From positions 396,761 through 460,760 of the forward strand of contig CAJXLF010000001.1 in the NCBI GenBank assembly GCA_913055805.1: a DNA stretch of 64,000 bases, in the 5' to 3' direction. Positions 1-64,000 of the stretch are shown here, in pieces. The position numbers and the translations under genes were made by a program. How positions within the stretch are numbered: position 1 is the first letter of the stretch; each line of letters begins with the position of its first letter. This DNA is from an uncultured Salinisphaerales bacterium. Lineage in GTDB: Bacteria > Pseudomonadota > Gammaproteobacteria > Nevskiales > CAJXLF01. The notes under the pieces are model-generated. The model worked only from the letters and a program-made list of their open reading frames with translations. It searched no databases and was not told the origin of the DNA.

Positions 1-110
1 GCGTAGTGCGGCTGGTCGGCAGCTACGTCGTAATAGCCCATATAGAGATAGCCACAGGCCGCCAGGATCAGCAGGATGAGTAACGCTAGAAAGAACTGGA
101 GTGTTTGCAT
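1..110 (-). CDS. N-terminal fragment of a probable membrane-anchored c-type cytochrome
   Basis: Only 36 codons lie in the window; the gene runs off the left edge. The reading begins at ATG 110-108 behind a strong AAGGAGG ribosome site. The peptide starts with a hydrophobic helix (about residues 5-20, rich in Leu/Ile/Ala) followed by GYYDVAADQPH. That pattern of one N-terminal helix followed by a Tyr/Asp-Val-Ala-Ala-x-x-Pro-His segment is familiar from small periplasmic c-type cytochromes of proteobacteria, but no CXXCH haem motif lies inside the window. The cytochrome call is inference; a signal-anchored envelope protein is what the sequence shows. LAAC could also be read as a lipobox. Confidence 0.45.
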   Translation of the reverse strand, partial: MQTLQFFLALLILLILAACGYLYMGYYDVAADQPHY

Positions 111-214
111 GGCGGCCTCCTTGGCAGCGGATATGCAGACGCCTGATGGTCTCCAAGCATAGCAGCGGATCAAAACGAATGAATGAAATGCGTCACCGAC
201 GCCGGAGGGGGCAG

Positions 215-1075
215 CTAGAAGGTATTGCCCCGCTTGGCCTGAAAAGGCCGGATTAACTGGCCGAGATAGTCCTGTGGATAGTCGGGTTCGCTGCCGATTC
301 CAATTTCACCGGAGATAAAAGCGCGGTCACGGCTTTCATAGCAGAAGGTGCCCAATAAATAATCCCAGATGACCAGGAAGAGGCCGAAATTGACATCGCC
401 AATGCCTTTTTCCTTGCGGTGGTGAAAGCGGTGGATTTCATTGGTCGCGAAGATGTATTTAAGCGCTCCGATACGCATGTCGGCATTGGAGTGCTGTAGC
501 AGCAACTGGATTGCTACGCAGAAGGTCATCGCCACGGCGACATCCACAGGTATGCCAATGAGAATAAGGGGCAGGGCGCCTACGCTGGTTTCAAAGGCCT
601 GGTGCAAGGGGTGTTTCATGAGGCCGTTGAAACCATAGAACCGTTTCACGCTGTGATGCACTGCATGGAAGCGCCACAGCAGGGGTACATGATGGCTCCA
701 GTAATGCGCCAGTGTAATACCAAGGTCGAGCACGATCACCGCGGCGATTACCTGCAGGGCAAAGGGCCAGTTGTCAGGCCAGGCACTTGAAAACGGCGCC
801 AGGGTCACGAGCAAGGGTAGTAACAGAAGCGTGACCTGTTCGCCGGCTTTATTCACGATGAAATGGCAGAAATCACGGCCGAGATCGTTATGCGAGCGAT
901 TAAAATCGCTGTTGTAGGGCTGTATCCGTTCAGCCACAAACATCAGGGCGATCGCGGCCACAAGCAGGGCCAGCAGCCAGAGCTTTGGGGTATCTCGGGC
1001 AATAAGCAGCAGTGCGCCGCCATTCACGGCCAGCAGCATGAAGGGGAAAAGTCCATAGCGAATCAGCAGTTTCAT
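215..1075 (-). CDS. fatty acid hydroxylase / sterol desaturase superfamily protein
   Basis: This is an integral membrane di-iron enzyme of 286 residues. The three histidine boxes are visible: HYWSHH at about residues 124-129, HAVHH at 137-141 and HRFHH at 215-219, embedded between several hydrophobic segments. The family hydroxylates or desaturates sterols, fatty acids or carotenoids at the membrane surface; the substrate here cannot be told. I start it at ATG 1075 (MKLLIRYG); an in-frame TTG at 1126 would add 17 polar residues that do not look native. It is divergent from an AraC regulator whose start lies 78 bp away, so the regulator may control it. Confidence 0.85.
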   Translation of the reverse strand: MKLLIRYGLFPFMLLAVNGGALLLIARDTPKLWLLALLVAAIALMFVAERIQPYNSDFNRSHNDLGRDFCHFIVNKAGEQVTLLLLPLLVTLAPFSSAWPDNWPFALQVIAAVIVLDLGITLAHYWSHHVPLLWRFHAVHHSVKRFYGFNGLMKHPLHQAFETSVGALPLILIGIPVDVAVAMTFCVAIQLLLQHSNADMRIGALKYIFATNEIHRFHHRKEKGIGDVNFGLFLVIWDYLLGTFCYESRDRAFISGEIGIGSEPDYPQDYLGQLIRPFQAKRGNTF

Positions 1076-1153
1076 AATGATCTCGACAGAAGTATCTTGA
1101 GTCGCATCATGCAATGGGGCTACCAACGTGGCTTGTAAAAACGGGGTATTTGA

Positions 1154-1945
1154 ATGACAGCCAGTTCATTGCCGGCACTGATTCTCTGGCCGGACAGCGC
1201 CTTGTACGCCGGACCGGGTTTTGATGCCGATATGCATCGGCACCATGCCCTGCAAATCTGTATGGCACTGGAGCATCCCTTGCGTTACAGAAGCCGGCGA
1301 GAGTGTGCGTGGCTGACGTCTCAGGCTGTGGCGATTGATGCGGACCAATCGCATGAGCTGCAGTGCAGTGGCCAGGTATTGGTGCTGTTTGTTGCGCCGG
1401 AAAGTGATCTGCAGAAGCTGCTGGTCGCACGCCTGCTTGCCGGCAAGCAGGCGAGGTTGGCAGGTTTTGCTCCTGATATAGCCACAGCTACGGGGCTCCT
1501 GAATACGTTCGCACAGACGCAGGACAAGCCCTGCGCTGCTGCTTGCGGGTTGCGCGATCTGTTCTGCGATCAGGAACAGATCAGTCAGAAGCGCAACGGG
1601 GATGAGCGTATTGAGCGGGTGATCGCCAGTATTCAGCAGCAACTGGAAGCAAAAATATCCGTGGCCAATCTGGCTGCGCAGGTTGCACTGTCTGCGGATC
1701 ATCTGATGAAGCTGTTTCGTCAGACAACCGGCTTGTCCGTACGTCAATATATTCTGTGGAGCCGTATTCAGCGGGCTACGCAGGCGGTAGTCGGGGGTAT
1801 GTCACTGACCGATGCGGCCATGGAGGCCGGGTTTTCCGATTCCGCACATTTCTCCAAGAGTTTTCGCGCCACCTTCGGGTTGGCGCCGAGTCTGCTGAAT
1901 CTGATCGGTAAGCAGGGGCGTTTCCTGATATGTCAGGACGCGTGA
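1154..1945 (+). CDS. AraC family transcriptional regulator
   Basis: A 263-residue regulator. The C-terminal part (about residues 155-255) is a typical AraC double helix-turn-helix: the second motif reads LTDAAMEAGFSDSAHFSKSF, with the A-x-x-x-G-F-S-D-x-x-H-F-S-x-x-F signature. The N-terminal part has a cupin-like effector region with HRHHALQICMALE, typical of AraC_binding domains. The effector is unknown. Its position back to back with the hydroxylase-like gene, with a shared intergenic region under 80 bp, makes that gene the likeliest target (inference). Confidence 0.85.
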   Translation: MTASSLPALILWPDSALYAGPGFDADMHRHHALQICMALEHPLRYRSRRECAWLTSQAVAIDADQSHELQCSGQVLVLFVAPESDLQKLLVARLLAGKQARLAGFAPDIATATGLLNTFAQTQDKPCAAACGLRDLFCDQEQISQKRNGDERIERVIASIQQQLEAKISVANLAAQVALSADHLMKLFRQTTGLSVRQYILWSRIQRATQAVVGGMSLTDAAMEAGFSDSAHFSKSFRATFGLAPSLLNLIGKQGRFLICQDA

Positions 1946-1964
1946 TCAATAAACCGGTGGTCGT

Positions 1965-2747
1965 CTAGGAAGTCAGGCGATCCAGACGCAGCCTTGCCGC
2001 CTCGTCAAACAGACGGTTGGCTGTCAGCCTGAGGGCGATCAGGGTGCCGAAACCGGTGCCGGCGCTGATCATGAACATGATCAGTATCTGGTATTTCACC
2101 GCTTCCATGGGCGGACTGCCGGCCAGGATCTGGCCGGTCATCATGCCGGGCAGGCTGACGATGCCAGCGGCGGCCATGGCATTGATGATGGGAATCATGC
2201 CGGCCCTTGCTGCGTCACGCATGGGCGAGCGGATAGCCTCAGCCGGGGTATGTCCCAGCATCAGTCGCTGTTCAATTACATCTTTTTCGTCATGCGTGGT
2301 TTTCAGTAATCGCTCCATGCCGACTGCAATACCGGTCATGGTGTTGCCCAGCATCATGCCCAGTAGCGGAATGGCATATTGCGGTTGGTACCAGGGCGCC
2401 GGTTGCACCACTACCAGTAACGCCAGCACCGTAATGGCGAATGAGGAGATGAACATGGCGCCGGTGCCAACCACATAACCACCGGCCAGACGCTTGCTCT
2501 GCCGGGCAATGACTTCGCGCCCCGCTGCCAGCAGCATGAGCATGGACACGGGGATGAGCCACAGCGGATGCAACTGCTCGAACAGCGCCTTGAGCACGAG
2601 GCCGACGAGCACCAGCTGAATGACCGTGCGCAACCCTGCGATCAGCAGTTGCTGCTGCAGCCCCAGATGCATGCGCCAGCTGAGCAGCGCCAGCATAAGA
2701 ACCAGCGAACTGGCAATGGCCAGGTCCGGAGCGCTGAGATGAATCAT
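1965..2747 (-). CDS. fetB: FetB-like ABC exporter permease (UPF0014)
   Basis: A 260-residue polytopic membrane protein of the UPF0014/FetB family. In Escherichia coli FetB pairs with FetA to form an exporter linked to iron homeostasis and resistance to hydrogen peroxide. Family features seen are the repeated hydrophobic helices, the central PLLGMMLGNTMTGIAVGMERL segment (around residues 128-148) and SLPGMMTGQILAG near residue 200. It follows the ATPase gene with only a 3-bp gap, so the two are co-transcribed. Substrate specificity (iron or otherwise) is inferred from the family only. Confidence 0.9.
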   Translation of the reverse strand: MIHLSAPDLAIASSLVLMLALLSWRMHLGLQQQLLIAGLRTVIQLVLVGLVLKALFEQLHPLWLIPVSMLMLLAAGREVIARQSKRLAGGYVVGTGAMFISSFAITVLALLVVVQPAPWYQPQYAIPLLGMMLGNTMTGIAVGMERLLKTTHDEKDVIEQRLMLGHTPAEAIRSPMRDAARAGMIPIINAMAAAGIVSLPGMMTGQILAGSPPMEAVKYQILIMFMISAGTGFGTLIALRLTANRLFDEAARLRLDRLTS

Positions 2748-2750
2748 GCT

Positions 2751-3344
2751 TTAGTGCACCCGGATCAGTTGGCTGGCCGTGAGCTGCCAGCGGTGGTCGG
2801 CGACACGCTCGGCCTGCAGTTCATCATGCGTGATCCAGAGGACGGCATGATCGCGGCTGAATCCCTTGATAAGCGCTTCGACCGCATGCACATTTTCGTG
2901 ATCCAGAGCCGCGGTGGGTTCATCCAGCAACAGTACCTCCGGCTCGTAGCTCAGAGCGCGCAGCAGGGCGCAGCGGGCTTTTTCGCCAGTGCTGAGTTGT
3001 GTAACAGGGGCATGCATGCGGGCCGGGGTCAGTCCCAACTTCTCTGCCGCATCGTGCATGTCCTTGTGCATGTGTTCGGCGGCGGTCGGCAGCCACCAGC
3101 GGCTGTCGGTGGGCACCAGCATGACCCGCCGCCGCCATTCGGTAGCTTGGTAATTGCCCAGCGGTTTGTGATGCAGGCGCAGGTCGGCGCTGACCTCGTC
3201 GAGATTGGCCAGCGCGCGCAAAAGCCGGGTTTTGCCTGTGCCGGAGGGGCCGGTGAGTCCGTGTATTTCACCCCGGCCCAGGTGCATGCTGACATGCTGG
3301 CCGGTGGGCAAGGTCAGGTTTCGAACACTGAACAGGGTGGTCAT
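2751..3344 (-). CDS. fetA: FetA-like ABC exporter ATP-binding protein
   Basis: A short ABC ATPase of 197 residues that should energise the FetB permease encoded directly downstream. Walker A is GPSGTGKT (about residues 33-40), the signature is LSTGEKAR (in place of LSGGE) and Walker B is VLLLDEPTAALD, followed by a switch His in WITHDE. Oddly, the segment where the Q-loop glutamine is expected reads VMLVPTDSRWW and has no Gln, unlike the CAQTP of E. coli FetA. Coupling of ATP hydrolysis to the permease may therefore be unusual. Identification rests on the motifs plus the adjacent UPF0014 permease. Confidence 0.85.
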   Translation of the reverse strand: MTTLFSVRNLTLPTGQHVSMHLGRGEIHGLTGPSGTGKTRLLRALANLDEVSADLRLHHKPLGNYQATEWRRRVMLVPTDSRWWLPTAAEHMHKDMHDAAEKLGLTPARMHAPVTQLSTGEKARCALLRALSYEPEVLLLDEPTAALDHENVHAVEALIKGFSRDHAVLWITHDELQAERVADHRWQLTASQLIRVH

Positions 3345-3355
3345 GCCGGACCCGG

Positions 3356-4339
3356 TCAGGTGATGGTCCGGGACAGTTCTTCCGGTGACAGGGTCTTGCG
3401 CTCGCCGGCTTCCAGCTGGTGAATGAGACTGATCAGGCGGTCGTTGGCTGGCGTCGGGATGCGTTTGACGCGCCCCAGTTCCTGGATGACGCCATTGAGA
3501 TGCTCAATTTCGGTTTTACGCCCGGCGGTAATATCTGCCGCCATGGAGGGATAGGCCTGGTCGGTCAGGCCGTTCTTGAATCTGGCGATCCACCAGGCAA
3601 TCGGGCCGCCATTCAACAGAATCCAGCGATACAGTTTGTATGGGACAGGTACCGGCAGGGTGTAGCGCACATTGGCGGCCTCGTAGACGGCAATGGCTTC
3701 ATCCATGATCTTCACAAATACGCCGGTCAGCACCTTGTTGGTGAGCAGATCCTTGAAGGTGGTGTAACTGGCGCCGCAGACCGCGTTGTTGAGATTGATC
3801 AGCAGCTTGCCCCACTCGGCGGCGTCATCCACCTGGCCCATGACGATGCCGCTGCCATCGAACATTTCCAGCAGATCGCGGTTGTTGGTATTGAACTGCA
3901 CTTCCGGCTTGGTGGTGAGAATGGCGGATAACGGCTGTTCCACCCGCGCATTGAACATGATAGTGAGCTGGGCGATCTCGGTGCCGGGGAAGCGCTTGCG
4001 CAGTTTAGGTTTGAGGCCCACGCCATTCAGGCAGGGCACCAGGGCCAGGCCTTGGGGCAGGGTAGCCGGCAATTGTTCCAGCAGCCCGGGCAGCGCCGGG
4101 TGTTTGACGCATAGAAACAGCACATCGACATCCTGCAGGTTCAACTGATCGGTAATTGCCGGGCGTGGGAGGTCGAGGCTGGGGGTGCGGCCGGTCGACT
4201 GCACAGACAAGGACGCAGCAGATTCGTATTCGGCACGCCGGGAAGGACGTACATAACAGGCGACATCATGGCCGGCCTTGACCAGATAGGCGGCCAGCAC
4301 AGTGCCGACGGAACCGGTTCCAACGATCAGACAGCGCAT
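3356..4339 (-). CDS. ketopantoate reductase-like (PanE/ApbA) oxidoreductase
   Basis: A 327-residue NAD(P)-binding protein. The N-terminus MRCLIVGTGSVGTVLAAYL is a Rossmann GXGXXG fold of the PanE/ApbA type, and WGKLLINLNNAVCG in the middle carries the Lys-x4-Asn pattern that holds the catalytic lysine in ketopantoate reductases. I start it at ATG 4339 behind GAAGGGA; an upstream in-frame start would add 21 residues without similarity. The true substrate is uncertain because many genomes carry several PanE-like paralogues that do not make pantoate. It follows pdxH in the same direction with a gap of only 11 bp. Confidence 0.8.
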   Translation of the reverse strand: MRCLIVGTGSVGTVLAAYLVKAGHDVACYVRPSRRAEYESAASLSVQSTGRTPSLDLPRPAITDQLNLQDVDVLFLCVKHPALPGLLEQLPATLPQGLALVPCLNGVGLKPKLRKRFPGTEIAQLTIMFNARVEQPLSAILTTKPEVQFNTNNRDLLEMFDGSGIVMGQVDDAAEWGKLLINLNNAVCGASYTTFKDLLTNKVLTGVFVKIMDEAIAVYEAANVRYTLPVPVPYKLYRWILLNGGPIAWWIARFKNGLTDQAYPSMAADITAGRKTEIEHLNGVIQELGRVKRIPTPANDRLISLIHQLEAGERKTLSPEELSRTIT

Positions 4340-4350
4340 GGTTTTTCCCT

Positions 4351-4989
4351 TCAGGGTTGCAGTCGCTGGCGCACCCAACCCCGGGCGCCATGCGTGTAGC
4401 ACAGTCTGTCGTGCAGACGATTACGGCGTCCCTGCCAGAATTCGATGACTTGGGGCACGAGTTTGTACCCGCCCCAGTGCGGCGGCCGCGGCACCTCATC
4501 ACCGAAGCGTTCCACCACTTTCTGCATCTGCAGGTCCAGCGCTTCGCGGTTGTCGATGGCCTGGCTCTGGCTGGAGGCCCAGGCGCCCAGACGGCTGCCC
4601 GCATCACGAGACGCGAAATAGGCGTCGGAGGAGGCATCGTCAATTTTCTCCACCCGGCCTTCGATACGAATCTGGCGCTCCAGCCTGTCCCACCAGAACA
4701 GCAGTGAGGCCTGGGGATTGGCGGCCAGTTCCGTGCCCTTGCGGCTCAGGTAATTGGTGAAGAATACAAAGCCCTGCGCGCTGTAGTGCTTGAGCAAAAC
4801 CGTGCGGGCGGAGGGGCGGCCGGCGGCATCGGCCGTTGCCAGGGTCATGGCCGTGGGTTCAATCAGGCCGGCGTTTTTCGCCGTGTTGAACCATTCTTCA
4901 AACAGGGCCATCGGATCATCCGGAGCCAGGGACTCGGTCAGATCCTGGCGTTCGTTCTGGGGTTGCCAGCCAGGGGCGGTGGGTTTCAC
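4351..4989 (-). CDS. pdxH: pyridoxamine/pyridoxine 5'-phosphate oxidase
   Basis: PdxH is the FMN-dependent enzyme that makes pyridoxal 5'-phosphate from PNP or PMP in the cytoplasm. The 212-residue length and motifs match the family: [22 protein letters not shown] for FMN contacts, the RKG(T/x)ELAANP segment, [15 protein letters not shown], and the C-terminal [10 protein letters not shown] plus WVRQRLQP ending. It overlaps the upstream dodecin gene by 4 bp, so both are translated from one message. The PLP link to the neighbouring MocR-type regulator, which itself binds PLP, is noteworthy. Confidence 0.95.
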
Positions 4990-5210
4990 TTGTTTGCGCC
5001 TTCGGGTTCCATGGTAAAGCCGATCTTCAGGGTCACCTGCCAGTGGGCAACCACGCCTTCATTGATATGGCCGCGTGTTTCGGTAACTTCGAACCAGCGC
5101 AGGTGCCGCAGCGTCTGACTGGCTTCATGCACGGCAGTCTTGATGGCGTCTTCCATGCTGATAGTGGAAGAACCGACAACCTCGGTAATTTTATAGACAT
5201 GCGCGGTCAT
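4986..5210 (-). CDS. dodecin family flavin-binding protein
   Basis: A 74-residue protein matching dodecin, a dodecameric hollow sphere that binds flavins. Recognisable features are the [27 protein letters not shown] start, the Trp of [12 protein letters not shown] that stacks on flavin, and the [11 protein letters not shown]-terminal strand. The start at ATG 5210 is supported by AAGGAGATCATC directly upstream; a longer open frame to 5330 adds 40 residues without similarity. It precedes and overlaps pdxH, an FMN enzyme, so a role in holding flavin for that step is plausible but not shown. Confidence 0.9.
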
Positions 5211-5376
5211 GATGATCTCCTTTTTGTGTATCCCAACAAGATAGGCCGCGAGTTGATTCCTGACAACAGCGTGGCCGGACAATGTTCTCCAAGTATGGGA
5301 AATATGGACAGAATGAACGCCCGTATGCATATCATGACAGATGTTCGGGCAACGGTGAGCAAGGGGTACAGATTGA

Positions 5377-6804
5377 GTGGATAATTCGCAACCGCTTTAC
5401 CGCCAGCTGGCGGATTCCCTGGAAGAGGCCATCAAGGTGGGCACGATTGTCGGTGGGCAGCGTTTGCCCAGTGTGCGTGCTCTGGCCAGATCGGAAGGCA
5501 TCAGTATTTCTACCGCGCTATCGGTTTATCGCGACCTGGAGCATCGGGGTATGGTCGAAGCGCGCCCGAAATCCGGTTATTTCGCCAGAGCCAGTTGCTG
5601 CCTGCCGGCACTTGAGCCACTGGAGCCCGACGCCAGTCCGGTACAAATTACGACCACCGGTCTGATGCGCGACTTTACGCGCGAAGCCAGCGAATTTCGC
5701 GGTGTGGCGTTTGGCGCAGCCCTGCCTTCACACAAGTTGTTGCCGGTGCGCGAACTGGGGCGGGCAGTGACGGCTACCATGCATCGCGAGGGCAATGAAT
5801 CGGTCGCACTGCTGGAACCGCTGGGGTTGCCGGCCCTGCGGCAGGTGGTGGCGGCCCGTATGCTCAATGCGGGCTGCCGGGTGGCGCCCGAGGAGATCGT
5901 GATCACCAATGGTTGTTCCGAGGCGCTGTCGCTGGCTTTACAGGTCTGTACCCGGCCGGGTGATGTGGTAGCGGTGGAATGTCCCAGTTTTTACGGCACC
6001 CTCCTGGCCATTCACGGGTTGGGACGGCAGGTACTTGAAATCAAGACCTGTCCCAAGGACGGGTTGTCGGTAGAGGCGTTTGAACAGGCCTGCCGGAAGG
6101 CGCCGCCGCGCGTGCTCGTGGTCTCGCCATCAGTGCAGAATCCCACTGGCGCCTGTATGTCAGAGGCCAGCAAGCTGCGGCTGCTGGAGATAGCCGCCGA
6201 GTATGGGGTAACCATTATCGAAGACGATGTCTTTGGCGAACTGGCGCGCGAAGGCGGTTCCCGGCCCTGGGCTCTGAAATCGAGGGCGCAGGATGCCGAT
6301 GTGATTTACTGCAGTTCGTTTTCCAAGATTCTCTCTCCCGGTTTCCGGCTCGGCTGGATCGTGCCGGGACGTTATCTGGAAGCGATACGCAGTACCAAGA
6401 TTGTCCAGACCTGGGGCGGTCCCGGGCTGTTGCAGCGCAGTGTGGTGCGCATGCTGCATGCAGGCAGTCTGGAAAATCGTATTCGGCAGCTGGTCAAGGA
6501 AACCGATGCGACCCGGCGCAAGGCCCTGGCCGTCATTGACGAGAGCTTCCCTCAAGGCGTCGCCGTGGCGAACAGCCAATATGGTTACCTGCTGTGGCTG
6601 CGCTTGCCCGGCCATGTGGACAGCATGCCGCTGTACCATCAGGCGGCGAAAAGGCTCGGGGTGAACTTTGCCCCGGGGGTGATTTTCTCGGCCACCGGGC
6701 AGTTTTCGGATCATTTACGCCTCAATCTGGGATTCCCCTGGAATGATGGAGTCGAGCTGGCGTTGCGGCAGCTGGGCGCTCTGCTGTGTGAGGCCTACGG
6801 CTAA
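5377..6804 (+). CDS. MocR-type GntR regulator with aminotransferase domain
   Basis: A 475-residue fusion: an N-terminal GntR winged helix (residues 1-70, with [20 protein letters not shown] and [20 protein letters not shown]) joined to a fold-type I PLP aminotransferase domain. The probable PLP lysine is K317 in [15 protein letters not shown], and [14 protein letters not shown] is the substrate-loop motif. The start is GTG 5377 behind AGCAAGGGG. MocR proteins often sense PLP; this one is divergent from dodecin-pdxH with a 166-bp intergenic region, so it may act on PLP synthesis in the manner of PdxR (inference). Target genes are not proven. Confidence 0.88.
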
Positions 6805-6897
6805 ACTGTTATGCCTAAGTATGAGGATAACTGCATCTGTTGTGCTTTAACCGTCTGAGCCAGACTGGCGCTCCTGGAAATCAATCAGGAGCGCAGT

Positions 6898-7107
6898 ATG
6901 AAAGCCCTGGTACAAAATCTTGAACTTTCCCGCCGCGAAATCGGGCAGGCCCTGTTCTTCTATTTCTGGGTGGCGATCGTGCTTGCCGTCATCCTGCTCA
7001 GCAGTGATGGCTCCATCGCCTGCAATCCGGATGCGGTATCGGTTTTCACCAACCAGCGTGAATGCCGGGTCGTCGGGCATTATCCCCTGGGGCCGCGCGT
7101 CCCTTGA
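6898..7107 (+). CDS. small single-pass membrane protein of unknown function
   Basis: A 69-residue open frame starting at ATG 6898 behind AATCAGGAGCGCAGT, a good ribosome site. It has a charged amphipathic start (MKALVQNLELSRREIGQ), one hydrophobic helix (about residues 18-35, ALFFYFWVAIVLAVILL) and a short tail with two cysteines (ACNPDA and RECRV). I do not recognise the family. It stands alone between the MocR gene and the YhdH-type reductase. The ribosome site and membrane helix support it as real. Confidence 0.5.
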   Translation: MKALVQNLELSRREIGQALFFYFWVAIVLAVILLSSDGSIACNPDAVSVFTNQRECRVVGHYPLGPRVP

Positions 7108-7182
7108 GCAGGAGAGGTGACCGCAGGGCATTTTTTGATAGGCTACGCCTCTTCATTCGGGGACACCCTATAAGGAAATGAC

Positions 7183-8178
7183 ATGAGCCTGTTCAAAGCA
7201 TTGCGCGTTCACCAGCTCGACGACGGTATTGCCTCACGCCTGGAAGAGATTGCCATTGATGACCTGACGCCCGGCGAGGTGGTGATCGACCTGCATTACT
7301 CCAGCCTCAACTACAAGGATGCGCTGGCGGTGACCGGCAAGGGCCGAATCATGCGCAGCTTCCCGCTGACGGCCGGTATTGATCTGGCCGGCGTGGTGGA
7401 AAGCTCCAGCGATGCGCGGTTTTCTCCTGGCGATGAAGTGCTGGTCACCGGCTGCAATATCGGCGAGCAGTTCGACGGCGGTCTGGCGCAAAAGGCCCGT
7501 GTGGCGGCGGACTCGGTGGTGCGTCTGCCTGAAGGTCTCAGCTTGAAGGAATCCATGATGCTCGGCACGGCCGGTTTCACCGCCGGCCTGGCAGTACGCC
7601 GCATGCTGGAAAATCACCAGGTGCCGGATATGGGTCCGGTGGCCGTCACCGGACCCACTGGCGGTGTGGGTTCCGTGGCCTGCAACATTCTCAGCCAGCT
7701 CGGTTTCGAGGTGGCGGCCATTACCGGTAAGCCCGAAGCGGGCGCCGACTATCTCAAGGCGCTGGGCGTTGCCCAGATCATTGATCGAAACACGCTGGAC
7801 CTGGGTTCCAAGCCCATGGAAAAGGCGGTCTGGGGCGGCGCGGTGGATAACGTTGGAGGCGACGTGCTCACTTATCTGACCCGCACCGTGAAGCTGTGGG
7901 GCAATATTGCTTCCATCGGGCTGGCGGCCAGTCCCAAACTGAATACCACGGTGATTCCCTTTATTCTGCGCGGTGTGAATCTCTTGGGTATTCATTCGGT
8001 GGAAACGCCGATGCCGGTACGCCAGGCGGTATGGGACAAGCTGGCGAGCGAATGGAAACCTTCGAAGCTGGCGGACATCGCCTGTCATGAAACCGGGCTG
8101 GACGGTGTGCAGGCGGCCTGCGACAAGATCATTGCCGGCAAGGTGACCGGTCGTTACGTCGTCAATATCAAGGAATAA
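7183..8178 (+). CDS. YhdH/AcuI-type quinone/acryloyl-CoA oxidoreductase
   Basis: A 331-residue zinc-free member of the medium-chain dehydrogenase family. The N-terminal GroES-like half includes YSSLNYKDALAVTGKG and FPLTAGIDLAGVV, and the nucleotide-binding motif is VTGPTGGVGSVA (about residues 155-166). YhdH/AcuI proteins reduce acryloyl-CoA to propionyl-CoA with NADPH and related family members reduce quinones. It ends 4 bp before efpL. A source of propionyl-CoA would fit with acnD-prpF elsewhere in the window, but the substrate is inferred from the family. Confidence 0.88.
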   Translation: MSLFKALRVHQLDDGIASRLEEIAIDDLTPGEVVIDLHYSSLNYKDALAVTGKGRIMRSFPLTAGIDLAGVVESSSDARFSPGDEVLVTGCNIGEQFDGGLAQKARVAADSVVRLPEGLSLKESMMLGTAGFTAGLAVRRMLENHQVPDMGPVAVTGPTGGVGSVACNILSQLGFEVAAITGKPEAGADYLKALGVAQIIDRNTLDLGSKPMEKAVWGGAVDNVGGDVLTYLTRTVKLWGNIASIGLAASPKLNTTVIPFILRGVNLLGIHSVETPMPVRQAVWDKLASEWKPSKLADIACHETGLDGVQAACDKIIAGKVTGRYVVNIKE

Positions 8179-8182
8179 ATGT

Positions 8183-8749
8183 ATGGCGCGAGCCGCAGAA
8201 CTGAAGGCGGGCATGGTCGTGGATATCGACGGTCAACCCTACATCGTGCGCCAGGTGCAGGCGCACAACCCCACCGCAAGAGGGGCGTCTACCTTATACA
8301 AGACACGTCTGAATCATGCCGGCACCGGCCAGAAGCTGGACCGCAGCTTCAAGGGTGACGAGATCCTGCCCGATGTGGATTTCCGACGCCGCGCCGTGCA
8401 GTTCCTGTATGCCGATGCCGACGGTTATACCTTCATGGATGTGGAGGATTACAACCAGTACAGCCTTAACGCGGAACAGCTGGAGGATGTGATTCCATTC
8501 CTCTCCGACGGCGCGGCCGGCTTTACCGCGTTGATCGTGGAAGACGCCTGTGTGGGCATTGATCCGCCAGCGACCATTGAAATGGAAATCGTGGAGACCT
8601 CTCCGGCCATGAAGGGCGCCTCGCAAAGCGCCCGCACCAAGACCGCCAAACTGGCCAGCGGTCTGGAAATCCAGGTGCCGGAATATCTGGCCGAGGGTGA
8701 GCGCGTGAAGATCAACACCACCACCCGGGAATACATGAGCCGTGCCTGA
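8183..8749 (+). CDS. efpL: elongation factor P-like protein EfpL (YeiP)
   Basis: An EF-P paralogue of 188 residues that relieves ribosome stalling at difficult (for example polyproline) motifs. The three-domain EF-P layout is complete. The tip of domain I reads NPTARGASTLYK: an Arg sits where canonical EF-P has the modified Lys, which marks the YeiP/EfpL branch, and the domain II/III segments IEMEIVETSP and LEIQVPEYLAEGERVKI match that branch. It overlaps the following HIT gene by 8 bp, so the two are co-translated. Confidence 0.93.
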   Translation: MARAAELKAGMVVDIDGQPYIVRQVQAHNPTARGASTLYKTRLNHAGTGQKLDRSFKGDEILPDVDFRRRAVQFLYADADGYTFMDVEDYNQYSLNAEQLEDVIPFLSDGAAGFTALIVEDACVGIDPPATIEMEIVETSPAMKGASQSARTKTAKLASGLEIQVPEYLAEGERVKINTTTREYMSRA

Positions 8750-9158
8750 ATTTACATTGCACTCGCAGCTGGCGGCGGATACGGCCGAGGTCGGTGACCT
8801 GCCGCTGTGCCGGGTGTTGCTGATGAACGATGCCCGCTATCCCTGGCTGATCCTGGTGCCGCGACGGGCGGATATCCGCGAGGTCTATGAGCTGACGCCG
8901 GAGGAGCAGAACCTGCTGTGGCGGGAAGTGACGTCGGTGGGGCAGGTCATGATGAAGACCCTGGCCGGACATAAACTGAATGTGGCGGCGCTGGGTAATG
9001 TGGTTCCCCAGTTGCATGTGCATGTCATCGTGCGCCAGTCCGACGATCCCGCCTGGCCGGCGCCGGTGTGGGGTCATTCGCCGGCCGAGCCGCATACGCC
9101 GGCACAGCTGGAAAACCGCCTGGCCGTGATCCGGGCGGGTCTTTCCGGCATGGATTGA
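8742..9158 (+). CDS. HIT domain protein
   Basis: A 138-residue histidine-triad hydrolase or transferase acting on nucleotide conjugates. The signature is NVVPQLHVHVIVRQ (about residues 85-98). The first position of the HxHxH triad is Gln rather than His, a variation I recall in a proteobacterial HIT subgroup, while the two remaining His are intact. The start codon is GTG or ATG inside the end of efpL (8-bp overlap). The physiological substrate is unknown. Confidence 0.88.
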   Translation: MPEFTLHSQLAADTAEVGDLPLCRVLLMNDARYPWLILVPRRADIREVYELTPEEQNLLWREVTSVGQVMMKTLAGHKLNVAALGNVVPQLHVHVIVRQSDDPAWPAPVWGHSPAEPHTPAQLENRLAVIRAGLSGMD

Positions 9159-9248
9159 TAATTTTCCTTACCGCGCAGGGCTGCCCCACTGCGGCTGCAG
9201 TGATAGCATTTCGCGCCTGTTTGGCAGGCTCTAATTCGGAGGATCACT

Positions 9249-10013
9249 GTGGAAATCAAGAATTCAGTATTTATCGTTACCGGCGGCGCTTCCGGTCTGG
9301 GTGAAGCAACGGTACGCCGCCTGGTCGCGAATGGCGGTAAAGCCATCATTGCCGATCTGAATGCTGAACGCGGCGCTGCGCTGGAAAGCGAGCTTGGCGA
9401 CGCGGTCAAGTTCGTTAAATGCGATGTCACCAGCGATGAAGATGGCCGTGCTGCCGTAGCGGCTGCACAGGCGCTCGGCGACCTGCGTGGCGTGGTGAAC
9501 TGTGCCGGGGTCGGTGTGCCGGCCAAGGCCGTGGGCAAGGACGGTCCGCTGCCGCTGGAAAAGTTCGCCCTGATTATCAACATCAACCTGATCGGCACCT
9601 TCAACCTGATTCGTCTGGCGGCGGCTGAAATACAGAACGCCGAGCCCAATGCCGGCGGTGAGCGCGGTGTGTTTATCAACACGGCGTCTGTGGCGGCCTT
9701 CGACGGCCAGATCGGCCAGCCCGCCTATGCGGCCTCCAAGGCCGGTGTGGTCGGCATGACCCTGCCACTGGCGCGCGAGTTTGCCCGCTTCGGTATGCGC
9801 GTGAACACCATTGCGCCGGGCCTGTTCCTGACGCCGATGATGGCGCAGCTTCCTGAGGAAGCGCAGCAGTCACTGGGGCAGCAGGTGCCGTTCCCCTCGC
9901 GCCTGGGTCAGCCGGATGAATTCGCCCAGCTGGTGCAGCAGATCATCGAGAACCCGATGCTGAATGGCGAGACGATTCGTCTGGATGGCGCCATCCGTAT
10001 GGCACCTAAATAA
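9249..10013 (+). CDS. short-chain dehydrogenase, 3-hydroxyacyl-CoA dehydrogenase type 2-like
   Basis: A 254-residue classical SDR. TGGASGLG (residues 11-18) binds NAD, NCAG follows at about 84-87, and the catalytic Ser147, Tyr160 and Lys164 are in place (NTASVAAFDG, YAASK). The extended insertion around residues 88-140 and the ending MLNGETIRLDGAIRMAPK are characteristic of the HSD10 / 3-hydroxy-2-methylbutyryl-CoA dehydrogenase group, which oxidises 3-hydroxyacyl-CoAs including branched ones. It precedes a thiolase, so the two could carry out the last two steps of a beta-oxidation cycle. It starts at GTG 9249 behind TTCGGAGGATCACT. Confidence 0.88.
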   Translation: MEIKNSVFIVTGGASGLGEATVRRLVANGGKAIIADLNAERGAALESELGDAVKFVKCDVTSDEDGRAAVAAAQALGDLRGVVNCAGVGVPAKAVGKDGPLPLEKFALIININLIGTFNLIRLAAAEIQNAEPNAGGERGVFINTASVAAFDGQIGQPAYAASKAGVVGMTLPLAREFARFGMRVNTIAPGLFLTPMMAQLPEEAQQSLGQQVPFPSRLGQPDEFAQLVQQIIENPMLNGETIRLDGAIRMAPK

Positions 10014-10019
10014 GTCGGG

Positions 10020-10225
10020 ATCCACAGATTACACGGATTTCACAGATTTTCTGTGAGAGTGTATGTGGTTCCAGTTGTTCAGCCACGCCATTTCTGGCGG
10101 TGACTGAAGTTTGTCATTCCCGCGAAAGCGGGAATCTATTCAAGGTCTGAATGACAGATTGGCATTAACTGCCTTCTGGAATGACGTTTATATTGAATCT
10201 GTGTCCATCTGTGTAATCCGTGGAT
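10020..10225. repeat. 206-bp interval bounded by imperfect 19-bp inverted repeats
   Basis: ATCCACAGATTACACGGAT at 10020-10038 and its inverted partner at 10207-10225 match at 17 of 19 positions. The left copy continues into a short echo (TTTCACAGATT). The interval fills most of the space between the dehydrogenase and thiolase genes and contains the palindrome at 10116-10135. It could be a small non-autonomous element or simply two copies of a common intergenic repeat in opposite orientation. No open frame of note is inside. Confidence 0.55.
10116..10135. repeat. REP-like palindrome (ATTCCCGC family), copy 1
   Basis: ATTCCCGC, loop GAAA, GCGGGAAT forms a perfect 8-bp stem. The same stem with a different loop (GCAG) recurs at 54511-54530, so this is a dispersed repetitive extragenic palindrome of this genome. 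Confidence 0.7.
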
Positions 10226-10247
10226 ATACAACTGAGTGGAGTAAACC

Positions 10248-11429
10248 ATGTCTGATCCAATCATCATTGCCGGTGCTGCCCGTACGCCCATGGGCGGCAT
10301 GATGGGCGAGCTGCAAAGCGAGCCTGCCCACGCCCTGGGCTCCGTCGCGATTGGGTCGGCGGTTTCCCGCGCCGGCCTGAAGCACGAAGACATCGACGAA
10401 GTCATCATGGGCAATGTGCTCATGGCCGGACAAGGTCAGGCGCCCGCCCGTCAGGCGGCCTTGGGTGCAGGACTGCCGCGTTCAACCGGCTGCACCACCA
10501 TTAACAAGATGTGCGGTTCGGGCATGAAGGCGGCCATGCTTGCGCATGACCTGCTGATCGCCGGCAGTAACGAGATCATGGTCGCCGGCGGCATGGAGAA
10601 CATGAGCCTGGCGCCGTATCTGCTGCCCAAGGGCCGTGGCGGCATGCGCATCGGTCATCACACGGTGTATGACCACATGATGCTGGATGGACTCGAAGAT
10701 GCCTACAACCCCGGCCAGGCCATGGGTGTATTCGCCGAAGCTACAGCCGACAAGTACGGTTTCACCCGCGAGGCACAGGACGCCTTTGCGATTGAGTCGC
10801 TGAGCCGTGCACAAAAAGCCTCGGACGACGGTTCCTTTGCGGATGAAATCGCGCCCGTCGCCATTGCCACCCGTGCAGGCGAGGTGCTGGTGGATCTGGA
10901 CGAGCAACCCCGCAAGGGCAAACCGGAAAAGATTCCTTCCCTGCGTCCGGCCTTCAAGAAAGACGGCACGGTGACGGCCGCCAATGCCAGCTCGATTTCC
11001 GATGGCGCCGCCGCCCTGGTGCTGATGCGTGAATCCACCGCCAGCCAGAGGGGCATCACGCCTGTCGCCCGTATTCATGGTCACGCCAGCTTCGCGCAGG
11101 ACCCGGAGTGGTTTACCACCGCACCGGTGGGCGCCATCAACAAGTTGTTGGAGCAGACCGGCTGGTCGAAAGATGACGTGGATCTGTGGGAAATCAACGA
11201 GGCCTTTGCCGTGGTGACCATGGCGGCGATGCACGATATCGGCATTCCGCATGACAAGGTCAATATCTACGGTGGCGCCTGCGCTCTGGGCCACCCCATC
11301 GGCGCCTCCGGCGCCCGCATCCTGGTGACCCTGCTCAACGCCCTGAAACGCAGCGGCGGCAAGAAGGGCATCGCCGCGCTATGCATCGGCGGCGGTGAAG
11401 CCACGGCCATGGCGGTGGAGTTGATCTAG
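10248..11429 (+). CDS. acetyl-CoA C-acyltransferase (thiolase)
   Basis: A 393-residue thiolase with the full catalytic set: nucleophile Cys89 (NKMCGSG), His349 (GGACALGHPIGASG) and Cys379 (CIGGGEA). These positions are almost identical to the biosynthetic-type thiolase of Zoogloea. It cleaves or forms 3-ketoacyl-CoA in the cytoplasm. It lies 234 bp downstream of the type 2 hydroxyacyl-CoA dehydrogenase in the same direction and is followed by its own terminator. Whether it works in degradation or in acetoacetyl-CoA formation is not decided by sequence; the context favours degradation. Confidence 0.93.
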   Translation: MSDPIIIAGAARTPMGGMMGELQSEPAHALGSVAIGSAVSRAGLKHEDIDEVIMGNVLMAGQGQAPARQAALGAGLPRSTGCTTINKMCGSGMKAAMLAHDLLIAGSNEIMVAGGMENMSLAPYLLPKGRGGMRIGHHTVYDHMMLDGLEDAYNPGQAMGVFAEATADKYGFTREAQDAFAIESLSRAQKASDDGSFADEIAPVAIATRAGEVLVDLDEQPRKGKPEKIPSLRPAFKKDGTVTAANASSISDGAAALVLMRESTASQRGITPVARIHGHASFAQDPEWFTTAPVGAINKLLEQTGWSKDDVDLWEINEAFAVVTMAAMHDIGIPHDKVNIYGGACALGHPIGASGARILVTLLNALKRSGGKKGIAALCIGGGEATAMAVELI

Positions 11430-11452
11430 TACCAGCGCCGATCCGGTATCGC

Positions 11453-11485
11453 AAAAGCCGCCTGCGGGCGGCTTTTCTTTTTTTC
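11453..11485 (+). terminator. rho-independent terminator after thiolase
   Basis: AAAAGCCGCC (11453-11462) pairs with GGCGGCTTTT (11467-11476) and is followed by a T-rich run. It separates the thiolase from the promoter of the first haem lipoprotein. Confidence 0.85.
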
Positions 11486-11504
11486 ATCATGCCCGTTATA
11501 TCTC

Positions 11505-11551
11505 TTGACAATAAACAGTACAAAAGTTATATAATAAAGGACATAAGTTAC
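11505..11551 (+). promoter_or_regulatory. promoter and paired TetR-type operator of lipoprotein 1
   Basis: TTGACA (11505-11510) and TATATA (11528-11533) are spaced 17 bp. Two degenerate operators follow the AC-N4-GT pattern seen at the other lipoprotein promoters: GTAC-AAAA-GTTA at 11518-11529, between the hexamers, and GGAC-ATAA-GTTA at 11539-11550, near the expected start point. They are 21 bp apart. The left arm of the second site, extended, reads AAAGGAC and is identical to an arm of the perfect palindrome beside the TetR gene at 25131, which makes that regulator a candidate. Confidence 0.65.
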
Positions 11552-11595
11552 TTTATGCTTTCGGCATGCCCGGAAATGCGACGGAGACAGACTGT

Positions 11596-14034
11596 ATGAA
11601 AGTCACGGCACCACACTATTTGCGGGCAACGGTTTGCCTGCTGCTGGCGATTTCCCTCGCAGCCTGCGGGGGTGGCAACAGCGGCGGTGAGCCGCATGGC
11701 GGCACCGATGACGGCGGCAGCAATACGGACGGCGGCAACAACACCACGTTCGCCAACTCCGAGGAATTCTTTGACGATCGCATTGCGCCGCGCATGGACT
11801 TTTGCCGTACCTGCCATGTGCCGGGCGGTCTGGCCGATACCGAAGAGGGCAAGCGCTTCATGCTGTCCTCCAACAGCGGCGACGATTACGCCAACCTGCA
11901 GGCGGCCTGGGAAGCGCTGGGTGGTGGCGTGGAAGACAACCTGCTGATCATCGAGAACGCCGACAAGAACGAACCGCACAGTGGCGGCAAGAACTGGCCG
12001 GCCGGCAGCGATGCCTACAACGATATGGTGACCCTGCTTGCCTGCTGGGAGGATCCGGCTGGCTGTGTGCTCGGTGCAGTGGGCGATGTGCTGGATGAAC
12101 TGCCCCTGCTGGGCAGCAAGCGTGGCGGGCATATCTGGAGCGACTTCTGTGAAGGCAAACCGGATAGCGCCGAGCTACCGGTGGACCCGCGCACGCTGGT
12201 GCAGCCCGGTGTGAACGAAGGCAAGGCGGTCTACTTCAATATCTACGCCAAGGACTGCCACATCAATCCCGAGATGGTCGGCGAGAAGGATCATCCCGAA
12301 ACCTGCGGCGAGTTCCGGTCCGCCCTGGCGAACGGCGAGCAACTGGTGCTCGGAAATGGCGCCGTGGGTGCGGGGTCGCTGTTCGCGGGCACTCAGCCCG
12401 ATGGTTGGGCGGCCATCCCGGCCGATGTTTACAACAAGGTCTGGCAGGCCTGGGGCCTGACGCAGCGCCCGGAGCAGTTCGACGAACTGCTGGCGCAGCG
12501 CTGGGGCTATTCCTTCAGCGAAGCGCGCAATCCCTATCCGCTGCCGGGTGAAGACCCCAATGCAACCGACGGTGGTTCCGGTCAGTTGCCAACCGCCTTT
12601 ACCCAGACCCGTAACGCCGACGGTTCCTGGAGCGGCAATATCGGCCTGACCTGTCATTCCTGCCATGGCGGCATGGCGGGCCTGGCCAGCGAAGGTGAAG
12701 GCCTGGGGCAGACCTTCTACGGCGGCGGCAGCAGTCCGCATGACATGGGCCTAATGGCGCGTGATCTGGGCGTGGCCGGCCAGCCGCTGTTCGGTCTGGC
12801 TTCGGCGACCGGCTTGTTCGGCAAAACCCGCGGCACCGGCAATCCGATCAATGTGCAGGCCATCATCCTGATGACGGCGGATTTTCGCTTCAACCAGAAC
12901 ACCATCCCGTTCTTCACTGCGCCGACCTCGGGTTCCGAGGACGCGCCAGCCTGGTGGAACATGGGCCATCGCCCGGTGAAATTCTTTGACGGATTTCTGC
13001 CGATGGATGCAGATCGCTCCAACCTGGGGCTGTTCCTGCCGTTCCTCGACAAGAAACCCATGCCTTCCGGTCAACAGGAAGCCCAGGACTGGGTGCGTGC
13101 GCATGCCCAGGACGCGGCGCTGTGGACCTGGACACGCAAGGCACCGGAATATCCGCTGGACGTGAACACCGAACTGGCCGAGCAGGGTGCTGTGCTGTTC
13201 CACAGCAAGGACCTGTGGGCCGACGAAACCGAAAACCCGGTGGAACGGCCGCCCGGCGGCAACGGTTCCTGCGCCTCCTGCCATGGCGTGTATTCAGCAC
13301 GCTACGCCAACGATCCAGCCTATCTGGAAACGCCGGCGCTGGAAGGCATGGCCGGCTACCTGGTGCCGCTGGACATCATCGGTACTGATTCGGCGCGCGC
13401 GGATTCCAATACCGACGGTGCCAGTGAATACGGCCGCGGCAACTTCTACGCCTATCCGGAAACTGATGGCATGGAAGCGGAATACAACTGCGGTCCGCAG
13501 ACCCAGGTGGGCTTGCGCGGCGATCGCGAACCCGGTTATCTGGCGCCGCCGCTCTACGGCGTCTGGTCGACGGCGCCGTACTTCCACAACGGCTCCGTGC
13601 CCAACGTGGAAGAAGTGCTGGATCCGTCGCAGCGTTCACCGCTCTGGCGCCGCGTCTCCAGGCCTGCGCCCGAAGGCATGGAAGGGCAGGTGGTGATGGG
13701 CTACGACACCAGCCTGAACCGGGCTTATGACCAGGAAAAGATGGGCTGGGACTACGAGAGCTTGCAATGCGGCGCCGGTACCATTCCGTTACTGGAATGC
13801 CTGCCGGGTGAAGAGCCGCAGCGCTCACCTATCCAGGATCTGCTCAGTGGCCTGCATAACCTGGTCGGCCTGACCTGGAACGTCGACCTGCCACCTCTGA
13901 CCAACGAACAGGTGGAAGCGCGCAAGATCTACAACAGCTTCGAACACAGCCAGGGCAACCAGGGCCATGAGTTCACCTCGGTGCTGACCGCCCAGGAACG
14001 CCGCGCCCTGATCGAATACCTGAAAACGCTTTAA
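11596..14034 (+). CDS. tri-haem RoxA-like lipoprotein, paralogue 1 of 6
   Basis: An 812-residue secreted lipoprotein: lipobox LAAC with Gly-Gly after the Cys (outer-membrane sorting expected), then a Gly/Asp/Asn linker. CXXCH motifs start at Cys70 (CRTCH), Cys353 (CHSCH) and Cys559 (CASCH). The second and third are 206 residues apart, close to the roughly 200 between the two haems of the rubber oxygenase RoxA, whose second motif I recall is also CASCH. W453 begins WWNMGHRPVKFFDG; GVWSTAPYFHNGSVP and a C-terminal GHEF...LIEYLKTL are further family marks. The N-terminal haem module (about 55-160) has conserved His and Met in EPHSGGKNW and YNDMV as possible ligands. Oxidative cleavage of an unsaturated lipid or isoprenoid is likely but the substrate is unknown; a peroxidase role is the alternative. 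ATG 11596 is preferred over 11566 because of GGAG upstream and the signal peptide. Confidence 0.85.
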   Translation: MKVTAPHYLRATVCLLLAISLAACGGGNSGGEPHGGTDDGGSNTDGGNNTTFANSEEFFDDRIAPRMDFCRTCHVPGGLADTEEGKRFMLSSNSGDDYANLQAAWEALGGGVEDNLLIIENADKNEPHSGGKNWPAGSDAYNDMVTLLACWEDPAGCVLGAVGDVLDELPLLGSKRGGHIWSDFCEGKPDSAELPVDPRTLVQPGVNEGKAVYFNIYAKDCHINPEMVGEKDHPETCGEFRSALANGEQLVLGNGAVGAGSLFAGTQPDGWAAIPADVYNKVWQAWGLTQRPEQFDELLAQRWGYSFSEARNPYPLPGEDPNATDGGSGQLPTAFTQTRNADGSWSGNIGLTCHSCHGGMAGLASEGEGLGQTFYGGGSSPHDMGLMARDLGVAGQPLFGLASATGLFGKTRGTGNPINVQAIILMTADFRFNQNTIPFFTAPTSGSEDAPAWWNMGHRPVKFFDGFLPMDADRSNLGLFLPFLDKKPMPSGQQEAQDWVRAHAQDAALWTWTRKAPEYPLDVNTELAEQGAVLFHSKDLWADETENPVERPPGGNGSCASCHGVYSARYANDPAYLETPALEGMAGYLVPLDIIGTDSARADSNTDGASEYGRGNFYAYPETDGMEAEYNCGPQTQVGLRGDREPGYLAPPLYGVWSTAPYFHNGSVPNVEEVLDPSQRSPLWRRVSRPAPEGMEGQVVMGYDTSLNRAYDQEKMGWDYESLQCGAGTIPLLECLPGEEPQRSPIQDLLSGLHNLVGLTWNVDLPPLTNEQVEARKIYNSFEHSQGNQGHEFTSVLTAQERRALIEYLKTL

Positions 14035-14050
14035 TCCCTGCCGGGACACG

Positions 14051-14075
14051 CGCCACCTTCGGGTGGCGTTTTTTT
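14051..14075 (+). terminator. terminator after lipoprotein 1
   Basis: CGCCACC, loop TTCG, GGTGGCG, then a run of seven T. The preceding CCTGCCGGG motif recurs after paralogues 2 to 4 (about 19184, 22401 and 25079). Confidence 0.9.
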
Positions 14076-14682
14076 ATGCTTCGGGCATTTGCGAGTTAAA
14101 GTAGGCCACGCACATGTCTGCCAGGCCATCGACCAGTTGTTCACGGTTCACATACGGTGAAGGATCATCCAGAAAGCGGATGAGGTTGAAGGTCACGCTG
14201 TTGAAAAGTATGTAGGTTACACGGACCAGATCCCTGTTCCGGGCCAGTTCCGGGTGATGGGTCGTATAGACCAGCGACAGTTCCAACATCACCTGTTCAA
14301 TACGCCCCATATCCTGACTGAACCCGCGTTGCATCACATGCCGGGCAAAGGCGAGCTGCTTGCCGCCGTCGCGTTCCAGTTCATCCATGAACAGCGTCAA
14401 TACGCCACGAATCATCTCGCCGAAGTCTTTTTGAACAAGCTCGGGAATCTGCGCGCGTATTCGAGCCACCAGATCATCCGTCAGCGACTTCTGTAGCGCG
14501 GCGTAGACATCTTCCTTGTCCTTGAAATAGTGGTACAGCGTGCCGACGCTGATACCTGCCCGTTCGGCGATATGCCGGGTAGTAGTGCCTTCCATGCCAT
14601 GGCGGTGCACGGTATCCAGGGTGGCTTCCAGAATGGTTTGCAGCATCTGCTGCGAACGCTGCTGCTGGGGTTTGTGGCGCAT
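14074..14682 (-). CDS. TetR family regulator (divergent from the Lcp-like gene)
   Basis: A 202-residue TetR regulator. The N-terminal helix-turn-helix reads TTTRHIAERAGISVGTLYHYFKDKEDVYAAL (about residues 33-63), a common TetR form clearly different from the SIPxLAERLG form of the four regulators that accompany the haem lipoproteins. The start is ATG 14682 behind GGGGGGATC; the longer frame uses TTG 14721. It is divergent from the DUF2236 gene with 62 bp between start codons, and an inverted repeat there is its likely operator. Inducer unknown. Confidence 0.85.
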   Translation of the reverse strand: MRHKPQQQRSQQMLQTILEATLDTVHRHGMEGTTTRHIAERAGISVGTLYHYFKDKEDVYAALQKSLTDDLVARIRAQIPELVQKDFGEMIRGVLTLFMDELERDGGKQLAFARHVMQRGFSQDMGRIEQVMLELSLVYTTHHPELARNRDLVRVTYILFNSVTFNLIRFLDDPSPYVNREQLVDGLADMCVAYFNSQMPEA

Positions 14683-14706
14683 GGGACGATCCCCCCGAAA
14701 ACCCGA

Positions 14707-14730
14707 ATTGAATTCGAACAATTATTCAAT
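14707..14730. promoter_or_regulatory. inverted repeat, probable operator of the TetR/DUF2236 divergent pair
   Basis: ATTGAAT (14707-14713) and ATTCAAT (14724-14730) are perfect 7-bp arms with a 10-bp spacer. The site sits between the two divergent start codons and could control both genes. It is unrelated to the AC-N4-GT operators. Confidence 0.6.
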
Positions 14731-14744
14731 TTAGCTTAAGTGCC

Positions 14745-15968
14745 ATGGATACCCAAATTTTTCCGGCGCGTCATGGCGCCGACCCGGACGCCTGGCAGGA
14801 TTTCATCAAGCCGTTGCGCAGGTTGTTTAAAGGCCGGTCTTTGCCGGACCAGCAGCTTTGCGATGCCTATGGTCATGCCCTGCTGCGTGGCGACGCGCCC
14901 ATGGACGAGCTGCTGGATTGGATGCAGACCGCAGGCATGGCGGAAACCCGGCCATTGTTCCGGCAGGCGCTAGAGCAGGGTATAGATGCCCTGCCTGACG
15001 CGCCGGAACCTCTGAAGAAATTCTTCGCTGAAATCGAACGCAAGCCCGAGTGGCTGGACGAGGCGCAGTTACTCAGAGGCGCCGAGGTTTACGCCATGCT
15101 GGGTGGCGATGCCTTCTACGCCGCCCGCGACTTTGTGCTGATGGGCGGTTATCTCTCATCTTCTATTAATGAAGTCTTGTACCGTGCCGGTGGACTCGAC
15201 CGTGGTGCTAACCGGCGTATTGCCGAAACAGCGGACTGGTACTACGCCATGACCGAGCCGGGCGCCATGAGCCGCTTTGGCAAGGGCTTCACCTCCACTA
15301 TCCACGTGCGCTTCGTGCATGCCCTGGTCCGGCGCAATATCGCGTCCAAGCCGGATTGGAATGTGAGCAAGGATGGCTTGCCGGTGAATCAGACCGACAT
15401 GGTCGGCACCTGGCTGGGCGGCAGTATCGCCGCTTTCATCGGGGCGCTGTTGCTCGGTCGCCTGGTGGTGAGTTACGCCGATCTTAAGGCGGTCATGCAT
15501 CTGTTCAAATATTCGCACTGGCTGATGGGTGTGGAAGAGGAATTCCTGACCGATGACCCGCGCAAGGCGGCTTATATGCTGGCCAACCTTGTACTGATGC
15601 AGCCGGGGCCGACGGAAGTTTGTTTGAAGATGGCGCAGGCGCTGGCCGAGCAGCCCATGCAGATCGAATACACGCGCCTGGCGCAGCTGCGCCGCCGCTG
15701 GAAACGGCACCGGCATCTGAGCCGCAATCGTTATTTCCTCGAGAAGAAGGGCATGCAGCGGCTGGGCCTGCCGAACGTGCTGCCCTGGTATCCCATGCTC
15801 ACCACGCCGCCCAAGGCTTTGTATTACGCCGTCCGTCGTTTTCTGTTGCCGGGCCAACGCGCGGCATTGGCCGCAAGAGGGCGAGCGGAACAGAAACTCT
15901 TGCTGGATGAGGTATACGGAACACAGCAGCGGGAGATCAATCCCGAAGCGGTAGGCGCCGCGAGCTAG
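14745..15968 (+). CDS. DUF2236 haem oxygenase-like protein related to latex-clearing protein Lcp
   Basis: A 407-residue DUF2236 (MpaB/Lcp family) protein, the same length as I recall for Lcp of Streptomyces K30. Lcp, a b-type cytochrome that cleaves polyisoprene, uses Arg164, Thr168 and His198 (haem ligand). Here Arg158, Thr162 and His192 (RRIAET and VRFVHALVRR) show exactly the same spacing. No signal peptide or twin-arginine motif is seen, so it should be cytoplasmic, unlike secreted Lcp. MpaB, another family member, cleaves an isoprenoid side chain, so C=C cleavage is the shared chemistry. The substrate is unknown; DUF2236 is a broad family and Lcp-like activity is inference. Divergent TetR control is likely. 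Confidence 0.8.
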   Translation: MDTQIFPARHGADPDAWQDFIKPLRRLFKGRSLPDQQLCDAYGHALLRGDAPMDELLDWMQTAGMAETRPLFRQALEQGIDALPDAPEPLKKFFAEIERKPEWLDEAQLLRGAEVYAMLGGDAFYAARDFVLMGGYLSSSINEVLYRAGGLDRGANRRIAETADWYYAMTEPGAMSRFGKGFTSTIHVRFVHALVRRNIASKPDWNVSKDGLPVNQTDMVGTWLGGSIAAFIGALLLGRLVVSYADLKAVMHLFKYSHWLMGVEEEFLTDDPRKAAYMLANLVLMQPGPTEVCLKMAQALAEQPMQIEYTRLAQLRRRWKRHRHLSRNRYFLEKKGMQRLGLPNVLPWYPMLTTPPKALYYAVRRFLLPGQRAALAARGRAEQKLLLDEVYGTQQREINPEAVGAAS

Positions 15969-15984
15969 TTGTCTGTCAGTTAGG

Positions 15985-15998
15985 GGTACAAGAGTACC
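15985..15998. promoter_or_regulatory. operator upstream of TetR-2 (GTAC type)
   Basis: GGTAC-AAGA-GTACC is a perfect 5-bp inverted repeat 17 bp before the start codon of the TetR gene at 16016. Two closely related sites lie beyond the same gene, before lipoprotein 2, pointing to autoregulation and control of that neighbour. Confidence 0.75.
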
Positions 15999-16015
15999 TG
16001 TGGCACAATCGCGTC

Positions 16016-16636
16016 ATGAATTCAGTGATTGATCCCCGTGCGGTTGCCATCCAGCCCAAACGCGAAGCAGGTGTGCAGCGTTACAAAACCGTGCTGCACG
16101 GTGCTGACAAGCTTTTACAGGAAGTGGGGCTCAGCGGTTTTTCCATTCCTGTGCTGGCTGAGCGCCTGGGTTATACGCGGCGCAGTATCTATAAGTTTTT
16201 CCCCACGCCGTATGCGATTCTGAATGAACTGACACACCAGTATCTGGACCGGCTTGAAGAGAGCCTCAGTTACAAAGGTGCGGAACTCAGCGCCTTGCCC
16301 TGGGATGAGATGATTCGGCGTATGGTCAGAGAGGCCGCGGAGTTTCACAACGAACACCCGGTCAGTCGCATGCTGATTCTGGGCGGTGCGGTGACGGATG
16401 AGAGTTTTCGCGTGACCGAGTTCGCCATTCGCAAACTGGGCAAACTCACCACCGATCTGCTTGGCCTCAGAGGCATTGAGTTGCCAAAGCATCCTGATGT
16501 GGCCTCGCTCGCGGTCGATATCGGTACCGCAGTGTTTCGCGTGTCGAATCTCTACCACGGCACGATCACCGAGGAATATATCGGGGAAGCGGCCCATGCC
16601 ATGGTGGCCTATCTCTCCAAGTACATCGGACAGTAA
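16016..16636 (+). CDS. TetR family regulator of the haem-lipoprotein type (TetR-2)
   Basis: A 206-residue regulator whose DNA-binding part reads GFSIPVLAERLGYTRRSIYKFF, then PTPYAILNELTHQYLDRLEE. Three other regulators in the window share this unusual form, including the FPTPYA(I/V/L)(L/M)N segment, the effector-domain phrase HPVSRMLILGGAVTDESF and a late HG(T/E/R)I pattern. It is immediately upstream of lipoprotein 2 in the same direction. GTACC operators flank it on both sides. The shared effector domain suggests that the regulators sense related small molecules. The ribosome site is weak. Confidence 0.88.
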   Translation: MNSVIDPRAVAIQPKREAGVQRYKTVLHGADKLLQEVGLSGFSIPVLAERLGYTRRSIYKFFPTPYAILNELTHQYLDRLEESLSYKGAELSALPWDEMIRRMVREAAEFHNEHPVSRMLILGGAVTDESFRVTEFAIRKLGKLTTDLLGLRGIELPKHPDVASLAVDIGTAVFRVSNLYHGTITEEYIGEAAHAMVAYLSKYIGQ

Positions 16637-16669
16637 ACCCCTTAAACCCATGTCCCGAAAGCCGGCGGC

Positions 16670-16725
16670 TTGACAATGACTTGCATCGAGGGTACAAATG
16701 TCCCTCATAGAGGTACATAAGTACC
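16670..16725 (+). promoter_or_regulatory. promoter and paired operators of lipoprotein 2 (GTAC type)
   Basis: TTGACA (16670-16675) is followed after 17 bp by TACAAA (16693-16698), which lies inside the first operator GGTACA-AA-TGTCCC (16691-16704). The second, GGTAC-ATAA-GTACC (16712-16725), is a perfect repeat placed 21 bp further on, near the predicted transcription start. Binding would block polymerase. Confidence 0.75.
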
Positions 16726-16763
16726 CAATATGAAAGTAACAGTTTAGTGCGAGAGGGTTCGGG

Positions 16764-19169
16764 ATGAGATCGATAAACACGCTCCTATCCATTTTTGTTC
16801 TGTTGATGCTCAGCGCCTGCGGTGGCGGGAGTGGAGATGGCAGTCCGCAGGGAAGCGCCGGGTCAGCCGGCAACACATCCTTCGCCAACTCGGAGGAATT
16901 TTTCGCTGCCCGGGTCGCACCACGGATGGATTACTGCCGCACCTGCCATGTTCCCGGCGGTGTGGCAGATACTGAAGAAGGCAAGCGCTTTCTGCTGTCC
17001 TCAAATAGTGCTGAAGACTACGCAAACACGCATGCCGCCTGGCTGGCGCTGGGCGAGGGCGTAGAGAGCAGCATGCTCATTGTCGAAAACGCGGATAACA
17101 GCGAACCGCACAGCGGTGGCAAAAACTGGCCAGTAGGCAGCGATGCCTATGAGGATATGGTCACCCTTCTGACCTGCTGGAACGACCCGGCTGACTGCGT
17201 TCTCAGTACCGTGGGTGGCGAGGTTGATTTGTTGCCTCTGCTGTCTGAAGGTCATCGCGGCGGTCATGCCTGGACCCGTTTCTGCGAAGGCCAGCCTGAT
17301 GACGCCATTCTGCCTGCCGATCCCCGATCACTGATCCGACCCGGTGTTAACGAAGGCAAGGCGGTGTATTTCAATGCCTGGTACAAGAACTGTCATGTGA
17401 ATGCGCCGCCGGAAGACGCCGCGCCCACTACCTGTGGGCAGTGGCGCGCACGCAGGGAGCGCGGTGCAGTATTGATGAAAGGCAATGGTGCCGAGGGTGC
17501 GGCCGCCAATTTTATCGGCAACTTCTCTGCTTCCGCGGCGATGCCAGGCTTTTACATTCTGGCAGATGCCTACAACAACATGTGGCAGACCTGGGGGCTG
17601 AGCGAGCGCCCCGAGAATTACGATGAACTGGTGGCTTCCCGTTGGGGTGTTGTACTCGGGGATGAGCGTAACCCCTATCCCATGCCGGGCGAGGATCCTA
17701 ATGCTACCCAGGGAGGCTCCGGGCAGTTGCCGACGGCGTTAACACAACTGCGTGAAGCCGATGGCAGTTGGAGCGGCAAGCTGGCGACGACTTGCCACGC
17801 CTGCCACAGCGGACGGGTAGGCACTGAAGATGAAACAGGATTGCCGGGCGCCATCTACGGTACTAACAGCCTCAGCGATATTGGCGTGATGGGTCGGGAC
17901 TTGCTGTTTGCGGGTTATCTGATCGGGCCTGCGTTAACTGCGTTCACTCAGGGGCGCGGGTTGGGCAATATCACCAATTTCCAGCTTTTCAACGCATTCT
18001 CACTCGCTGTTTCACCTGAAAATCTGCTGAATTATCTGCAGATGCAAAATTCGGGTAGCACTGGCAGTGAAGACCCTCCGGTCTGGTGGAATTATGGACA
18101 CCGCCCCCTCAAGTTTTTCGATGGTGGCATGTCTTCCGATGCACTGCGTATCCTGATCTCGGCTTTTACGCCGGCAGGTGCGGCCAATCCCTATCCACTG
18201 AATATCAGTGGGGCCTTTGACTGGGTCGAACAGCATGATCAGGATGCAGCAGCCTGGGTGTTGAGCCTGCAGTCACCTGCCTGGCCGGAAGAAATCGACA
18301 CTGCCCTGGCGGAACAGGGTGCGATCCTGTTTCACAGCAAGGACCTGTGGGCTGAGGAAGGTAATGTGGGTCGTGAACGTCCCAGGGGTGGCAATGGTTC
18401 CTGCGCATCCTGTCATGGTGCCTATTCACCCCGCTTTGTGCATGATCCCGCTTACCTCGATGACCCGTCCCTGGAAGGTATAGCGGGCTATATCGTGCCG
18501 CGCGATCTGATTGGCACCGACCCGCGGCGCGTGGACGGGAATGACCAGGAAGTGGCGCGGACATTCGAAAACGACTGGTTTGGTTACCCCGAGCAACGTG
18601 GTACCGAGAATGATTGTGGCGACCAGAATCTGGATCGCATCCGCGGCGATCGTGAAAACGGTTATCTGGCGCCGCCCCTGTACGGGGTATGGGCGACCGC
18701 GCCGTACTTCCATAATGGTTCGGTGCCGAGCGTCTGGGAGGTGCTCAAGTCTTCTGAGCGCAAGCCTTTCTGGCGCAGGGTTTCCATGCCCAATGACACA
18801 GGTCTCGACGTGGTGATGGGTTTCGACCCGAGTTTCGAGCGGGCCTATGACAAGGAAAACCTTGGCTGGAAATACGATGAACTGAGCTGCGGGGTGGAGA
18901 GTGGCTTGTTGCCGTTACTGGAATGCGACCCGATGGATCCACAGGCCAATCCGCTGCTGGACCAGATTCTGTCAGAACTCTACGCCAATGGCGGATTGGC
19001 CTGGAACGTGCCGAATGTGCTGATGACGCCGCTGACCAATCAGCAGATTGAGGATCGCAAGATTTATAACACGCGGATTTATAGCCAGGACAATGGCGGC
19101 CATACGTTTACTGATGTGCTCACCGACGCCGAGCGCCGGGCGATCATTGAATATCTGAAAACGCTTTAA
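16764..19169 (+). CDS. tri-haem RoxA-like lipoprotein, paralogue 2 of 6
   Basis: 801 residues, ATG 16764 behind GAGAGGGTTCGGG. Lipobox LSAC is followed by Gly-Gly-Gly and a short Gly/Ser linker. Haem motifs start at Cys58 (CRTCH), Cys344 (CHACH) and Cys547 (CASCH), spacings 286 and 203. Family marks are VWWNYGHRPLKFFDG, GVWATAPYFHNGSVP and the C-terminal IIEYLKTL. It belongs with paralogues 1, 5 and 6 by spacing of motifs 1 and 2. The TetR gene directly upstream and the shared operator type indicate specific local control. Substrate unknown; see paralogue 1 for the functional argument. Confidence 0.85.
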   Translation: MRSINTLLSIFVLLMLSACGGGSGDGSPQGSAGSAGNTSFANSEEFFAARVAPRMDYCRTCHVPGGVADTEEGKRFLLSSNSAEDYANTHAAWLALGEGVESSMLIVENADNSEPHSGGKNWPVGSDAYEDMVTLLTCWNDPADCVLSTVGGEVDLLPLLSEGHRGGHAWTRFCEGQPDDAILPADPRSLIRPGVNEGKAVYFNAWYKNCHVNAPPEDAAPTTCGQWRARRERGAVLMKGNGAEGAAANFIGNFSASAAMPGFYILADAYNNMWQTWGLSERPENYDELVASRWGVVLGDERNPYPMPGEDPNATQGGSGQLPTALTQLREADGSWSGKLATTCHACHSGRVGTEDETGLPGAIYGTNSLSDIGVMGRDLLFAGYLIGPALTAFTQGRGLGNITNFQLFNAFSLAVSPENLLNYLQMQNSGSTGSEDPPVWWNYGHRPLKFFDGGMSSDALRILISAFTPAGAANPYPLNISGAFDWVEQHDQDAAAWVLSLQSPAWPEEIDTALAEQGAILFHSKDLWAEEGNVGRERPRGGNGSCASCHGAYSPRFVHDPAYLDDPSLEGIAGYIVPRDLIGTDPRRVDGNDQEVARTFENDWFGYPEQRGTENDCGDQNLDRIRGDRENGYLAPPLYGVWATAPYFHNGSVPSVWEVLKSSERKPFWRRVSMPNDTGLDVVMGFDPSFERAYDKENLGWKYDELSCGVESGLLPLLECDPMDPQANPLLDQILSELYANGGLAWNVPNVLMTPLTNQQIEDRKIYNTRIYSQDNGGHTFTDVLTDAERRAIIEYLKTL

Positions 19170-19195
19170 TGAGAACCCTTTCTCCTGCCGGGGAT

Positions 19196-19221
19196 GCGCC
19201 GCCTTCGGGCGGCGCTTTTTT
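19196..19221 (+). terminator. terminator after lipoprotein 2
   Basis: GCGCCGCC, loop TTCG, GGCGGCGC, then six T. The T run overlaps the stop codon of the convergent TetR gene. Confidence 0.9.
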
Positions 19222-19858
19222 ATTGAGGTGTTGCAGGCGGTGTGGCGAAGTTCTGCAGATAGCCGACCATGGCCCGGCCGCATTCTTCCTGATACTCGGG
19301 TGTGATTTCGCCATGCAAATGGTAGGACAGGCGCAGGCAGGCAGTACCCAGTTCCACTGTTAGAGCGGCCGCATTGGGCTTGTTACGCGGCAGTTTTACA
19401 TTGACTGATTTCATCAGCCGCTCGACCTGGCGGCCGAGATGTTCAATGGTCAGTTCCAGTGCCTTGTGGCTTTCGTCGCTGGCAGTGGCGCCCAGAATCA
19501 GCATGCGGCCGACCGGGTGGGTATTGTGAAACTCGCTGACGGCTTCGGAAATTCTGTAAACCACCTGCGGCCACGGCAGTTGGGCAGCTTCCTGGCCAGC
19601 CGCTGCCACATGTTCTTCCAGCTTCACAAGATAACGCCGGGTCAGCTCATTGAGGATGGCGTAGGGGGTGGGGAAGAAGTGATAGATGCTGGTGCGGGTA
19701 TAACCAAGCCTTTCCGCCAGTTCGGGGATGGAGAATCCGGACAGTCCCTTTTTAAGCAGCAGCTTTTCCGATTCGGAAAGAATTCTTTCAAAGCGTTCCC
19801 GGCCCCGGCTTTGCTGCGGGGCGCGAGCTTCCAGGATGTCGGCAACAGTCGTACTCAT
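19220..19858 (-). CDS. TetR family regulator of the haem-lipoprotein type (TetR-3)
   Basis: A 212-residue paralogue of TetR-2: GFSIPELAERLGYTRTSIYHFF, then PTPYAILNELTRRY. The effector part carries HPVGRMLILGATASDESH and LHGEITPEY. Compared with TetR-2 the recognition-helix positions change from R/K to T/H, and its operators change from GTAC to ATAC, which fits altered specificity. I start it at ATG 19858 (MSTTVADILEA); the open frame reaches 19918 but would run through the operator region. It is divergent from lipoprotein 3 and convergent with lipoprotein 2. Confidence 0.87.
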   Translation of the reverse strand: MSTTVADILEARAPQQSRGRERFERILSESEKLLLKKGLSGFSIPELAERLGYTRTSIYHFFPTPYAILNELTRRYLVKLEEHVAAAGQEAAQLPWPQVVYRISEAVSEFHNTHPVGRMLILGATASDESHKALELTIEHLGRQVERLMKSVNVKLPRNKPNAAALTVELGTACLRLSYHLHGEITPEYQEECGRAMVGYLQNFATPPATPQ

Positions 19859-19874
19859 GGCGGCAAGCATACCC

Positions 19875-19930
19875 TTGACTTTATAAATATACAAATGTAT
19901 GTTTTGCACATTAACCATACAAAAGTATGG
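19875..19930 (+). promoter_or_regulatory. promoter and paired operators of lipoprotein 3 / TetR-3 (ATAC type)
   Basis: TTGACT (19875-19880), 17 bp, TATGTT (19898-19903) is a possible promoter for lipoprotein 3. Operator A is ATAC-AAAT-GTAT (19889-19900) and operator B is CCATAC-AAAA-GTATGG (19915-19930), a perfect 6-bp inverted repeat. Their cores are 28 bp apart. The divergent arrangement suits joint control of TetR-3 and lipoprotein 3. Confidence 0.75.
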
Positions 19931-19982
19931 AAAAGCATATGCCAGCGGTATTAACTACCGGCAATTCGGAGCGGGACCGGTT

Positions 19983-22397
19983 ATGACCAGAGACTTGCAC
20001 TTTCGTCTGATGTTCATTGCATGCCTTGCAGGTCTGGGTGCCTGTGGGGGTGGTGGCAGTGGCGAGCCGCAGGGCCAGCCAGGTAATCAGGGCGAAAACA
20101 ATGTTCCGGGCGGACAGACGAACTTTGCTTCTTCCGAAGAGTTCTTTGACGTCCGGGTCGCGCCTTTGATGAATTTCTGCCGTACCTGCCATATTCCCGG
20201 CGGCGTGGCCGATAGCGATGAAGGTAAACGCTTCATGCTGTCCTCCAACAGCGGCGATGACTATGCCAATACGCATGCGTCCTGGCAGGCCCTGGGCGAG
20301 GGCGTGGAAGACAGCCTGCTGATTATCGAGAACGCCGACAAGAACGAGCCGCACAGCGGCGGCAAGAACTGGCCTGCGGGCAGTGAGGCCTATAACGACA
20401 TGGTGACCCTGCTGACTTGCTGGGATGATCCGGCCAACTGCGCCTTGCAGGTAGTTGGCGGGATTACAGAGCAATTGCCTTTGCTGGGCAGCAGTCATGC
20501 CCGGTCTTATATGACGGCGTATTGCGCTGATAAACCTGATGATGCCGTGTTGCCGCAGGATCCGCGCGAGTTGATACGGCCCGGTATTAACGAGGGCCGG
20601 TCAGTGGCTTTCAATGCCTACTGGCAAAACTGCACCGAGGCCAGCGGCAATCCCAATACCAAGCCGGTAACCTGCGGTGAATTCCGCGAACGGCGTGAGT
20701 TGGGTAAGCAACTCATGCGCAATGAACTGGCCATGCAGCTTTCGCCGGCGGAATACTTCAATCTGTTGTGGTTGAAGTGGGGGTTGCCCGGTCGGCCTGA
20801 TGATTTCGATGCACAGCTGCGTGAGCGCTACGGGCTTGCCGAGGCCAACTTTCCTAACCCCTATCCGCTACAGGGGGAAAATCCGAATGCTGCGGATGGG
20901 GGTAGTGGAAACCTGCCTGCGGGTCTGACCCAGGTCAGAAATGAAGATGGCAGTTACACCGGCATGATCGGCATCACCTGCGACCTCTGCCACACGGGGG
21001 GTCTGGATGCACTGGGCGGCACCGCTGATGAGCGTTTTGTATCGGGTCTGGGCAACCACAATCTTGATGGTCAGTTGGCGCTTGCGGACTTCGCCGTGCC
21101 CTTGCTGCCGATTGCCCTGAGCAGCACCCGCGGCACCACCAATGCCATGGGTTTGTCCGGGTTTCTTATTGGTCTGGTGGACTTTGATTCCCTGGCCTTT
21201 GATCCGGTGAATTCGGTGGCAAAGGCGCTGATGTTGCAGATTCCCGGTAATACCAGCGGCGGGGGCGATACCAAGATGCCGGCCTGGTGGAACGCCAGTC
21301 ACCGGCCACGCAAGTTCTGGGATGCAGGCTACTCCTATGACGCCATGCGGCTGGACAACGTCATTTTGCAGGCAACCGGGCCGATACTTTCTCCTGGTCC
21401 GGCGGGCGGCAAGGCCATGCGTGACCTGGAACCGCATGCAGCTGAAACCCAGGTCTATCTGGACTCGCTGGAGTCACCGCCTTATCCCGGCGAAATCGAT
21501 ACCGCGCTGGCTGAGCAGGGCGCGGTACTCTTTCATGCGAAGGATCTCTGGGCCGACGGTGAACTGGACGATATTCCGGCACCGCCGACCAACGGGTCCT
21601 GTGCGGGTTGCCACGGGGCTTACTCGCCGCGTTACGTCCAGGATGCAAGCTATCTGGAAGATGTGAGACTGGCGGGCATGGCCGGTTATGTATCGCCCAT
21701 CGAACAGATCGGTACCGACCCTGCCAGGTTAGAGGGCTTCACAGCTCCGCTGTTTGAAATTCTGAGCACCGGCTGGTTGTCCTATCCCGAGGGCAGCGAA
21801 GGTTATGTCTCTCCCGAAGAAAAAGATCCCCTGTCGGAAGCGGCGGATGACTACAGTGTTTTCTATTCGCCGGGTACGCGTCCCGAAGGCGCTTGCCATT
21901 GGCAGGGTGCGAAAGCGGATGATGCAACCGGGTATCTCACCCCGCCTCTGCATGGCATCTGGGCAACAGCGCCCTACCTGCACAATGGGTCGGTACCGGA
22001 TGTCTGGTCGTTGCTGAAGCCTGAGGCCAGGCCTCCCGTGTGGAGACGAGAGTTAAGTCTGGGCGCTGGTCCTGAGCGGGGTTATGCCACCACGTGGGAC
22101 GCCTATGATCAACAAAGAATGGGCTGGAAATATGATGAAGTAGGTTGCGCCGGTTGCCCGGAAGGCCGCAGTCCGCTTGCGCCATTGACGGATTTTCTCG
22201 ATATGCTGGTTAATTTCACCGGTACCCAGAACAGTCTTGGATACCAGAGCTTTCCGCCCATCGGCCGTCAGGGTGTTGAAGACCGCAAGGTGTTCAATAC
22301 CCGGATGTTCGCCAAGGGTAATAGCGGCCATGAGTTTGGCCGGGCGCTCACAGATGCAGAACGGCACGCGATTATTGAATATCTGAAAACGCTTTGA
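19983..22397 (+). CDS. tri-haem RoxA-like lipoprotein, paralogue 3 of 6
   Basis: 804 residues from ATG 19983; a longer frame back to 19899 has a better excluded N-terminus because it crosses the operator. The lipobox is LGAC followed by four Gly. Haem motifs start at Cys66 (CRTCH), Cys333 (CDLCH) and Cys540 (CAGCH), spacings 267 and 207. The 267 spacing and a shared FDSLAFDPVN-like segment place it with paralogue 4 as a sister pair. The conserved WWN motif reads AWWNASHRPRKFWDA, and GIWATAPYLHNGSVP is present. It is divergent from TetR-3, which probably represses it. Confidence 0.85.
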   Translation: MTRDLHFRLMFIACLAGLGACGGGGSGEPQGQPGNQGENNVPGGQTNFASSEEFFDVRVAPLMNFCRTCHIPGGVADSDEGKRFMLSSNSGDDYANTHASWQALGEGVEDSLLIIENADKNEPHSGGKNWPAGSEAYNDMVTLLTCWDDPANCALQVVGGITEQLPLLGSSHARSYMTAYCADKPDDAVLPQDPRELIRPGINEGRSVAFNAYWQNCTEASGNPNTKPVTCGEFRERRELGKQLMRNELAMQLSPAEYFNLLWLKWGLPGRPDDFDAQLRERYGLAEANFPNPYPLQGENPNAADGGSGNLPAGLTQVRNEDGSYTGMIGITCDLCHTGGLDALGGTADERFVSGLGNHNLDGQLALADFAVPLLPIALSSTRGTTNAMGLSGFLIGLVDFDSLAFDPVNSVAKALMLQIPGNTSGGGDTKMPAWWNASHRPRKFWDAGYSYDAMRLDNVILQATGPILSPGPAGGKAMRDLEPHAAETQVYLDSLESPPYPGEIDTALAEQGAVLFHAKDLWADGELDDIPAPPTNGSCAGCHGAYSPRYVQDASYLEDVRLAGMAGYVSPIEQIGTDPARLEGFTAPLFEILSTGWLSYPEGSEGYVSPEEKDPLSEAADDYSVFYSPGTRPEGACHWQGAKADDATGYLTPPLHGIWATAPYLHNGSVPDVWSLLKPEARPPVWRRELSLGAGPERGYATTWDAYDQQRMGWKYDEVGCAGCPEGRSPLAPLTDFLDMLVNFTGTQNSLGYQSFPPIGRQGVEDRKVFNTRMFAKGNSGHEFGRALTDAERHAIIEYLKTL

Positions 22398-22464
22398 TTC
22401 TCCTGCCGGGGAAGCGCCGCGCCTGATTCGTTCAGGCCGGCGCAGTTCTCAGTGTTTTCTACTA

Positions 22465-22518
22465 TTGACAGAGTTTTTTAATTGAACTAATGTTCCATTT
22501 ATTACGTACAAAAGTCCT
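22465..22518 (+). promoter_or_regulatory. promoter and paired operators of lipoprotein 4
   Basis: TTGACA at 22465-22470 leads, after about 17 bp, into GAAC-TAAT-GTTC (22484-22495), a perfect 4-bp inverted repeat. A second site, GTAC-AAAA-GTCC (22506-22517), lies 22 bp downstream. The right arm GTCCT matches the palindrome beside the TetR gene at 25131, which lies convergently after this lipoprotein. The -10 hexamer is not clear. Confidence 0.6.
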
Positions 22519-22573
22519 ATATTTTCGGCTGAGTTGTATCAGCTAGCGGATAAGATCGTGTTCGGAGAGAGGC

Positions 22574-25042
22574 ATGACACTTAATCGGTGGGTATATATT
22601 CTCGCGTTGTCATTCATGCTGGCGGCCTGTGGCGGCGGAGACAGTTCCGGTGAGCCGCATGGCAGTGACGGCAGTAACAATGACGGCGGCAGTGGCGGTA
22701 ACACCAGCTTCGCCAATTCCGAGGACTTCTTTGACGCCCGCGTGCAACCGCGCATGGATTTCTGCCGCACCTGTCATGTTCCAGGCGGCGTGGCAGATAC
22801 GTCCGAAGGCGAACGCTTCATGTTGTCCTCGAACAGCGGGGAAGACTACGCCAATATGTATGCCGCCTGGCAGGCTTTGGGCGAGGGTGTGGAAGACAAT
22901 CTGCTGATTGTTGAAAACGCTGACAAAAGTGAGCCTCATAGTGGCGGCAAGAACTGGCCGCCTGGCAGTGATGCCTACAAGGACATGGTGACCCTGCTGA
23001 CCTGCTGGGACGATCCGGTGAACTGCGTGCTCAACGCGGCCGGGGATGTGCTGGACGAACTACCCCTGCTGGGTAGCCGCCGCGCCCTGCATGTCTGGGA
23101 TGAATTCTGCGAAGGGCAGCCGGACTCTGCCGTACTGCCGCCCGACCCCCGCAGTCTGGTGGTGCCGGGTTTCAACGAAGGCAAGGCGGTGTTCTACAAC
23201 GCCTACTGGCAGGACTGCCACGCCAACGCACCTGAAGAGGAAAAGCAGGCCAAGACCTGTGGCGAATTCCGTGCCCGGCGTGATCGTGGTCTGCACTTCC
23301 TGATGGATGAGCTGCCGACTGCCGCCGTATCCATGGACTACAACAACGCCTGGCAAAAATGGGGTTATTCCGAGCGGCCTGAGAATTTTGAGGAACTCTA
23401 TACTCTGCGCTACGGCCTGAATGATGCGCCGTTCGACAACCCCTATCCGCTGCCTGGCGAAGATCCGAACGCGACCGACGGTGGCTCAGGACAACTGCCG
23501 TTGGGCCTGCGTCAGCTCAAGGACGATGCAGGTAACTGGACGGGAACCATTGGTACATCTGCCTGCTTTACCTGTCATGGTGGTCAGATCGGCGATCCTT
23601 TCAATGGTGAGGAAAACCATATCGCCCTGAGCAATATGGGTCTGGGTAACAATAACTATGATGTGCTCATGTCCGGCCAGGACAATTCACCTTTCAGCGG
23701 TACTGTGCTTTCCGATGTGTTGCCGCCGCTGAGCATTGATGCCGTGTTCAATATCGGCATCAAGCAGCGTGGCCAGAACAACGCGGTGGGCGCCTTCGAA
23801 TTCCTGGTAACCCTGCTGGACTTTGATTCGCTGGGCTTGAACCCGAACCTGGCCAAAACAGTAACCGCAGGCGGCCTGCAGGGCGTGCAGGATGTCGCCC
23901 ACCCGCTGGCCCATACCCAGGACACGCCGCCCTGGTGGAATATGGGCATGCGGCCACGCAAGTTCTTTGATGCCGGTGTGTCCAACGACAGCACCCGCAT
24001 CATCATGGCTGCCGGTCCCGGTGAACTGCAGGACATCGTTTCTGCCGATGGCGTGCCCTACCGCACGCGTATCGAAGAATGGGACCAGGATCTGGAGGCC
24101 TACTTCCTGTCGCTGGAATCCCCGGCCTATCCCGGCGAGATCGATGTGCCGCTGGCCGAACAGGGCGCGGTGCTGTTCCATACCAAGGACCTGTGGGCCG
24201 AGGAAGGCAATGCAGACCATCCGCAGCCACTGGGCGGTAACGGTTCCTGCGCCTCATGCCATGGCGTGTATTCGCCACGCTATGCGAACGACCCCAACTT
24301 CCTGGAAGACCCCATGTTTGAAGGCGTGGCGGGTCATATCTCTCCGCTGGAGGTGATCAATACCGATCCGGCGCGTTCAGACATGCTCACTCCGACCCTG
24401 CGTGCCGGCTGGGACACCACCTTCTGGGCCTACACCGATGGGGTAGAGGGTTGGGTCGCGCCGGAAGACAAGGATCCGCTCACCGAACTGCTGGATGACA
24501 TGCTGCCGATCGAAAGCCGTCCGCAGGGTCTGTGCGGCTGGCAGAAAGACGTTATCGGTTACCAGGCGCCGCCCTTGTACGGCGTGTGGGCCACCGCGCC
24601 GTATCTCCATAACGGCTCAGTGCCGACTCTGGCACAGGTGCTGGATTCGGAAACCCGCCCCGCCATCTGGCAGCGCATGATCCAGGAAGACGGCAATGTG
24701 AAGGGCTTCGACCAGAGCCTGGAGCGGGCCTACGATCATGAGGCCGTAGGCTGGAAGCACACGGTGCTGGCCTGTGGCGACATCCCGGGCGACAGCAACA
24801 TGAACTGCAACCCGGTGGACGAGGAGGGGCCGTCGTTTCCGCAGTTGTTCCAGAATTTCCTCAACAGTACGTTGAGCTGGGCAGGGTTGATCAGTATTCC
24901 GGATCCATCCCCGGGTTCCATCGACAAGCGACTGGTCTACGACACCCGCATCCTGGGTAATGGCAAGGGCGGACACAGCTTCTCGGATGTTCTGACAGAG
25001 ACCGAAAGGGCTGCTATTATCGAATACTTGAAAACATTATAA
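22574..25042 (+). CDS. tri-haem RoxA-like lipoprotein, paralogue 4 of 6
   Basis: 822 residues, ATG 22574 behind GGAGAGAGG. Lipobox LAAC followed by Gly-Gly-Gly and a Ser/Asn/Gly linker. Haem motifs start at Cys64 (CRTCH), Cys331 (CFTCH) and Cys559 (CASCH); the last spacing is 228, about 20 longer than in the others. PWWNMGMRPRKFFDA has Met where most have His in the WWNxGHRP motif. GVWATAPYLHNGSVP and IIEYLKTL are intact. It is closest to paralogue 3. The His-to-Met change and the longer spacing suggest altered substrate or haem environment. Confidence 0.85.
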   Translation: MTLNRWVYILALSFMLAACGGGDSSGEPHGSDGSNNDGGSGGNTSFANSEDFFDARVQPRMDFCRTCHVPGGVADTSEGERFMLSSNSGEDYANMYAAWQALGEGVEDNLLIVENADKSEPHSGGKNWPPGSDAYKDMVTLLTCWDDPVNCVLNAAGDVLDELPLLGSRRALHVWDEFCEGQPDSAVLPPDPRSLVVPGFNEGKAVFYNAYWQDCHANAPEEEKQAKTCGEFRARRDRGLHFLMDELPTAAVSMDYNNAWQKWGYSERPENFEELYTLRYGLNDAPFDNPYPLPGEDPNATDGGSGQLPLGLRQLKDDAGNWTGTIGTSACFTCHGGQIGDPFNGEENHIALSNMGLGNNNYDVLMSGQDNSPFSGTVLSDVLPPLSIDAVFNIGIKQRGQNNAVGAFEFLVTLLDFDSLGLNPNLAKTVTAGGLQGVQDVAHPLAHTQDTPPWWNMGMRPRKFFDAGVSNDSTRIIMAAGPGELQDIVSADGVPYRTRIEEWDQDLEAYFLSLESPAYPGEIDVPLAEQGAVLFHTKDLWAEEGNADHPQPLGGNGSCASCHGVYSPRYANDPNFLEDPMFEGVAGHISPLEVINTDPARSDMLTPTLRAGWDTTFWAYTDGVEGWVAPEDKDPLTELLDDMLPIESRPQGLCGWQKDVIGYQAPPLYGVWATAPYLHNGSVPTLAQVLDSETRPAIWQRMIQEDGNVKGFDQSLERAYDHEAVGWKHTVLACGDIPGDSNMNCNPVDEEGPSFPQLFQNFLNSTLSWAGLISIPDPSPGSIDKRLVYDTRILGNGKGGHSFSDVLTETERAAIIEYLKTL

Positions 25043-25092
25043 GTAGAACCGGAGCGAGCAGCCCCGGCCTTTTATATCTCCTGCCGAGATCT

Positions 25093-25120
25093 ACGCCGCC
25101 TCCTGCCGGGCGGCGTTTTT
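25093..25120 (+). terminator. terminator after lipoprotein 4
   Basis: ACGCCGCC pairs with GGCGGCGT, followed by five T. It lies between the convergent lipoprotein 4 and TetR-4 genes. Confidence 0.85.
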
Positions 25121-25130
25121 CTATGTGGTG

Positions 25131-25790
25131 CTATTCAGCCAGTTCCCGCACCCGTTGGCGGGTAACCTGGTAGTCGGCAAATTCGGCCAGATACAGCAGC
25201 ATGCTGTAGGCGGCTTCCACCTTGTATTCCTCGATGATCTCGCCATGCAGGGCATGCGACAGGCGGAAGCTTGAGGTGCCGATTTCCACGGCGATAGCGG
25301 GGATATCCGGCGGGGCAGCCGGGACCTTGAGCCCGCGGGCTTCCATGAGTTGGCGTGCAATACGGCCCAGGTGGTGGACGAATAATTCCTGTGCCTTGAA
25401 GCTGCGGTCGGTTACGGCGCCGCCAAGAATCAGCAGGCGTCCCACCGGATTGCGGTTATGGAAATCGGCAGAAGCGAAAACAACCTTCACCAGCAGTTCT
25501 TCTACGGATTTGTCGCCCAGAGCGGGGGTGATTTCCAGAATCTCGCTCTGCATCCTGTCGATATAACGCCGCGTCAGTTCATTCAGCACCGCATAGGGGG
25601 TGGGGAAGAACATGTAGATGCTGCGGCGGGTAAAACCCAGTCGCTCGGCCAGAGTAGGGATGGAAAATCCGCTCAGACCGGATTCGGCCAGGAGCTTGTC
25701 GGCTTCGGCAACCACTTTCTCAAAGCGTTCGCGGGAGCGGTCCTGTTGCGGCGTGCGGGGTGTGGCGAGATCGTCGAGTACAGCGTTCAT
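25131..25790 (-). CDS. TetR family regulator of the haem-lipoprotein type (TetR-4)
   Basis: A 219-residue paralogue: GFSIPTLAERLGFTRRSIYMFF, then PTPYAVLNELTRRY, with NPVGRLLILGGAVTDRSF and LHGEIIEEY in the effector part. I start it at ATG 25790 (MNAVLDDLATP); the frame extends to 25820, the edge of its probable operator. It is convergent with lipoprotein 4. A perfect GGAC-AATT-GTCC palindrome lies 29 bp upstream of its start, and half-sites of that type occur in the promoters of lipoproteins 1 and 4. Confidence 0.87.
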   Translation of the reverse strand: MNAVLDDLATPRTPQQDRSRERFEKVVAEADKLLAESGLSGFSIPTLAERLGFTRRSIYMFFPTPYAVLNELTRRYIDRMQSEILEITPALGDKSVEELLVKVVFASADFHNRNPVGRLLILGGAVTDRSFKAQELFVHHLGRIARQLMEARGLKVPAAPPDIPAIAVEIGTSSFRLSHALHGEIIEEYKVEAAYSMLLYLAEFADYQVTRQRVRELAE

Positions 25791-25819
25791 GGTCCATAGG
25801 ATAACCCAAACACCCATCA

Positions 25820-25837
25820 AAAGGACAATTGTCCTTT
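25820..25837. promoter_or_regulatory. perfect 18-bp palindrome, operator of TetR-4 (GGAC type)
   Basis: AAAGGACAATTGTCCTTT reads the same on both strands. It lies upstream of TetR-4 and 43 bp before the DUF2007 gene on the other strand. It keeps the AC-N4-GT core of the other operators while changing the arms. Confidence 0.8.
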
Positions 25838-25880
25838 CCGGTGTCAGCAGAATTACGCTTGCGCTTGCTATTGTTAGGCA

Positions 25881-26195
25881 ATGATCCGCGTATACACCGC
25901 CGAGTCCCTGCCAGCGGTCTCGTTTGTCAAAACGTTGCTGGAATCCGAGGGCATTGCCTGCATTCTACGCAACGAGCACCTCAGCTCGGGTATGGGTGAG
26001 CTGCCGTTGATCGAGTGTTGGCCGGAACTCTGGATACTGAACGCGCATAACGAGCGCCGTGCCCGGGAACTGGTGGCCGAATTTATCCGCGACGCGGAAC
26101 GGGATCATGGTCCGGACTGGACCTGTGCCAAATGCAACGAGCAGGTGGAAGGGGTTTTCCACCTGTGCTGGAATTGTGGTGCGCGCCGTTCGTGA
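25881..26195 (+). CDS. DUF2007 protein with C-terminal zinc ribbon
   Basis: A 104-residue cytoplasmic protein. The first 70 residues (MIRVYTAESLPAVSFVKTLLESEGI... ELWILNAHNERRARELV) match DUF2007, a small ferredoxin-like domain often called a putative signal transducer. The end carries two CxxC pairs (CAKC and CWNC), a zinc ribbon. The function of the family is not known. It is the only gene between TetR-4 and the convergent saccharopine dehydrogenase-like gene, and it shares its upstream region with the TetR-4 operator. Confidence 0.85.
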   Translation: MIRVYTAESLPAVSFVKTLLESEGIACILRNEHLSSGMGELPLIECWPELWILNAHNERRARELVAEFIRDAERDHGPDWTCAKCNEQVEGVFHLCWNCGARRS

Positions 26196-26220
26196 TGCTG
26201 GATTGTGAGCGTGCGCGTCA

Positions 26221-26250
26221 TTCCGGAAATGGCGCAGCCATTATCCGGAA
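26221..26250. repeat. TTCCGGAA-type palindromic repeat, copy 1
   Basis: A 30-bp imperfect palindrome starting TTCCGGAAATGGC and ending GCCATTATCCGGAA. Related units occur twice at 47039-47153, so it is a dispersed intergenic repeat. It is placed between two convergent genes and may help end transcription. Confidence 0.65.
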
Positions 26251-26277
26251 ACCACGCCAGATTCCGGCAGGCTGAGT

Positions 26278-27507
26278 CTAATCCAGCACCTCGAATGTCA
26301 AACCCGCATGCGTCTGCAGCCGCTGCAGCAGGTCGTCACCGTAAATGGTGGCCGGCGTCCAGAAGCCGCCCGCTTTGTCTGCTTTGCTGATCGAGGCCAG
26401 GCAGGCGCCGGCTTCGCCCAGCATCTTGGCGGTGGAGCCGTAGCCCGGATCGCGGTCGCCGGTCACTCGGGTTTTCAGCGTTTCGCCCTGAGCGGTTTTG
26501 CCGATGAAGATCAGGTCGAAGTAGCCACGTTCCTGTGCCTCGGGACTGGGTCCCTCGCCCGGTTTGGGCACTACGAATTTCTCCAGCACCCAGCGGGTGG
26601 GTGGCAGGGCAACCCCCAGCACGAACGCGCCCAGGCCTGAACTGAAACCCATGGCCCCCATGCGGCCCTTGACGCCCCTGCCGGTCAGCATGGCCTCGTC
26701 GTAAATAAAATCCTGCCCATAGGCATAACCGGACAACGCATTTGAACGGTGCACGATGCGGGTGTTGATGGCCGCCATGATGAAGGGGGCCACCCAGGCA
26801 TCCGAGTCGGGATCGAACTCGGCGAATTTTACGTTGGGTTGCCGGGCGTGAGCCGGGCTGCCGGGCGGGCAGAGGGCAAAGGGGTTGGCCAGTATTTTTC
26901 TGACTTCCGGGTCCTTGCTGACCTCGCGGAAGGCATTGATCATGCTGGCTACGGTGCCGCCGGAAAAGGTGCCGCTGAGGCCTTTGACCCGCATCTTGAC
27001 CCGGCGGCAGTGCGTGCCGAAACGCTTCTGCGCCTGCTGTTGCAGATGCAGTACGCCCAGGTCCGAGGGGATGGAGTCGAAACCACTGCAGTGCACGATG
27101 CGGGCGCCCGACTTTTTCGCGCCCGCTTCGTATTTGTCGATCATGCGTTTGATCCACTGGACCTCGCCGGTGAGGTCGCAATAATCCGTGCCTGTTTCCG
27201 TGCAGACCTTCAGCAGCGGTTCGCCATACAGGGCATAGGGGCCAACGGTAGAGATAACGACACGGGTCTGGTCGCAGAGCCGTTTGAGCGCAGCCTCATC
27301 GGCGGCATCCGCAACAATGAGATCCAGTTCGTCGGCAGCCATGCTCAGAGAGGAACGCACTTCGGCCAGTTTCAGTTCCGAGCGGCCGGCAATGGCCCAG
27401 CTCAGTTCGCCCTTGCTCCCATGCCGTTCAGCCATGTAGCGACAGAGAATCTGGCCCACAAAACTGGTGGCGCCAAAGATGACGATGTCGTATTGAGGTT
27501 CGCTCAT
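26278..27507 (-). CDS. saccharopine dehydrogenase-like / trans-acting enoyl reductase family protein
   Basis: A 409-residue protein with an N-terminal Rossmann motif IVIFGATSFVGQILCRYM, followed by AIAGRSELKL and VISTVGPYALYGEPLL, the signature run of the saccharopine dehydrogenase-like oxidoreductases that include the mycobacterial trans-acting enoyl reductase Rv2953. CHCSGFDSIPSDLG-like residues (VHCSGFDSIPSDLG) are also typical. It probably reduces a lipid-linked C=C bond, but the substrate is unknown. I start it at ATG 27507 behind AAGGA. Confidence 0.85.
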   Translation of the reverse strand: MSEPQYDIVIFGATSFVGQILCRYMAERHGSKGELSWAIAGRSELKLAEVRSSLSMAADELDLIVADAADEAALKRLCDQTRVVISTVGPYALYGEPLLKVCTETGTDYCDLTGEVQWIKRMIDKYEAGAKKSGARIVHCSGFDSIPSDLGVLHLQQQAQKRFGTHCRRVKMRVKGLSGTFSGGTVASMINAFREVSKDPEVRKILANPFALCPPGSPAHARQPNVKFAEFDPDSDAWVAPFIMAAINTRIVHRSNALSGYAYGQDFIYDEAMLTGRGVKGRMGAMGFSSGLGAFVLGVALPPTRWVLEKFVVPKPGEGPSPEAQERGYFDLIFIGKTAQGETLKTRVTGDRDPGYGSTAKMLGEAGACLASISKADKAGGFWTPATIYGDDLLQRLQTHAGLTFEVLD

Positions 27508-27802
27508 GTTCAATCCTTGTCTTTGCTGCCGGGGCAGTCAGGTTATTGCCGAATCATACTCCCCGGACCGGCTTTCTCAACTTGTGCGTTCAGTCAGTAA
27601 GTCGATTATCAGCTGGCTGCAATTTGCGGCTTTATCGAAAAGCCGGGGTGAGGGTGGTCTACAACAGGGTGCATGATCACGAGGTCGTCACGCCGGCTAG
27701 AGCTACGACTAGTTTCTGGACAACGCTGATTTCGGCTTGGCTTCGGAGTTTTTTATGCAAATTAATTCCGGGGGCTTCACAAGCAGGAAAATTTGTGAAT
27801 AA
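27508..27802. other. non-coding stretch before the DUF1302 promoter
   Basis: About 300 bp with no convincing gene. A plus-strand open frame of 86 codons (27546-27806) has no ribosome site, no recognisable family and runs into the operator. I see no repeat or structured RNA here. It is somewhat richer in A and T towards the right end. Confidence 0.5.
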
Positions 27803-27842
27803 TTGACAAATGTCAGAAATTATTCGAACATAACAAATGTTA
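27803..27842 (+). promoter_or_regulatory. promoter with paired TetR-5-type operators before DUF1302
   Basis: TGAC-AAAT-GTCA (27804-27815) and TAAC-AAAT-GTTA (27831-27842) are perfect repeats 27 bp apart. The first overlaps a consensus TTGACA hexamer (27803-27808), so it would cover the -35 region. The segment between them ends in GAACATAACA, nearly the same as in the lipoprotein 6 promoter. The TGAC/TAAC type is the one that surrounds the TetR gene at 39943, 12 kb away. Confidence 0.8.
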
Positions 27843-27896
27843 CTTCGTTCGTCTGCGTTGTGTGGGGTGACGCAGTTCGTTGCCGGGGGAGAGAGT

Positions 27897-30398
27897 GTGA
27901 GACATATCAATAAATCCATAGCCCGCAGGGCCGGCTACTCGCTGTGCCTTGTATTACTGCTCAGTCTGTTGCCTGGCAGGGTCGCAGCCATCAGTTTCAA
28001 TTTCGAGGCCTTCGGCGATGAAAAGGTCTACGGGGTGCTCAATACCACGCTGACACTGGGCGCAGCCTGGCGTATTGAAGAGCGCTCGGAAGATCTGGTG
28101 GGCAAGGCCAACAACAATCCGGACCTCTGCGGCCGTGCGCCGGACGGCGGCATTCTCTATCAATCCTGCCAGGGGCTGTTCCGCGATCAGACCTTTACCG
28201 CCGACCGCCTGGTCAGCGGGGCCGGGCAGTTCACCACCAATGCAGACGACGGCAACCTGAACTACGACCAGTACGACATGACCCAGGCGCCGTTCAAGAT
28301 CACCCAGGATCTGACGCTGAGCTGGGCGGACTACGGCTTCTTCATTCGCGGCCTGTATTTCTATGACCTGGTCAATGAAAGCTTCCGCGAGTATCACCCC
28401 AACCGCGTTACCCGGGAAAACCGCCTGCGGGTGGGCGAGGTTTCCACCCCCGGCGACGAACTGGTGCCGACTGCGGGACTGCCTGTCGGCTTGCCGGTGA
28501 CTACGGCGCGTATCGATTCCACCCCCTGTCCGGCGGACCGTAATCCCAGCGGCGGGCCTTGCGGTATTGTCTATGGCAAGGGCGGCGTGGTGCGTAACAA
28601 GCGCGATGACAATGAAACCCTGCGTCAGATTGGCAGTGACCTGCAGCTGCTGGACATTAATGTCTACGGCGATATCGATCTGCCATGGGGTGACCGGGAA
28701 CTGAACTTCCGCATAGGCCGGCAAACCGTGAACTGGGGCGAATCCACCCTGCTCGTGTTCGACTCTCTGAGTCAGGGTAACCCGATCAACGGTAACAACT
28801 TCTTCCGTGTGGGCAATATCCTTGAAGAGGTGTTTACGCCAGTCAACATGATCAACCTGTCGACCGGATTGAATGATTCCACCCAGATTTCGGCTTTCTA
28901 CCAGCTGGAATGGGAGCCCCTGGAAGTTCCGGCGCCGGGTTCCTATTACTCGCCGCTGGATATCGGCAGTAACAACGCCATGCGCACCCTCAATCTGGGT
29001 TTTGGTGCCGTTGCTGAAGACCCTGACCGGGTGGCCGTGCTTCTGGACAACCCCCTGTCGGGTCTGACCAATACTTCGGGGGCCGCCCGCCGTTTGAGCG
29101 ATCGTGAACCCAGGGATGGCGGCCAGTACGGTGTCTGGTTGCGTCATTACGCAGAATGGCTGAACGACGGTACCGAGCTGGCGTTCTATTACATGAACTA
29201 CCATTCGCGCGTACCTTACCTGAGCATCATCTCGGTGCCGGAAGGTTGTGCCAAGAACACCAGCAATACTGCGGAGTTCCTGCTGGCCTGTCCGGATACG
29301 CCGCTGTTCCATGCCTTGCTGCAACCCAACGAGCCGCTGGAAGCCACCAGTGACGCGGTGAATTTCGACAAGATCGGCATCCAGCTCGAATACCCTGAAG
29401 ATATCGAAATGTGGGGTATCAGCTTCAACACGGTGTTTGGCGACCTGGCTATCCAGGGCGAAGTGGCCTACCGGCCGGATGCGCCGCTGCAGGTGGATGC
29501 CGAGGATCTGGCCCTGGCCGGTTTCGGCCCGGCTGCCAGTAACTGCCATCTGCCGGAAACCGGCTGTCCCGGCTCGACGCCGGGTGTCGGCGTCTACCCG
29601 GATGGCAGTACCGGCCTGTATCAACCCAGTAATTTCGTAGTGGATGCCAATGGCACTCCGGGCGGCTATACCGATACCTATGACCTCATCGTGGGGCACA
29701 TGGCGGGCGCCGGCCGCTTCTTTCCCAACTTCATTATTCCCTATCGTGGCGGCACACTGGGTCTGAATCCCGGCAGTTCCTATATCCGCGGCTGGGAATA
29801 TTTCGATACCTACCAGCTCAATCTGGGCGGCACCTACATCATGGGCTCCACACACTGGGCTTCAAAGCTGTTGCGCTCTGACCAGATCCTGCTGTTGTTT
29901 GAAACCGGGGCGACCTGGGTGCCGGATATTCCGGCGCTGGATGTGCTGCAACTGGAAGCGCCCGGTACCTATCTGCATGCCAGTGCCGGCGCCGATGGTT
30001 CCGGGGCTGACCGGTCGCGCCAGGCCTGTTCCACTAACCAGGCTTGCTCGTTCGGCCCGGACGGCCTCAGATTCAATCCCCACCAGGAAGACCTGGATCT
30101 GTACCCGGATGAATGGTCCTATGGCTACGCCATTATTACGGCGATTCGCTACGAGTCGGTGCTGCCCGGCATCAGCCTGCAGCCGCTGCTGGTATTCAAG
30201 CACGATGTGGGCGGTACCTCGCCGGGCCTGGCCTCCAATTTTGTGGAGGGGCGCAAGATCGGCGATGCGGGGCTGGAAATACGCTATAAATCAAACTGGT
30301 CGTTCAACCTGGGTTACCAGTTCTTCGCCGGCGGCGGCAAGGCAAATCTGTTGCGCGACCGTGACAACGTCCGCGCCTTTGTGAAATATCAGTTCTAG
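27897..30398 (+). CDS. DUF1302 family outer-membrane protein
   Basis: An 833-residue secreted protein. I start it at GTG 27897 behind GGGGGAGAGA, which gives a clear signal peptide (LCLVLLLSLLPGRVAA) cut before ISFNFEAFG; the longer frame from 27837 begins inside the operator. The body shows alternating beta-type sequence, FRIGRQTVNWGES, and ends with FVKYQF, an aromatic outer-membrane barrel ending. DUF1302 proteins occur with DUF1329 partners in lipid, steroid and hydrocarbon gene clusters; a pore or receptor for a hydrophobic substrate is inferred. It is the first gene of an operon with DUF1329 (14-bp gap). Confidence 0.85.
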   Translation: MRHINKSIARRAGYSLCLVLLLSLLPGRVAAISFNFEAFGDEKVYGVLNTTLTLGAAWRIEERSEDLVGKANNNPDLCGRAPDGGILYQSCQGLFRDQTFTADRLVSGAGQFTTNADDGNLNYDQYDMTQAPFKITQDLTLSWADYGFFIRGLYFYDLVNESFREYHPNRVTRENRLRVGEVSTPGDELVPTAGLPVGLPVTTARIDSTPCPADRNPSGGPCGIVYGKGGVVRNKRDDNETLRQIGSDLQLLDINVYGDIDLPWGDRELNFRIGRQTVNWGESTLLVFDSLSQGNPINGNNFFRVGNILEEVFTPVNMINLSTGLNDSTQISAFYQLEWEPLEVPAPGSYYSPLDIGSNNAMRTLNLGFGAVAEDPDRVAVLLDNPLSGLTNTSGAARRLSDREPRDGGQYGVWLRHYAEWLNDGTELAFYYMNYHSRVPYLSIISVPEGCAKNTSNTAEFLLACPDTPLFHALLQPNEPLEATSDAVNFDKIGIQLEYPEDIEMWGISFNTVFGDLAIQGEVAYRPDAPLQVDAEDLALAGFGPAASNCHLPETGCPGSTPGVGVYPDGSTGLYQPSNFVVDANGTPGGYTDTYDLIVGHMAGAGRFFPNFIIPYRGGTLGLNPGSSYIRGWEYFDTYQLNLGGTYIMGSTHWASKLLRSDQILLLFETGATWVPDIPALDVLQLEAPGTYLHASAGADGSGADRSRQACSTNQACSFGPDGLRFNPHQEDLDLYPDEWSYGYAIITAIRYESVLPGISLQPLLVFKHDVGGTSPGLASNFVEGRKIGDAGLEIRYKSNWSFNLGYQFFAGGGKANLLRDRDNVRAFVKYQF

Positions 30399-30412
30399 TT
30401 TGGAGTGAAGAC

Positions 30413-31762
30413 ATGTTGAGAACCCTCACCCTGATCGGCGCGTTACTGTTCGCGCTCAATGTCCAGGCCAAGGTGTCGCCGGAAGAGGCGGCCAAGTTGG
30501 GTGACAGCCTGACTCCCGTTGGCGCCGAGAAAGCTGCCAATGCCGATGGCAGTATTCCGGCCTGGGAACCTGCCGAGCAGCGCGGCAAATTGTCCGGCGA
30601 GTATCCGAGCAATCCGGCCTATGACGCCGAGCAACCGCTCTACACCATCACCAAGGCCAATATGGCCGAGTATGCAGAGATGCTCAGTGATGGTCACAAG
30701 TATCTGCTGGAGAACTACGACACCTACAAGATGAATGTCTATCCGAGTCACCGGCCGGTGAAGTTTCCTGACTTCGTCGAGACGTGGACGAAGTGGAATG
30801 CCACCAACTGCGAGTTGATTGGCACGGATAACCCGGACAACTGCAAGATCGGCTTCACCTTCCCGATTCCACAGTCAGGCGCCGAGGTGGTATGGAATCA
30901 CCGCGTGCGTTATCGCGGCTCCGATGTGGTGCGGTACAACAACCAGATGATCGTGCAGCGCGACGGCAGCTATCAGCTGACCAAGATCATCGAGGAGGCC
31001 AAGTTCTACTATGCGTTGCCGGAAGACAAGGAGCCGGTGCCGTTGATGAAGGACAGCGGCCTGTTCATCAAGTACTTCTCACAGACCCTGGAACCGCCGC
31101 GCATGGCCGGCACCATGATTCTGGTGCATGAGCGTGCCGGTACCGGCTCGGAAGGTCGTCAGGCCTGGCTGTATTCGCCCGGTCTGCGCCGTATTCGCCG
31201 GGCCCCCGCCGTATGCTGCGACGGACCCTACGAGGGCACCGACGGTCATCAGTTCTACGACCAGGTCGACATGTACAACGGCGTGATGGAGCGCTTCACC
31301 TGGAAGCTGCTGGGCAAGAAGGAAATGCTCATTCCCTACAACTCCAACAAGATCGCCAGCAAGGAAGTCAGTTACGACGATATGGCGGCGCCTTTCCATC
31401 TCAACCAGGACTTGCCCCGTTACGAAAAGCATCGCGTATGGGTGGTGGAGTCGAATATTCGCGAGGGCACCAATCACACCTTCCACAAACGCCGCATGTA
31501 TATCGATGAGGATTCCTACTATCCCTCCGCTATCGACAACTACGATTCGCGCGGTGAGCTGATGCAGCTGCAGGAAGGCCACACCATCTACGCCTACAAC
31601 GTGCAGTCGGTGGGTGGCGTGCCGGAAGTGATCTACCACTTCAATTCCGGTCGTTACTTTGTAACCGCCATGGCCAACGAAGATGCGCCGAATGATTTCT
31701 CGGTGGAATTCCGCGACAAGGACTTCGAGCCCAGCGCGGTTGTAAAACGCGCTACCAAGTAA
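30413..31762 (+). CDS. DUF1329 family periplasmic protein
   Basis: A 449-residue protein with signal peptide MLRTLTLIGALLFALNVQA cut before KVSPEEAAKLG. Typical DUF1329 features include AAKLGDSLTPVGAEKAANADG, the SGEYPSNP region, RRAPAVCCDGP and the late MYIDEDSYYP segment. I recall the family as related to the LolA/LolB fold, which carries lipids through the periplasm. Together with DUF1302 it would pass a hydrophobic ligand from the outer membrane inward (inference). A terminator follows 19 bp after the stop codon. Confidence 0.88.
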   Translation: MLRTLTLIGALLFALNVQAKVSPEEAAKLGDSLTPVGAEKAANADGSIPAWEPAEQRGKLSGEYPSNPAYDAEQPLYTITKANMAEYAEMLSDGHKYLLENYDTYKMNVYPSHRPVKFPDFVETWTKWNATNCELIGTDNPDNCKIGFTFPIPQSGAEVVWNHRVRYRGSDVVRYNNQMIVQRDGSYQLTKIIEEAKFYYALPEDKEPVPLMKDSGLFIKYFSQTLEPPRMAGTMILVHERAGTGSEGRQAWLYSPGLRRIRRAPAVCCDGPYEGTDGHQFYDQVDMYNGVMERFTWKLLGKKEMLIPYNSNKIASKEVSYDDMAAPFHLNQDLPRYEKHRVWVVESNIREGTNHTFHKRRMYIDEDSYYPSAIDNYDSRGELMQLQEGHTIYAYNVQSVGGVPEVIYHFNSGRYFVTAMANEDAPNDFSVEFRDKDFEPSAVVKRATK

Positions 31763-31780
31763 AGAATCTCACTGCTCATT

Positions 31781-31807
31781 TGCCGGCCTGCGGGCCGGCA
31801 GTTTTTT
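31781..31807 (+). terminator. terminator after DUF1329
   Basis: TGCCGGCC, loop TGCG, GGCCGGCA is a perfect 8-bp stem followed by six T. It may partly separate the DUF1302/DUF1329 message from the acyl-CoA genes that follow after 26 bp. Confidence 0.85.
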
Positions 31808-31832
31808 GTGGCCGCACCGGCCAGGAGAACAC

Positions 31833-32972
31833 ATGAAACGCAATGCTTTCGACGCGGACATGGAACTGTTTCGCGATAACGCCCGCAAATTTTTCCAGAA
31901 GGAAATCGCCCCCAACTGGGAGCGCTGGCGGGAAGCCGGCATGGTCGACAGGGAAGCCTTCCTCAAGGCCGGTGAGGCCGGTTTGCTGTGTATCTGGGCG
32001 GATGAGGCATATGGCGGCCTGGGCCTGAAGGACTTTCGCTACGAGCAGATTCTCATCGAGGAGAATGCCCGCTATGGTGATTCCGGCTTCTTCATGAGCA
32101 TGCACAGCCGCATGTTCGGCCCCTATATCGGCAATTTCGGTACGGAAGAGCAGAAGCAGCGCTTTTTGCCCGGGTGTATTACCGGCGAATCAATTCTGGC
32201 CATTGCCATGACCGAGCCTGATGCCGGTTCGGATCTGGCCGGCATGAAGAGCCGTGCCGAAGACAGGGGCGATCATTGGTTGCTGAACGGCCAGAAGACC
32301 TTCATTTCCAATGGCATCCTGGCCGACGTGGTCATTGTGGCGGCCAAGACCGATCCGGAGAATTCGCATGGCGTCACGCTGTTTCTGGTGGAACGCGGCA
32401 TGCAAGGTTTTGAGCGCGGCCGCAATCTCAAGAAAATGGGGCTGAAATCCCAGGACACGGCCGAGCTGTTTTTCAAGGACGTGAAGATTCCCAAAGCGAA
32501 TGTGCTGGGTCAGGTCAACGGCGGTTTCTACCATCTCATGCAAGGCCTGGCCGAGGAACGCCTGATTGCCGCCACCGGCAACATCGCCGGTGCGGCTTAT
32601 GCACTGGATCTGACCAAAAACTACGTGCAGGAACGCAAGGTTTTCGGCAAACCCCTGTCCAAATTCCAGAATACCCGCTTCAAGCTGGCGGAACTGGATA
32701 TGGAAGTCGATATGGGCTGGGCCTATCTCGACAAGGCGGTGGAAGCGCATAACGCGGGTGAACTGTCACCGGTTGATGCCGCCCGCGTGAAGCTGTTTTC
32801 ATCGGAACTGTTTGGCCGCGCTGTCGACGAAGGCGTGCAGCTTCACGGCGGCAACGGCTATATGGAGGAATATCCGATTTGCCGCCTGTACCAGGACGAG
32901 CGCATCGGCCGCATTGCCGCCGGCACCTCCGAAATCATGAAAGAAATCATCTCCCGGGACATTCTCGGGTAA
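31833..32972 (+). CDS. acyl-CoA dehydrogenase
   Basis: A 379-residue flavoenzyme catalysing the first beta-oxidation step. FAD and substrate motifs include AIAMTEPDAGSDLAGM, ISNG, and the C-terminal QLHGGNGYMEEYP plus AAGTSEIMKEIISRDI. At the position of the medium-chain enzyme's catalytic Glu (YEGT) this protein has AAGT. Instead Glu242 in GLAEERLIAA matches the catalytic Glu of the isovaleryl/long-chain type, so it belongs to that group, which accepts branched or long chains. I start it at ATG 31833 behind GGAGAACAC. It lies between DUF1329 and the acyl-CoA synthetase. Confidence 0.92.
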   Translation: MKRNAFDADMELFRDNARKFFQKEIAPNWERWREAGMVDREAFLKAGEAGLLCIWADEAYGGLGLKDFRYEQILIEENARYGDSGFFMSMHSRMFGPYIGNFGTEEQKQRFLPGCITGESILAIAMTEPDAGSDLAGMKSRAEDRGDHWLLNGQKTFISNGILADVVIVAAKTDPENSHGVTLFLVERGMQGFERGRNLKKMGLKSQDTAELFFKDVKIPKANVLGQVNGGFYHLMQGLAEERLIAATGNIAGAAYALDLTKNYVQERKVFGKPLSKFQNTRFKLAELDMEVDMGWAYLDKAVEAHNAGELSPVDAARVKLFSSELFGRAVDEGVQLHGGNGYMEEYPICRLYQDERIGRIAAGTSEIMKEIISRDILG

Positions 32973-33059
32973 GGGTTTTTACAGGATGACTGGCGCGCAG
33001 CTTCTGCAGCGATTAGATTTAACCCTTTACTGACACGCGAGACATCTCCGGGGGGAGAC

Positions 33060-34748
33060 ATGATCGAAAATCTTGGCGAAAAAACGCCGCTGGATTGCCT
33101 TTACCACTGGGAAAAGAACAGTCCCGACGAAGTCCATTTTGTACAGCCATTCGGCAATGGTGAAGTCCGGGAATATACCTGGAAGCAGGCCATGGACCAG
33201 GCACGCCGTATGGCGGCGTACCTGCAGTCTCTGAACCTGCCGCCGAAAAGCCAGATTGCCATTCTGGGCAAGAACTCCGCCCACTGGCTGATTGCCGACT
33301 GGGCCATCTGGATGGCGGGCCATGCCAGCGTACCGTTGTATCCGACGCTGAATGCCGACACCGTGCAGTACATCCTCGAGCACAGCGAATCGAAGCTGTT
33401 GTTCGTGGGCAAACTGGATGACTGGGACAGCATGAAGTCCGGTGTGCCGGCCGATATGTCCATCATCAGTCTGCCGCTGTCGCCGGAAAATCCGCGTGCG
33501 GATAACTGCAAGACCTGGGACGACATCATCGCTGCCACGGAGCCCATGCAGGGTGAGCCCAACCGGGGTTTCGACGAGCTGGCGACGATTGTCTACACCT
33601 CGGGCAGCACCGGCCGGCCCAAGGGTGTGATGCAGAGTTTCAATTCTTTCCGCGTGGTCGGCACGCTGATGAGCGACATTGTGCCGGTGGGCCCGGACGA
33701 CCGCATGTTGTCCTACCTGCCGCTGGCGCATGTCGCCGAACGCATTGTGGTGGGCAATAACTCCACTTACTTCGGCTTCCGTGTCTATTTCGCCGAGTCC
33801 CTGGAGACTTTCGTCAACGATCTCAAGCGTGCGCGCCCGACCATTTTCTTCTCGGTACCGCGCCTGTGGACCAAGTTCCATCTGGCGGTCTGCGACAAGA
33901 TGCCGTTGAAGAAGCAGAAGAAGCTGTTCCGCATTCCGTTTCTGGGCAAGAAGGTCAAGGGCAAGATTCTGGAAGGACTGGGACTGGAGAACGTGCGTAT
34001 CGCCCTGACCGGCGCCGCGCCGCTGCCACCACCGATTATCCAGTGGTATCGCGACCTGGGCCTGGAACTGCTCGAAGCCTATGGCATGAGTGAAAACATG
34101 GCCTACTCGCACTTCACCCGTCCGGGCAAGGCGCGCGTCGGCTATGTGGGGCATGCCAATGACGGCGTGGACTGCCGTATCAATCCGGATACCGGCGAAA
34201 TCGAAATCAAGAGCCCCGGTCAGATGATGGGTTACTACAAGCAGCCGGATAAAACGGCTGAAGACATGACCGAGGACGGTTACTTCAAGACCGGTGACAT
34301 GGGCGAAATCGACGAGCAAGGTCGCCTGCGTATTACCGGCCGCGTGAAGGATCTGTTCAAGACCAGCAAGGGCAAGTATGTAGCGCCGGTGCCGATCGAG
34401 AACAAGCTCGGGGCACATCCGCGTGTGGAAGTGTCCTGCGTTTGCGGCGCGGACCAGCCTGCCACCTTTGCCCTGGTTCTGCTCGGCGAAGACACTCAGG
34501 CTGCACTGAGTAACGGTCTGAACAAGACCGCAGTCGAACAGGAACTTTCCGATCTGCTGGATGAAGTCAACGCGACGCTGGACCCGCATGAGCAGATGGC
34601 CTGCGCTGTGGTGGTGAAAGAGCCCTGGGGTATCGAGAACGGCATGCTGACGCCGACCATGAAGATTCGGCGCAACGTGATCGAGGAACGCTACGCGCCG
34701 AACGTCAGTCAGTGGCTGGGCGCGCGTTCAAAGGTGATCTGGGAATAA
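33060..34748 (+). CDS. long-chain acyl-CoA synthetase (AMP-forming)
   Basis: A 562-residue adenylate-forming ligase that activates a carboxylic acid to its CoA thioester. The P-loop YTSGSTGRPKGVMQS, LLEAYGMSE, YFKTGDMGEID and GRVKDLFKTSKGKYVAP are all present. Features such as LSYLPLAHVAER and the lack of a C-terminal peroxisomal-type tail fit the FadD15-like long-chain group. The start at ATG 33060 has GGGGGGAGAC upstream. It completes a plus-strand set with the acyl-CoA dehydrogenase and would activate acids released by the lipoprotein enzymes, which is inference from position. Confidence 0.92.
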   Translation: MIENLGEKTPLDCLYHWEKNSPDEVHFVQPFGNGEVREYTWKQAMDQARRMAAYLQSLNLPPKSQIAILGKNSAHWLIADWAIWMAGHASVPLYPTLNADTVQYILEHSESKLLFVGKLDDWDSMKSGVPADMSIISLPLSPENPRADNCKTWDDIIAATEPMQGEPNRGFDELATIVYTSGSTGRPKGVMQSFNSFRVVGTLMSDIVPVGPDDRMLSYLPLAHVAERIVVGNNSTYFGFRVYFAESLETFVNDLKRARPTIFFSVPRLWTKFHLAVCDKMPLKKQKKLFRIPFLGKKVKGKILEGLGLENVRIALTGAAPLPPPIIQWYRDLGLELLEAYGMSENMAYSHFTRPGKARVGYVGHANDGVDCRINPDTGEIEIKSPGQMMGYYKQPDKTAEDMTEDGYFKTGDMGEIDEQGRLRITGRVKDLFKTSKGKYVAPVPIENKLGAHPRVEVSCVCGADQPATFALVLLGEDTQAALSNGLNKTAVEQELSDLLDEVNATLDPHEQMACAVVVKEPWGIENGMLTPTMKIRRNVIEERYAPNVSQWLGARSKVIWE

Positions 34749-34761
34749 GTCCGAGGCAACT

Positions 34762-34793
34762 AAAAAGGCCGGCTCATTGAGCCGGCCTTTTTT
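34762..34793. terminator. bidirectional terminator between acyl-CoA synthetase and lipoprotein 5
   Basis: AAAAAGGCCGGCTCA and its perfect inverted partner form a 15-bp stem with a one-base centre, with A runs on one side and T runs on the other. It serves both convergent genes. Confidence 0.93.
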
Positions 34794-34802
34794 ATGTCTG
34801 GA

Positions 34803-37244
34803 TCAGAGCGTCTTCAAGTATTCAATAATCGCCGTGACTTCCTGGTCGCTGAGCACGCTGCTGAACTCATGACCCTGGTTGCCCTGACTGAACATGCCGG
34901 TGTTGTAGATTTTCCTTTCTTCAATATCGGCGTTGCTGAACTTGGGCGGATTGGTGATGTTCCAGGCGCCGAGCAGGTTACCGTACAGCTGATCCAGCAG
35001 CATCTGCAGGGCCGGATTCACCGGGTCCAGCGGCGTGCAGGCCAGGTAGGGCAACGCGCCTGAGCCGCATTCAAGTTCTTCGTAGCGCCAGCCCAGGTTC
35101 GCCTGGTCATAGGCGCGGTCGAGATCGGTATCAAAACCCATGATGACCTGGCCTTCCTGATCGGCGCGCGCCGGCTTCGACAAGCGCCGCCAGATCTGCG
35201 GACGGCCTTCGGGCTTGAGTACCTGGCGCACGTTGGGCACTGACCCGTTATGGAAGTAGGGCGCAGACGCCCACACACCATACAGCGGCGGTGCGCCATA
35301 ACCTTTTTCGCGGTCGCCACGCAGGGCATCCATGTTCTGTACCCGGCAATCCTGATCCGTGCCGGCTGTTTCCGGATACCCCACAAAGCTGCTGGATATG
35401 GCCTGGTTGGTGCCTTCGTTGTAGGTCTCCGAGCGCACCGCATCGGTACCTATAATGCTCATGGGCACGACATAGGAAGCGATGCCTTCCAGCGCCGGAT
35501 CCGCCAGATAAGCCGGATCATTTACATAACGGGGTGAGTAGGCGCCATGGCAGGAAGCGCAGGAGCCATTACCACCGGCCGGCCGGGGGCTGGGGTTTTG
35601 CGCCTCATCGGCCCACAGATCCTTGCTGTGGAACAGCACTGCCCCCTGTTCGGCAAGATCGGTATCGACCGGCAGGGGATAGGCCGGGGATTTCTGTCCC
35701 ATGATCCAGTGGTCCGCGTCCTGCACATGCTCGGACACCCAGGCGTATACCGCATCAGGCCCGTCCGTCACGAGGGTCGGGAAAGGACGCTTGTCCAGCA
35801 AGGGCGTGTAAAGCGCGAAGTCCACACGCACTGCATCGCCGGGGAACATGCCATCGACAAATTTGAGCGGCCGGTGCCCGACGTTCCACCAGGCCGGTGT
35901 ATCACCGGTGGCAGTAGAACCATTGGTGATCACCCCCTGGAATTGTTCGGGTGAGGAAATGCCGGCAGCGGCCGTAATATTCGAGAACTGGGCGTTGTTG
36001 GTGCCCCGCACGCGACCGCCCAGGCCCAGCCGGTCAATGGCGACGCCGGCCGGGTTGCCAAGCAGCATGATGTCGGCGCTGGCCACCGCCGCATCCAGCA
36101 GGCTGCCACCGGCGCCGTAAACCGTGCCCAGTCCCGGACCATCCTCGGCGGTGCCGACCACGGTACTGTGACAACCCTGACAGTTGGTGCTGACATTGCC
36201 TGTCCAGGTGCCGTCGGGATTACGGGTCTGGGTCATGCCCACAGGCAGACGGCCGCTGCCGCCATTCGTCTGGTTCGGATCTTCGCCCGATAGTGGATAG
36301 GGGTTTTCAGGGTCCACTTCGCCAAAGCCGTAGCGTTCGGCGAAGAGTTCATCGAAGTTGTCCGGGCGTTCGGTCAGGCCCCAGATGACCCACAGAAGGT
36401 TATGTTGCTCGGCAGGGTAGGCGGCATAGCCATTGGGCTGGCTGCCGGCAAAGGTGGTGCCGGTGCCGACCTGTCCCTTGCCTTCCATCAGAACGGCGCC
36501 GCGCGCGTAGCTTTGCCGCAGTTCGCCGCAGGTTTCGGGATGCGGGCGTTCGTTCACATGCTCGGGATCTGTGTGGCAATCTTTCCAGTGGAAATTGAAA
36601 TGCACGGCCTTGCCATCGCTGATGCCCGGCTGCACCAGGGAGCGGGGATCCGCGGGGAGAATGGCGTTATCCGGTTTGGCCGGATTTTCCGCCGTGCCGT
36701 CGCCGGCGCAGTAATCGAACCAGGCGTGGCCACCGTGGCTGCTGCCCAGCAGGGGCAGTTCATCGAGCACCTCGCCCACGGCGTTGAATACGCAGTTCAG
36801 CGGATCATCCCAGCAGCTCAGCAGTGTCACCATGTCGTCATGGGCCGCACTGCCGACAGGCCAGTTCTTGCCGCCACTGTGGGGCTCGGCCATGTCGGCG
36901 TTTTCGATAATCAGCAGGTTATCTTCTACACCACCGCCGAGTGCCTCCCAGGCCGCCAGCAGGTTGGCGTAGTCATCGCCACTGTTGGAGGAGAGCATGA
37001 AGCGCTTGCCATCTTCGACATCGGCCACGCCGCCCGGAATATGGCAGGTGCGGCAGAAATCCATACGCGGTGCTATACGGCTGTTGAAGAAAGCTTCGCT
37101 GTTTTCAAAGCTCGTGTTTTCGCCGCCGGAATTGTTTTGCGTTTCTGTCGAACCATGCGGTTCGCCACCACTTTCCCCGCCGCAGGCTGTTATCAATAGA
37201 CTGAGCAAAGCAACACGGCAAAACTTGCCGACAGACTGGTGCAT
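34803..37244 (-). CDS. tri-haem RoxA-like lipoprotein, paralogue 5 of 6
   Basis: 813 residues from ATG 37244 behind GAGAGGAAGG; an upstream GTG (37262) is less likely. The lipobox is ITAC at Cys21 followed by Gly-Gly. Haem motifs start at Cys64 (CRTCH), Cys355 (CQGCH) and Cys562 (CASCH), spacings 291 and 207. AWWNVGHRPLKFVDG and GVWASAPYFHNGSVP are present. A segment VGTGTTFAGSQPNGYAA is close to one in paralogue 1, which marks these two as near relatives although 20 kb apart and in opposite orientation. Its promoter carries the same operator type as the DUF1302 operon. Confidence 0.85.
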   Translation of the reverse strand: MHQSVGKFCRVALLSLLITACGGESGGEPHGSTETQNNSGGENTSFENSEAFFNSRIAPRMDFCRTCHIPGGVADVEDGKRFMLSSNSGDDYANLLAAWEALGGGVEDNLLIIENADMAEPHSGGKNWPVGSAAHDDMVTLLSCWDDPLNCVFNAVGEVLDELPLLGSSHGGHAWFDYCAGDGTAENPAKPDNAILPADPRSLVQPGISDGKAVHFNFHWKDCHTDPEHVNERPHPETCGELRQSYARGAVLMEGKGQVGTGTTFAGSQPNGYAAYPAEQHNLLWVIWGLTERPDNFDELFAERYGFGEVDPENPYPLSGEDPNQTNGGSGRLPVGMTQTRNPDGTWTGNVSTNCQGCHSTVVGTAEDGPGLGTVYGAGGSLLDAAVASADIMLLGNPAGVAIDRLGLGGRVRGTNNAQFSNITAAAGISSPEQFQGVITNGSTATGDTPAWWNVGHRPLKFVDGMFPGDAVRVDFALYTPLLDKRPFPTLVTDGPDAVYAWVSEHVQDADHWIMGQKSPAYPLPVDTDLAEQGAVLFHSKDLWADEAQNPSPRPAGGNGSCASCHGAYSPRYVNDPAYLADPALEGIASYVVPMSIIGTDAVRSETYNEGTNQAISSSFVGYPETAGTDQDCRVQNMDALRGDREKGYGAPPLYGVWASAPYFHNGSVPNVRQVLKPEGRPQIWRRLSKPARADQEGQVIMGFDTDLDRAYDQANLGWRYEELECGSGALPYLACTPLDPVNPALQMLLDQLYGNLLGAWNITNPPKFSNADIEERKIYNTGMFSQGNQGHEFSSVLSDQEVTAIIEYLKTL

Positions 37245-37290
37245 GACCTTCCTCTCCCGCACGCGCGGCTGCAGTGCAGCAATTGTTATG

Positions 37291-37330
37291 TGACAAATGT
37301 CAAAATTAAATTACAAAATGACATTTGTCA
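37291..37330 (-). promoter_or_regulatory. promoter with paired TetR-5-type operators of lipoprotein 5
   Basis: TGAC-AAAT-GTCA at 37291-37302 and TGAC-ATTT-GTCA at 37319-37330 are 28 bp apart. On the minus strand the distal site overlaps TTGACA, and a TAATTT hexamer follows after 17 bp, giving a reasonable promoter whose -35 region is covered by the operator. Confidence 0.78.
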
Positions 37331-37362
37331 ATTATTGAGCGATACAGATAAACGATGCAAAT

Positions 37363-37395
37363 AAAAAAACCGCCCTGCCTTCAGGCGAGGGCGGT
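37363..37395 (-). terminator. terminator after lipoprotein 6
   Basis: On the minus strand ACCGCCC and GGGCGGT form the stem, with an inner GCCTGAAGGC hairpin, followed by seven T. It ends the lipoprotein 6 message just before the lipoprotein 5 promoter region. Confidence 0.85.
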
Positions 37396-37420
37396 ATCCC
37401 GGTTTGGAGGACGGGTTAAA

Positions 37421-39826
37421 TCAGAGGGTCTTCAGATATTCGATGATGGCGCGTCGTTCGGCATCAGTCAGCACGGCTGCAAAGTCGTGGCCCTGATTGC
37501 CCTGGCTGTATTCATTGGTGTTGTAGATCTTGCGTGCTTCCACCTGGGCATTGGACATGCCGATCATGTCTGCCCTGGGCAAGTTCCAGAGGATGGCGAT
37601 ATTGGTGTACAACTCGCCCAGCACCTGCTCCAGTATCGGGGCCTGATCCGGGTTCATAGGGTCGCAGTCCACAAACGGCGTTGTACCGGTCTGGCCACAG
37701 GTGATTTCGTCATATTTCCAGCCGAGTTTTTCGTGGTCGTAGGCACGATCCAGGTCCGTGTCATACCCCATGACCACCTGGCCGACCTGATCCTCGCGGG
37801 CCGGCGCCGATACCCGTCGCCAGATACGCGGGCGTTCGGATGACGGATCAAGCACACCCCAGATATTCGGGACCGAACCGTTATGGAAATACGGCGCCGA
37901 GGCCCAGGTGCCCCACAGGGGTGGCGCCAGCAGGATGGGGGTGTTGTTTTCGGTAGAGCCGGCATTGCCCAGACCGCAGTAGGAGGAAATGGGGATGTCC
38001 ATGATGGCGTCGCTGACACTGCCATCAGGTCTGCGCAAGCTCTGCATGGCATCGGCATAGACCGAGTCGGTGCGTACCACCGACATGGGCAGGGAATAGG
38101 CGGCTACGCCCATCAGTTCGGGTGTTTCCAGATAGGCCGGGTCATGCGCATACCGCGGTGAATAGACACCATGGCAACCTGCGCAGGAGCCATTGCCCTT
38201 GTCTGGTCGGGGCGCGGGATTGCCTTCTTCCGCCCACAGGTCCTTGCTGTGGAACAGAACGGCGCCCTGTTCCGCCAGTGCCATGTCCACCTCGCCGGGA
38301 TAGGGCGGGGGTGCCTGGGTTTCGGCCCAGGTCTGGAAATGACCAGCGTGGTTGTCGACCCAGGCAATGGCGTCGCGGCCCATGTAGCTGCCAGCAAGAT
38401 CGTAGTAAGCCGCCATGTCGATGCGTGAGGAATCGGTGGGTAGCACCGCGCCGTGGAATTTCTGTGGCCGGTAGGCCAGATTCCACCACGGCGGGCTCTT
38501 GATGGTGCCGATGGCCTGGCTGAAGACGATTTTTTCATTGACCAGCAGGCTGGGGTCGCCGCCACTGAACAGTACGAAGGCCAGCTGGAAGAAATCAATC
38601 GCGCCGGTGCCGCGATTGGTGGCAATGGTGATACCGGACAGCAGCGAGGACAGCGGGTCACCCGCCTGTCCGAAGTCATAGCTGGCCACGGTGAAATCAC
38701 CGGTGGCGCCGGCGCCGCCCAGCTGTGGTCCAAGACCGGGTCCGTCATCGGCGGTGCCCAGTTGACCGTTGTGACAGAAGATGCAGACCTTCTGACCTAT
38801 CTCACCGGTCCAGGTGCCGTCGTCTTCACGAATCTGGGTGAAGGCCATGGGCAGCTGCCCTGAGCCGCCATCGGTGGCGTTCGGATCTTCCCCCGGCAGC
38901 GGATAGGGATTGCGTTCGGGATTCAGCGGGGAGCCATAGCGTTCCGCTACCAGCTGGTCGAAATTATCGGGGCGTTCAGACAGGCCCCAGATTTCCCAGA
39001 GATTGTTGTAGTCCGCGGCGGGCAAACCTGAGGGGTCAGGCGCGCCGCCGGCAAAGGATATCGGCGAGTCCACATGCCCTTGCCCATGGGCGATGACCCA
39101 ACCCTTTTCAGACTGTTCACGCAGTTCGCCGCAGGTGGTGGGGTGGGGAATGAGGTTGCCGCAATCCGACCACCAGGCATTGAAGCCCACAGCGAGGCCT
39201 TCGTTGACGCCGGGCACGATCAGTTTGCGCGGATCGGTCGGCAGCACGGCTGCGTCGTCCTTGCCTTCGCAGTAGTTGCTCCAGACGCTGCCGCCCCTGT
39301 GCTCGCCGAGCAGAGGCAGGCTGTCCAGCACATCGCCAACGGCGCTGAGCACGCAGTTGGTGGGATCATCCCAGCAACTGAGCAGAGTGATCATGTCGTT
39401 ATAGGCATCCGAACCGGCCGGCCAGTTTTTGCCGCCGCTATGAGGTTCGGCTTTGTCGGCGTTTTCAATAATAAGAAGGTTATCTTCCACACCGCCCCCC
39501 AGCGCCTCCCAGGCGGCTTGCAGGTTGGCGTAGTCGTCACCGCTGTTGGAAGAGAGCATGAAGCGCTTGCCGTCTTCAACGTCGGCCACGCCTCCGGGAA
39601 TATGACAGGTGCGGCAAAAATCCATGCGCGGTGCTATACGGGCATCGAAAAATTCCGCAGAGCTGGAAAATTCGGTATTCCCGCCTGTGCCGTTGCCGGT
39701 ATTATTGGTACTGCCCTGGGGTTCGCCGCTGCTGTCTCCTCCGCCACAGGCGGCCAGGCCGACAATCAAGGCGAACAGGAAAAGATTTTTCCAATTGGAC
39801 TCAACCAAGGAATGAAAGGGCGCCAT
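37421..39826 (-). CDS. tri-haem RoxA-like lipoprotein, paralogue 6 of 6
   Basis: 801 residues from ATG 39826 behind GGAGGAGAGC; the frame extends to 39886 without support. Lipobox LAAC followed by Gly-Gly-Gly. Haem motifs start at Cys61 (CRTCH), Cys348 (CIFCH) and Cys548 (CAGCH), spacings 287 and 200. It is the most divergent in the catalytic region: PWWNLAYRPQKFHGA replaces the WWNxGHRPxKFFDG consensus (Tyr for His, His for Phe), and GTWASAPYFHNGSVP replaces GVW. The change suggests a different substrate range. It is divergent from TetR-5. Confidence 0.85.
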   Translation of the reverse strand: MAPFHSLVESNWKNLFLFALIVGLAACGGGDSSGEPQGSTNNTGNGTGGNTEFSSSAEFFDARIAPRMDFCRTCHIPGGVADVEDGKRFMLSSNSGDDYANLQAAWEALGGGVEDNLLIIENADKAEPHSGGKNWPAGSDAYNDMITLLSCWDDPTNCVLSAVGDVLDSLPLLGEHRGGSVWSNYCEGKDDAAVLPTDPRKLIVPGVNEGLAVGFNAWWSDCGNLIPHPTTCGELREQSEKGWVIAHGQGHVDSPISFAGGAPDPSGLPAADYNNLWEIWGLSERPDNFDQLVAERYGSPLNPERNPYPLPGEDPNATDGGSGQLPMAFTQIREDDGTWTGEIGQKVCIFCHNGQLGTADDGPGLGPQLGGAGATGDFTVASYDFGQAGDPLSSLLSGITIATNRGTGAIDFFQLAFVLFSGGDPSLLVNEKIVFSQAIGTIKSPPWWNLAYRPQKFHGAVLPTDSSRIDMAAYYDLAGSYMGRDAIAWVDNHAGHFQTWAETQAPPPYPGEVDMALAEQGAVLFHSKDLWAEEGNPAPRPDKGNGSCAGCHGVYSPRYAHDPAYLETPELMGVAAYSLPMSVVRTDSVYADAMQSLRRPDGSVSDAIMDIPISSYCGLGNAGSTENNTPILLAPPLWGTWASAPYFHNGSVPNIWGVLDPSSERPRIWRRVSAPAREDQVGQVVMGYDTDLDRAYDHEKLGWKYDEITCGQTGTTPFVDCDPMNPDQAPILEQVLGELYTNIAILWNLPRADMIGMSNAQVEARKIYNTNEYSQGNQGHDFAAVLTDAERRAIIEYLKTL

Positions 39827-39880
39827 GCTCTCCTCCGAATACCCGGTCCGGGACGTATGCAATGCCCGGTTTCTGGAAAC

Positions 39881-39926
39881 TAACAAATGTTATGTTGGAT
39901 CATTAATTGACAAATGTCAATTAATG
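39881..39926. promoter_or_regulatory. paired operators between lipoprotein 6 and TetR-5
   Basis: TAAC-AAAT-GTTA (39881-39892) and a very long inverted repeat at 39901-39926, with 11-bp arms CATTAATTGAC around AAAT. Core-to-core distance is 27 bp. Read on the minus strand the order TTGACA, spacer, AACATAACA, second site matches the DUF1302 promoter. On the plus strand TTGACA at 39907-39912 with TAAGAT 16 bp on may serve TetR-5. Confidence 0.82.
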
Positions 39927-39942
39927 GATAAGATAGATTTTC

Positions 39943-40587
39943 ATGAGTAACGACACCAGTTTCGCCCTCGATCCCCAGGCTGTGGCCAGGGAGCCGACTC
40001 AACAACGGGCCCGCGACCGTTTCGAAGCTATTTTGAGGGAGGCAGAGAACCTGCTGGTGCAATCCGGCATTTCGGGCTTCTCCATACCCGTTCTGGCGGA
40101 GCGCCTGGGCATTACACGCGGCAGTGTCTACAGCTATTTCCCCACGCCCTACGCATTAATGAATGCGTTGGCCGAACGCTACCTCACCACCATGGAGACT
40201 ATGTATCAGGCGCAGGCTGAACGTCTTGCAAGTCTGCCCTGGCATGAGGCCATCAAGGTGGAAGTGGATCTGGCGGTGGAGTTTTACGAGGGCAACGTTG
40301 CGGCACGTTTGCTTATGCTCGGTGGCGCGGTTACCGATGACAGCTACCGTGCCCAGGAGATGACCATCAATCGCCTGGGTAATCTGGCCCGGGGCATGCT
40401 GGAGAGCCGTGGCATTGCCATTCCTAAGGAGCCCGATGTGGCGACTTTGACGACGGATCTGGGGGTGACCTGTTTTCGCCGTTCCTTCTTCGAGCACGGC
40501 CGGATTACGCCCCAATACAAAGAAGCCGCGATTACCGCCATGCAGAGTTTTCTGCGCAATTTTATTGAAGGCGCCAAAAGATCCTAA
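39943..40587 (+). CDS. TetR family regulator of the haem-lipoprotein type (TetR-5)
   Basis: A 214-residue paralogue: GFSIPVLAERLGITRGSVYSYF, then PTPYALMNALAERY, with ARLLMLGGAVTDDSYRAQE and EHGRITPQY in the effector part. The recognition helix (TRGSVYS) differs most from the other three, and its operators (TGAC/TAAC) likewise. The same operator type occurs at three promoters: its own/lipoprotein 6, lipoprotein 5 and DUF1302. It is therefore the best candidate for a master switch of the 27.8-39.9 kb block. It starts at ATG 39943. Confidence 0.88.
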   Translation: MSNDTSFALDPQAVAREPTQQRARDRFEAILREAENLLVQSGISGFSIPVLAERLGITRGSVYSYFPTPYALMNALAERYLTTMETMYQAQAERLASLPWHEAIKVEVDLAVEFYEGNVAARLLMLGGAVTDDSYRAQEMTINRLGNLARGMLESRGIAIPKEPDVATLTTDLGVTCFRRSFFEHGRITPQYKEAAITAMQSFLRNFIEGAKRS

Positions 40588-40724
40588 GTTATTGATATTT
40601 ATGATTTAAACCACTCGCGCCTGCGCGCGGTGTTCGCCTAACTCATTGAATACAAAGAAATTTGGGAAACGCATAGTCGCTCAGGCAAAATAACGCTCCT
40701 CATTTCGAGGCTTCTGGCGACATC

Positions 40725-43334
40725 ATGAACAGCGAACACCTTAAATCCCTGCCCGGTACCGACCTCAAATACTTCGACACCCGCGAAGCGGTCGATGCCA
40801 TCCAGCCCGGCGCTTACGACAAGCTGCCGTTCACCTCCCGCGTATTGGCCGAAAACCTCGTTCGACGCTGCAATCCAGCCGAACTGACAGACGCACTGAA
40901 ACAGATCATCGAGAACAAGCAGGAGCTGGATTTTCCCTGGTATCCCTGCCGCGTGGTGTGCCACGACATTCTTGGCCAGACGGCTCTCGTTGACCTCGCC
41001 GGCTTGCGCGACGCGATTGCCGAGAAGGGTGGTGACCCTTCCAAGGTGAACCCGGTGGTGCCGACCCAGCTGATCGTTGACCACTCGCTGGCCGTGGAGC
41101 ATCCGGGCTTCGAGGAAGGCGCCTTTGAAAAGAACCGTGAAGTCGAGGAGCGCCGCAATGCCGACCGCTTCCACTTCATCAACTGGACCAAGACCGCGTT
41201 CGAGAACGTCGATGTGATTCCTCCGGGCAACGGCATCATGCATCAGATCAACCTGGAAAAGATGTCGCCGGTAGTGCAGGTGCAGGACGCCGGCACAGGT
41301 GAGCGAGTTGCCTTCGTTGACACTTGCGTGGGCACCGACAGCCATACGCCGATGGTCGATGCGCTGGGCGTGATCTCGGTTGGCGTGGGCGGCCTGGAAG
41401 CCGAGAACGTCATGCTGGGCAACCCTTCCATGATGCGCGTGCCGGATATCATCGGCGTGGAACTGACCGGCAAGCTGCAGCCCGGCATCACCGGTACTGA
41501 CCTGGTGCTCTCGCTGACCGAATTCCTGCGCCAGGAGAAGGTCGTCGGCGCCTACCTGGAATTCTACGGCGAGGGCGCCCGCAGCCTGACCGTGGGCGAT
41601 CGCGCCACCATAGCCAACATGACGCCGGAATACGGTGCTACCGCCGGTATGTTCTACATCGATGAGCAAACCATTGAATACCTGAAACTCACCGGCCGTG
41701 AAGACGAGCAGGTGGAACTGGTCGAGACCTTTGCGAAGGAAACCGGCCTGTGGGCCGATAGCCTGGAGAATGCCGAATACCAGCGTGTGCTGAAGTTCGA
41801 CATGTCGGCCGTGGGCCGCACTCTGGCGGGCCCGTCCAACCCGCATGCCCGCCTGCCGGTGTCTGAACTGGGTAGCCGCGGTATTGCGAAGGCATGGGTC
41901 GAAGAAGAGGGGCTTATGCCTGACGGCGCGGTGATCATCGCCGCCATCACCAGCTGCACCAACACCTCCAACCCGCGCAACATGATCGCGGCCGGCCTGA
42001 TTGCCCGCAACGCCAACCGTCTGGGCCTGATCCGCAAGCCCTGGGTGAAGTCCTCGCTGGCGCCGGGTTCCAAGACCGTGAAGATGTACCTGGAGGAAGC
42101 CGGCCTGCTGCCGGAGCTGCAGAAGCTGGGCTTCGATGTGGTGGCCTTTGCCTGCACCACCTGTAACGGCATGTCCGGCGCGCTGGATCCGAAAATCCAG
42201 AAAGAAGTCGTGGATCGCGACCTGTATTCGGTGGCAGTGCTGTCCGGTAACCGCAACTTCGACGGCCGCATCCACCCCTATGCCAAGCAGGCCTTCCTGG
42301 CTTCGCCGCCGCTGGTGGTGGCCTATGCCATTGCCGGCACCATCCGCTTCGACATCGAGAAGGATGTGCTGGGCCATGACCAGGACGGCAACCCGATCAC
42401 GCTGAAGGACATCTGGCCGGACGATGCGGAAATCGATGCCATCGTGAAGCAGAGCGTAAAGCCTGAACAGTTCCGTTCCGTGTACATCCCGATGTTCGAG
42501 CACAAGGCGGCGCAGAAGTCGAAAAGCCCGCTCTACGAATGGCGCGAGATGAGCACCTACATCCGCCGCCCGCCGTACTGGGAAGGCGCCATGGCCAGCG
42601 AAAAGTCGCTCAAGGGCATGCGCCCGCTGGCGATTCTGCCGGACAACATCACCACCGATCACCTGTCACCGTCGAATGCCATCCTCATGGACAGCGCGGC
42701 CGGCGAGTACCTGCACAAGATGGGTCTGCCCGAGGAGGACTTCAACTCCTACGCGACCCACCGTGGCGATCATCTCACCGCGCAGCGCGCCACTTTCGCC
42801 AACCCCAAGCTGTTCAATGAAATGGTGCTTGACGAAAACGGCGAAGTGCGCCAGGGTTCGCTGGCCCGCATCGAGCCCGAGGGCAAGGTGACCCGCATGT
42901 GGGAAGCCATCGAAACCTACATGGAACGCAAGCAGCCGCTGATCATTGTTGCGGGCGCCGACTATGGGCAGGGTTCATCGCGCGACTGGGCCGCCAAGGG
43001 CGTGGCCCTGGCCGGCGTGGAGGCGATTGCCGCCGAGGGCTTCGAGCGCATTCACCGCACCAACCTCATCGGCATGGGCGTAATGCCCCTGCAGTTCGAG
43101 GAAGGCACCACCCGCAAGACGCTGGAACTGGACGGCACCGAGGTTTACGACGTGGTCGGCGAACCCAGCCCGCGCGGCAAGCTGACCCTGGTCATCCACC
43201 GCAAGAACGGCGAGACCGTGGAAGTGCCGATGATCTGCCGCCTGGATACGGCCGAGGAAGTTTCGGTGTACAAGGCCGGCGGCATCCTGCAGAAGTTTGC
43301 CAATGAGTTTCTGGCATCGGAGGCGGCGGCGTAG
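40725..43334 (+). CDS. acnD: Fe/S-dependent 2-methylisocitrate dehydratase
   Basis: An 869-residue aconitase-family enzyme that dehydrates 2-methylcitrate in propionate breakdown. The iron-sulphur ligands are Cys411 (ITSCTNTSN), Cys477 and Cys480 (CTTCNG). The length and the closing YDVVGEPSPRGKLTLVIHRKNGE region match AcnD rather than AcnA/AcnB. PrpF, which AcnD needs for its product, is the next gene. Other methylcitrate genes (prpB, prpC) are not in the window. I see no clear ribosome site before ATG 40725. Confidence 0.93.
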   Translation: MNSEHLKSLPGTDLKYFDTREAVDAIQPGAYDKLPFTSRVLAENLVRRCNPAELTDALKQIIENKQELDFPWYPCRVVCHDILGQTALVDLAGLRDAIAEKGGDPSKVNPVVPTQLIVDHSLAVEHPGFEEGAFEKNREVEERRNADRFHFINWTKTAFENVDVIPPGNGIMHQINLEKMSPVVQVQDAGTGERVAFVDTCVGTDSHTPMVDALGVISVGVGGLEAENVMLGNPSMMRVPDIIGVELTGKLQPGITGTDLVLSLTEFLRQEKVVGAYLEFYGEGARSLTVGDRATIANMTPEYGATAGMFYIDEQTIEYLKLTGREDEQVELVETFAKETGLWADSLENAEYQRVLKFDMSAVGRTLAGPSNPHARLPVSELGSRGIAKAWVEEEGLMPDGAVIIAAITSCTNTSNPRNMIAAGLIARNANRLGLIRKPWVKSSLAPGSKTVKMYLEEAGLLPELQKLGFDVVAFACTTCNGMSGALDPKIQKEVVDRDLYSVAVLSGNRNFDGRIHPYAKQAFLASPPLVVAYAIAGTIRFDIEKDVLGHDQDGNPITLKDIWPDDAEIDAIVKQSVKPEQFRSVYIPMFEHKAAQKSKSPLYEWREMSTYIRRPPYWEGAMASEKSLKGMRPLAILPDNITTDHLSPSNAILMDSAAGEYLHKMGLPEEDFNSYATHRGDHLTAQRATFANPKLFNEMVLDENGEVRQGSLARIEPEGKVTRMWEAIETYMERKQPLIIVAGADYGQGSSRDWAAKGVALAGVEAIAAEGFERIHRTNLIGMGVMPLQFEEGTTRKTLELDGTEVYDVVGEPSPRGKLTLVIHRKNGETVEVPMICRLDTAEEVSVYKAGGILQKFANEFLASEAAA

Positions 43335-43348
43335 ACATGCTTTCACAC

Positions 43349-43500
43349 CCTCTCCCCAACCCCTCTCCCCTCGAGGGAGAGGGGCTAAATACGTCGGGGA
43401 CACTCCTTGTTCCTGCTCCCATCGCGGGGGAAGGGTTAAATACGTCGGGCGTATTTCTTATTCCCTCTCCCCTGGTGGGAGAGGGTTAGGAGAGGGAGCA
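43349..43500. repeat. cluster of CCCTCTCCC palindromes and direct repeats between acnD and prpF
   Basis: Two strong hairpins: CCCCTCTCCC/GGGAGAGGGG (43361-43385) and CCCTCTCCC/GGGAGAGGG (43463-43485). Between them a 13-bp unit TAAATACGTCGGG is repeated at 43387-43399 and 43437-43449. A related palindrome occurs at 48475-48497. These transcribed hairpins could tune acnD/prpF expression or simply be an inserted repeat. Confidence 0.75.
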
Positions 43501-43511
43501 AAAGGAAAGTT

Positions 43512-44690
43512 ATGACCTACGCACCACAAATCAAAATCCCCGCCACCTACATGCGTGGTGGCACTTCCAAGGGCGTGTTCTTCAAGCTCACCGACCTGCC
43601 GGATGTGGCGCAGGTGCCGGGCGAGGCGCGCGACAAGTTACTGCTGCGGGTCATCGGCAGTCCCGATCCTTACGGCAAGCAGACCGACGGTATGGGCGGC
43701 GCCACTTCCAGCACCTCCAAGACCGTGATCCTGGCGAAAAGCGAACAACCCAATCACGACGTCGATTATCTGTTCGGCCAGGTCTCCATCGACAAGGCCT
43801 TCGTGGACTGGAGCGGCAACTGCGGCAATCTGACGGCGGCGGTGGGTTCCTTCGCCATCAGCAACGGCCTGGTTGATGCCGGCCGCATTCCTGAAAACGG
43901 TGTCTGCACGGTGCGTATCTGGCAGAAGAATATCGGCAAGACCATTGTCGCGCATGTGCCCATTACCAATGGCGAAGTGCAGGAAACCGGCGACTTCGAA
44001 CTGGACGGTGTGACCTTCCCGGCCGCCGAGGTGCAGATCGAATTCATGGATCCGGCTGACGGCGAGGGCTCCATGTTCCCGACCGGCAACCTGGTCGATG
44101 AACTGGATGTGCCGGGCGTCGGTACGCTCAGGGCCACCATGATCAATGCCGGCATTCCGACCGTGTTCATCAATGCCGCAGACATCGGTTACACCGGCAC
44201 CGAGTTGCAGGACGATATCAACAGTGATCCGGTTGCCCTGGCGCGCTTTGAAACCATTCGTGCTCATGGCGCCATGAAGATGGGGCTGATCAAGCAACTG
44301 GATGAGGCGGCGGCACGTCAGCACACGCCCAAGGTGGCCATTGTCGCGGGTCCGGCCGGTTACACCGCGTCCAGTGGCAAGCTGATAGATGCGGGCGATA
44401 TCGACCTGAACGTACGCGCCATGTCCATGGGCAAATTACATCACGCCATGATGGGTACGGCCGCGGTAGCGATCGGTACAGCTGCCGCTATTCCCGGCAC
44501 GCTGGTCAACCTGGCTGCCGGCGGTGGCGAGCGGAAGGCTGTAACCTTCGGTCACCCCTCCGGCACCTTGCGCGTGGGCGCGGAAGCAAAAGAGACAAAC
44601 GGCGAGTGGACAGCCACCAAGGCCATCATGAGCCGCAGCGCCCGCGTATTGATGGAAGGCTGGGTACGCATTCCCGGAGATGCTTTCTAG
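43512..44690 (+). CDS. prpF: 2-methylaconitate cis-trans isomerase
   Basis: A 392-residue PrpF protein with the diaminopimelate-epimerase-like fold. Matches include YMRGGTSKGVFFKLTDLP at the start, DPYGKQTDGMGGATSSTSKTVIL, DWSGNCGNLTAAVGSFAI and the final TFGHPSGTLRVGAEA. PrpF isomerises the 2-methylaconitate made by AcnD so that aconitase can finish the conversion to 2-methylisocitrate. The ribosome site is GGAAAGTT just before ATG 43512. The gene follows acnD across a repeat-rich gap of 177 bp. Confidence 0.95.
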   Translation: MTYAPQIKIPATYMRGGTSKGVFFKLTDLPDVAQVPGEARDKLLLRVIGSPDPYGKQTDGMGGATSSTSKTVILAKSEQPNHDVDYLFGQVSIDKAFVDWSGNCGNLTAAVGSFAISNGLVDAGRIPENGVCTVRIWQKNIGKTIVAHVPITNGEVQETGDFELDGVTFPAAEVQIEFMDPADGEGSMFPTGNLVDELDVPGVGTLRATMINAGIPTVFINAADIGYTGTELQDDINSDPVALARFETIRAHGAMKMGLIKQLDEAAARQHTPKVAIVAGPAGYTASSGKLIDAGDIDLNVRAMSMGKLHHAMMGTAAVAIGTAAAIPGTLVNLAAGGGERKAVTFGHPSGTLRVGAEAKETNGEWTATKAIMSRSARVLMEGWVRIPGDAF

Positions 44691-44810
44691 ACGGATTCTG
44701 TCAAAACCCCGGCACAGGGACTGCGGGGAATGGAAGATTACCCGCACTGCTGCACGGCACAATACGGTGGCGTATGCTGAAGTTATCCATTTGTCGGGAC
44801 TTTTAGAAAA

Positions 44811-45545
44811 ATGTCTGAAAAACGAGTTACTTACGAACTTAAGGATGGCATTGCCACCATTACCATGGACGACGGCAAGCGCAATGCGCTGTCGCCCGAG
44901 ATGTTCAAGGAAATCTACGCGGCTTTCGACCAGGCGGAGAAAGACGAAGCCTTCGTGATCCTCACCGGCCGCGAAGAAGTCTTTTCCGCCGGCTTTGATC
45001 TCAAGGTGATGAAATCCGGGGGCGCCCGTACCATTGCCATGCTCAAGGCGGGTTATAGCCTCACTGCCCGTATTCTGGAATATCCCTATCCGGTAATCAT
45101 GGCCTGCAACGGTCATGTACTGGCCATGGGGGTTTTCATGCTCCTCTCCGGCGATTACAACATTGGCGCCCGTGGGGACTTTAAGATCTCCGCCAACGAG
45201 GTGGCGATCGGCCTGCCGTTACCACGTGTGGCTGAGGCCATGCTGCGTCATCGGCTGAATCCGGCCGACTTCCAGCGTGCGGGCATTCTGGCTGAGTACT
45301 TCCCGGTGGAGGCGGCCCATCGCGCCGGTTTCTTCGATGAAGTTGTGGACGCTTCCGAGCTGCAGGCGCGTGCTCTGCAGAAGGCGCAACAGTTCAAGGA
45401 AGAACTGGACATGACCGCGCATCGCATTACCAAGCGGCGCGTACGCAAGGACATCATCCGCCACATCCGGCGTTCCGTGCCTCTGGACCTGCGTGATGCC
45501 TTGCTGCTGGGCGTAAAGGGCGCCATGAAGAAAAAAGGTGGATAG
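44811..45545 (+). CDS. crotonase family protein (enoyl-CoA hydratase/isomerase)
   Basis: A 244-residue crotonase-fold protein. The oxyanion-hole segments are FSAGFDLKVM (about residues 63-72) and CNGHVLAMGVFMLL (about 102-115). ISANEVAIGLPLP has a Glu near the first catalytic position of enoyl-CoA hydratases, while the second Glu is not obvious, so an isomerase or other crotonase reaction is possible. The tail is very basic (RITKRRVRKDIIRHIRR). It lies between prpF and the wax ester synthase in the same direction; a role in lipid turnover is inferred. Confidence 0.85.
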   Translation: MSEKRVTYELKDGIATITMDDGKRNALSPEMFKEIYAAFDQAEKDEAFVILTGREEVFSAGFDLKVMKSGGARTIAMLKAGYSLTARILEYPYPVIMACNGHVLAMGVFMLLSGDYNIGARGDFKISANEVAIGLPLPRVAEAMLRHRLNPADFQRAGILAEYFPVEAAHRAGFFDEVVDASELQARALQKAQQFKEELDMTAHRITKRRVRKDIIRHIRRSVPLDLRDALLLGVKGAMKKKGG

Positions 45546-45593
45546 CTGCTAAGATGTAAAGATACTTCTTAGACAAGATTCAGGGTGGGGAGA

Positions 45594-47030
45594 ATGAAGA
45601 CCAGACCTTTGAGCCCGATGGATGCGTCCTGGCTGTACGTGGAGTCCCACGAAACGCCGATGCACGTGGCCAGCCTGATGTATTACAGCCTGCCGGACAA
45701 TGCGCCTGCTGATTACCTGCAGCAGGTGATTGCCGATCTGAAGAAAACCACCGAGTTCTATCCACCCTGGAATCTGAAGCTGCGTACGCCACGCCTGAAG
45801 ACCCTGGCGCATGCCTGGGTGGAAGACAACGACCTGGACATCGACTACCACCTGCGGCATTCGGCTCTGCCCAAGCCGGGCGGTGAGCGCGAACTGGGCG
45901 TGCTGGTATCGCGCCTGCACAGCCACCCGCTGGATTTCCGCCGCCCGCCATGGGAATGCCACATCATCGAAGGGTTGGAAGGCAACCGCTTCGCCATGTA
46001 CATCAAGATGCATCATTCCCTGATCGACGGCGTCAGCGGTGTGCGTATGCTGCAGCGAACGCTGTCTGCCACGGCGGACGAGCAGACCCCGGCTTTCTGG
46101 TCAGTGAAGCCGGGCAAGCCCTCTGCCTCGTCGCCGGTGGCCTCCACCGCCAGTGCCGTGAACGGCGCAATGGGCGCGTTGAAGGGTCAGATCAATTCCG
46201 TACCCAAGCTGTTCAAGGCCATCGGCGAAGTGGTGAAGGCAGGGCGCGATCGTAACGACCCCATGACGGTGCCGTTCGAGGCGCCCAAGTCGGTACTGAA
46301 CGGCCGGATTACAGGGCAGCGCCGCTTCGCCACTCAGCAGTATTCCGTGCAGCAACTCAAGGACCTGGCCAAGGCGGCAGACTGCACCTTGAACGACATC
46401 GTGCTCTGGCTTTGCGGTACTTCGCTGCGCCGCTTCCTGAAAGAAAACAATACCCTTCCGGCCAGGACGCTGACGGCCGGTATTCCGGTGTCGGTGCGTC
46501 CGGCGGATGATCAGGGCACAGGCAATGCCATCAGTTTCATCATGTCCACGCTGGGTACGGACGTGGCCGATCCGCTCAAGCGGCTTGAGGCCATAAAGGC
46601 AGCAACACAGCGTGCCAAGGAACATCTGCAGTCCCTGCCGGCCAGCGCCATTACCAATTACACCATGCTGATCATGGCGCCTTACATCCTGTCACTGGTG
46701 ACCGGTCTGGCCGGGCGTACGCGGCCAGTGTTCAACGTCACCATTTCCAACGTGCCGGGGCCGCGTGAGTACATGTATTTCCGCGGTTGCCGAATGGAAG
46801 CGACCTACCCGGTATCGTTGGCCACCCACGGCCAGGCTTTGAACATCACCTGCCAGAGCTATGCCGACACCCTCAATTTCGGCTTCACCGGCTGCCGCGA
46901 CACCCTGCCTAGCATGCAACGCATGGCGGTATACATGGGTGAGGCGTTGCAGGAACTGGAAAAACTCCTGCTCAAGAACAGACGCCGCAAGGTGGCGTCC
47001 ACCCGCCGGGCAAAAGCGGCAACGGCCTAG
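45594..47030 (+). CDS. wax ester synthase / acyl-CoA:diacylglycerol acyltransferase
   Basis: A 478-residue WS/DGAT enzyme that esterifies acyl-CoA to long alcohols or diacylglycerol, forming storage wax or triacylglycerol at the cytoplasmic membrane. The catalytic motif HHSLIDG is at residues 140-146, preceded by MDASWLYVE and PLDFRRPPWE, and followed by LNDIVLWLCGTSLRRFL (the Asn-Asp motif) and NVPGPREYMY. I start it at ATG 45594; GTG 45585 is an alternative. Storage lipid synthesis is typical of hydrocarbon-degrading marine gammaproteobacteria. Confidence 0.93.
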   Translation: MKTRPLSPMDASWLYVESHETPMHVASLMYYSLPDNAPADYLQQVIADLKKTTEFYPPWNLKLRTPRLKTLAHAWVEDNDLDIDYHLRHSALPKPGGERELGVLVSRLHSHPLDFRRPPWECHIIEGLEGNRFAMYIKMHHSLIDGVSGVRMLQRTLSATADEQTPAFWSVKPGKPSASSPVASTASAVNGAMGALKGQINSVPKLFKAIGEVVKAGRDRNDPMTVPFEAPKSVLNGRITGQRRFATQQYSVQQLKDLAKAADCTLNDIVLWLCGTSLRRFLKENNTLPARTLTAGIPVSVRPADDQGTGNAISFIMSTLGTDVADPLKRLEAIKAATQRAKEHLQSLPASAITNYTMLIMAPYILSLVTGLAGRTRPVFNVTISNVPGPREYMYFRGCRMEATYPVSLATHGQALNITCQSYADTLNFGFTGCRDTLPSMQRMAVYMGEALQELEKLLLKNRRRKVASTRRAKAATA

Positions 47031-47038
47031 GGCACGTC

Positions 47039-47153
47039 ATTCCGGAAACGGCGAAGCCATTATCCGGAATCCGGTTGCCCGGATAGCAATCACGTCCGGG
47101 GAGTCCACTCCACACTTATGGATTCCGGATAACTGTTTCACGGTTTCCGGAAT
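47039..47153. repeat. two TTCCGGAA-type units in inverted orientation
   Basis: 47039-47070 starts ATTCCGGAAAC and ends TTATCCGGAAT; 47122-47153 is the inverted version with a changed centre. Together they form a paired palindromic element filling the gap after the wax ester synthase. A third unit lies at 26221-26250. Confidence 0.75.
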
Positions 47154-47173
47154 CACGAAGGTAGGGAGCTTCG

Positions 47174-48436
47174 ATGGAAACGGTAAAGCAAAGCCTTTGG
47201 CGCCGGTTGAGCCTGGCGCTGTACAAGCGCCTCGACCTCATCGGTGACCAGCGTCTGCTTATTGGCGAGAACGGTCCGCCGGTACGCAATGCACCGGCGC
47301 CGTTGCCGGCGCTGCTGCGATTCGTTCGCTCCAGACTGAAGAGCAAAAGCAAAACGCCCTCCGGGTCCACGGTGCAGGCCTTTCGCCAGCGCGTAAATCA
47401 GGCCGTGAGTCAGATGGGTGACGCGGTCAAGGCCTGCAATTGGGTCGAGGTGCCGGCCGGGCTCGCCCAATGGCAGACAACCGGTATTCATATGCCGGCA
47501 GGCAGCGAGCTGACCCTGCTCGCACAAGGCATGCTCTATATTTCCAAACCGCTGGATGTGGGCATCGGACCCAGTGTCGGGCTCTGGTATCGCATAGGCC
47601 AAGGCGCCATTAACAAGCTGCCGCGTGATGCCACCGTGATACGGGCCGATGAGGCCGGTGAACTGGAGTTCATGGCAGCGCTGCCGGGCGAGTTCAGTGA
47701 TCCCGCCGGCAGCTTCGAGACCTCGGTGCCGCGCAAGCCCATGAGTGGTGAATACACCGTGGCGGTAATCGCCTGGCAGCTATCCACAGCGCATGGCTTG
47801 AGTATCGCTTCGCGTCAGGATCAGGCTCTGTTCCAGCCCGTTATGCAGGCCTATGAGGCGCCGGTCAAACCGCCGCAAGGCTGGCGCTATCTGTGGCGCA
47901 TAGGCGAGGGGGAAGTCTTCCGTACCTGCGAGCACGACGACGGTAACGCCCTGTGCTGTCACACCCACGGTGACGTCGGCATCCTGCAATACCCGCTGGA
48001 CCACGCCTTCAGCGCAGACCTGACCCTGCGCTGGTCATGGTTGATGGAGCAGCTGCCTTCTGCCTTGCCGGAACACATCCAGCCGACGCATGACTACATG
48101 TCGATTGCCGTGGAGTTCGACAATGGCCTGGACCTCACTTACTTCTGGAGCGCTGAACTGCCGGTAGACACCATCTTCCAGTGTCCGCTGCCCTGGTGGG
48201 ATCAGCGCGAAACACACTGGGTGCTGCGCAGTGGGCGCCAAGGGCTGGGTGAGTGGCAGTCGGAAGAACGCAATCTCTACGCCGATTATCAACGCGCCAT
48301 CAGCGGGCCGTTGCCCGAGCGCGTGGTGGCTGTGTGGTTGATTGCCAACTCTGCCTTCCAGCGCGGGCAGGGTGACTGCCGTTACCGGAGCATTTCCGTC
48401 AGCAGTAATGGCTCAACGACGATGGTTCAGGGCTAG
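47174..48436 (+). CDS. protein of unknown function with DUF3047-like C-terminal domain
   Basis: A 420-residue protein, ATG 47174 behind AAGGTAGGGAG. Residues about 85-240 form a beta-rich segment (WQTTGIHMPAGSELTLLAQG, VGLWYRIGQGAINKLP) that resembles the galactose-binding PA-IL/LecA-type fold. The remainder (LTLRWSWLMEQLPSALP, YMSIAVEFDNGLDLTYFWS, WVLRSGRQGLGEWQSEERNLYADYQ) fits DUF3047, a domain of unknown function. No signal peptide is seen. It stands directly after the wax ester synthase, so a part in lipid body or wax metabolism is possible but unsupported otherwise. Confidence 0.7.
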   Translation: METVKQSLWRRLSLALYKRLDLIGDQRLLIGENGPPVRNAPAPLPALLRFVRSRLKSKSKTPSGSTVQAFRQRVNQAVSQMGDAVKACNWVEVPAGLAQWQTTGIHMPAGSELTLLAQGMLYISKPLDVGIGPSVGLWYRIGQGAINKLPRDATVIRADEAGELEFMAALPGEFSDPAGSFETSVPRKPMSGEYTVAVIAWQLSTAHGLSIASRQDQALFQPVMQAYEAPVKPPQGWRYLWRIGEGEVFRTCEHDDGNALCCHTHGDVGILQYPLDHAFSADLTLRWSWLMEQLPSALPEHIQPTHDYMSIAVEFDNGLDLTYFWSAELPVDTIFQCPLPWWDQRETHWVLRSGRQGLGEWQSEERNLYADYQRAISGPLPERVVAVWLIANSAFQRGQGDCRYRSISVSSNGSTTMVQG

Positions 48437-48440
48437 CAAA

Positions 48441-48510
48441 TATCCCCCTCTCCTCCGATGGACTCAGCGATATTCCCCCTCCCTTGAGGGGAGGGGGTTA
48501 GGGGGAGGGT
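48441..48510. repeat. CCCTCCC palindrome overlapping the end of the M14 gene
   Basis: CCCCCTCCC (48475-48483) and GGGAGGGGG (48489-48497) form a 9-bp stem, related to the repeats at 43349-43500. The element runs into the minus-strand peptidase gene and supplies its stop codon and SPSPSP tail. Confidence 0.65.
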
Positions 48511-49547
48511 GAAGGCGAAACCGAAGCCAGCGTCGACCAGTATTCGCGCCCGATCATTGCCAGCTCATCCCGCTCATCCTGATGCGGCAACCAGGAACGG
48601 AACGACGCCACCGCCCGCAGCAGAAAATCAAACCACAATAAATGCTGGCGCAGGATGCGCCGCCGCCGATGCGGCGCCAGCGGATTGAACATGCCGGCCG
48701 GCTGCAACAACTGCAGCGGATTCTTGCGTACCCATAGCCAGGAGCCCATTTCCAGGGTCAGCGGCAGGAACAGCCGTTCACGCTGTTGCAGATGCTCGTC
48801 GTAGAGATAATCCCAGAGATCGCCATGCGTGGTGTAGTTCGCCGACTGTGGTTCGATGCGATAGGAGATGTGATGCGGGTAGGTGGTGCGAAACAGCGAA
48901 CGCAGGGCGAATATCTCGGCCAGATGCGGAATCGGCCGGGTGGTGCGGGCATAGGGGAACCAGATGCGGTTCCAGGAGCCGAAGCCGGAATGACAATCCA
49001 CCGCCAGGCTGAAGGGTTGCGTGTGCATGCGTTCACGCACCACCCGGCACAGTGCCTGCGCCTCCGGCGCCATTTCGCCGCGTTTGCCACGGTACCAGGA
49101 CAGGTGCCGGCTGATGCGCTGGCCACCGAGCAGCCAGTGTGCCGAGTCGGCATCAACGGGTGCGTTACGCATCAGGTCGATGCCGTCCAGCGTGCTGCGC
49201 CGGTTGGCCGACATGCCACCCGGATTCACCAGCGGCATGCACACCACGCGGCAGCGCTCCAGCAGGTTTTGCGCCTGCTCGTCCCAACGCAGCTGCTCCA
49301 GCAGGCTGTGCAGCCAGGCCAGCACCACCTTGGTGCCGATGCGTTCGTTGCCATGCACGCCGCCGAACACGCCCAGAACGGGGGCATCGGGCGCGGTAGA
49401 ACCCATCTCCAGCACGTAGATCGGCAGGCGCCGGTGCGGCAGCCGCACATGACCGGCCATCTCCACACGCAAACGCGCCTCGTGCCGATAAATCAGGCGT
49501 TCGAGTTCGTCGAGTTCGGGCAGGGTGGTTCTGACAGTGGCCGCCAT
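48498..49547 (-). CDS. M14-like zinc carboxypeptidase family protein
   Basis: A 349-residue cytoplasmic metallo-hydrolase. Zinc ligands His65 and Glu68 are in GGVHGNERIG, a third His is in VDCHSGFGSWN and the catalytic Glu is in TLEMGSW. These are the M14 carboxypeptidase / succinylglutamate desuccinylase hallmarks. The last residues, SVSPSPSP, are encoded by an intergenic repeat that has run into the gene, so the original C-terminus may have been different. It follows the NamZ-like gene at a 70-bp distance; cell-wall peptide processing is possible but not shown. Confidence 0.85.
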   Translation of the reverse strand: MAATVRTTLPELDELERLIYRHEARLRVEMAGHVRLPHRRLPIYVLEMGSTAPDAPVLGVFGGVHGNERIGTKVVLAWLHSLLEQLRWDEQAQNLLERCRVVCMPLVNPGGMSANRRSTLDGIDLMRNAPVDADSAHWLLGGQRISRHLSWYRGKRGEMAPEAQALCRVVRERMHTQPFSLAVDCHSGFGSWNRIWFPYARTTRPIPHLAEIFALRSLFRTTYPHHISYRIEPQSANYTTHGDLWDYLYDEHLQQRERLFLPLTLEMGSWLWVRKNPLQLLQPAGMFNPLAPHRRRRILRQHLLWFDFLLRAVASFRSWLPHQDERDELAMIGREYWSTLASVSPSPSP

Positions 49548-49617
49548 CGATTCATCTGCATGCTGAGAAAGTCATCAGGTACACCCTACATCGGGTGCAT
49601 TACAGAATGGCTGCAGG

Positions 49618-50829
49618 TCAATACAGAAGAAGCGGGGCGCATTCCTCCCGCCACTGCGCTTCGTCGGCTTTGGCCAGCATGTCCAGATCACGCGGCTCGG
49701 CTTCGGCATCTTCCACCCATTGCCTGAGCAATTCGCTGCCGTTGATGAGGTCGATGGCCAGGCGATCGTATTCGTATTCGTAGGCGAAATCGCGCCACAG
49801 TTCAAAGCCGGGATGGGTCTGGCGGATGGCCTTGAAGGCCAGGGCCATGAGGCGCCAGGGGCGGAAGCTGCCGTGGTCATAGGCGCCGTCATCGACGTGA
49901 ATCTGGATGCCGGCGTTGAGTTCGCCACAGTGCTTGTGGAAGGTGGGTTCGAACCAGCAGGCGCGCAGCCGGCAGCCGCCGAGCCATTCGGGTGCGAGTT
50001 CGTGCATCTTGGCGAGAATCTTGTCGACCTGCAGGCCGGGGGCGCCGAACAATTCCAGTGGCCGGGTGGTGCCGCGGCCTTCGGACAGGGTGGTGCCTTC
50101 CAGCATCACGGTGCCGGCATAGGCGCGGGCCATGGACAGGTTGGGCGCATTGGGGCTGGGGTTGATCCAGCAACGCTCGCCCAGCGGCCAGCCGTAGCCC
50201 GGAGCAGCGTCTGCTTGCCAGCCTTCCATTTCTATGACCTTGCATTCCACATCGAGGTCGAGATGCCGGATAAACCAGCGCGCCATTTCCCCCATGGTCA
50301 GCCCGTGACGCATGGGCATGGGGCCGGCGCCGACGAAGCTTTCCCATCCGGGTCTTAATAATGTGCCCTCAATCGGGCGGCCGGCCGGATTTGGGCGGTC
50401 CAGTATCCAGATTTCCTTTTTATGTCTGGCGGCTTCTTCCAGTACATATAAAAGGGTGGTGATGAAGGTGTAGATACGGCAGCCCAGGTCCTGCAGGTCC
50501 ACCAGCAACACGTCGAAGTGATTCATCATCTCCGGTGTGGGCCGGCGCACTTCGCCATAGAGGCTGAAGACCGGAATGCCATGCACGGAATCGTATTCAT
50601 CCGGCGACTCGACCATGTTGTCCTGCTTGTCGCCGCGCAGGCCGTGTTGCGGGCCGAAGGCGGCGGAGAGCCGGATTTCCTCACAGTCGGCCAGCGCGTC
50701 CATGCTGTGAATCAGCCCGCGGGTGACCGAGGCCGGGTGGGCCAGCAGGGCCACGCGCTGGCCGCGCAGCGGTGCGCGCAGTACAGGTTCTTCCAGAAGA
50801 CGGTCGAGTCCGGTTTTCATGCCGGGCAT
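49618..50829 (-). CDS. DUF1343 / NamZ-like exo-beta-N-acetylmuramidase family protein
   Basis: A 403-residue DUF1343 protein. NamZ of Bacillus subtilis, in the same family, removes N-acetylmuramic acid from wall fragments. Shared segments are AALLAHPASVT-like RVALLAHPASVTRGL, AAFGPQHGLRGDKQDNM, VLLVDLQDLGCRIYTF, ILDRPNPAGRPIEGTLL and LSEGRGTTRPLELFGAP. No signal peptide is present, so it should act on cytoplasmic, recycled fragments. Two starts (50829 and 50820) are possible. It sits 1 bp after the DOMON-like gene. Confidence 0.88.
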   Translation of the reverse strand: MPGMKTGLDRLLEEPVLRAPLRGQRVALLAHPASVTRGLIHSMDALADCEEIRLSAAFGPQHGLRGDKQDNMVESPDEYDSVHGIPVFSLYGEVRRPTPEMMNHFDVLLVDLQDLGCRIYTFITTLLYVLEEAARHKKEIWILDRPNPAGRPIEGTLLRPGWESFVGAGPMPMRHGLTMGEMARWFIRHLDLDVECKVIEMEGWQADAAPGYGWPLGERCWINPSPNAPNLSMARAYAGTVMLEGTTLSEGRGTTRPLELFGAPGLQVDKILAKMHELAPEWLGGCRLRACWFEPTFHKHCGELNAGIQIHVDDGAYDHGSFRPWRLMALAFKAIRQTHPGFELWRDFAYEYEYDRLAIDLINGSELLRQWVEDAEAEPRDLDMLAKADEAQWREECAPLLLY

Positions 50830-50830
50830 G

Positions 50831-51346
50831 CTACTTCAGCTCCAGCGCGAAAGCATCGCTGTGATGGAAGTCTGGCTTGTCCGAGGGGTGCCTCAGTGCC
50901 CAGTAACTGATGTGGCCACTGATGTCTTCGATGACCGCAGATAGCCCCAGGCGCAAGGGGCGGGTGTCCGGGATCTGTACCGTGGTGCGCAGTTCCAGGT
51001 AATCAGCGTTTCGGTAGACGTTGATGAGCGGCGCGGAGAGGCCGTGATTGCTGGCCATGCCATCGCGGTAGCCCACGAAGTGGTAATGCGCCCAATCTCC
51101 TGAAGGGGAGAAGTTGTATTCCTCATAGGACGGACCGTCGCCCACCATGATGAACAATTCAAAGCAGGTATGTTTCCAGAGATCATCAAGGCGTTCGCCC
51201 GGCCCGGGCGCGGGAATGCGCAAGCTGGCGAGTTCCGCTTCAAGACGGTAGACGACCTGCAACTGTCCGCTTTCCTGGCTCAGCGCCAGATTGATGTCGC
51301 GCACATGCGGTGCGGGTGCAGCCGGGTGGGGCAGTAGCTGGGTCAC
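50831..51346 (-). CDS. DOMON-like domain protein
   Basis: A 171-residue single-domain protein of the DOMON-like type. The diagnostic run is LDDLWKHTCFELFI, then YEEYNFSPSGDWAHYHFVGYRDG, ending in HISYWALRHPSDKPDFHHSDAFALEL. Related DOMON domains bind haem or sugars; the function of this stand-alone bacterial form is not known to me. The start overlaps the aquaporin stop by 4 bp and its end nearly touches the NamZ-like gene, so the three are one operon. Confidence 0.85.
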   Translation of the reverse strand: MTQLLPHPAAPAPHVRDINLALSQESGQLQVVYRLEAELASLRIPAPGPGERLDDLWKHTCFELFIMVGDGPSYEEYNFSPSGDWAHYHFVGYRDGMASNHGLSAPLINVYRNADYLELRTTVQIPDTRPLRLGLSAVIEDISGHISYWALRHPSDKPDFHHSDAFALELK

Positions 51347-52005
51347 TCAGTAGGCTCGCAACAGGGTTCGTCGCAGGCCAGGCGGCAGCTGGGCACCGCC
51401 AGCGCAGTACCCACGAAGGGGGCGGTCAGATATATCCAGAGCGTTGTCCATTCGCCGCTGATCAGGGCCGGGCCGAGCGAGCGCGCCGGATTCATGGAAG
51501 CGCCGGATATGGGGCCGCCAAAAAGGGCGCAGAGGGCCACGGTGCCGCCGATGGCAACGCCGGCCATCAGACCTTTTTCCTTGGCGCCGGTAGCCACATT
51601 GAGGATCACAAACATCAGGAAGAAGCTGAGTACGACTTCCAGGATCCAGCTTTGCCATTCCGGGCCCGCCGGCAGGGTGGCGCCGTAGTTGGGGTGGCCG
51701 GGCAGCAGCAGCCACCACAGGGCGCTGGCGGCAACGGCGCCCAGGCACTGGCTACTCGCATAGGGCAGTACCGTGCCGGCGGGTAGGCGGCCGGACAACC
51801 AGAACGCCAGGGTGACGGCGGGGTTGAAGTGAGCGCCGGAAGTGTCGCCCACTGCATAGATCATGGCCATGACCACCAGGCCAAAGGTCATGGCGATGCC
51901 GATATGGCCGATGGCGCCGCTGGCGTCATTTACCACGATGGCGCCGCAACCGGCAAAAACCAGGGCGAAGCTGCCGATAAATTCTGCAATCAGAGGTCGC
52001 ATCAT
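51343..52005 (-). CDS. aquaporin / MIP family channel
   Basis: A 220-residue six-helix channel with the two NPA boxes: HFNPAVT (about residues 59-65) and SMNPARS (about 171-177). The residue pattern after the second box (NPARSLGPALISGEW) fits water-selective aquaporins of the AqpZ/plant-like group more than glycerol facilitators, which usually have NPARD. The C-terminus is cysteine-rich (CRLACDEPCCEPTE), which is unusual. It heads the minus-strand operon with the DOMON-like and NamZ-like genes. Confidence 0.92.
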   Translation of the reverse strand: MMRPLIAEFIGSFALVFAGCGAIVVNDASGAIGHIGIAMTFGLVVMAMIYAVGDTSGAHFNPAVTLAFWLSGRLPAGTVLPYASSQCLGAVAASALWWLLLPGHPNYGATLPAGPEWQSWILEVVLSFFLMFVILNVATGAKEKGLMAGVAIGGTVALCALFGGPISGASMNPARSLGPALISGEWTTLWIYLTAPFVGTALAVPSCRLACDEPCCEPTE

Positions 52006-52131
52006 GCGTGAATGATAACGGAACAGTATCTGGAGCAGGGCATTATTATTGCTTGCTGTTTAATGTGGCGTGCGGAATCGGGGCATCTGCTAAGATTCGC
52101 TCCCGCTGTTGAGGAAGTGACTGGGAATTTG

Positions 52132-52791
52132 ATGGTTTCTGCTGGATCGCAAAAAACAGATTGGCGCCATTGCGGGCAGTTGCTGGCCGACGGGATAGCC
52201 GATCTGGACTTGACCGTGAGCGCCAAGGCGCGTGGCGATTTGATGCGCTATCTGCAGGAACTGGTGCAGTGGAACAAGACCTATAATCTGACCGCGGTGC
52301 GTGATCCGGTGCAGATGGTGGTGAAGCATCTGCTGGACAGCCTCAGCGTGCTGCCGTACATCGGCAAGGGGCAGATCGCGGATGTGGGCAGCGGGGCCGG
52401 TCTGCCGGGGATTCCGCTGTCACTGGTGGCGCCACGCAATGAATATATATTGATCGACAGCAACGGCAAGAAGGCTGCTTTCATGCGGCATGTGGTAAGG
52501 CGCTTCGGTCTTAAACATGTGCGTGTGTTGCAAACCCGTGCCGAGGACTACCAGCCTGACCTGCCGTTTGATACCGTGGTCAGTCGCGCCTGCGCGGCGG
52601 TAGAAGATCTGGTGGGGGTTGCCGGCCATTTATGCGGGCCGCAAAGCCGGATGCTGGCCATGCTGGGCAAGGTGCCGGCAGAGCTGCCGGATACTGTTGC
52701 GGGTTTTCGTTTGGCCTCGGTGGAGGCGTTACAGGTGCCTGGCCTGTCGGCCGAGCGGCACCTGGCGATTTTGGAGCGCGCCCTGATCTAG
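52132..52791 (+). CDS. rsmG: 16S rRNA (guanine527-N7)-methyltransferase
   Basis: RsmG (GidB) methylates G527 of 16S rRNA. The AdoMet-binding core is ADVGSGAGLPGIPLSL with YILIDSNGKKAAFMRH after it, and WNKTYNLTAV precedes. I start it at ATG 52132 (219 residues), close to the family's usual 205-215; the open frame from 52012 adds 40 residues without similarity. parA and parB follow, the common order near chromosome origins, but mnmG, which usually stands before rsmG, is replaced here by the divergent aquaporin operon. Confidence 0.93.
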   Translation: MVSAGSQKTDWRHCGQLLADGIADLDLTVSAKARGDLMRYLQELVQWNKTYNLTAVRDPVQMVVKHLLDSLSVLPYIGKGQIADVGSGAGLPGIPLSLVAPRNEYILIDSNGKKAAFMRHVVRRFGLKHVRVLQTRAEDYQPDLPFDTVVSRACAAVEDLVGVAGHLCGPQSRMLAMLGKVPAELPDTVAGFRLASVEALQVPGLSAERHLAILERALI

Positions 52792-52827
52792 GGCCTGATA
52801 AGGAGCAGTGGCTGCGAGGGAGTATTC

Positions 52828-53604
52828 ATGAGTCGTATTTTTGCGGTAACGAATCAGAAAGGCGGGGTGGGCAAGACCACCACCAGCGTCAATCTGGCCG
52901 CCGCTCTGGCAGCCAGTGGCCGCAGCGTGCTGCTGATTGATGTGGATGCCCAGGGCAACGCCACCATGGGCGTGGGCGTGAACAAGGATGAATTGACCCG
53001 TACCGGTTGTGATGTGCTGCTGGGCGAGGCCGATATGGACGAGGCCATTATCGATCTCAAGGAACTCGGCTTTTCCCTGTTACCCAGTAATGCCGACATG
53101 ACCGCGGCCGAAGTGGGTCTGCGCCAGCGCCAGAACGGCGAGCAGGCTCTGAAGACTGCTCTGCAGGATATGCAGCGGCATTTCGACTACGTGATTATCG
53201 ACTGCCCGCCGGCCCTGTCCATGCTCACGGTGAATGCGCTGTCGGCCTGCAGTGGCGTGCTGATTCCCATGCAATGCGAGTACTACGCCCTCGAGGGACT
53301 TTCTGCCTTGCTGGATACCGTCGAAAAAGTACGCAGTGTGATCAATCCCGATCTGCAGATCGAGGGCTTGCTGCGCACCATGTACGATCCGCGCAACCGT
53401 TTGTCCGGTGAGGTATCGGACCAGTTGGTGGCGCATTTCAAGGACAAGGTCTACGAGACCATTATTCCGCGTAACGTACGTCTGGCCGAGGCGCCCAGTC
53501 ACGGCATCCCGGTGCTGCAATACGATGCAAATTGTGCGGGCGCTCAGGCCTACCAGGCGCTGGCGGCAGAAGTACAGCAACGCGCCACGCGGCGAGCGGC
53601 CTAG
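52828..53604 (+). CDS. parA: chromosome partitioning ATPase ParA (Soj)
   Basis: A 258-residue ParA-type ATPase. The deviant Walker A motif KGGVGKTT starts at Lys11, Walker A' is VLLIDVDAQGNAT, and Walker B is YVIIDCPPALSM. The chromosomal type is supported by the absence of an N-terminal DNA-binding domain and by its place between rsmG and parB. It works with ParB-parS complexes to move origins apart. Confidence 0.95.
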   Translation: MSRIFAVTNQKGGVGKTTTSVNLAAALAASGRSVLLIDVDAQGNATMGVGVNKDELTRTGCDVLLGEADMDEAIIDLKELGFSLLPSNADMTAAEVGLRQRQNGEQALKTALQDMQRHFDYVIIDCPPALSMLTVNALSACSGVLIPMQCEYYALEGLSALLDTVEKVRSVINPDLQIEGLLRTMYDPRNRLSGEVSDQLVAHFKDKVYETIIPRNVRLAEAPSHGIPVLQYDANCAGAQAYQALAAEVQQRATRRAA

Positions 53605-53627
53605 CGAGAGCGGGGGAAGGGAAGGAC

Positions 53628-54479
53628 ATGGCAACCAAAAAACGCAGCCTGGGGAGAGGGCTTGATGCGCTGCTGACCGGGGCGGTGAGTGCGCCGCAAC
53701 CGGCGGATGGTGAAAGTCTGCGCGAGATTCCTGTAGACGAATTGCATCCTGGCCGATATCAGCCGCGCCGCGAGATTGATCCGGAGGCGTTGGAGTCTCT
53801 GGCTCAGTCCATTCGCGCCCAGGGCGTGGTACAGCCACTGGTGGTGCGTGAGTTCGAGCACGGTTACGAGATTATCGCCGGTGAGCGGCGCTGGCGCGCC
53901 TCGCAGATTGCCGGCCTCAAGCGTGTGCCTGCCATTGTGCGCGAGGTCACCGACGATGTGGCGCTGGCCGTGGCGCTTATTGAAAACATCCAGCGCGAGG
54001 ATCTGAATCCGCTGGAAGAGGCTGCTGCACTGCAGCGCCTGATCAAGGAATGCAAGATGACGCACAAGCAGTGTGCTGAATCCGTGGGCCGCTCGCGGGC
54101 CTCGGTGAGCAACCTGCTGCGTTTGCTGGAACTCAATGACGACGTGCAGGCCATGGTGCGTGGCCGCAAGCTGGAGATGGGGCATGCACGTGCCTTGCTG
54201 TCGCTGCCTGCGGACAAGCAGTCCAAGGTGGCGCAGCGCGTGGTGGCGCTGGGCCTGTCGGTACGTCAGACCGAAGCCATGGTGCGGCAGATGCTGCAGC
54301 CGGCTGAAGAGCAATCCAAAACGCCGCCCGACCCGCGTGTGCATAGTCTGGAGTCTGCCCTGAGCAAGAGTCTGGGCGGGTCAGTGAAAATCCAGGAAAC
54401 AGGCGGCGGCAAGGGGCGCATGGTGCTCAAGTTTTCCAGTTTGCAGGAACTGGACGAGCTGCTGGGCCGCCTGAGCTGA
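53628..54479 (+). CDS. parB: chromosome partitioning protein ParB (Spo0J)
   Basis: A 283-residue ParB. It begins MATKKRSLGRGLDALL, then has the CTPase/ParB box GERRWRASQIAGLKRVPAIVRE and IENIQREDLNPLEEA, followed by the helix-turn-helix MTHKQCAESVGRSRASVSNLLRLL. I start it at ATG 53628, behind GGGGAAGGGAAGGAC, 23 bp after parA; the frame extends upstream into parA. I found no consensus parS site in the window, so its binding site lies elsewhere. Confidence 0.95.
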   Translation: MATKKRSLGRGLDALLTGAVSAPQPADGESLREIPVDELHPGRYQPRREIDPEALESLAQSIRAQGVVQPLVVREFEHGYEIIAGERRWRASQIAGLKRVPAIVREVTDDVALAVALIENIQREDLNPLEEAAALQRLIKECKMTHKQCAESVGRSRASVSNLLRLLELNDDVQAMVRGRKLEMGHARALLSLPADKQSKVAQRVVALGLSVRQTEAMVRQMLQPAEEQSKTPPDPRVHSLESALSKSLGGSVKIQETGGGKGRMVLKFSSLQELDELLGRLS

Positions 54480-54820
54480 AATCAGGCGCTACTTCCACAT
54501 CATCCTTGTCATTCCCGCGCAGGCGGGAATCCTGGCTGAAGTCACCGTGCCGGGATGCCGGCCAGCGGCTGGACCACTTCCGGAATGAGCGTTTTTTGAA
54601 GCGGTTTTGCGCGGATCGCGGAAGCGAAATGCTGCGCCGCAGCATCATAAGCTTTTGATTCATTATGGATTCCCGTCAATTACCTTTGTCTTCGTTGACC
54701 TGTCTGGGCGAAATGCGTATAGTTCGCCGGCCTGCGAGAAGGGAGCACGGGTTGTTTGCGGCTTGCGGGCTGACCTGCTGAGTCACGCCGGTGCCAGCTT
54801 TAAAGAGACTGGATCAGGCA
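54480..54820. other. intergenic region between parB and atpI with a REP-like palindrome
   Basis: About 340 bp without a convincing gene. It holds the ATTCCCGC palindrome at 54511-54530, a further TTCCGGAAT half-unit near 54579, and the probable atp promoter close to 54700-54780, which I could not define with confidence (TTGACC at 54696-54701 and TATAGT at 54718-54723 with 16 bp between them is one candidate). Confidence 0.5.
54511..54530. repeat. REP-like palindrome (ATTCCCGC family), copy 2
   Basis: ATTCCCGC, loop GCAG, GCGGGAAT. Same stem as the unit at 10116-10135. Confidence 0.7.
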
Positions 54821-55195
54821 ATGACAGGAATACGTCCAAGAGGCAAACGTCTCATATTGAGGATCCTGGCAGGTCAGATCGCCATAGGCATGGCTGCAAC
54901 CCTGCTGAGTCAGGTTTGCTTGGGCTTGGAAGCTGCCAAGGCAGCCGCTTACGGCGCCGGTATCGCGATTATTCCGGGTCTGTATTTTGCCCTGCGCGTG
55001 TTTGCTACGCCGCCGGGCACGCCGCCACGGACGATGTTGGCGAAATTATATGCCGGGGAGGTCGGTAAATTTGTTCTGACCGCGGCACTGTTCTTCGGGG
55101 CAGTGATGTGGTTTCCGAAACAGATGTTGCCGGTCATCCTGACCTACATCGCTTGCCTGAGTGTGAACTGGGCGGTGATGTTAAAACCGAACTAA
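54821..55195 (+). CDS. atpI: ATP synthase accessory subunit I
   Basis: A 124-residue membrane protein with four hydrophobic segments, the first gene of the atp operon. AtpI helps assemble the c-ring and has low sequence conservation; the identification rests on size, helices (AGQIAIGMAATLL, AAYGAGIAIIPGLYFALRVF, KFVLTAALFFGAVMWF, VILTYIACLSVNWAVML) and position before atpB. ATG 54821 is preferred over GTG 54791. Confidence 0.88.
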   Translation: MTGIRPRGKRLILRILAGQIAIGMAATLLSQVCLGLEAAKAAAYGAGIAIIPGLYFALRVFATPPGTPPRTMLAKLYAGEVGKFVLTAALFFGAVMWFPKQMLPVILTYIACLSVNWAVMLKPN

Positions 55196-55202
55196 GCGTT
55201 AA

Positions 55203-56027
<825 letters not shown>

Positions 56028-56050
56028 TCCACGTCAGGACTTTATTTTAG

Positions 56051-56347
<297 letters not shown>

Positions 56348-56397
56348 GACCGAACGCATTCAGGTATTAGGCACATCGAACTAGCGAGGCGCGTGGC

Positions 56398-56871
56398 ATG
56401 AATATTAACGCCACCCTGTTAGGCCAGGCGATCACTTTTGCGATCTTCGTCTGGTTCACCATGAAGTATGTATGGCCGCCGATGATGCAGGCCATGCAGG
56501 AACGTCAGAAGCGGATCAGCGATGGTCTGGCGGCTGCCGACCGTGGTGCCCGTGCGCTGAACGAGGCGCGTGAAGAGTCCGAAAAACTGCTCAAGGAAGC
56601 CCGCGAGCAGGCTCAGGAAATCCTGTCTGCCGCCAACCGGCAGGCCAATGAAGCGGTAGAGAATGCCAAGACGCAGGCCCGTGAAGAGGGTGAGCGAATT
56701 GTCAATTCCGCCAAGGCCGAGATCCAGACGGAAATTACCCGGGCCCGCGATGCGCTGAAGCAGGAAGTAGGTACCCTGGCGATTGCCGGTGCAGCCAAGA
56801 TCCTGTCCCGCGAGGTGGATGGCAAGGCGCATGCCGACATCATCGACGATCTCGCCGGCCGGATTCAGTGA
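56398..56871 (+). CDS. atpF: ATP synthase Fo subunit b
   Basis: A 157-residue subunit b: one N-terminal membrane helix ([22 protein letters not shown]) followed by a long charged coiled coil rich in Glu, Ala and Arg that reaches to subunit delta. The stop codon (56869-56871) abuts the first base of a 267-bp inverted-repeat element, so the normal short link to atpH is lost. Confidence 0.97.
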
Positions 56872-57138
56872 AGGGCCTGCTGACCATTATTTGACGGTGT
56901 CGCCGGCGGCCGTAAAGCCCCAGCGCACGAAACGAGGAGAGAAGTTTGCTTATTGCAAATGAACGACGAGTGACACAGCGATGGGGCTTTACGGCCCCGT
57001 CCCGCAGGGTTGCTTGCCCAAACCCGCCATACGGCGTTGCTCGCCTTGCCCTTAGAGTGGCTAAGGGCGGCAGCGTGCGCCTTGCCTGGCAGACTTGGGC
57101 AAGCAACGTCATCCGTCAAATAATGGTCAGCAGGCCCT
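56872..57138. mobile_element. 267-bp MITE-like element with perfect 26-bp terminal inverted repeats inside the atp operon
   Basis: 56872-56897 and 57113-57138 are perfect inverted copies (26 bp, beginning AGGGCCTGCTGACC). Inside are two further stems: GGCCGTAAAGCCCCA at 56908-56922 pairing with 56982-56996, and GTTGCTTGCCCAA at 57009-57021 pairing with 57095-57107, the latter enclosing GCCCTTAG/CTAAGGGC (57048-57055 with 57061-57068). No coding frame is convincing. The whole would fold in RNA as a closed multi-branched structure. Neighbouring atpF and atpH lie 0 and 3 bp from its ends. No clear target-site duplication is visible. A non-autonomous transposon or a structured RNA are the two readings. 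Confidence 0.85.
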
Positions 57139-57141
57139 AGT

Positions 57142-57672
57142 ATGGCTGAGCTGAGCACCCTGGCCCGTCCCTACGCCAAGGCCGTTTTCGAACTGGCCCA
57201 GGCGGAAGGCAAGCTGTCGGACTGGTCCGAAAGCCTGGCCTCTCTGGCTGCCGTGACGGCGGCTGAAGAGGTCAAGGCGTTGCTGGGCAATCCGCATGTT
57301 ACTGACGCCAAGTTGGCCGAACTGGTCACCGAGGCCGGCAAACTGGATGCTGCCGGTGCCAACCTGGTACGTCTGCTGGCGGCTAATCGCCGCTTGCATG
57401 CCGCTGGTCTGATTGCCGAGCAGTACGAAGCCATGCGCGCTGAAGCTGAAGGCCGGGTCGATGTCGACGTGGTTTCGGCCAGTGAACTGTCCGGCGAGCA
57501 GCAGGACAAGCTGGCCAAGGCATTGACCAAGCGTCTGGGCCGCGAAGTGCGTCTGGAATGTCGTGTAGAACCCGAGTTACTGGGCGGTGCCGTGATTCGT
57601 GCCGGCGACCTGGTGATTGACGGTTCCCTGAAAGCTGAATTGCAGCGCCTGTCACATAGTGTGGCGCATTAA
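57142..57672 (+). CDS. atpH: ATP synthase F1 subunit delta
   Basis: A 176-residue subunit delta that links the b stalk to the alpha/beta head. Typical are [14 protein letters not shown] at the start, [13 protein letters not shown] in the middle and [29 protein letters not shown] at the end. Only 3 bp separate it from the inserted element; the best ribosome-site match (AGCAGG, 57129-57134) lies inside the element's right terminal repeat, so its translation now depends on that sequence. Confidence 0.97.
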
Positions 57673-57707
57673 ACAACCGAACATCTTTATATTCGAGAGG
57701 AAAGACG

Positions 57708-59264
57708 ATGCAACTGAATCCGTCGGAAATCAGTGAGCTGATCAAGCAGCGCATCGAGAACTTCGATTCCGTTACCGAGGCCCGCAATGTGGGCACCGTG
57801 GTCTCTCTGGCCGACGGTATCGCGCGCATTCACGGCCTTGCAGACTGTCTGCAAGGCGAAATGCTGGAGTTCCCGGCGAATGCCGATGGTCAGCCGACCT
57901 TTGGTCTGGCGCTGAACCTGGAGCGTGACTCCGTGGGTGCGGTGATCCTGGGTGACTACAAGCACGTGGCCGAAGGCGACACGGTGAAAACCACCGGTCG
58001 TATTCTGGAAGTGCCGGTGGGCAACCATCTGCTGGGCCGCGTGGTGAACTCCCTGGGTACGGCCATCGACGGCAAGGGCGCCATCGATGACTCCGTCACC
58101 TCTCCGATTGAAAAAGTGGCGCCGGGTGTAATTACCCGTAAGTCTGTGGACCAGCCGGTGCAGACCGGTCTGAAGTCCATCGACGCCATGATCCCGATCG
58201 GTCGCGGCCAGCGTGAGCTGATCATTGGTGACCGTCAGACCGGCAAGACCGCCATTGCCGTTGACGCTATCATCAATCAGAAGGGCACCGGCGTTAAATG
58301 TATCTACGTGGCTGTGGGTCAGAAGAACTCCTCCATCGCCAACGTGGTGCGCAAGCTCGAAGAGCACGGCGCCATGGAGCACACCATCGTGGTGGCTGCC
58401 TCGGCTTCCGAATCCGCTGCGCTGCAGTTCATTGCACCGTATGCCGGTTGCGCCATGGGCGAATACTTCCGCGACCGCGGTGAAGATGCCCTGATCATTT
58501 ATGACGATCTAACCAAGCAGGCCTGGGCCTACCGTCAGGTATCGCTGTTGCTGCGTCGTCCGCCTGGCCGTGAAGCCTATCCGGGTGACGTGTTCTACCT
58601 GCATTCCCGCCTGCTGGAACGTGCCGCGCGTGTCAACGCCGACTACGTCGAGAAGCAGACCAACGGCGAAGTGAAGGGCAAGACCGGCTCGCTGACCGCG
58701 CTGCCGATCATTGAAACCCAGGCCGGTGACGTGTCTGCCTTCGTGCCGACCAACGTGATCTCCATCACCGACGGCCAGATCTTCCTGGACACCGACCTGT
58801 TCAACGCGGGCATTCGCCCGGCCGTGGACGCCGGTATCTCGGTCTCGCGTGTGGGTGGTGCTGCCCAGACCAAGATCATCAAGAAGCTGGGTGGCGGTGT
58901 ACGTCTGGCTCTGGCTCAGTATCGTGAACTGGCGGCCTTCGCGCAGTTCGCTTCCGATCTGGACGAGGCCACCCGCAAGCAGCTGGAACGCGGTCAGCGC
59001 GTAACCGAGCTGATGAAGCAGAAGCAGTACGCGCCGCTCACCGTGGCGGGTCAGGCTGTTTCGCTGTTCGCCGCTGAAAAGGGTCATCTCGACGACGTCG
59101 CGCTGGACAAGATCGTGGCCTTCGAAGAAGCCCTGCAGGCCTACATGGCCAGCGAGCAGAAAGAGCTGATGGACAAGATCAACGCCTCCGGCGATTACAA
59201 CGACGAGATCGAGTCCGCACTGGAAGCCGCGATTACCACGTTCAAAAAGAACAACGTCTGGTAG
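57708..59264 (+). CDS. atpA: ATP synthase F1 subunit alpha
   Basis: A 518-residue alpha subunit with the P-loop [11 protein letters not shown], the [17 protein letters not shown] segment and the closing arginine-finger region [27 protein letters not shown] before ATG 57708 is a strong ribosome site. Confidence 0.98.
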
Positions 59265-59280
59265 GCCGGGGTAGTTAGTC

Positions 59281-60141
59281 ATGGCAGGCGCAAAGGAAAT
59301 CCGCACCCAGATCAGGAGCGTGCAGAGCACGCAGAAGATCACCAAGGCCATGGAAATGGTGGCCGCGTCGAAAATGCGCAAGGCGCAGGATCGCATGGCT
59401 GCGGCACGTCCCTATGCCGAGAAAATGCGCCGCGTGATCGGTCACCTGGCGCATGCCAATCCTGATTCCCGCCATCCTTTCATGCAGGAGCGTGAGGCCA
59501 AGCGCGTCGGCCTGATCGTGGTCAGCAGTGATCGCGGCCTGTGCGGCGGCCTCAACATCAACCTGTTCCGCCGTACGGTGCAGGTGATCAGGGAGTGGAA
59601 GGGCAAGGGCGCCGAAATTGATGTGGCCGTGGTCGGCAACAAGGGCATCGGCTTCTTCAAGCGCCTGGGCGGCAACGTGGTGGCCGAGGTTTCCCAGCTG
59701 GGCGACAGCCCGCATCTGGAAGACCTGATCGGTTCCATCAAGGTGATGCTGGATGCCTACCGCGAAGGCAGGATCGATCGTCTCGAGCTGATCAGCAACG
59801 AGTTCGTGAACACCATGACCCAGAAGCCGGGTGCGCTGCAGCTGCTGCCCTTGCAGGCGCAGACTGAAGAGGATATGCCGGAGTTCTGGGACTACATCTA
59901 CGAACCCGATGCCGGCGACCTGCTGGATCACTTCCTGATGCGGTACATCGAATCCCAGGTTTACCAGGGCGTGGTGGAAAACGTGGCCTGTGAAATGGCT
60001 GCCCGTATGGTCGCCATGAAGAGCGCCACCGACAACGCCGGCAACCTGATTGACGAATTGCAGCTGGTCTACAACAAGGCCCGCCAGGCGGCCATTACGC
60101 AGGAACTGTCCGAGATTGTCGGCGGTGCTGCGGCCGTCTAG
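59281..60141 (+). CDS. atpG: ATP synthase F1 subunit gamma
   Basis: A 286-residue gamma subunit, the rotating shaft. [36 protein letters not shown] at the start and [47 protein letters not shown] at the end are the invariant helices. It follows atpA after 16 bp. Confidence 0.97.
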
Positions 60142-60172
60142 GCAGAAGATTTAGTAACAGATTTCAATTTGA

Positions 60173-61615
<1,443 letters not shown>

Positions 61616-61652
61616 TCGGGCGTTCACTGGATAGCAGGAGCCGGACATCGAC

Positions 61653-62069
61653 ATGAAATTACACGTCGACATTGTGAGTGCCGAAGGCCAGATTCATTCG
61701 GGCACGGCACAGATGGTCTTCGCCCCGGCCATCATGGGCGAGGTGGGCATTGCACCCCGCCATGCGCCGCTGCTCAGCCGTCTGAAGCCCGGTACCGTGC
61801 GCGTGCAGGACGAGAACGGCGAGGAGAGTACCTTCTACGTTTCCGGCGGCATGCTGGAAGTGCAGCCGCACCTGGTGACGGTTCTTGCCGATACCGCCGA
61901 ACGTGCCGCGGACATTGATGAAGCTGCCGCAGCCGAGGCCCAGCGCCGGGCCGAGGAAGCGCTTTCCAGTGCCAAGGGTGAAATGGACCTGGCCCGCGCC
62001 CAGGCGGAACTGGCCGAAGCGGCCGCCCGTCTGCATGCGGTGCAGACATTGAAGAAAGCACGCCGCTGA
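61653..62069 (+). CDS. atpC: ATP synthase F1 subunit epsilon
   Basis: A 138-residue epsilon subunit: an N-terminal beta sandwich ([57 protein letters not shown]) and a C-terminal helical hairpin rich in Ala and Glu that can inhibit the enzyme. It is the last gene of the operon and a terminator follows. Confidence 0.97.
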
Positions 62070-62093
62070 TTCATTGCTTCAGCTGGCGACACG

Positions 62094-62129
62094 AAAGCCA
62101 CCCGACTGTCACGGTCCGGTGGCTTTTTT
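62094..62129 (+). terminator. terminator of the atp operon
   Basis: AAAGCCACC pairs with GGTGGCTTT around a 15-base loop, followed by six T. Confidence 0.88.
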
Positions 62130-62143
62130 GTTTATGCTATGAT

Positions 62144-62156
62144 TTCGTCATACGAA
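62144..62156. promoter_or_regulatory. inverted repeat before vapBC, possible VapB operator
   Basis: TTCGT-CAT-ACGAA is a perfect 5-bp inverted repeat, 23 bp before vapB and next to TATGCTATGAT, a possible -10 region. VapBC complexes usually repress their own operon through such sites. Confidence 0.55.
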
Positions 62157-62179
62157 TTTCTTATCGATAGGAGAAACGT

Positions 62180-62386
62180 ATGGAAACAGTGACCTTGTCA
62201 CCCAAATACCAGATCGTTATTCCGCGATCCATTCGCCAGGCGCTGAAGTTGAAGCCGGGTGAGAAAATCCAGGCTATCCGCTACGGGGACCGGGTCGAGT
62301 TGATTCCGGCGCGCTCGATCAAGGCGGCGCGGGGTTCCCTGAAAGGTATCGATACCAGCATAGAGCGGGAGCCTGATCGCCTGTGA
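62180..62386 (+). CDS. vapB: VapB-type antitoxin with AbrB/SpoVT fold
   Basis: A 68-residue antitoxin. The swapped-hairpin DNA-binding domain is VTLSPKYQIVIPRSIRQALKLKPGEKIQAIRYGDRVELIP; the C-terminal tail, rich in charged residues, should wrap around the toxin. It overlaps vapC by 4 bp. It starts at ATG 62180 behind ATAGGAGAAACG. Confidence 0.9.
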   Translation: METVTLSPKYQIVIPRSIRQALKLKPGEKIQAIRYGDRVELIPARSIKAARGSLKGIDTSIEREPDRL

Positions 62387-62754
62387 ATGTGGTGGACTCT
62401 TCCGGCTGGCTCGAATACCTGGCGGATGAGGCTAATGCCGACTTTTTCGCCAAGCCGCTTTCCAGGGTTTCAAACCTGATCGTGCCTGCCATCAGTATCT
62501 ATGAGGTCTTCAAGCGGGTTCTGCAGCAACGTGACGAGGGCGCCGCACTGGAAGTTGCCGCCCTGATGCAGCAGGGCAAGGTGGTGGAACTGGATTCCTC
62601 ACTTTCCATGACTGCGGCAAGCCTGTCGGTGGAATACAAATTGCCCATGGCCGATAGCATCATTCTGGCGACTTCCAGGGAGCATAATGCTGTTTTGTGG
62701 ACCCAGGATGCCGATTTTGCCGGCATTGACGGAGTAAAATACCGGGCGAAATAA
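62383..62754 (+). CDS. vapC: VapC-type PIN domain toxin (ribonuclease)
   Basis: A 123-residue PIN-domain RNase. The acidic metal-binding residues are Asp5 (VVDSSG), Glu41 (SIYEVFK), Asp91 (PMADSII) and Asp109 (WTQDADF). It starts at GTG 62383, overlapping the vapB stop codon. The pair is inserted between the end of the atp operon and glmU, genes that are often neighbours. Confidence 0.92.
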   Translation: MNVVDSSGWLEYLADEANADFFAKPLSRVSNLIVPAISIYEVFKRVLQQRDEGAALEVAALMQQGKVVELDSSLSMTAASLSVEYKLPMADSIILATSREHNAVLWTQDADFAGIDGVKYRAK

Positions 62755-62813
62755 CTGAAAAATATGCCTGGAAGTGCCAAAATACTGATTTTACAGACGA
62801 AATACTGAGCAGC

Positions 62814-64000
62814 ATGTCACTACACATCGTCATTCTCGCCGCCGGTCAGGGTACGCGTATGAAATCGCGTCTGCCCAAGGTATTGCAGCCGCTGGGCGAC
62901 CGCCCGTTACTGACTCATGTGGTGGAAACTGCACTCGCGCTCAAGCCCGAACGGGTACACGTAGTCTACGGACACGGCGGTGACGTTGTGCAGGATCGTC
63001 TGGGTTATCTCGATGTGCAATGGGTGGAGCAGGCCGAACAGAAAGGCACCGGCCATGCCGTACAGCAGGCGATGCCGGAGATTCCCGATGAGGCACAGGT
63101 GCTGGTGTTGTACGGCGACGTGCCACTCACTTCTATCGAGACCTTGCAGTATCTGGTGGACGAAGCTGCTGGCCGTGCGGTTTCACTTCTGACCATGACA
63201 CTCGATGACCCTGCCGGTTATGGCCGTATCGTGCGGGATGATTCAGCTGCGATCGTCGGTATTGTCGAGCAAAAGGACGCCACGCCAGCGCAGCAGGCAA
63301 TTCGTGAGGTCAACACGGGCCTGCTGACCTGTCCCGCGGAAAGGCTGCGCCACTGGCTGGCAAATCTGGACAATGATAATGCCCAGGGCGAGTACTATCT
63401 GACCGACGTGATTGCCAAGGCAGTGCACGATGACGTGCCGGTGGTGTCGGTGCAGGTGCGGGATACCTGGGAAGCGGCAGGTGTGAATGACAAGCGCCAG
63501 CTGGCCACGCTCGAACGCATTTTTCAACAGCGCCAGGCCGAGCAGCTCATGATGCAGGGGCTGACACTGAAGGATCCGGCGCGATTCGATCTGCGCGGCA
63601 GTCTTGAATTCGGCAAGGATGTGATCATCGACGTCAACGTGGTGCTGGAAGGTCAGGTCAAACTGGCCGATGGCGTGCATGTCGGCCCCAACTGTGTGTT
63701 GAGAAACTGCGAGCTGGGCGAGGACACCCAGGTGCTGGAGAACTCGGTGATCGAGCACAGCCGCATAGGGGCTAATTGCCATATCGGTCCTTTCGCCCGT
63801 TTGCGCCCGGATACGGTTCTTGCCGACAAGGCGCGCATCGGCAATTTTGTCGAAACCAAGAAGGCCAACATCGGCCCGGGCAGCAAGATCAATCACCTGA
63901 GTTATGTCGGCGATGCCGAAGTGGGTCGCGACGTGAATATCGGCGCCGGGGTGATCACCTGCAACTACGACGGCGCCTATAAACACAAGACGGAAATCGG
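62814..64000 (+). CDS. glmU: bifunctional GlmU (N-acetylglucosamine-1-phosphate uridyltransferase / glucosamine-1-phosphate acetyltransferase), 3' end outside window
   Basis: 395 codons are present and the frame is open to the window edge. GlmU makes UDP-N-acetylglucosamine for wall and lipopolysaccharide synthesis. The uridyltransferase motif LAAGQGTRMKSRLPKVLQ is at about residues 8-25, and YGDVPLT, YGRIVRD and EVNTGLL follow. From about residue 250 the left-handed beta helix of the acetyltransferase begins, with KKANIGPGSKINHLSYVGDAEVG and GAGVITCNYDGAYKHKT visible. The final ~60 residues are missing only because of the cut. Confidence 0.97.
   Translation, partial: MSLHIVILAAGQGTRMKSRLPKVLQPLGDRPLLTHVVETALALKPERVHVVYGHGGDVVQDRLGYLDVQWVEQAEQKGTGHAVQQAMPEIPDEAQVLVLYGDVPLTSIETLQYLVDEAAGRAVSLLTMTLDDPAGYGRIVRDDSAAIVGIVEQKDATPAQQAIREVNTGLLTCPAERLRHWLANLDNDNAQGEYYLTDVIAKAVHDDVPVVSVQVRDTWEAAGVNDKRQLATLERIFQQRQAEQLMMQGLTLKDPARFDLRGSLEFGKDVIIDVNVVLEGQVKLADGVHVGPNCVLRNCELGEDTQVLENSVIEHSRIGANCHIGPFARLRPDTVLADKARIGNFVETKKANIGPGSKINHLSYVGDAEVGRDVNIGAGVITCNYDGAYKHKTEI

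Follow-up and report, generated by a model that had tools for sequence, protein, structure and literature searches.

The window analysed here is the whole 64,000-nucleotide stretch of DNA and belongs to a genome (G000) of 3.38 Mb in 21 contigs. In it, atpF and atpH, coding for F0F1 subunit B and subunit delta (NCBIfam), are separated by a 267-bp element with 26-bp terminal repeats. The initial annotation had this element starting on the base after the atpF stop codon and ending 3 bp short of the atpH start, and the element and both of its edges were borne out to the base, the 3 bp being AGT. The features of the junction are as follows.

56869..56871, + strand: atpF stop codon TGA; the element starts on the next base.
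56872..57138, + strand: whole element, very probably a MITE; 267 bp, without conserved reading frame, absent at atpF-atpH in 29/29 relatives.
56872..56897, + strand: left terminal inverted repeat, forming the 5′ arm of the closing helix P1; an IS5-type end, GGGCCTG, then a stretch private to the atpF-atpH copy (CTGACCATT).
56908..56996, + strand: hairpin domain P2; its stem pairs 56908-56926 with 56978-56996, the inner loops are purine-rich and conserved, and an apical stem lies near 56944-56960.
57009..57107, + strand: hairpin domain P3; its stem pairs 57009-57029 with 57087-57107 and an inner stem pairs 57048-57055 with 57061-57068; apparently homologous to P2, inverted.
57113..57138, + strand: right terminal inverted repeat, forming the 3′ arm of P1; pairs with the left arm at 26/26 positions and includes the region directly upstream of the atpH start codon.
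57139..57144, + strand: AGT, the right flank, followed by the atpH start codon ATG (57142-57144); preceded by the element's final T, the flank gives TAG, as is usual on the right side in the family.

The perfect internal stems described earlier (15 bp, 13 bp and an inner 8-bp stem) are all present. The P2 stem is perfect over 15 bp and extends to 19 bp at 95%, the P3 stem is perfect over 13 bp and extends to 21 bp at 86%, and the inner stem of P3 pairs GCCCTTAG with CTAAGGGC. The multi-branched plan read from these stems was recovered in the predicted fold, a three-way junction of P1, P2 and P3. The folding energy of the element was −163.1 kcal/mol as RNA (z = −12.1) and −94.6 as DNA (z = −11.7), and no shuffled sequence was as stable in either case, indicating that its folding is far beyond chance. 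No intrinsic terminator was found inside the element, and a promoter search gave one promoter-like match, which was within chance.

The junction was then compared among relatives. As the initial annotation had assumed, atpF and atpH normally lie a few bases apart: the gap was −1 to 26 bp in all 29 relatives with a readable junction. The same sequence was looked for at this place in distant relatives and was absent from each of these 29 junctions; therefore the element is an insertion at atpF-atpH. An assembly artefact is unlikely, because four more copies were found in the same genome and the family is present in many other genomes.

Using the atpF-atpH element as query, matches were obtained in 43 of 100 genomes, mostly of the same order, and a consensus query (E ≤ 1e-8) gave matches in 21 of 229 genomes sampled evenly across Gammaproteobacteria. 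Copy-rich genomes include G036 with approximately 40 copies and G029 with approximately 35. The named holders include Pseudomonas abyssi, Solimonas terrae, Marinobacterium sedimentorum and Azotobacter chroococcum plasmids, and relatives of the element are carried by plasmid records of Azotobacter, Halomonas and Pseudomonas. Phage cargo was considered and rejected, since phages gave no match to the element and no viral contig held the one exact pattern looked for. The length is nearly constant even at ~70% identity, most copies being 266-280 bp (about 268 bp). The open frames inside the element are short and at non-conserved places, and the stem score of the terminal inverted repeats was >15 in 98 of 110 loci scanned. 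Rfam gave no match at the gathering score, with sub-threshold chance matches only, and no description of this element family was found in open-access papers. The family is thus large and apparently undescribed within Rfam and the open literature.

Five copies in total were found in G000 when the genome was checked for further ones. Over matched pieces, the other four share 82-92% identity with the atpF-atpH copy, and the gene pairs holding the five are atpF-atpH, nqrA-nqrB, sufC-sufD, flgJ-flgK and a membrane protein with an AMP-ligase-like gene. All five copies lie between codirectional genes in operons and are sense-oriented, a pattern that reflects either the small sample or something local. 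In four of the five, the element edges lie within ~4 nt of both the stop codon upstream and the ATG downstream. At the fifth copy (L003, G000:C5 ~205523-205789) the sufC frame enters the element for ~23 codons (GPASPDSVVSPEAVKSQRAEQGV) before a stop, and by its reading frame SufC here would bear an element-encoded tail. Two copies, at G000:C2 ~273399-273737 and G000:C4 ~178606-178957, have in common an insertion of ~72 bp in P3, and their arms differ. The insertion itself resembles another palindromic repeat (GCGGCCCTTCCCTGGGCCGC).

Signs of mobility were seen in other genomes. For a G036 copy (genus g10), nine sister genomes have the same flanking gene pair without the element; this genus includes Solimonas terrae if the named locus L092 and L015 of G046 are one and the same, as their sequence suggests. 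At least 10 near-identical copies, each at a different site, were found in G062 and represent a recent burst. These copies appeared at contig ends, as unjoined left halves (L135-L144) and right halves (L146-L151), and most had YTA to the left and TAR to the right. The possibility that the private 9-nt stretch of the arm is an inverted copy of the target was rejected, one end sequence being common to many G062 sites.

The same target preference was observed over the family, whose flank form is YTA/GGG...CCC/TAR (slashes at the element edges): TA..TA flanks were present in 41 of 90 members and YTA..TAR in 36 of 90. With neighbouring genes called by a codon model, 3′ gene ends abutted the element in 52/90 cases versus 12/91 for 5′ ends (p = 2e-10). 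The frequent location at stop codons follows from the target itself, as TAA or TAG is part of YTAR and the left TA becomes TAG with the first G of the element.

A search with the end motif led to an 831-bp insertion sequence in G062 (C145:545-1375), with the ends TAGAGTCTGTTAACAATT and TAGGGCCTGTTAACAATT, also given as TAGRGYCTGTTAACAATT. It has two overlapping frames with matches to PF13340 and PF01609/PF13586 (DUF4096/DDE_Tnp_1), that is, an IS5-family transposase, which is probably expressed by frameshifting at an A-run and may belong to the IS427-like subgroup. No sign of the interior of the element was found in this insertion sequence outside its ends. G062 thus has both the element and an insertion sequence with matching ends, and for two further lineages the insertion sequence was found in a member of the same genus or family. 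Elsewhere in the order, DUF4096 transposases have ends such as TAGGGCGTGTTGCCGTTTC (G041, G005) and CCTAGGGCCTGTTAACACTAAC (G052). The G029 copies matched the first type at 16-18 of 19 positions and the second at 12-14 of 20, whereas the G036 copies matched the first at 12-15 of 19 and the second at 15-18 of 20. The outer ~18 bp of family members therefore match the ends of same-order IS5-family insertion sequences in a lineage-specific manner, which, as judged from sequence, speaks for mobilisation in trans and for an exchange of ends between transposases. DUF4096 insertion sequences in relatives (L248, L250, L255, L259 and L270) showed more IS5-type end types, e.g. TAGAACTCATCTCATAAA and CCTAGGCCGAATCGACATTCA. 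Seven loci (L022, L027, L154, L182, L183, L277 and L278) have the same interior with quite different ends (AGAGCTTATCCGTGAATAA type), for which no matching insertion sequence was found.

The element is multicopy and holds no conserved gene, has empty sites, a recent burst, a target preference and IS5-type ends. We therefore consider it very probable that it is a non-autonomous MITE with IS5-type ends that was mobilised in trans and entered a TA between atpF and atpH, where it would be nearly silent and tolerated. An IS5-family transposase would have acted in trans to place it there. An insertion in a stop codon would restore that codon, since TAA or TAG is part of YTAR and the element has G as its first base; the hit would thus be nearly silent and tolerable. 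In the mRNA, the closing helix P1 is predicted to set the atpF stop ~3 nt from the atpH start, so that reinitiation could continue translation, and the right end carries, 7 nt upstream of the ATG, a CAGG that perhaps aids atpH reinitiation. Some observations count against this explanation. The atpF-atpH copy is flanked by AA..TA, with one mismatch and no clean target duplication; random insertion rarely gives the all-sense pattern of the five G000 copies; and a search for PF13340 alone found no such gene in G000 or in copy-rich G036. Moreover, an ordinary MITE needs no covarying interior, and the one described below is conserved over many genera.

Covariation was assessed in an alignment of 91 copies, which are non-independent, and pair types were counted after clustering at 80%. 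About 90% of the P1, P2 and P3 cells were Watson-Crick, with at least two Watson-Crick types at 24/28 pairs of P1, 27/28 of P2 and 15/19 of P3. This strong covariation in all three helices would be in keeping with a structured RNA used by the host in polycistronic mRNAs, setting AtpF/AtpH ratios via RNase III/RNase E cleavage or reinitiation control, with transposition having only spread it. The sense orientation of all five G000 copies inside operons points the same way, and ERIC and Correia transcripts are cleaved by RNase III / RNase E (review PMC10969869). An RNA constraint predicts G.T (G.U) pairs greatly above A.C on one strand. P2 showed such a sense-strand preference (117 G.U vs 37 A.C; 54/13 after clustering), partly from two columns and in a structure picked by RNAalifold, which leans towards G.U. 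However, there was no preference in P1 (63 vs 75) or P3 (24 vs 29). Orientation over the family was random (28 ++, 24 −−, 18 −+ and 16 +−), tight junctions included (7 ++, 7 −− and 7 +−), the operons are unrelated, many copies lie between convergent or divergent genes, and Rfam has no matching family. Because orientation is random and two of the three helices lack an RNA signal, a regulatory RNA role is not supported, and we regard this explanation as improbable. The proposal of the initial annotation that the element sets subunit ratios is accordingly not supported, the position at atpF-atpH being explained by the YTAR preference at stop codons. It had also left the element as either tolerated or used in the operon; toleration is favoured, and regulatory use is not, given the unrelated operons and the random orientation. 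The atpF-atpH copy can be explained without any host function.

The two internal hairpins resemble each other: P2 was similar to the reverse complement of P3 (mean z 4.2, versus 0.8 in direct orientation), and by its sequence the interior resembles a single domain present twice, once inverted. A pair of homologous hairpin domains facing opposite ways, together with one Y1_Tnp gene in G000, would suit a REPIN-like element moved by a RAYT (Y1) transposase. However, Y1_Tnp is absent from copy-rich G036 and G062, the latter with its recent burst, and the element has IS5-type ends and TA flanks, making this origin extremely unlikely; membership in the REPIN/RAYT class was rejected on the lack of a RAYT (Y1) transposase in those two genomes. 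The sole Y1_Tnp (RAYT-like) gene of G000 lies at G000:C1:472608-472934, ~12 kb right of the window. The terminal arms were also compared. Among the five G000 copies, the number of differences over the 26 arm positions is 7-11 for left arms and 6-10 for right arms, the interiors differ at about 8-15%, and three copies are 26/26 paired in the arms. The two copies with the common P3 insertion showed 10 and 6 arm differences versus 23 of 287 interior positions. That the arms change together and stay complementary is suggestive only, because part of the divergence may predate insertion; had all of it arisen afterwards, the three perfect copies should show some unpaired positions. Arms and stems might be kept paired by a DNA process and not by selection, namely template switching in replication hairpins, which would copy arm to arm. 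It would fit the perfect pairing of three copies with interiors 10-15% apart in a genome where no cognate transposase was found, the equal frequency of G.U and A.C in P1 and P3, and the greater difference in arms than in interior between the two copies with the derived insertion. On the other hand, the element ends agree with the ends of same-lineage insertion sequences, which is unexpected from drift alone, the unpaired internal loops are conserved rather than erased, and the possible age of the arm divergence weakens the argument. We hold template switching to be unlikely; it could also come in addition to the MITE explanation.

Returning to the trans-mobilised MITE, its interior is conserved over many genera with covarying stems, and the unpaired internal loops are conserved too. 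The folded interior would have been kept while the ends were exchanged, and it may bring the ends together, protect the transcript or bind a protein. A broader and more tentative possibility, which we put well short of even, is a modular mobile hairpin: a two-domain interior would persist over genera and swap ends to ride different IS5-type transposases, with arms co-changing, and the fold would join the element ends and, in the mRNA, the neighbouring stop and start, allowing life in essential operons.

Among known systems, IS5-family MITEs are likewise short, non-coding and multicopy, with terminal inverted repeats in common with an insertion sequence, YTAR with TA on both sides, and empty sites. 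MITEs usually derive from a single insertion sequence by shortening, whereas here the interior is unrelated to the insertion sequence and conserved with covarying stems, and the ends vary by lineage, following different insertion sequence ends. ERIC and Correia elements have TA flanks and are also structured intergenic repeats with many copies, co-transcribed with neighbouring genes. In contrast to them, as set apart by description rather than alignment, the present family has another length and, as far as known, another sequence, and occurs in Gammaproteobacteria outside the enterics with a clear IS5-family partner. Coxiella QMITE2, compared by description rather than sequence, is among the closest known systems and has another host group. 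REPINs with RAYT also have two hairpins in inverted orientation, but the hairpins here are much longer, with IS5-type ends and TA flanks, and two copy-rich genomes have no RAYT. An integron attC site was another candidate identity, which the element ends presumably do not fit.

The family, present in roughly one in ten of the gammaproteobacterial genomes sampled and within operons that include atp, nqr, suf and flg, is an annotation target missing from Rfam and from the open papers searched. It departs from the usual picture of MITEs as shortened remains of one insertion sequence, the interior being conserved and the ends exchanged. It also provides natural tests of how a bacterium translates two coupled genes with a 267-nt hairpin between them, and of how the two arms of a transposon stay complementary.
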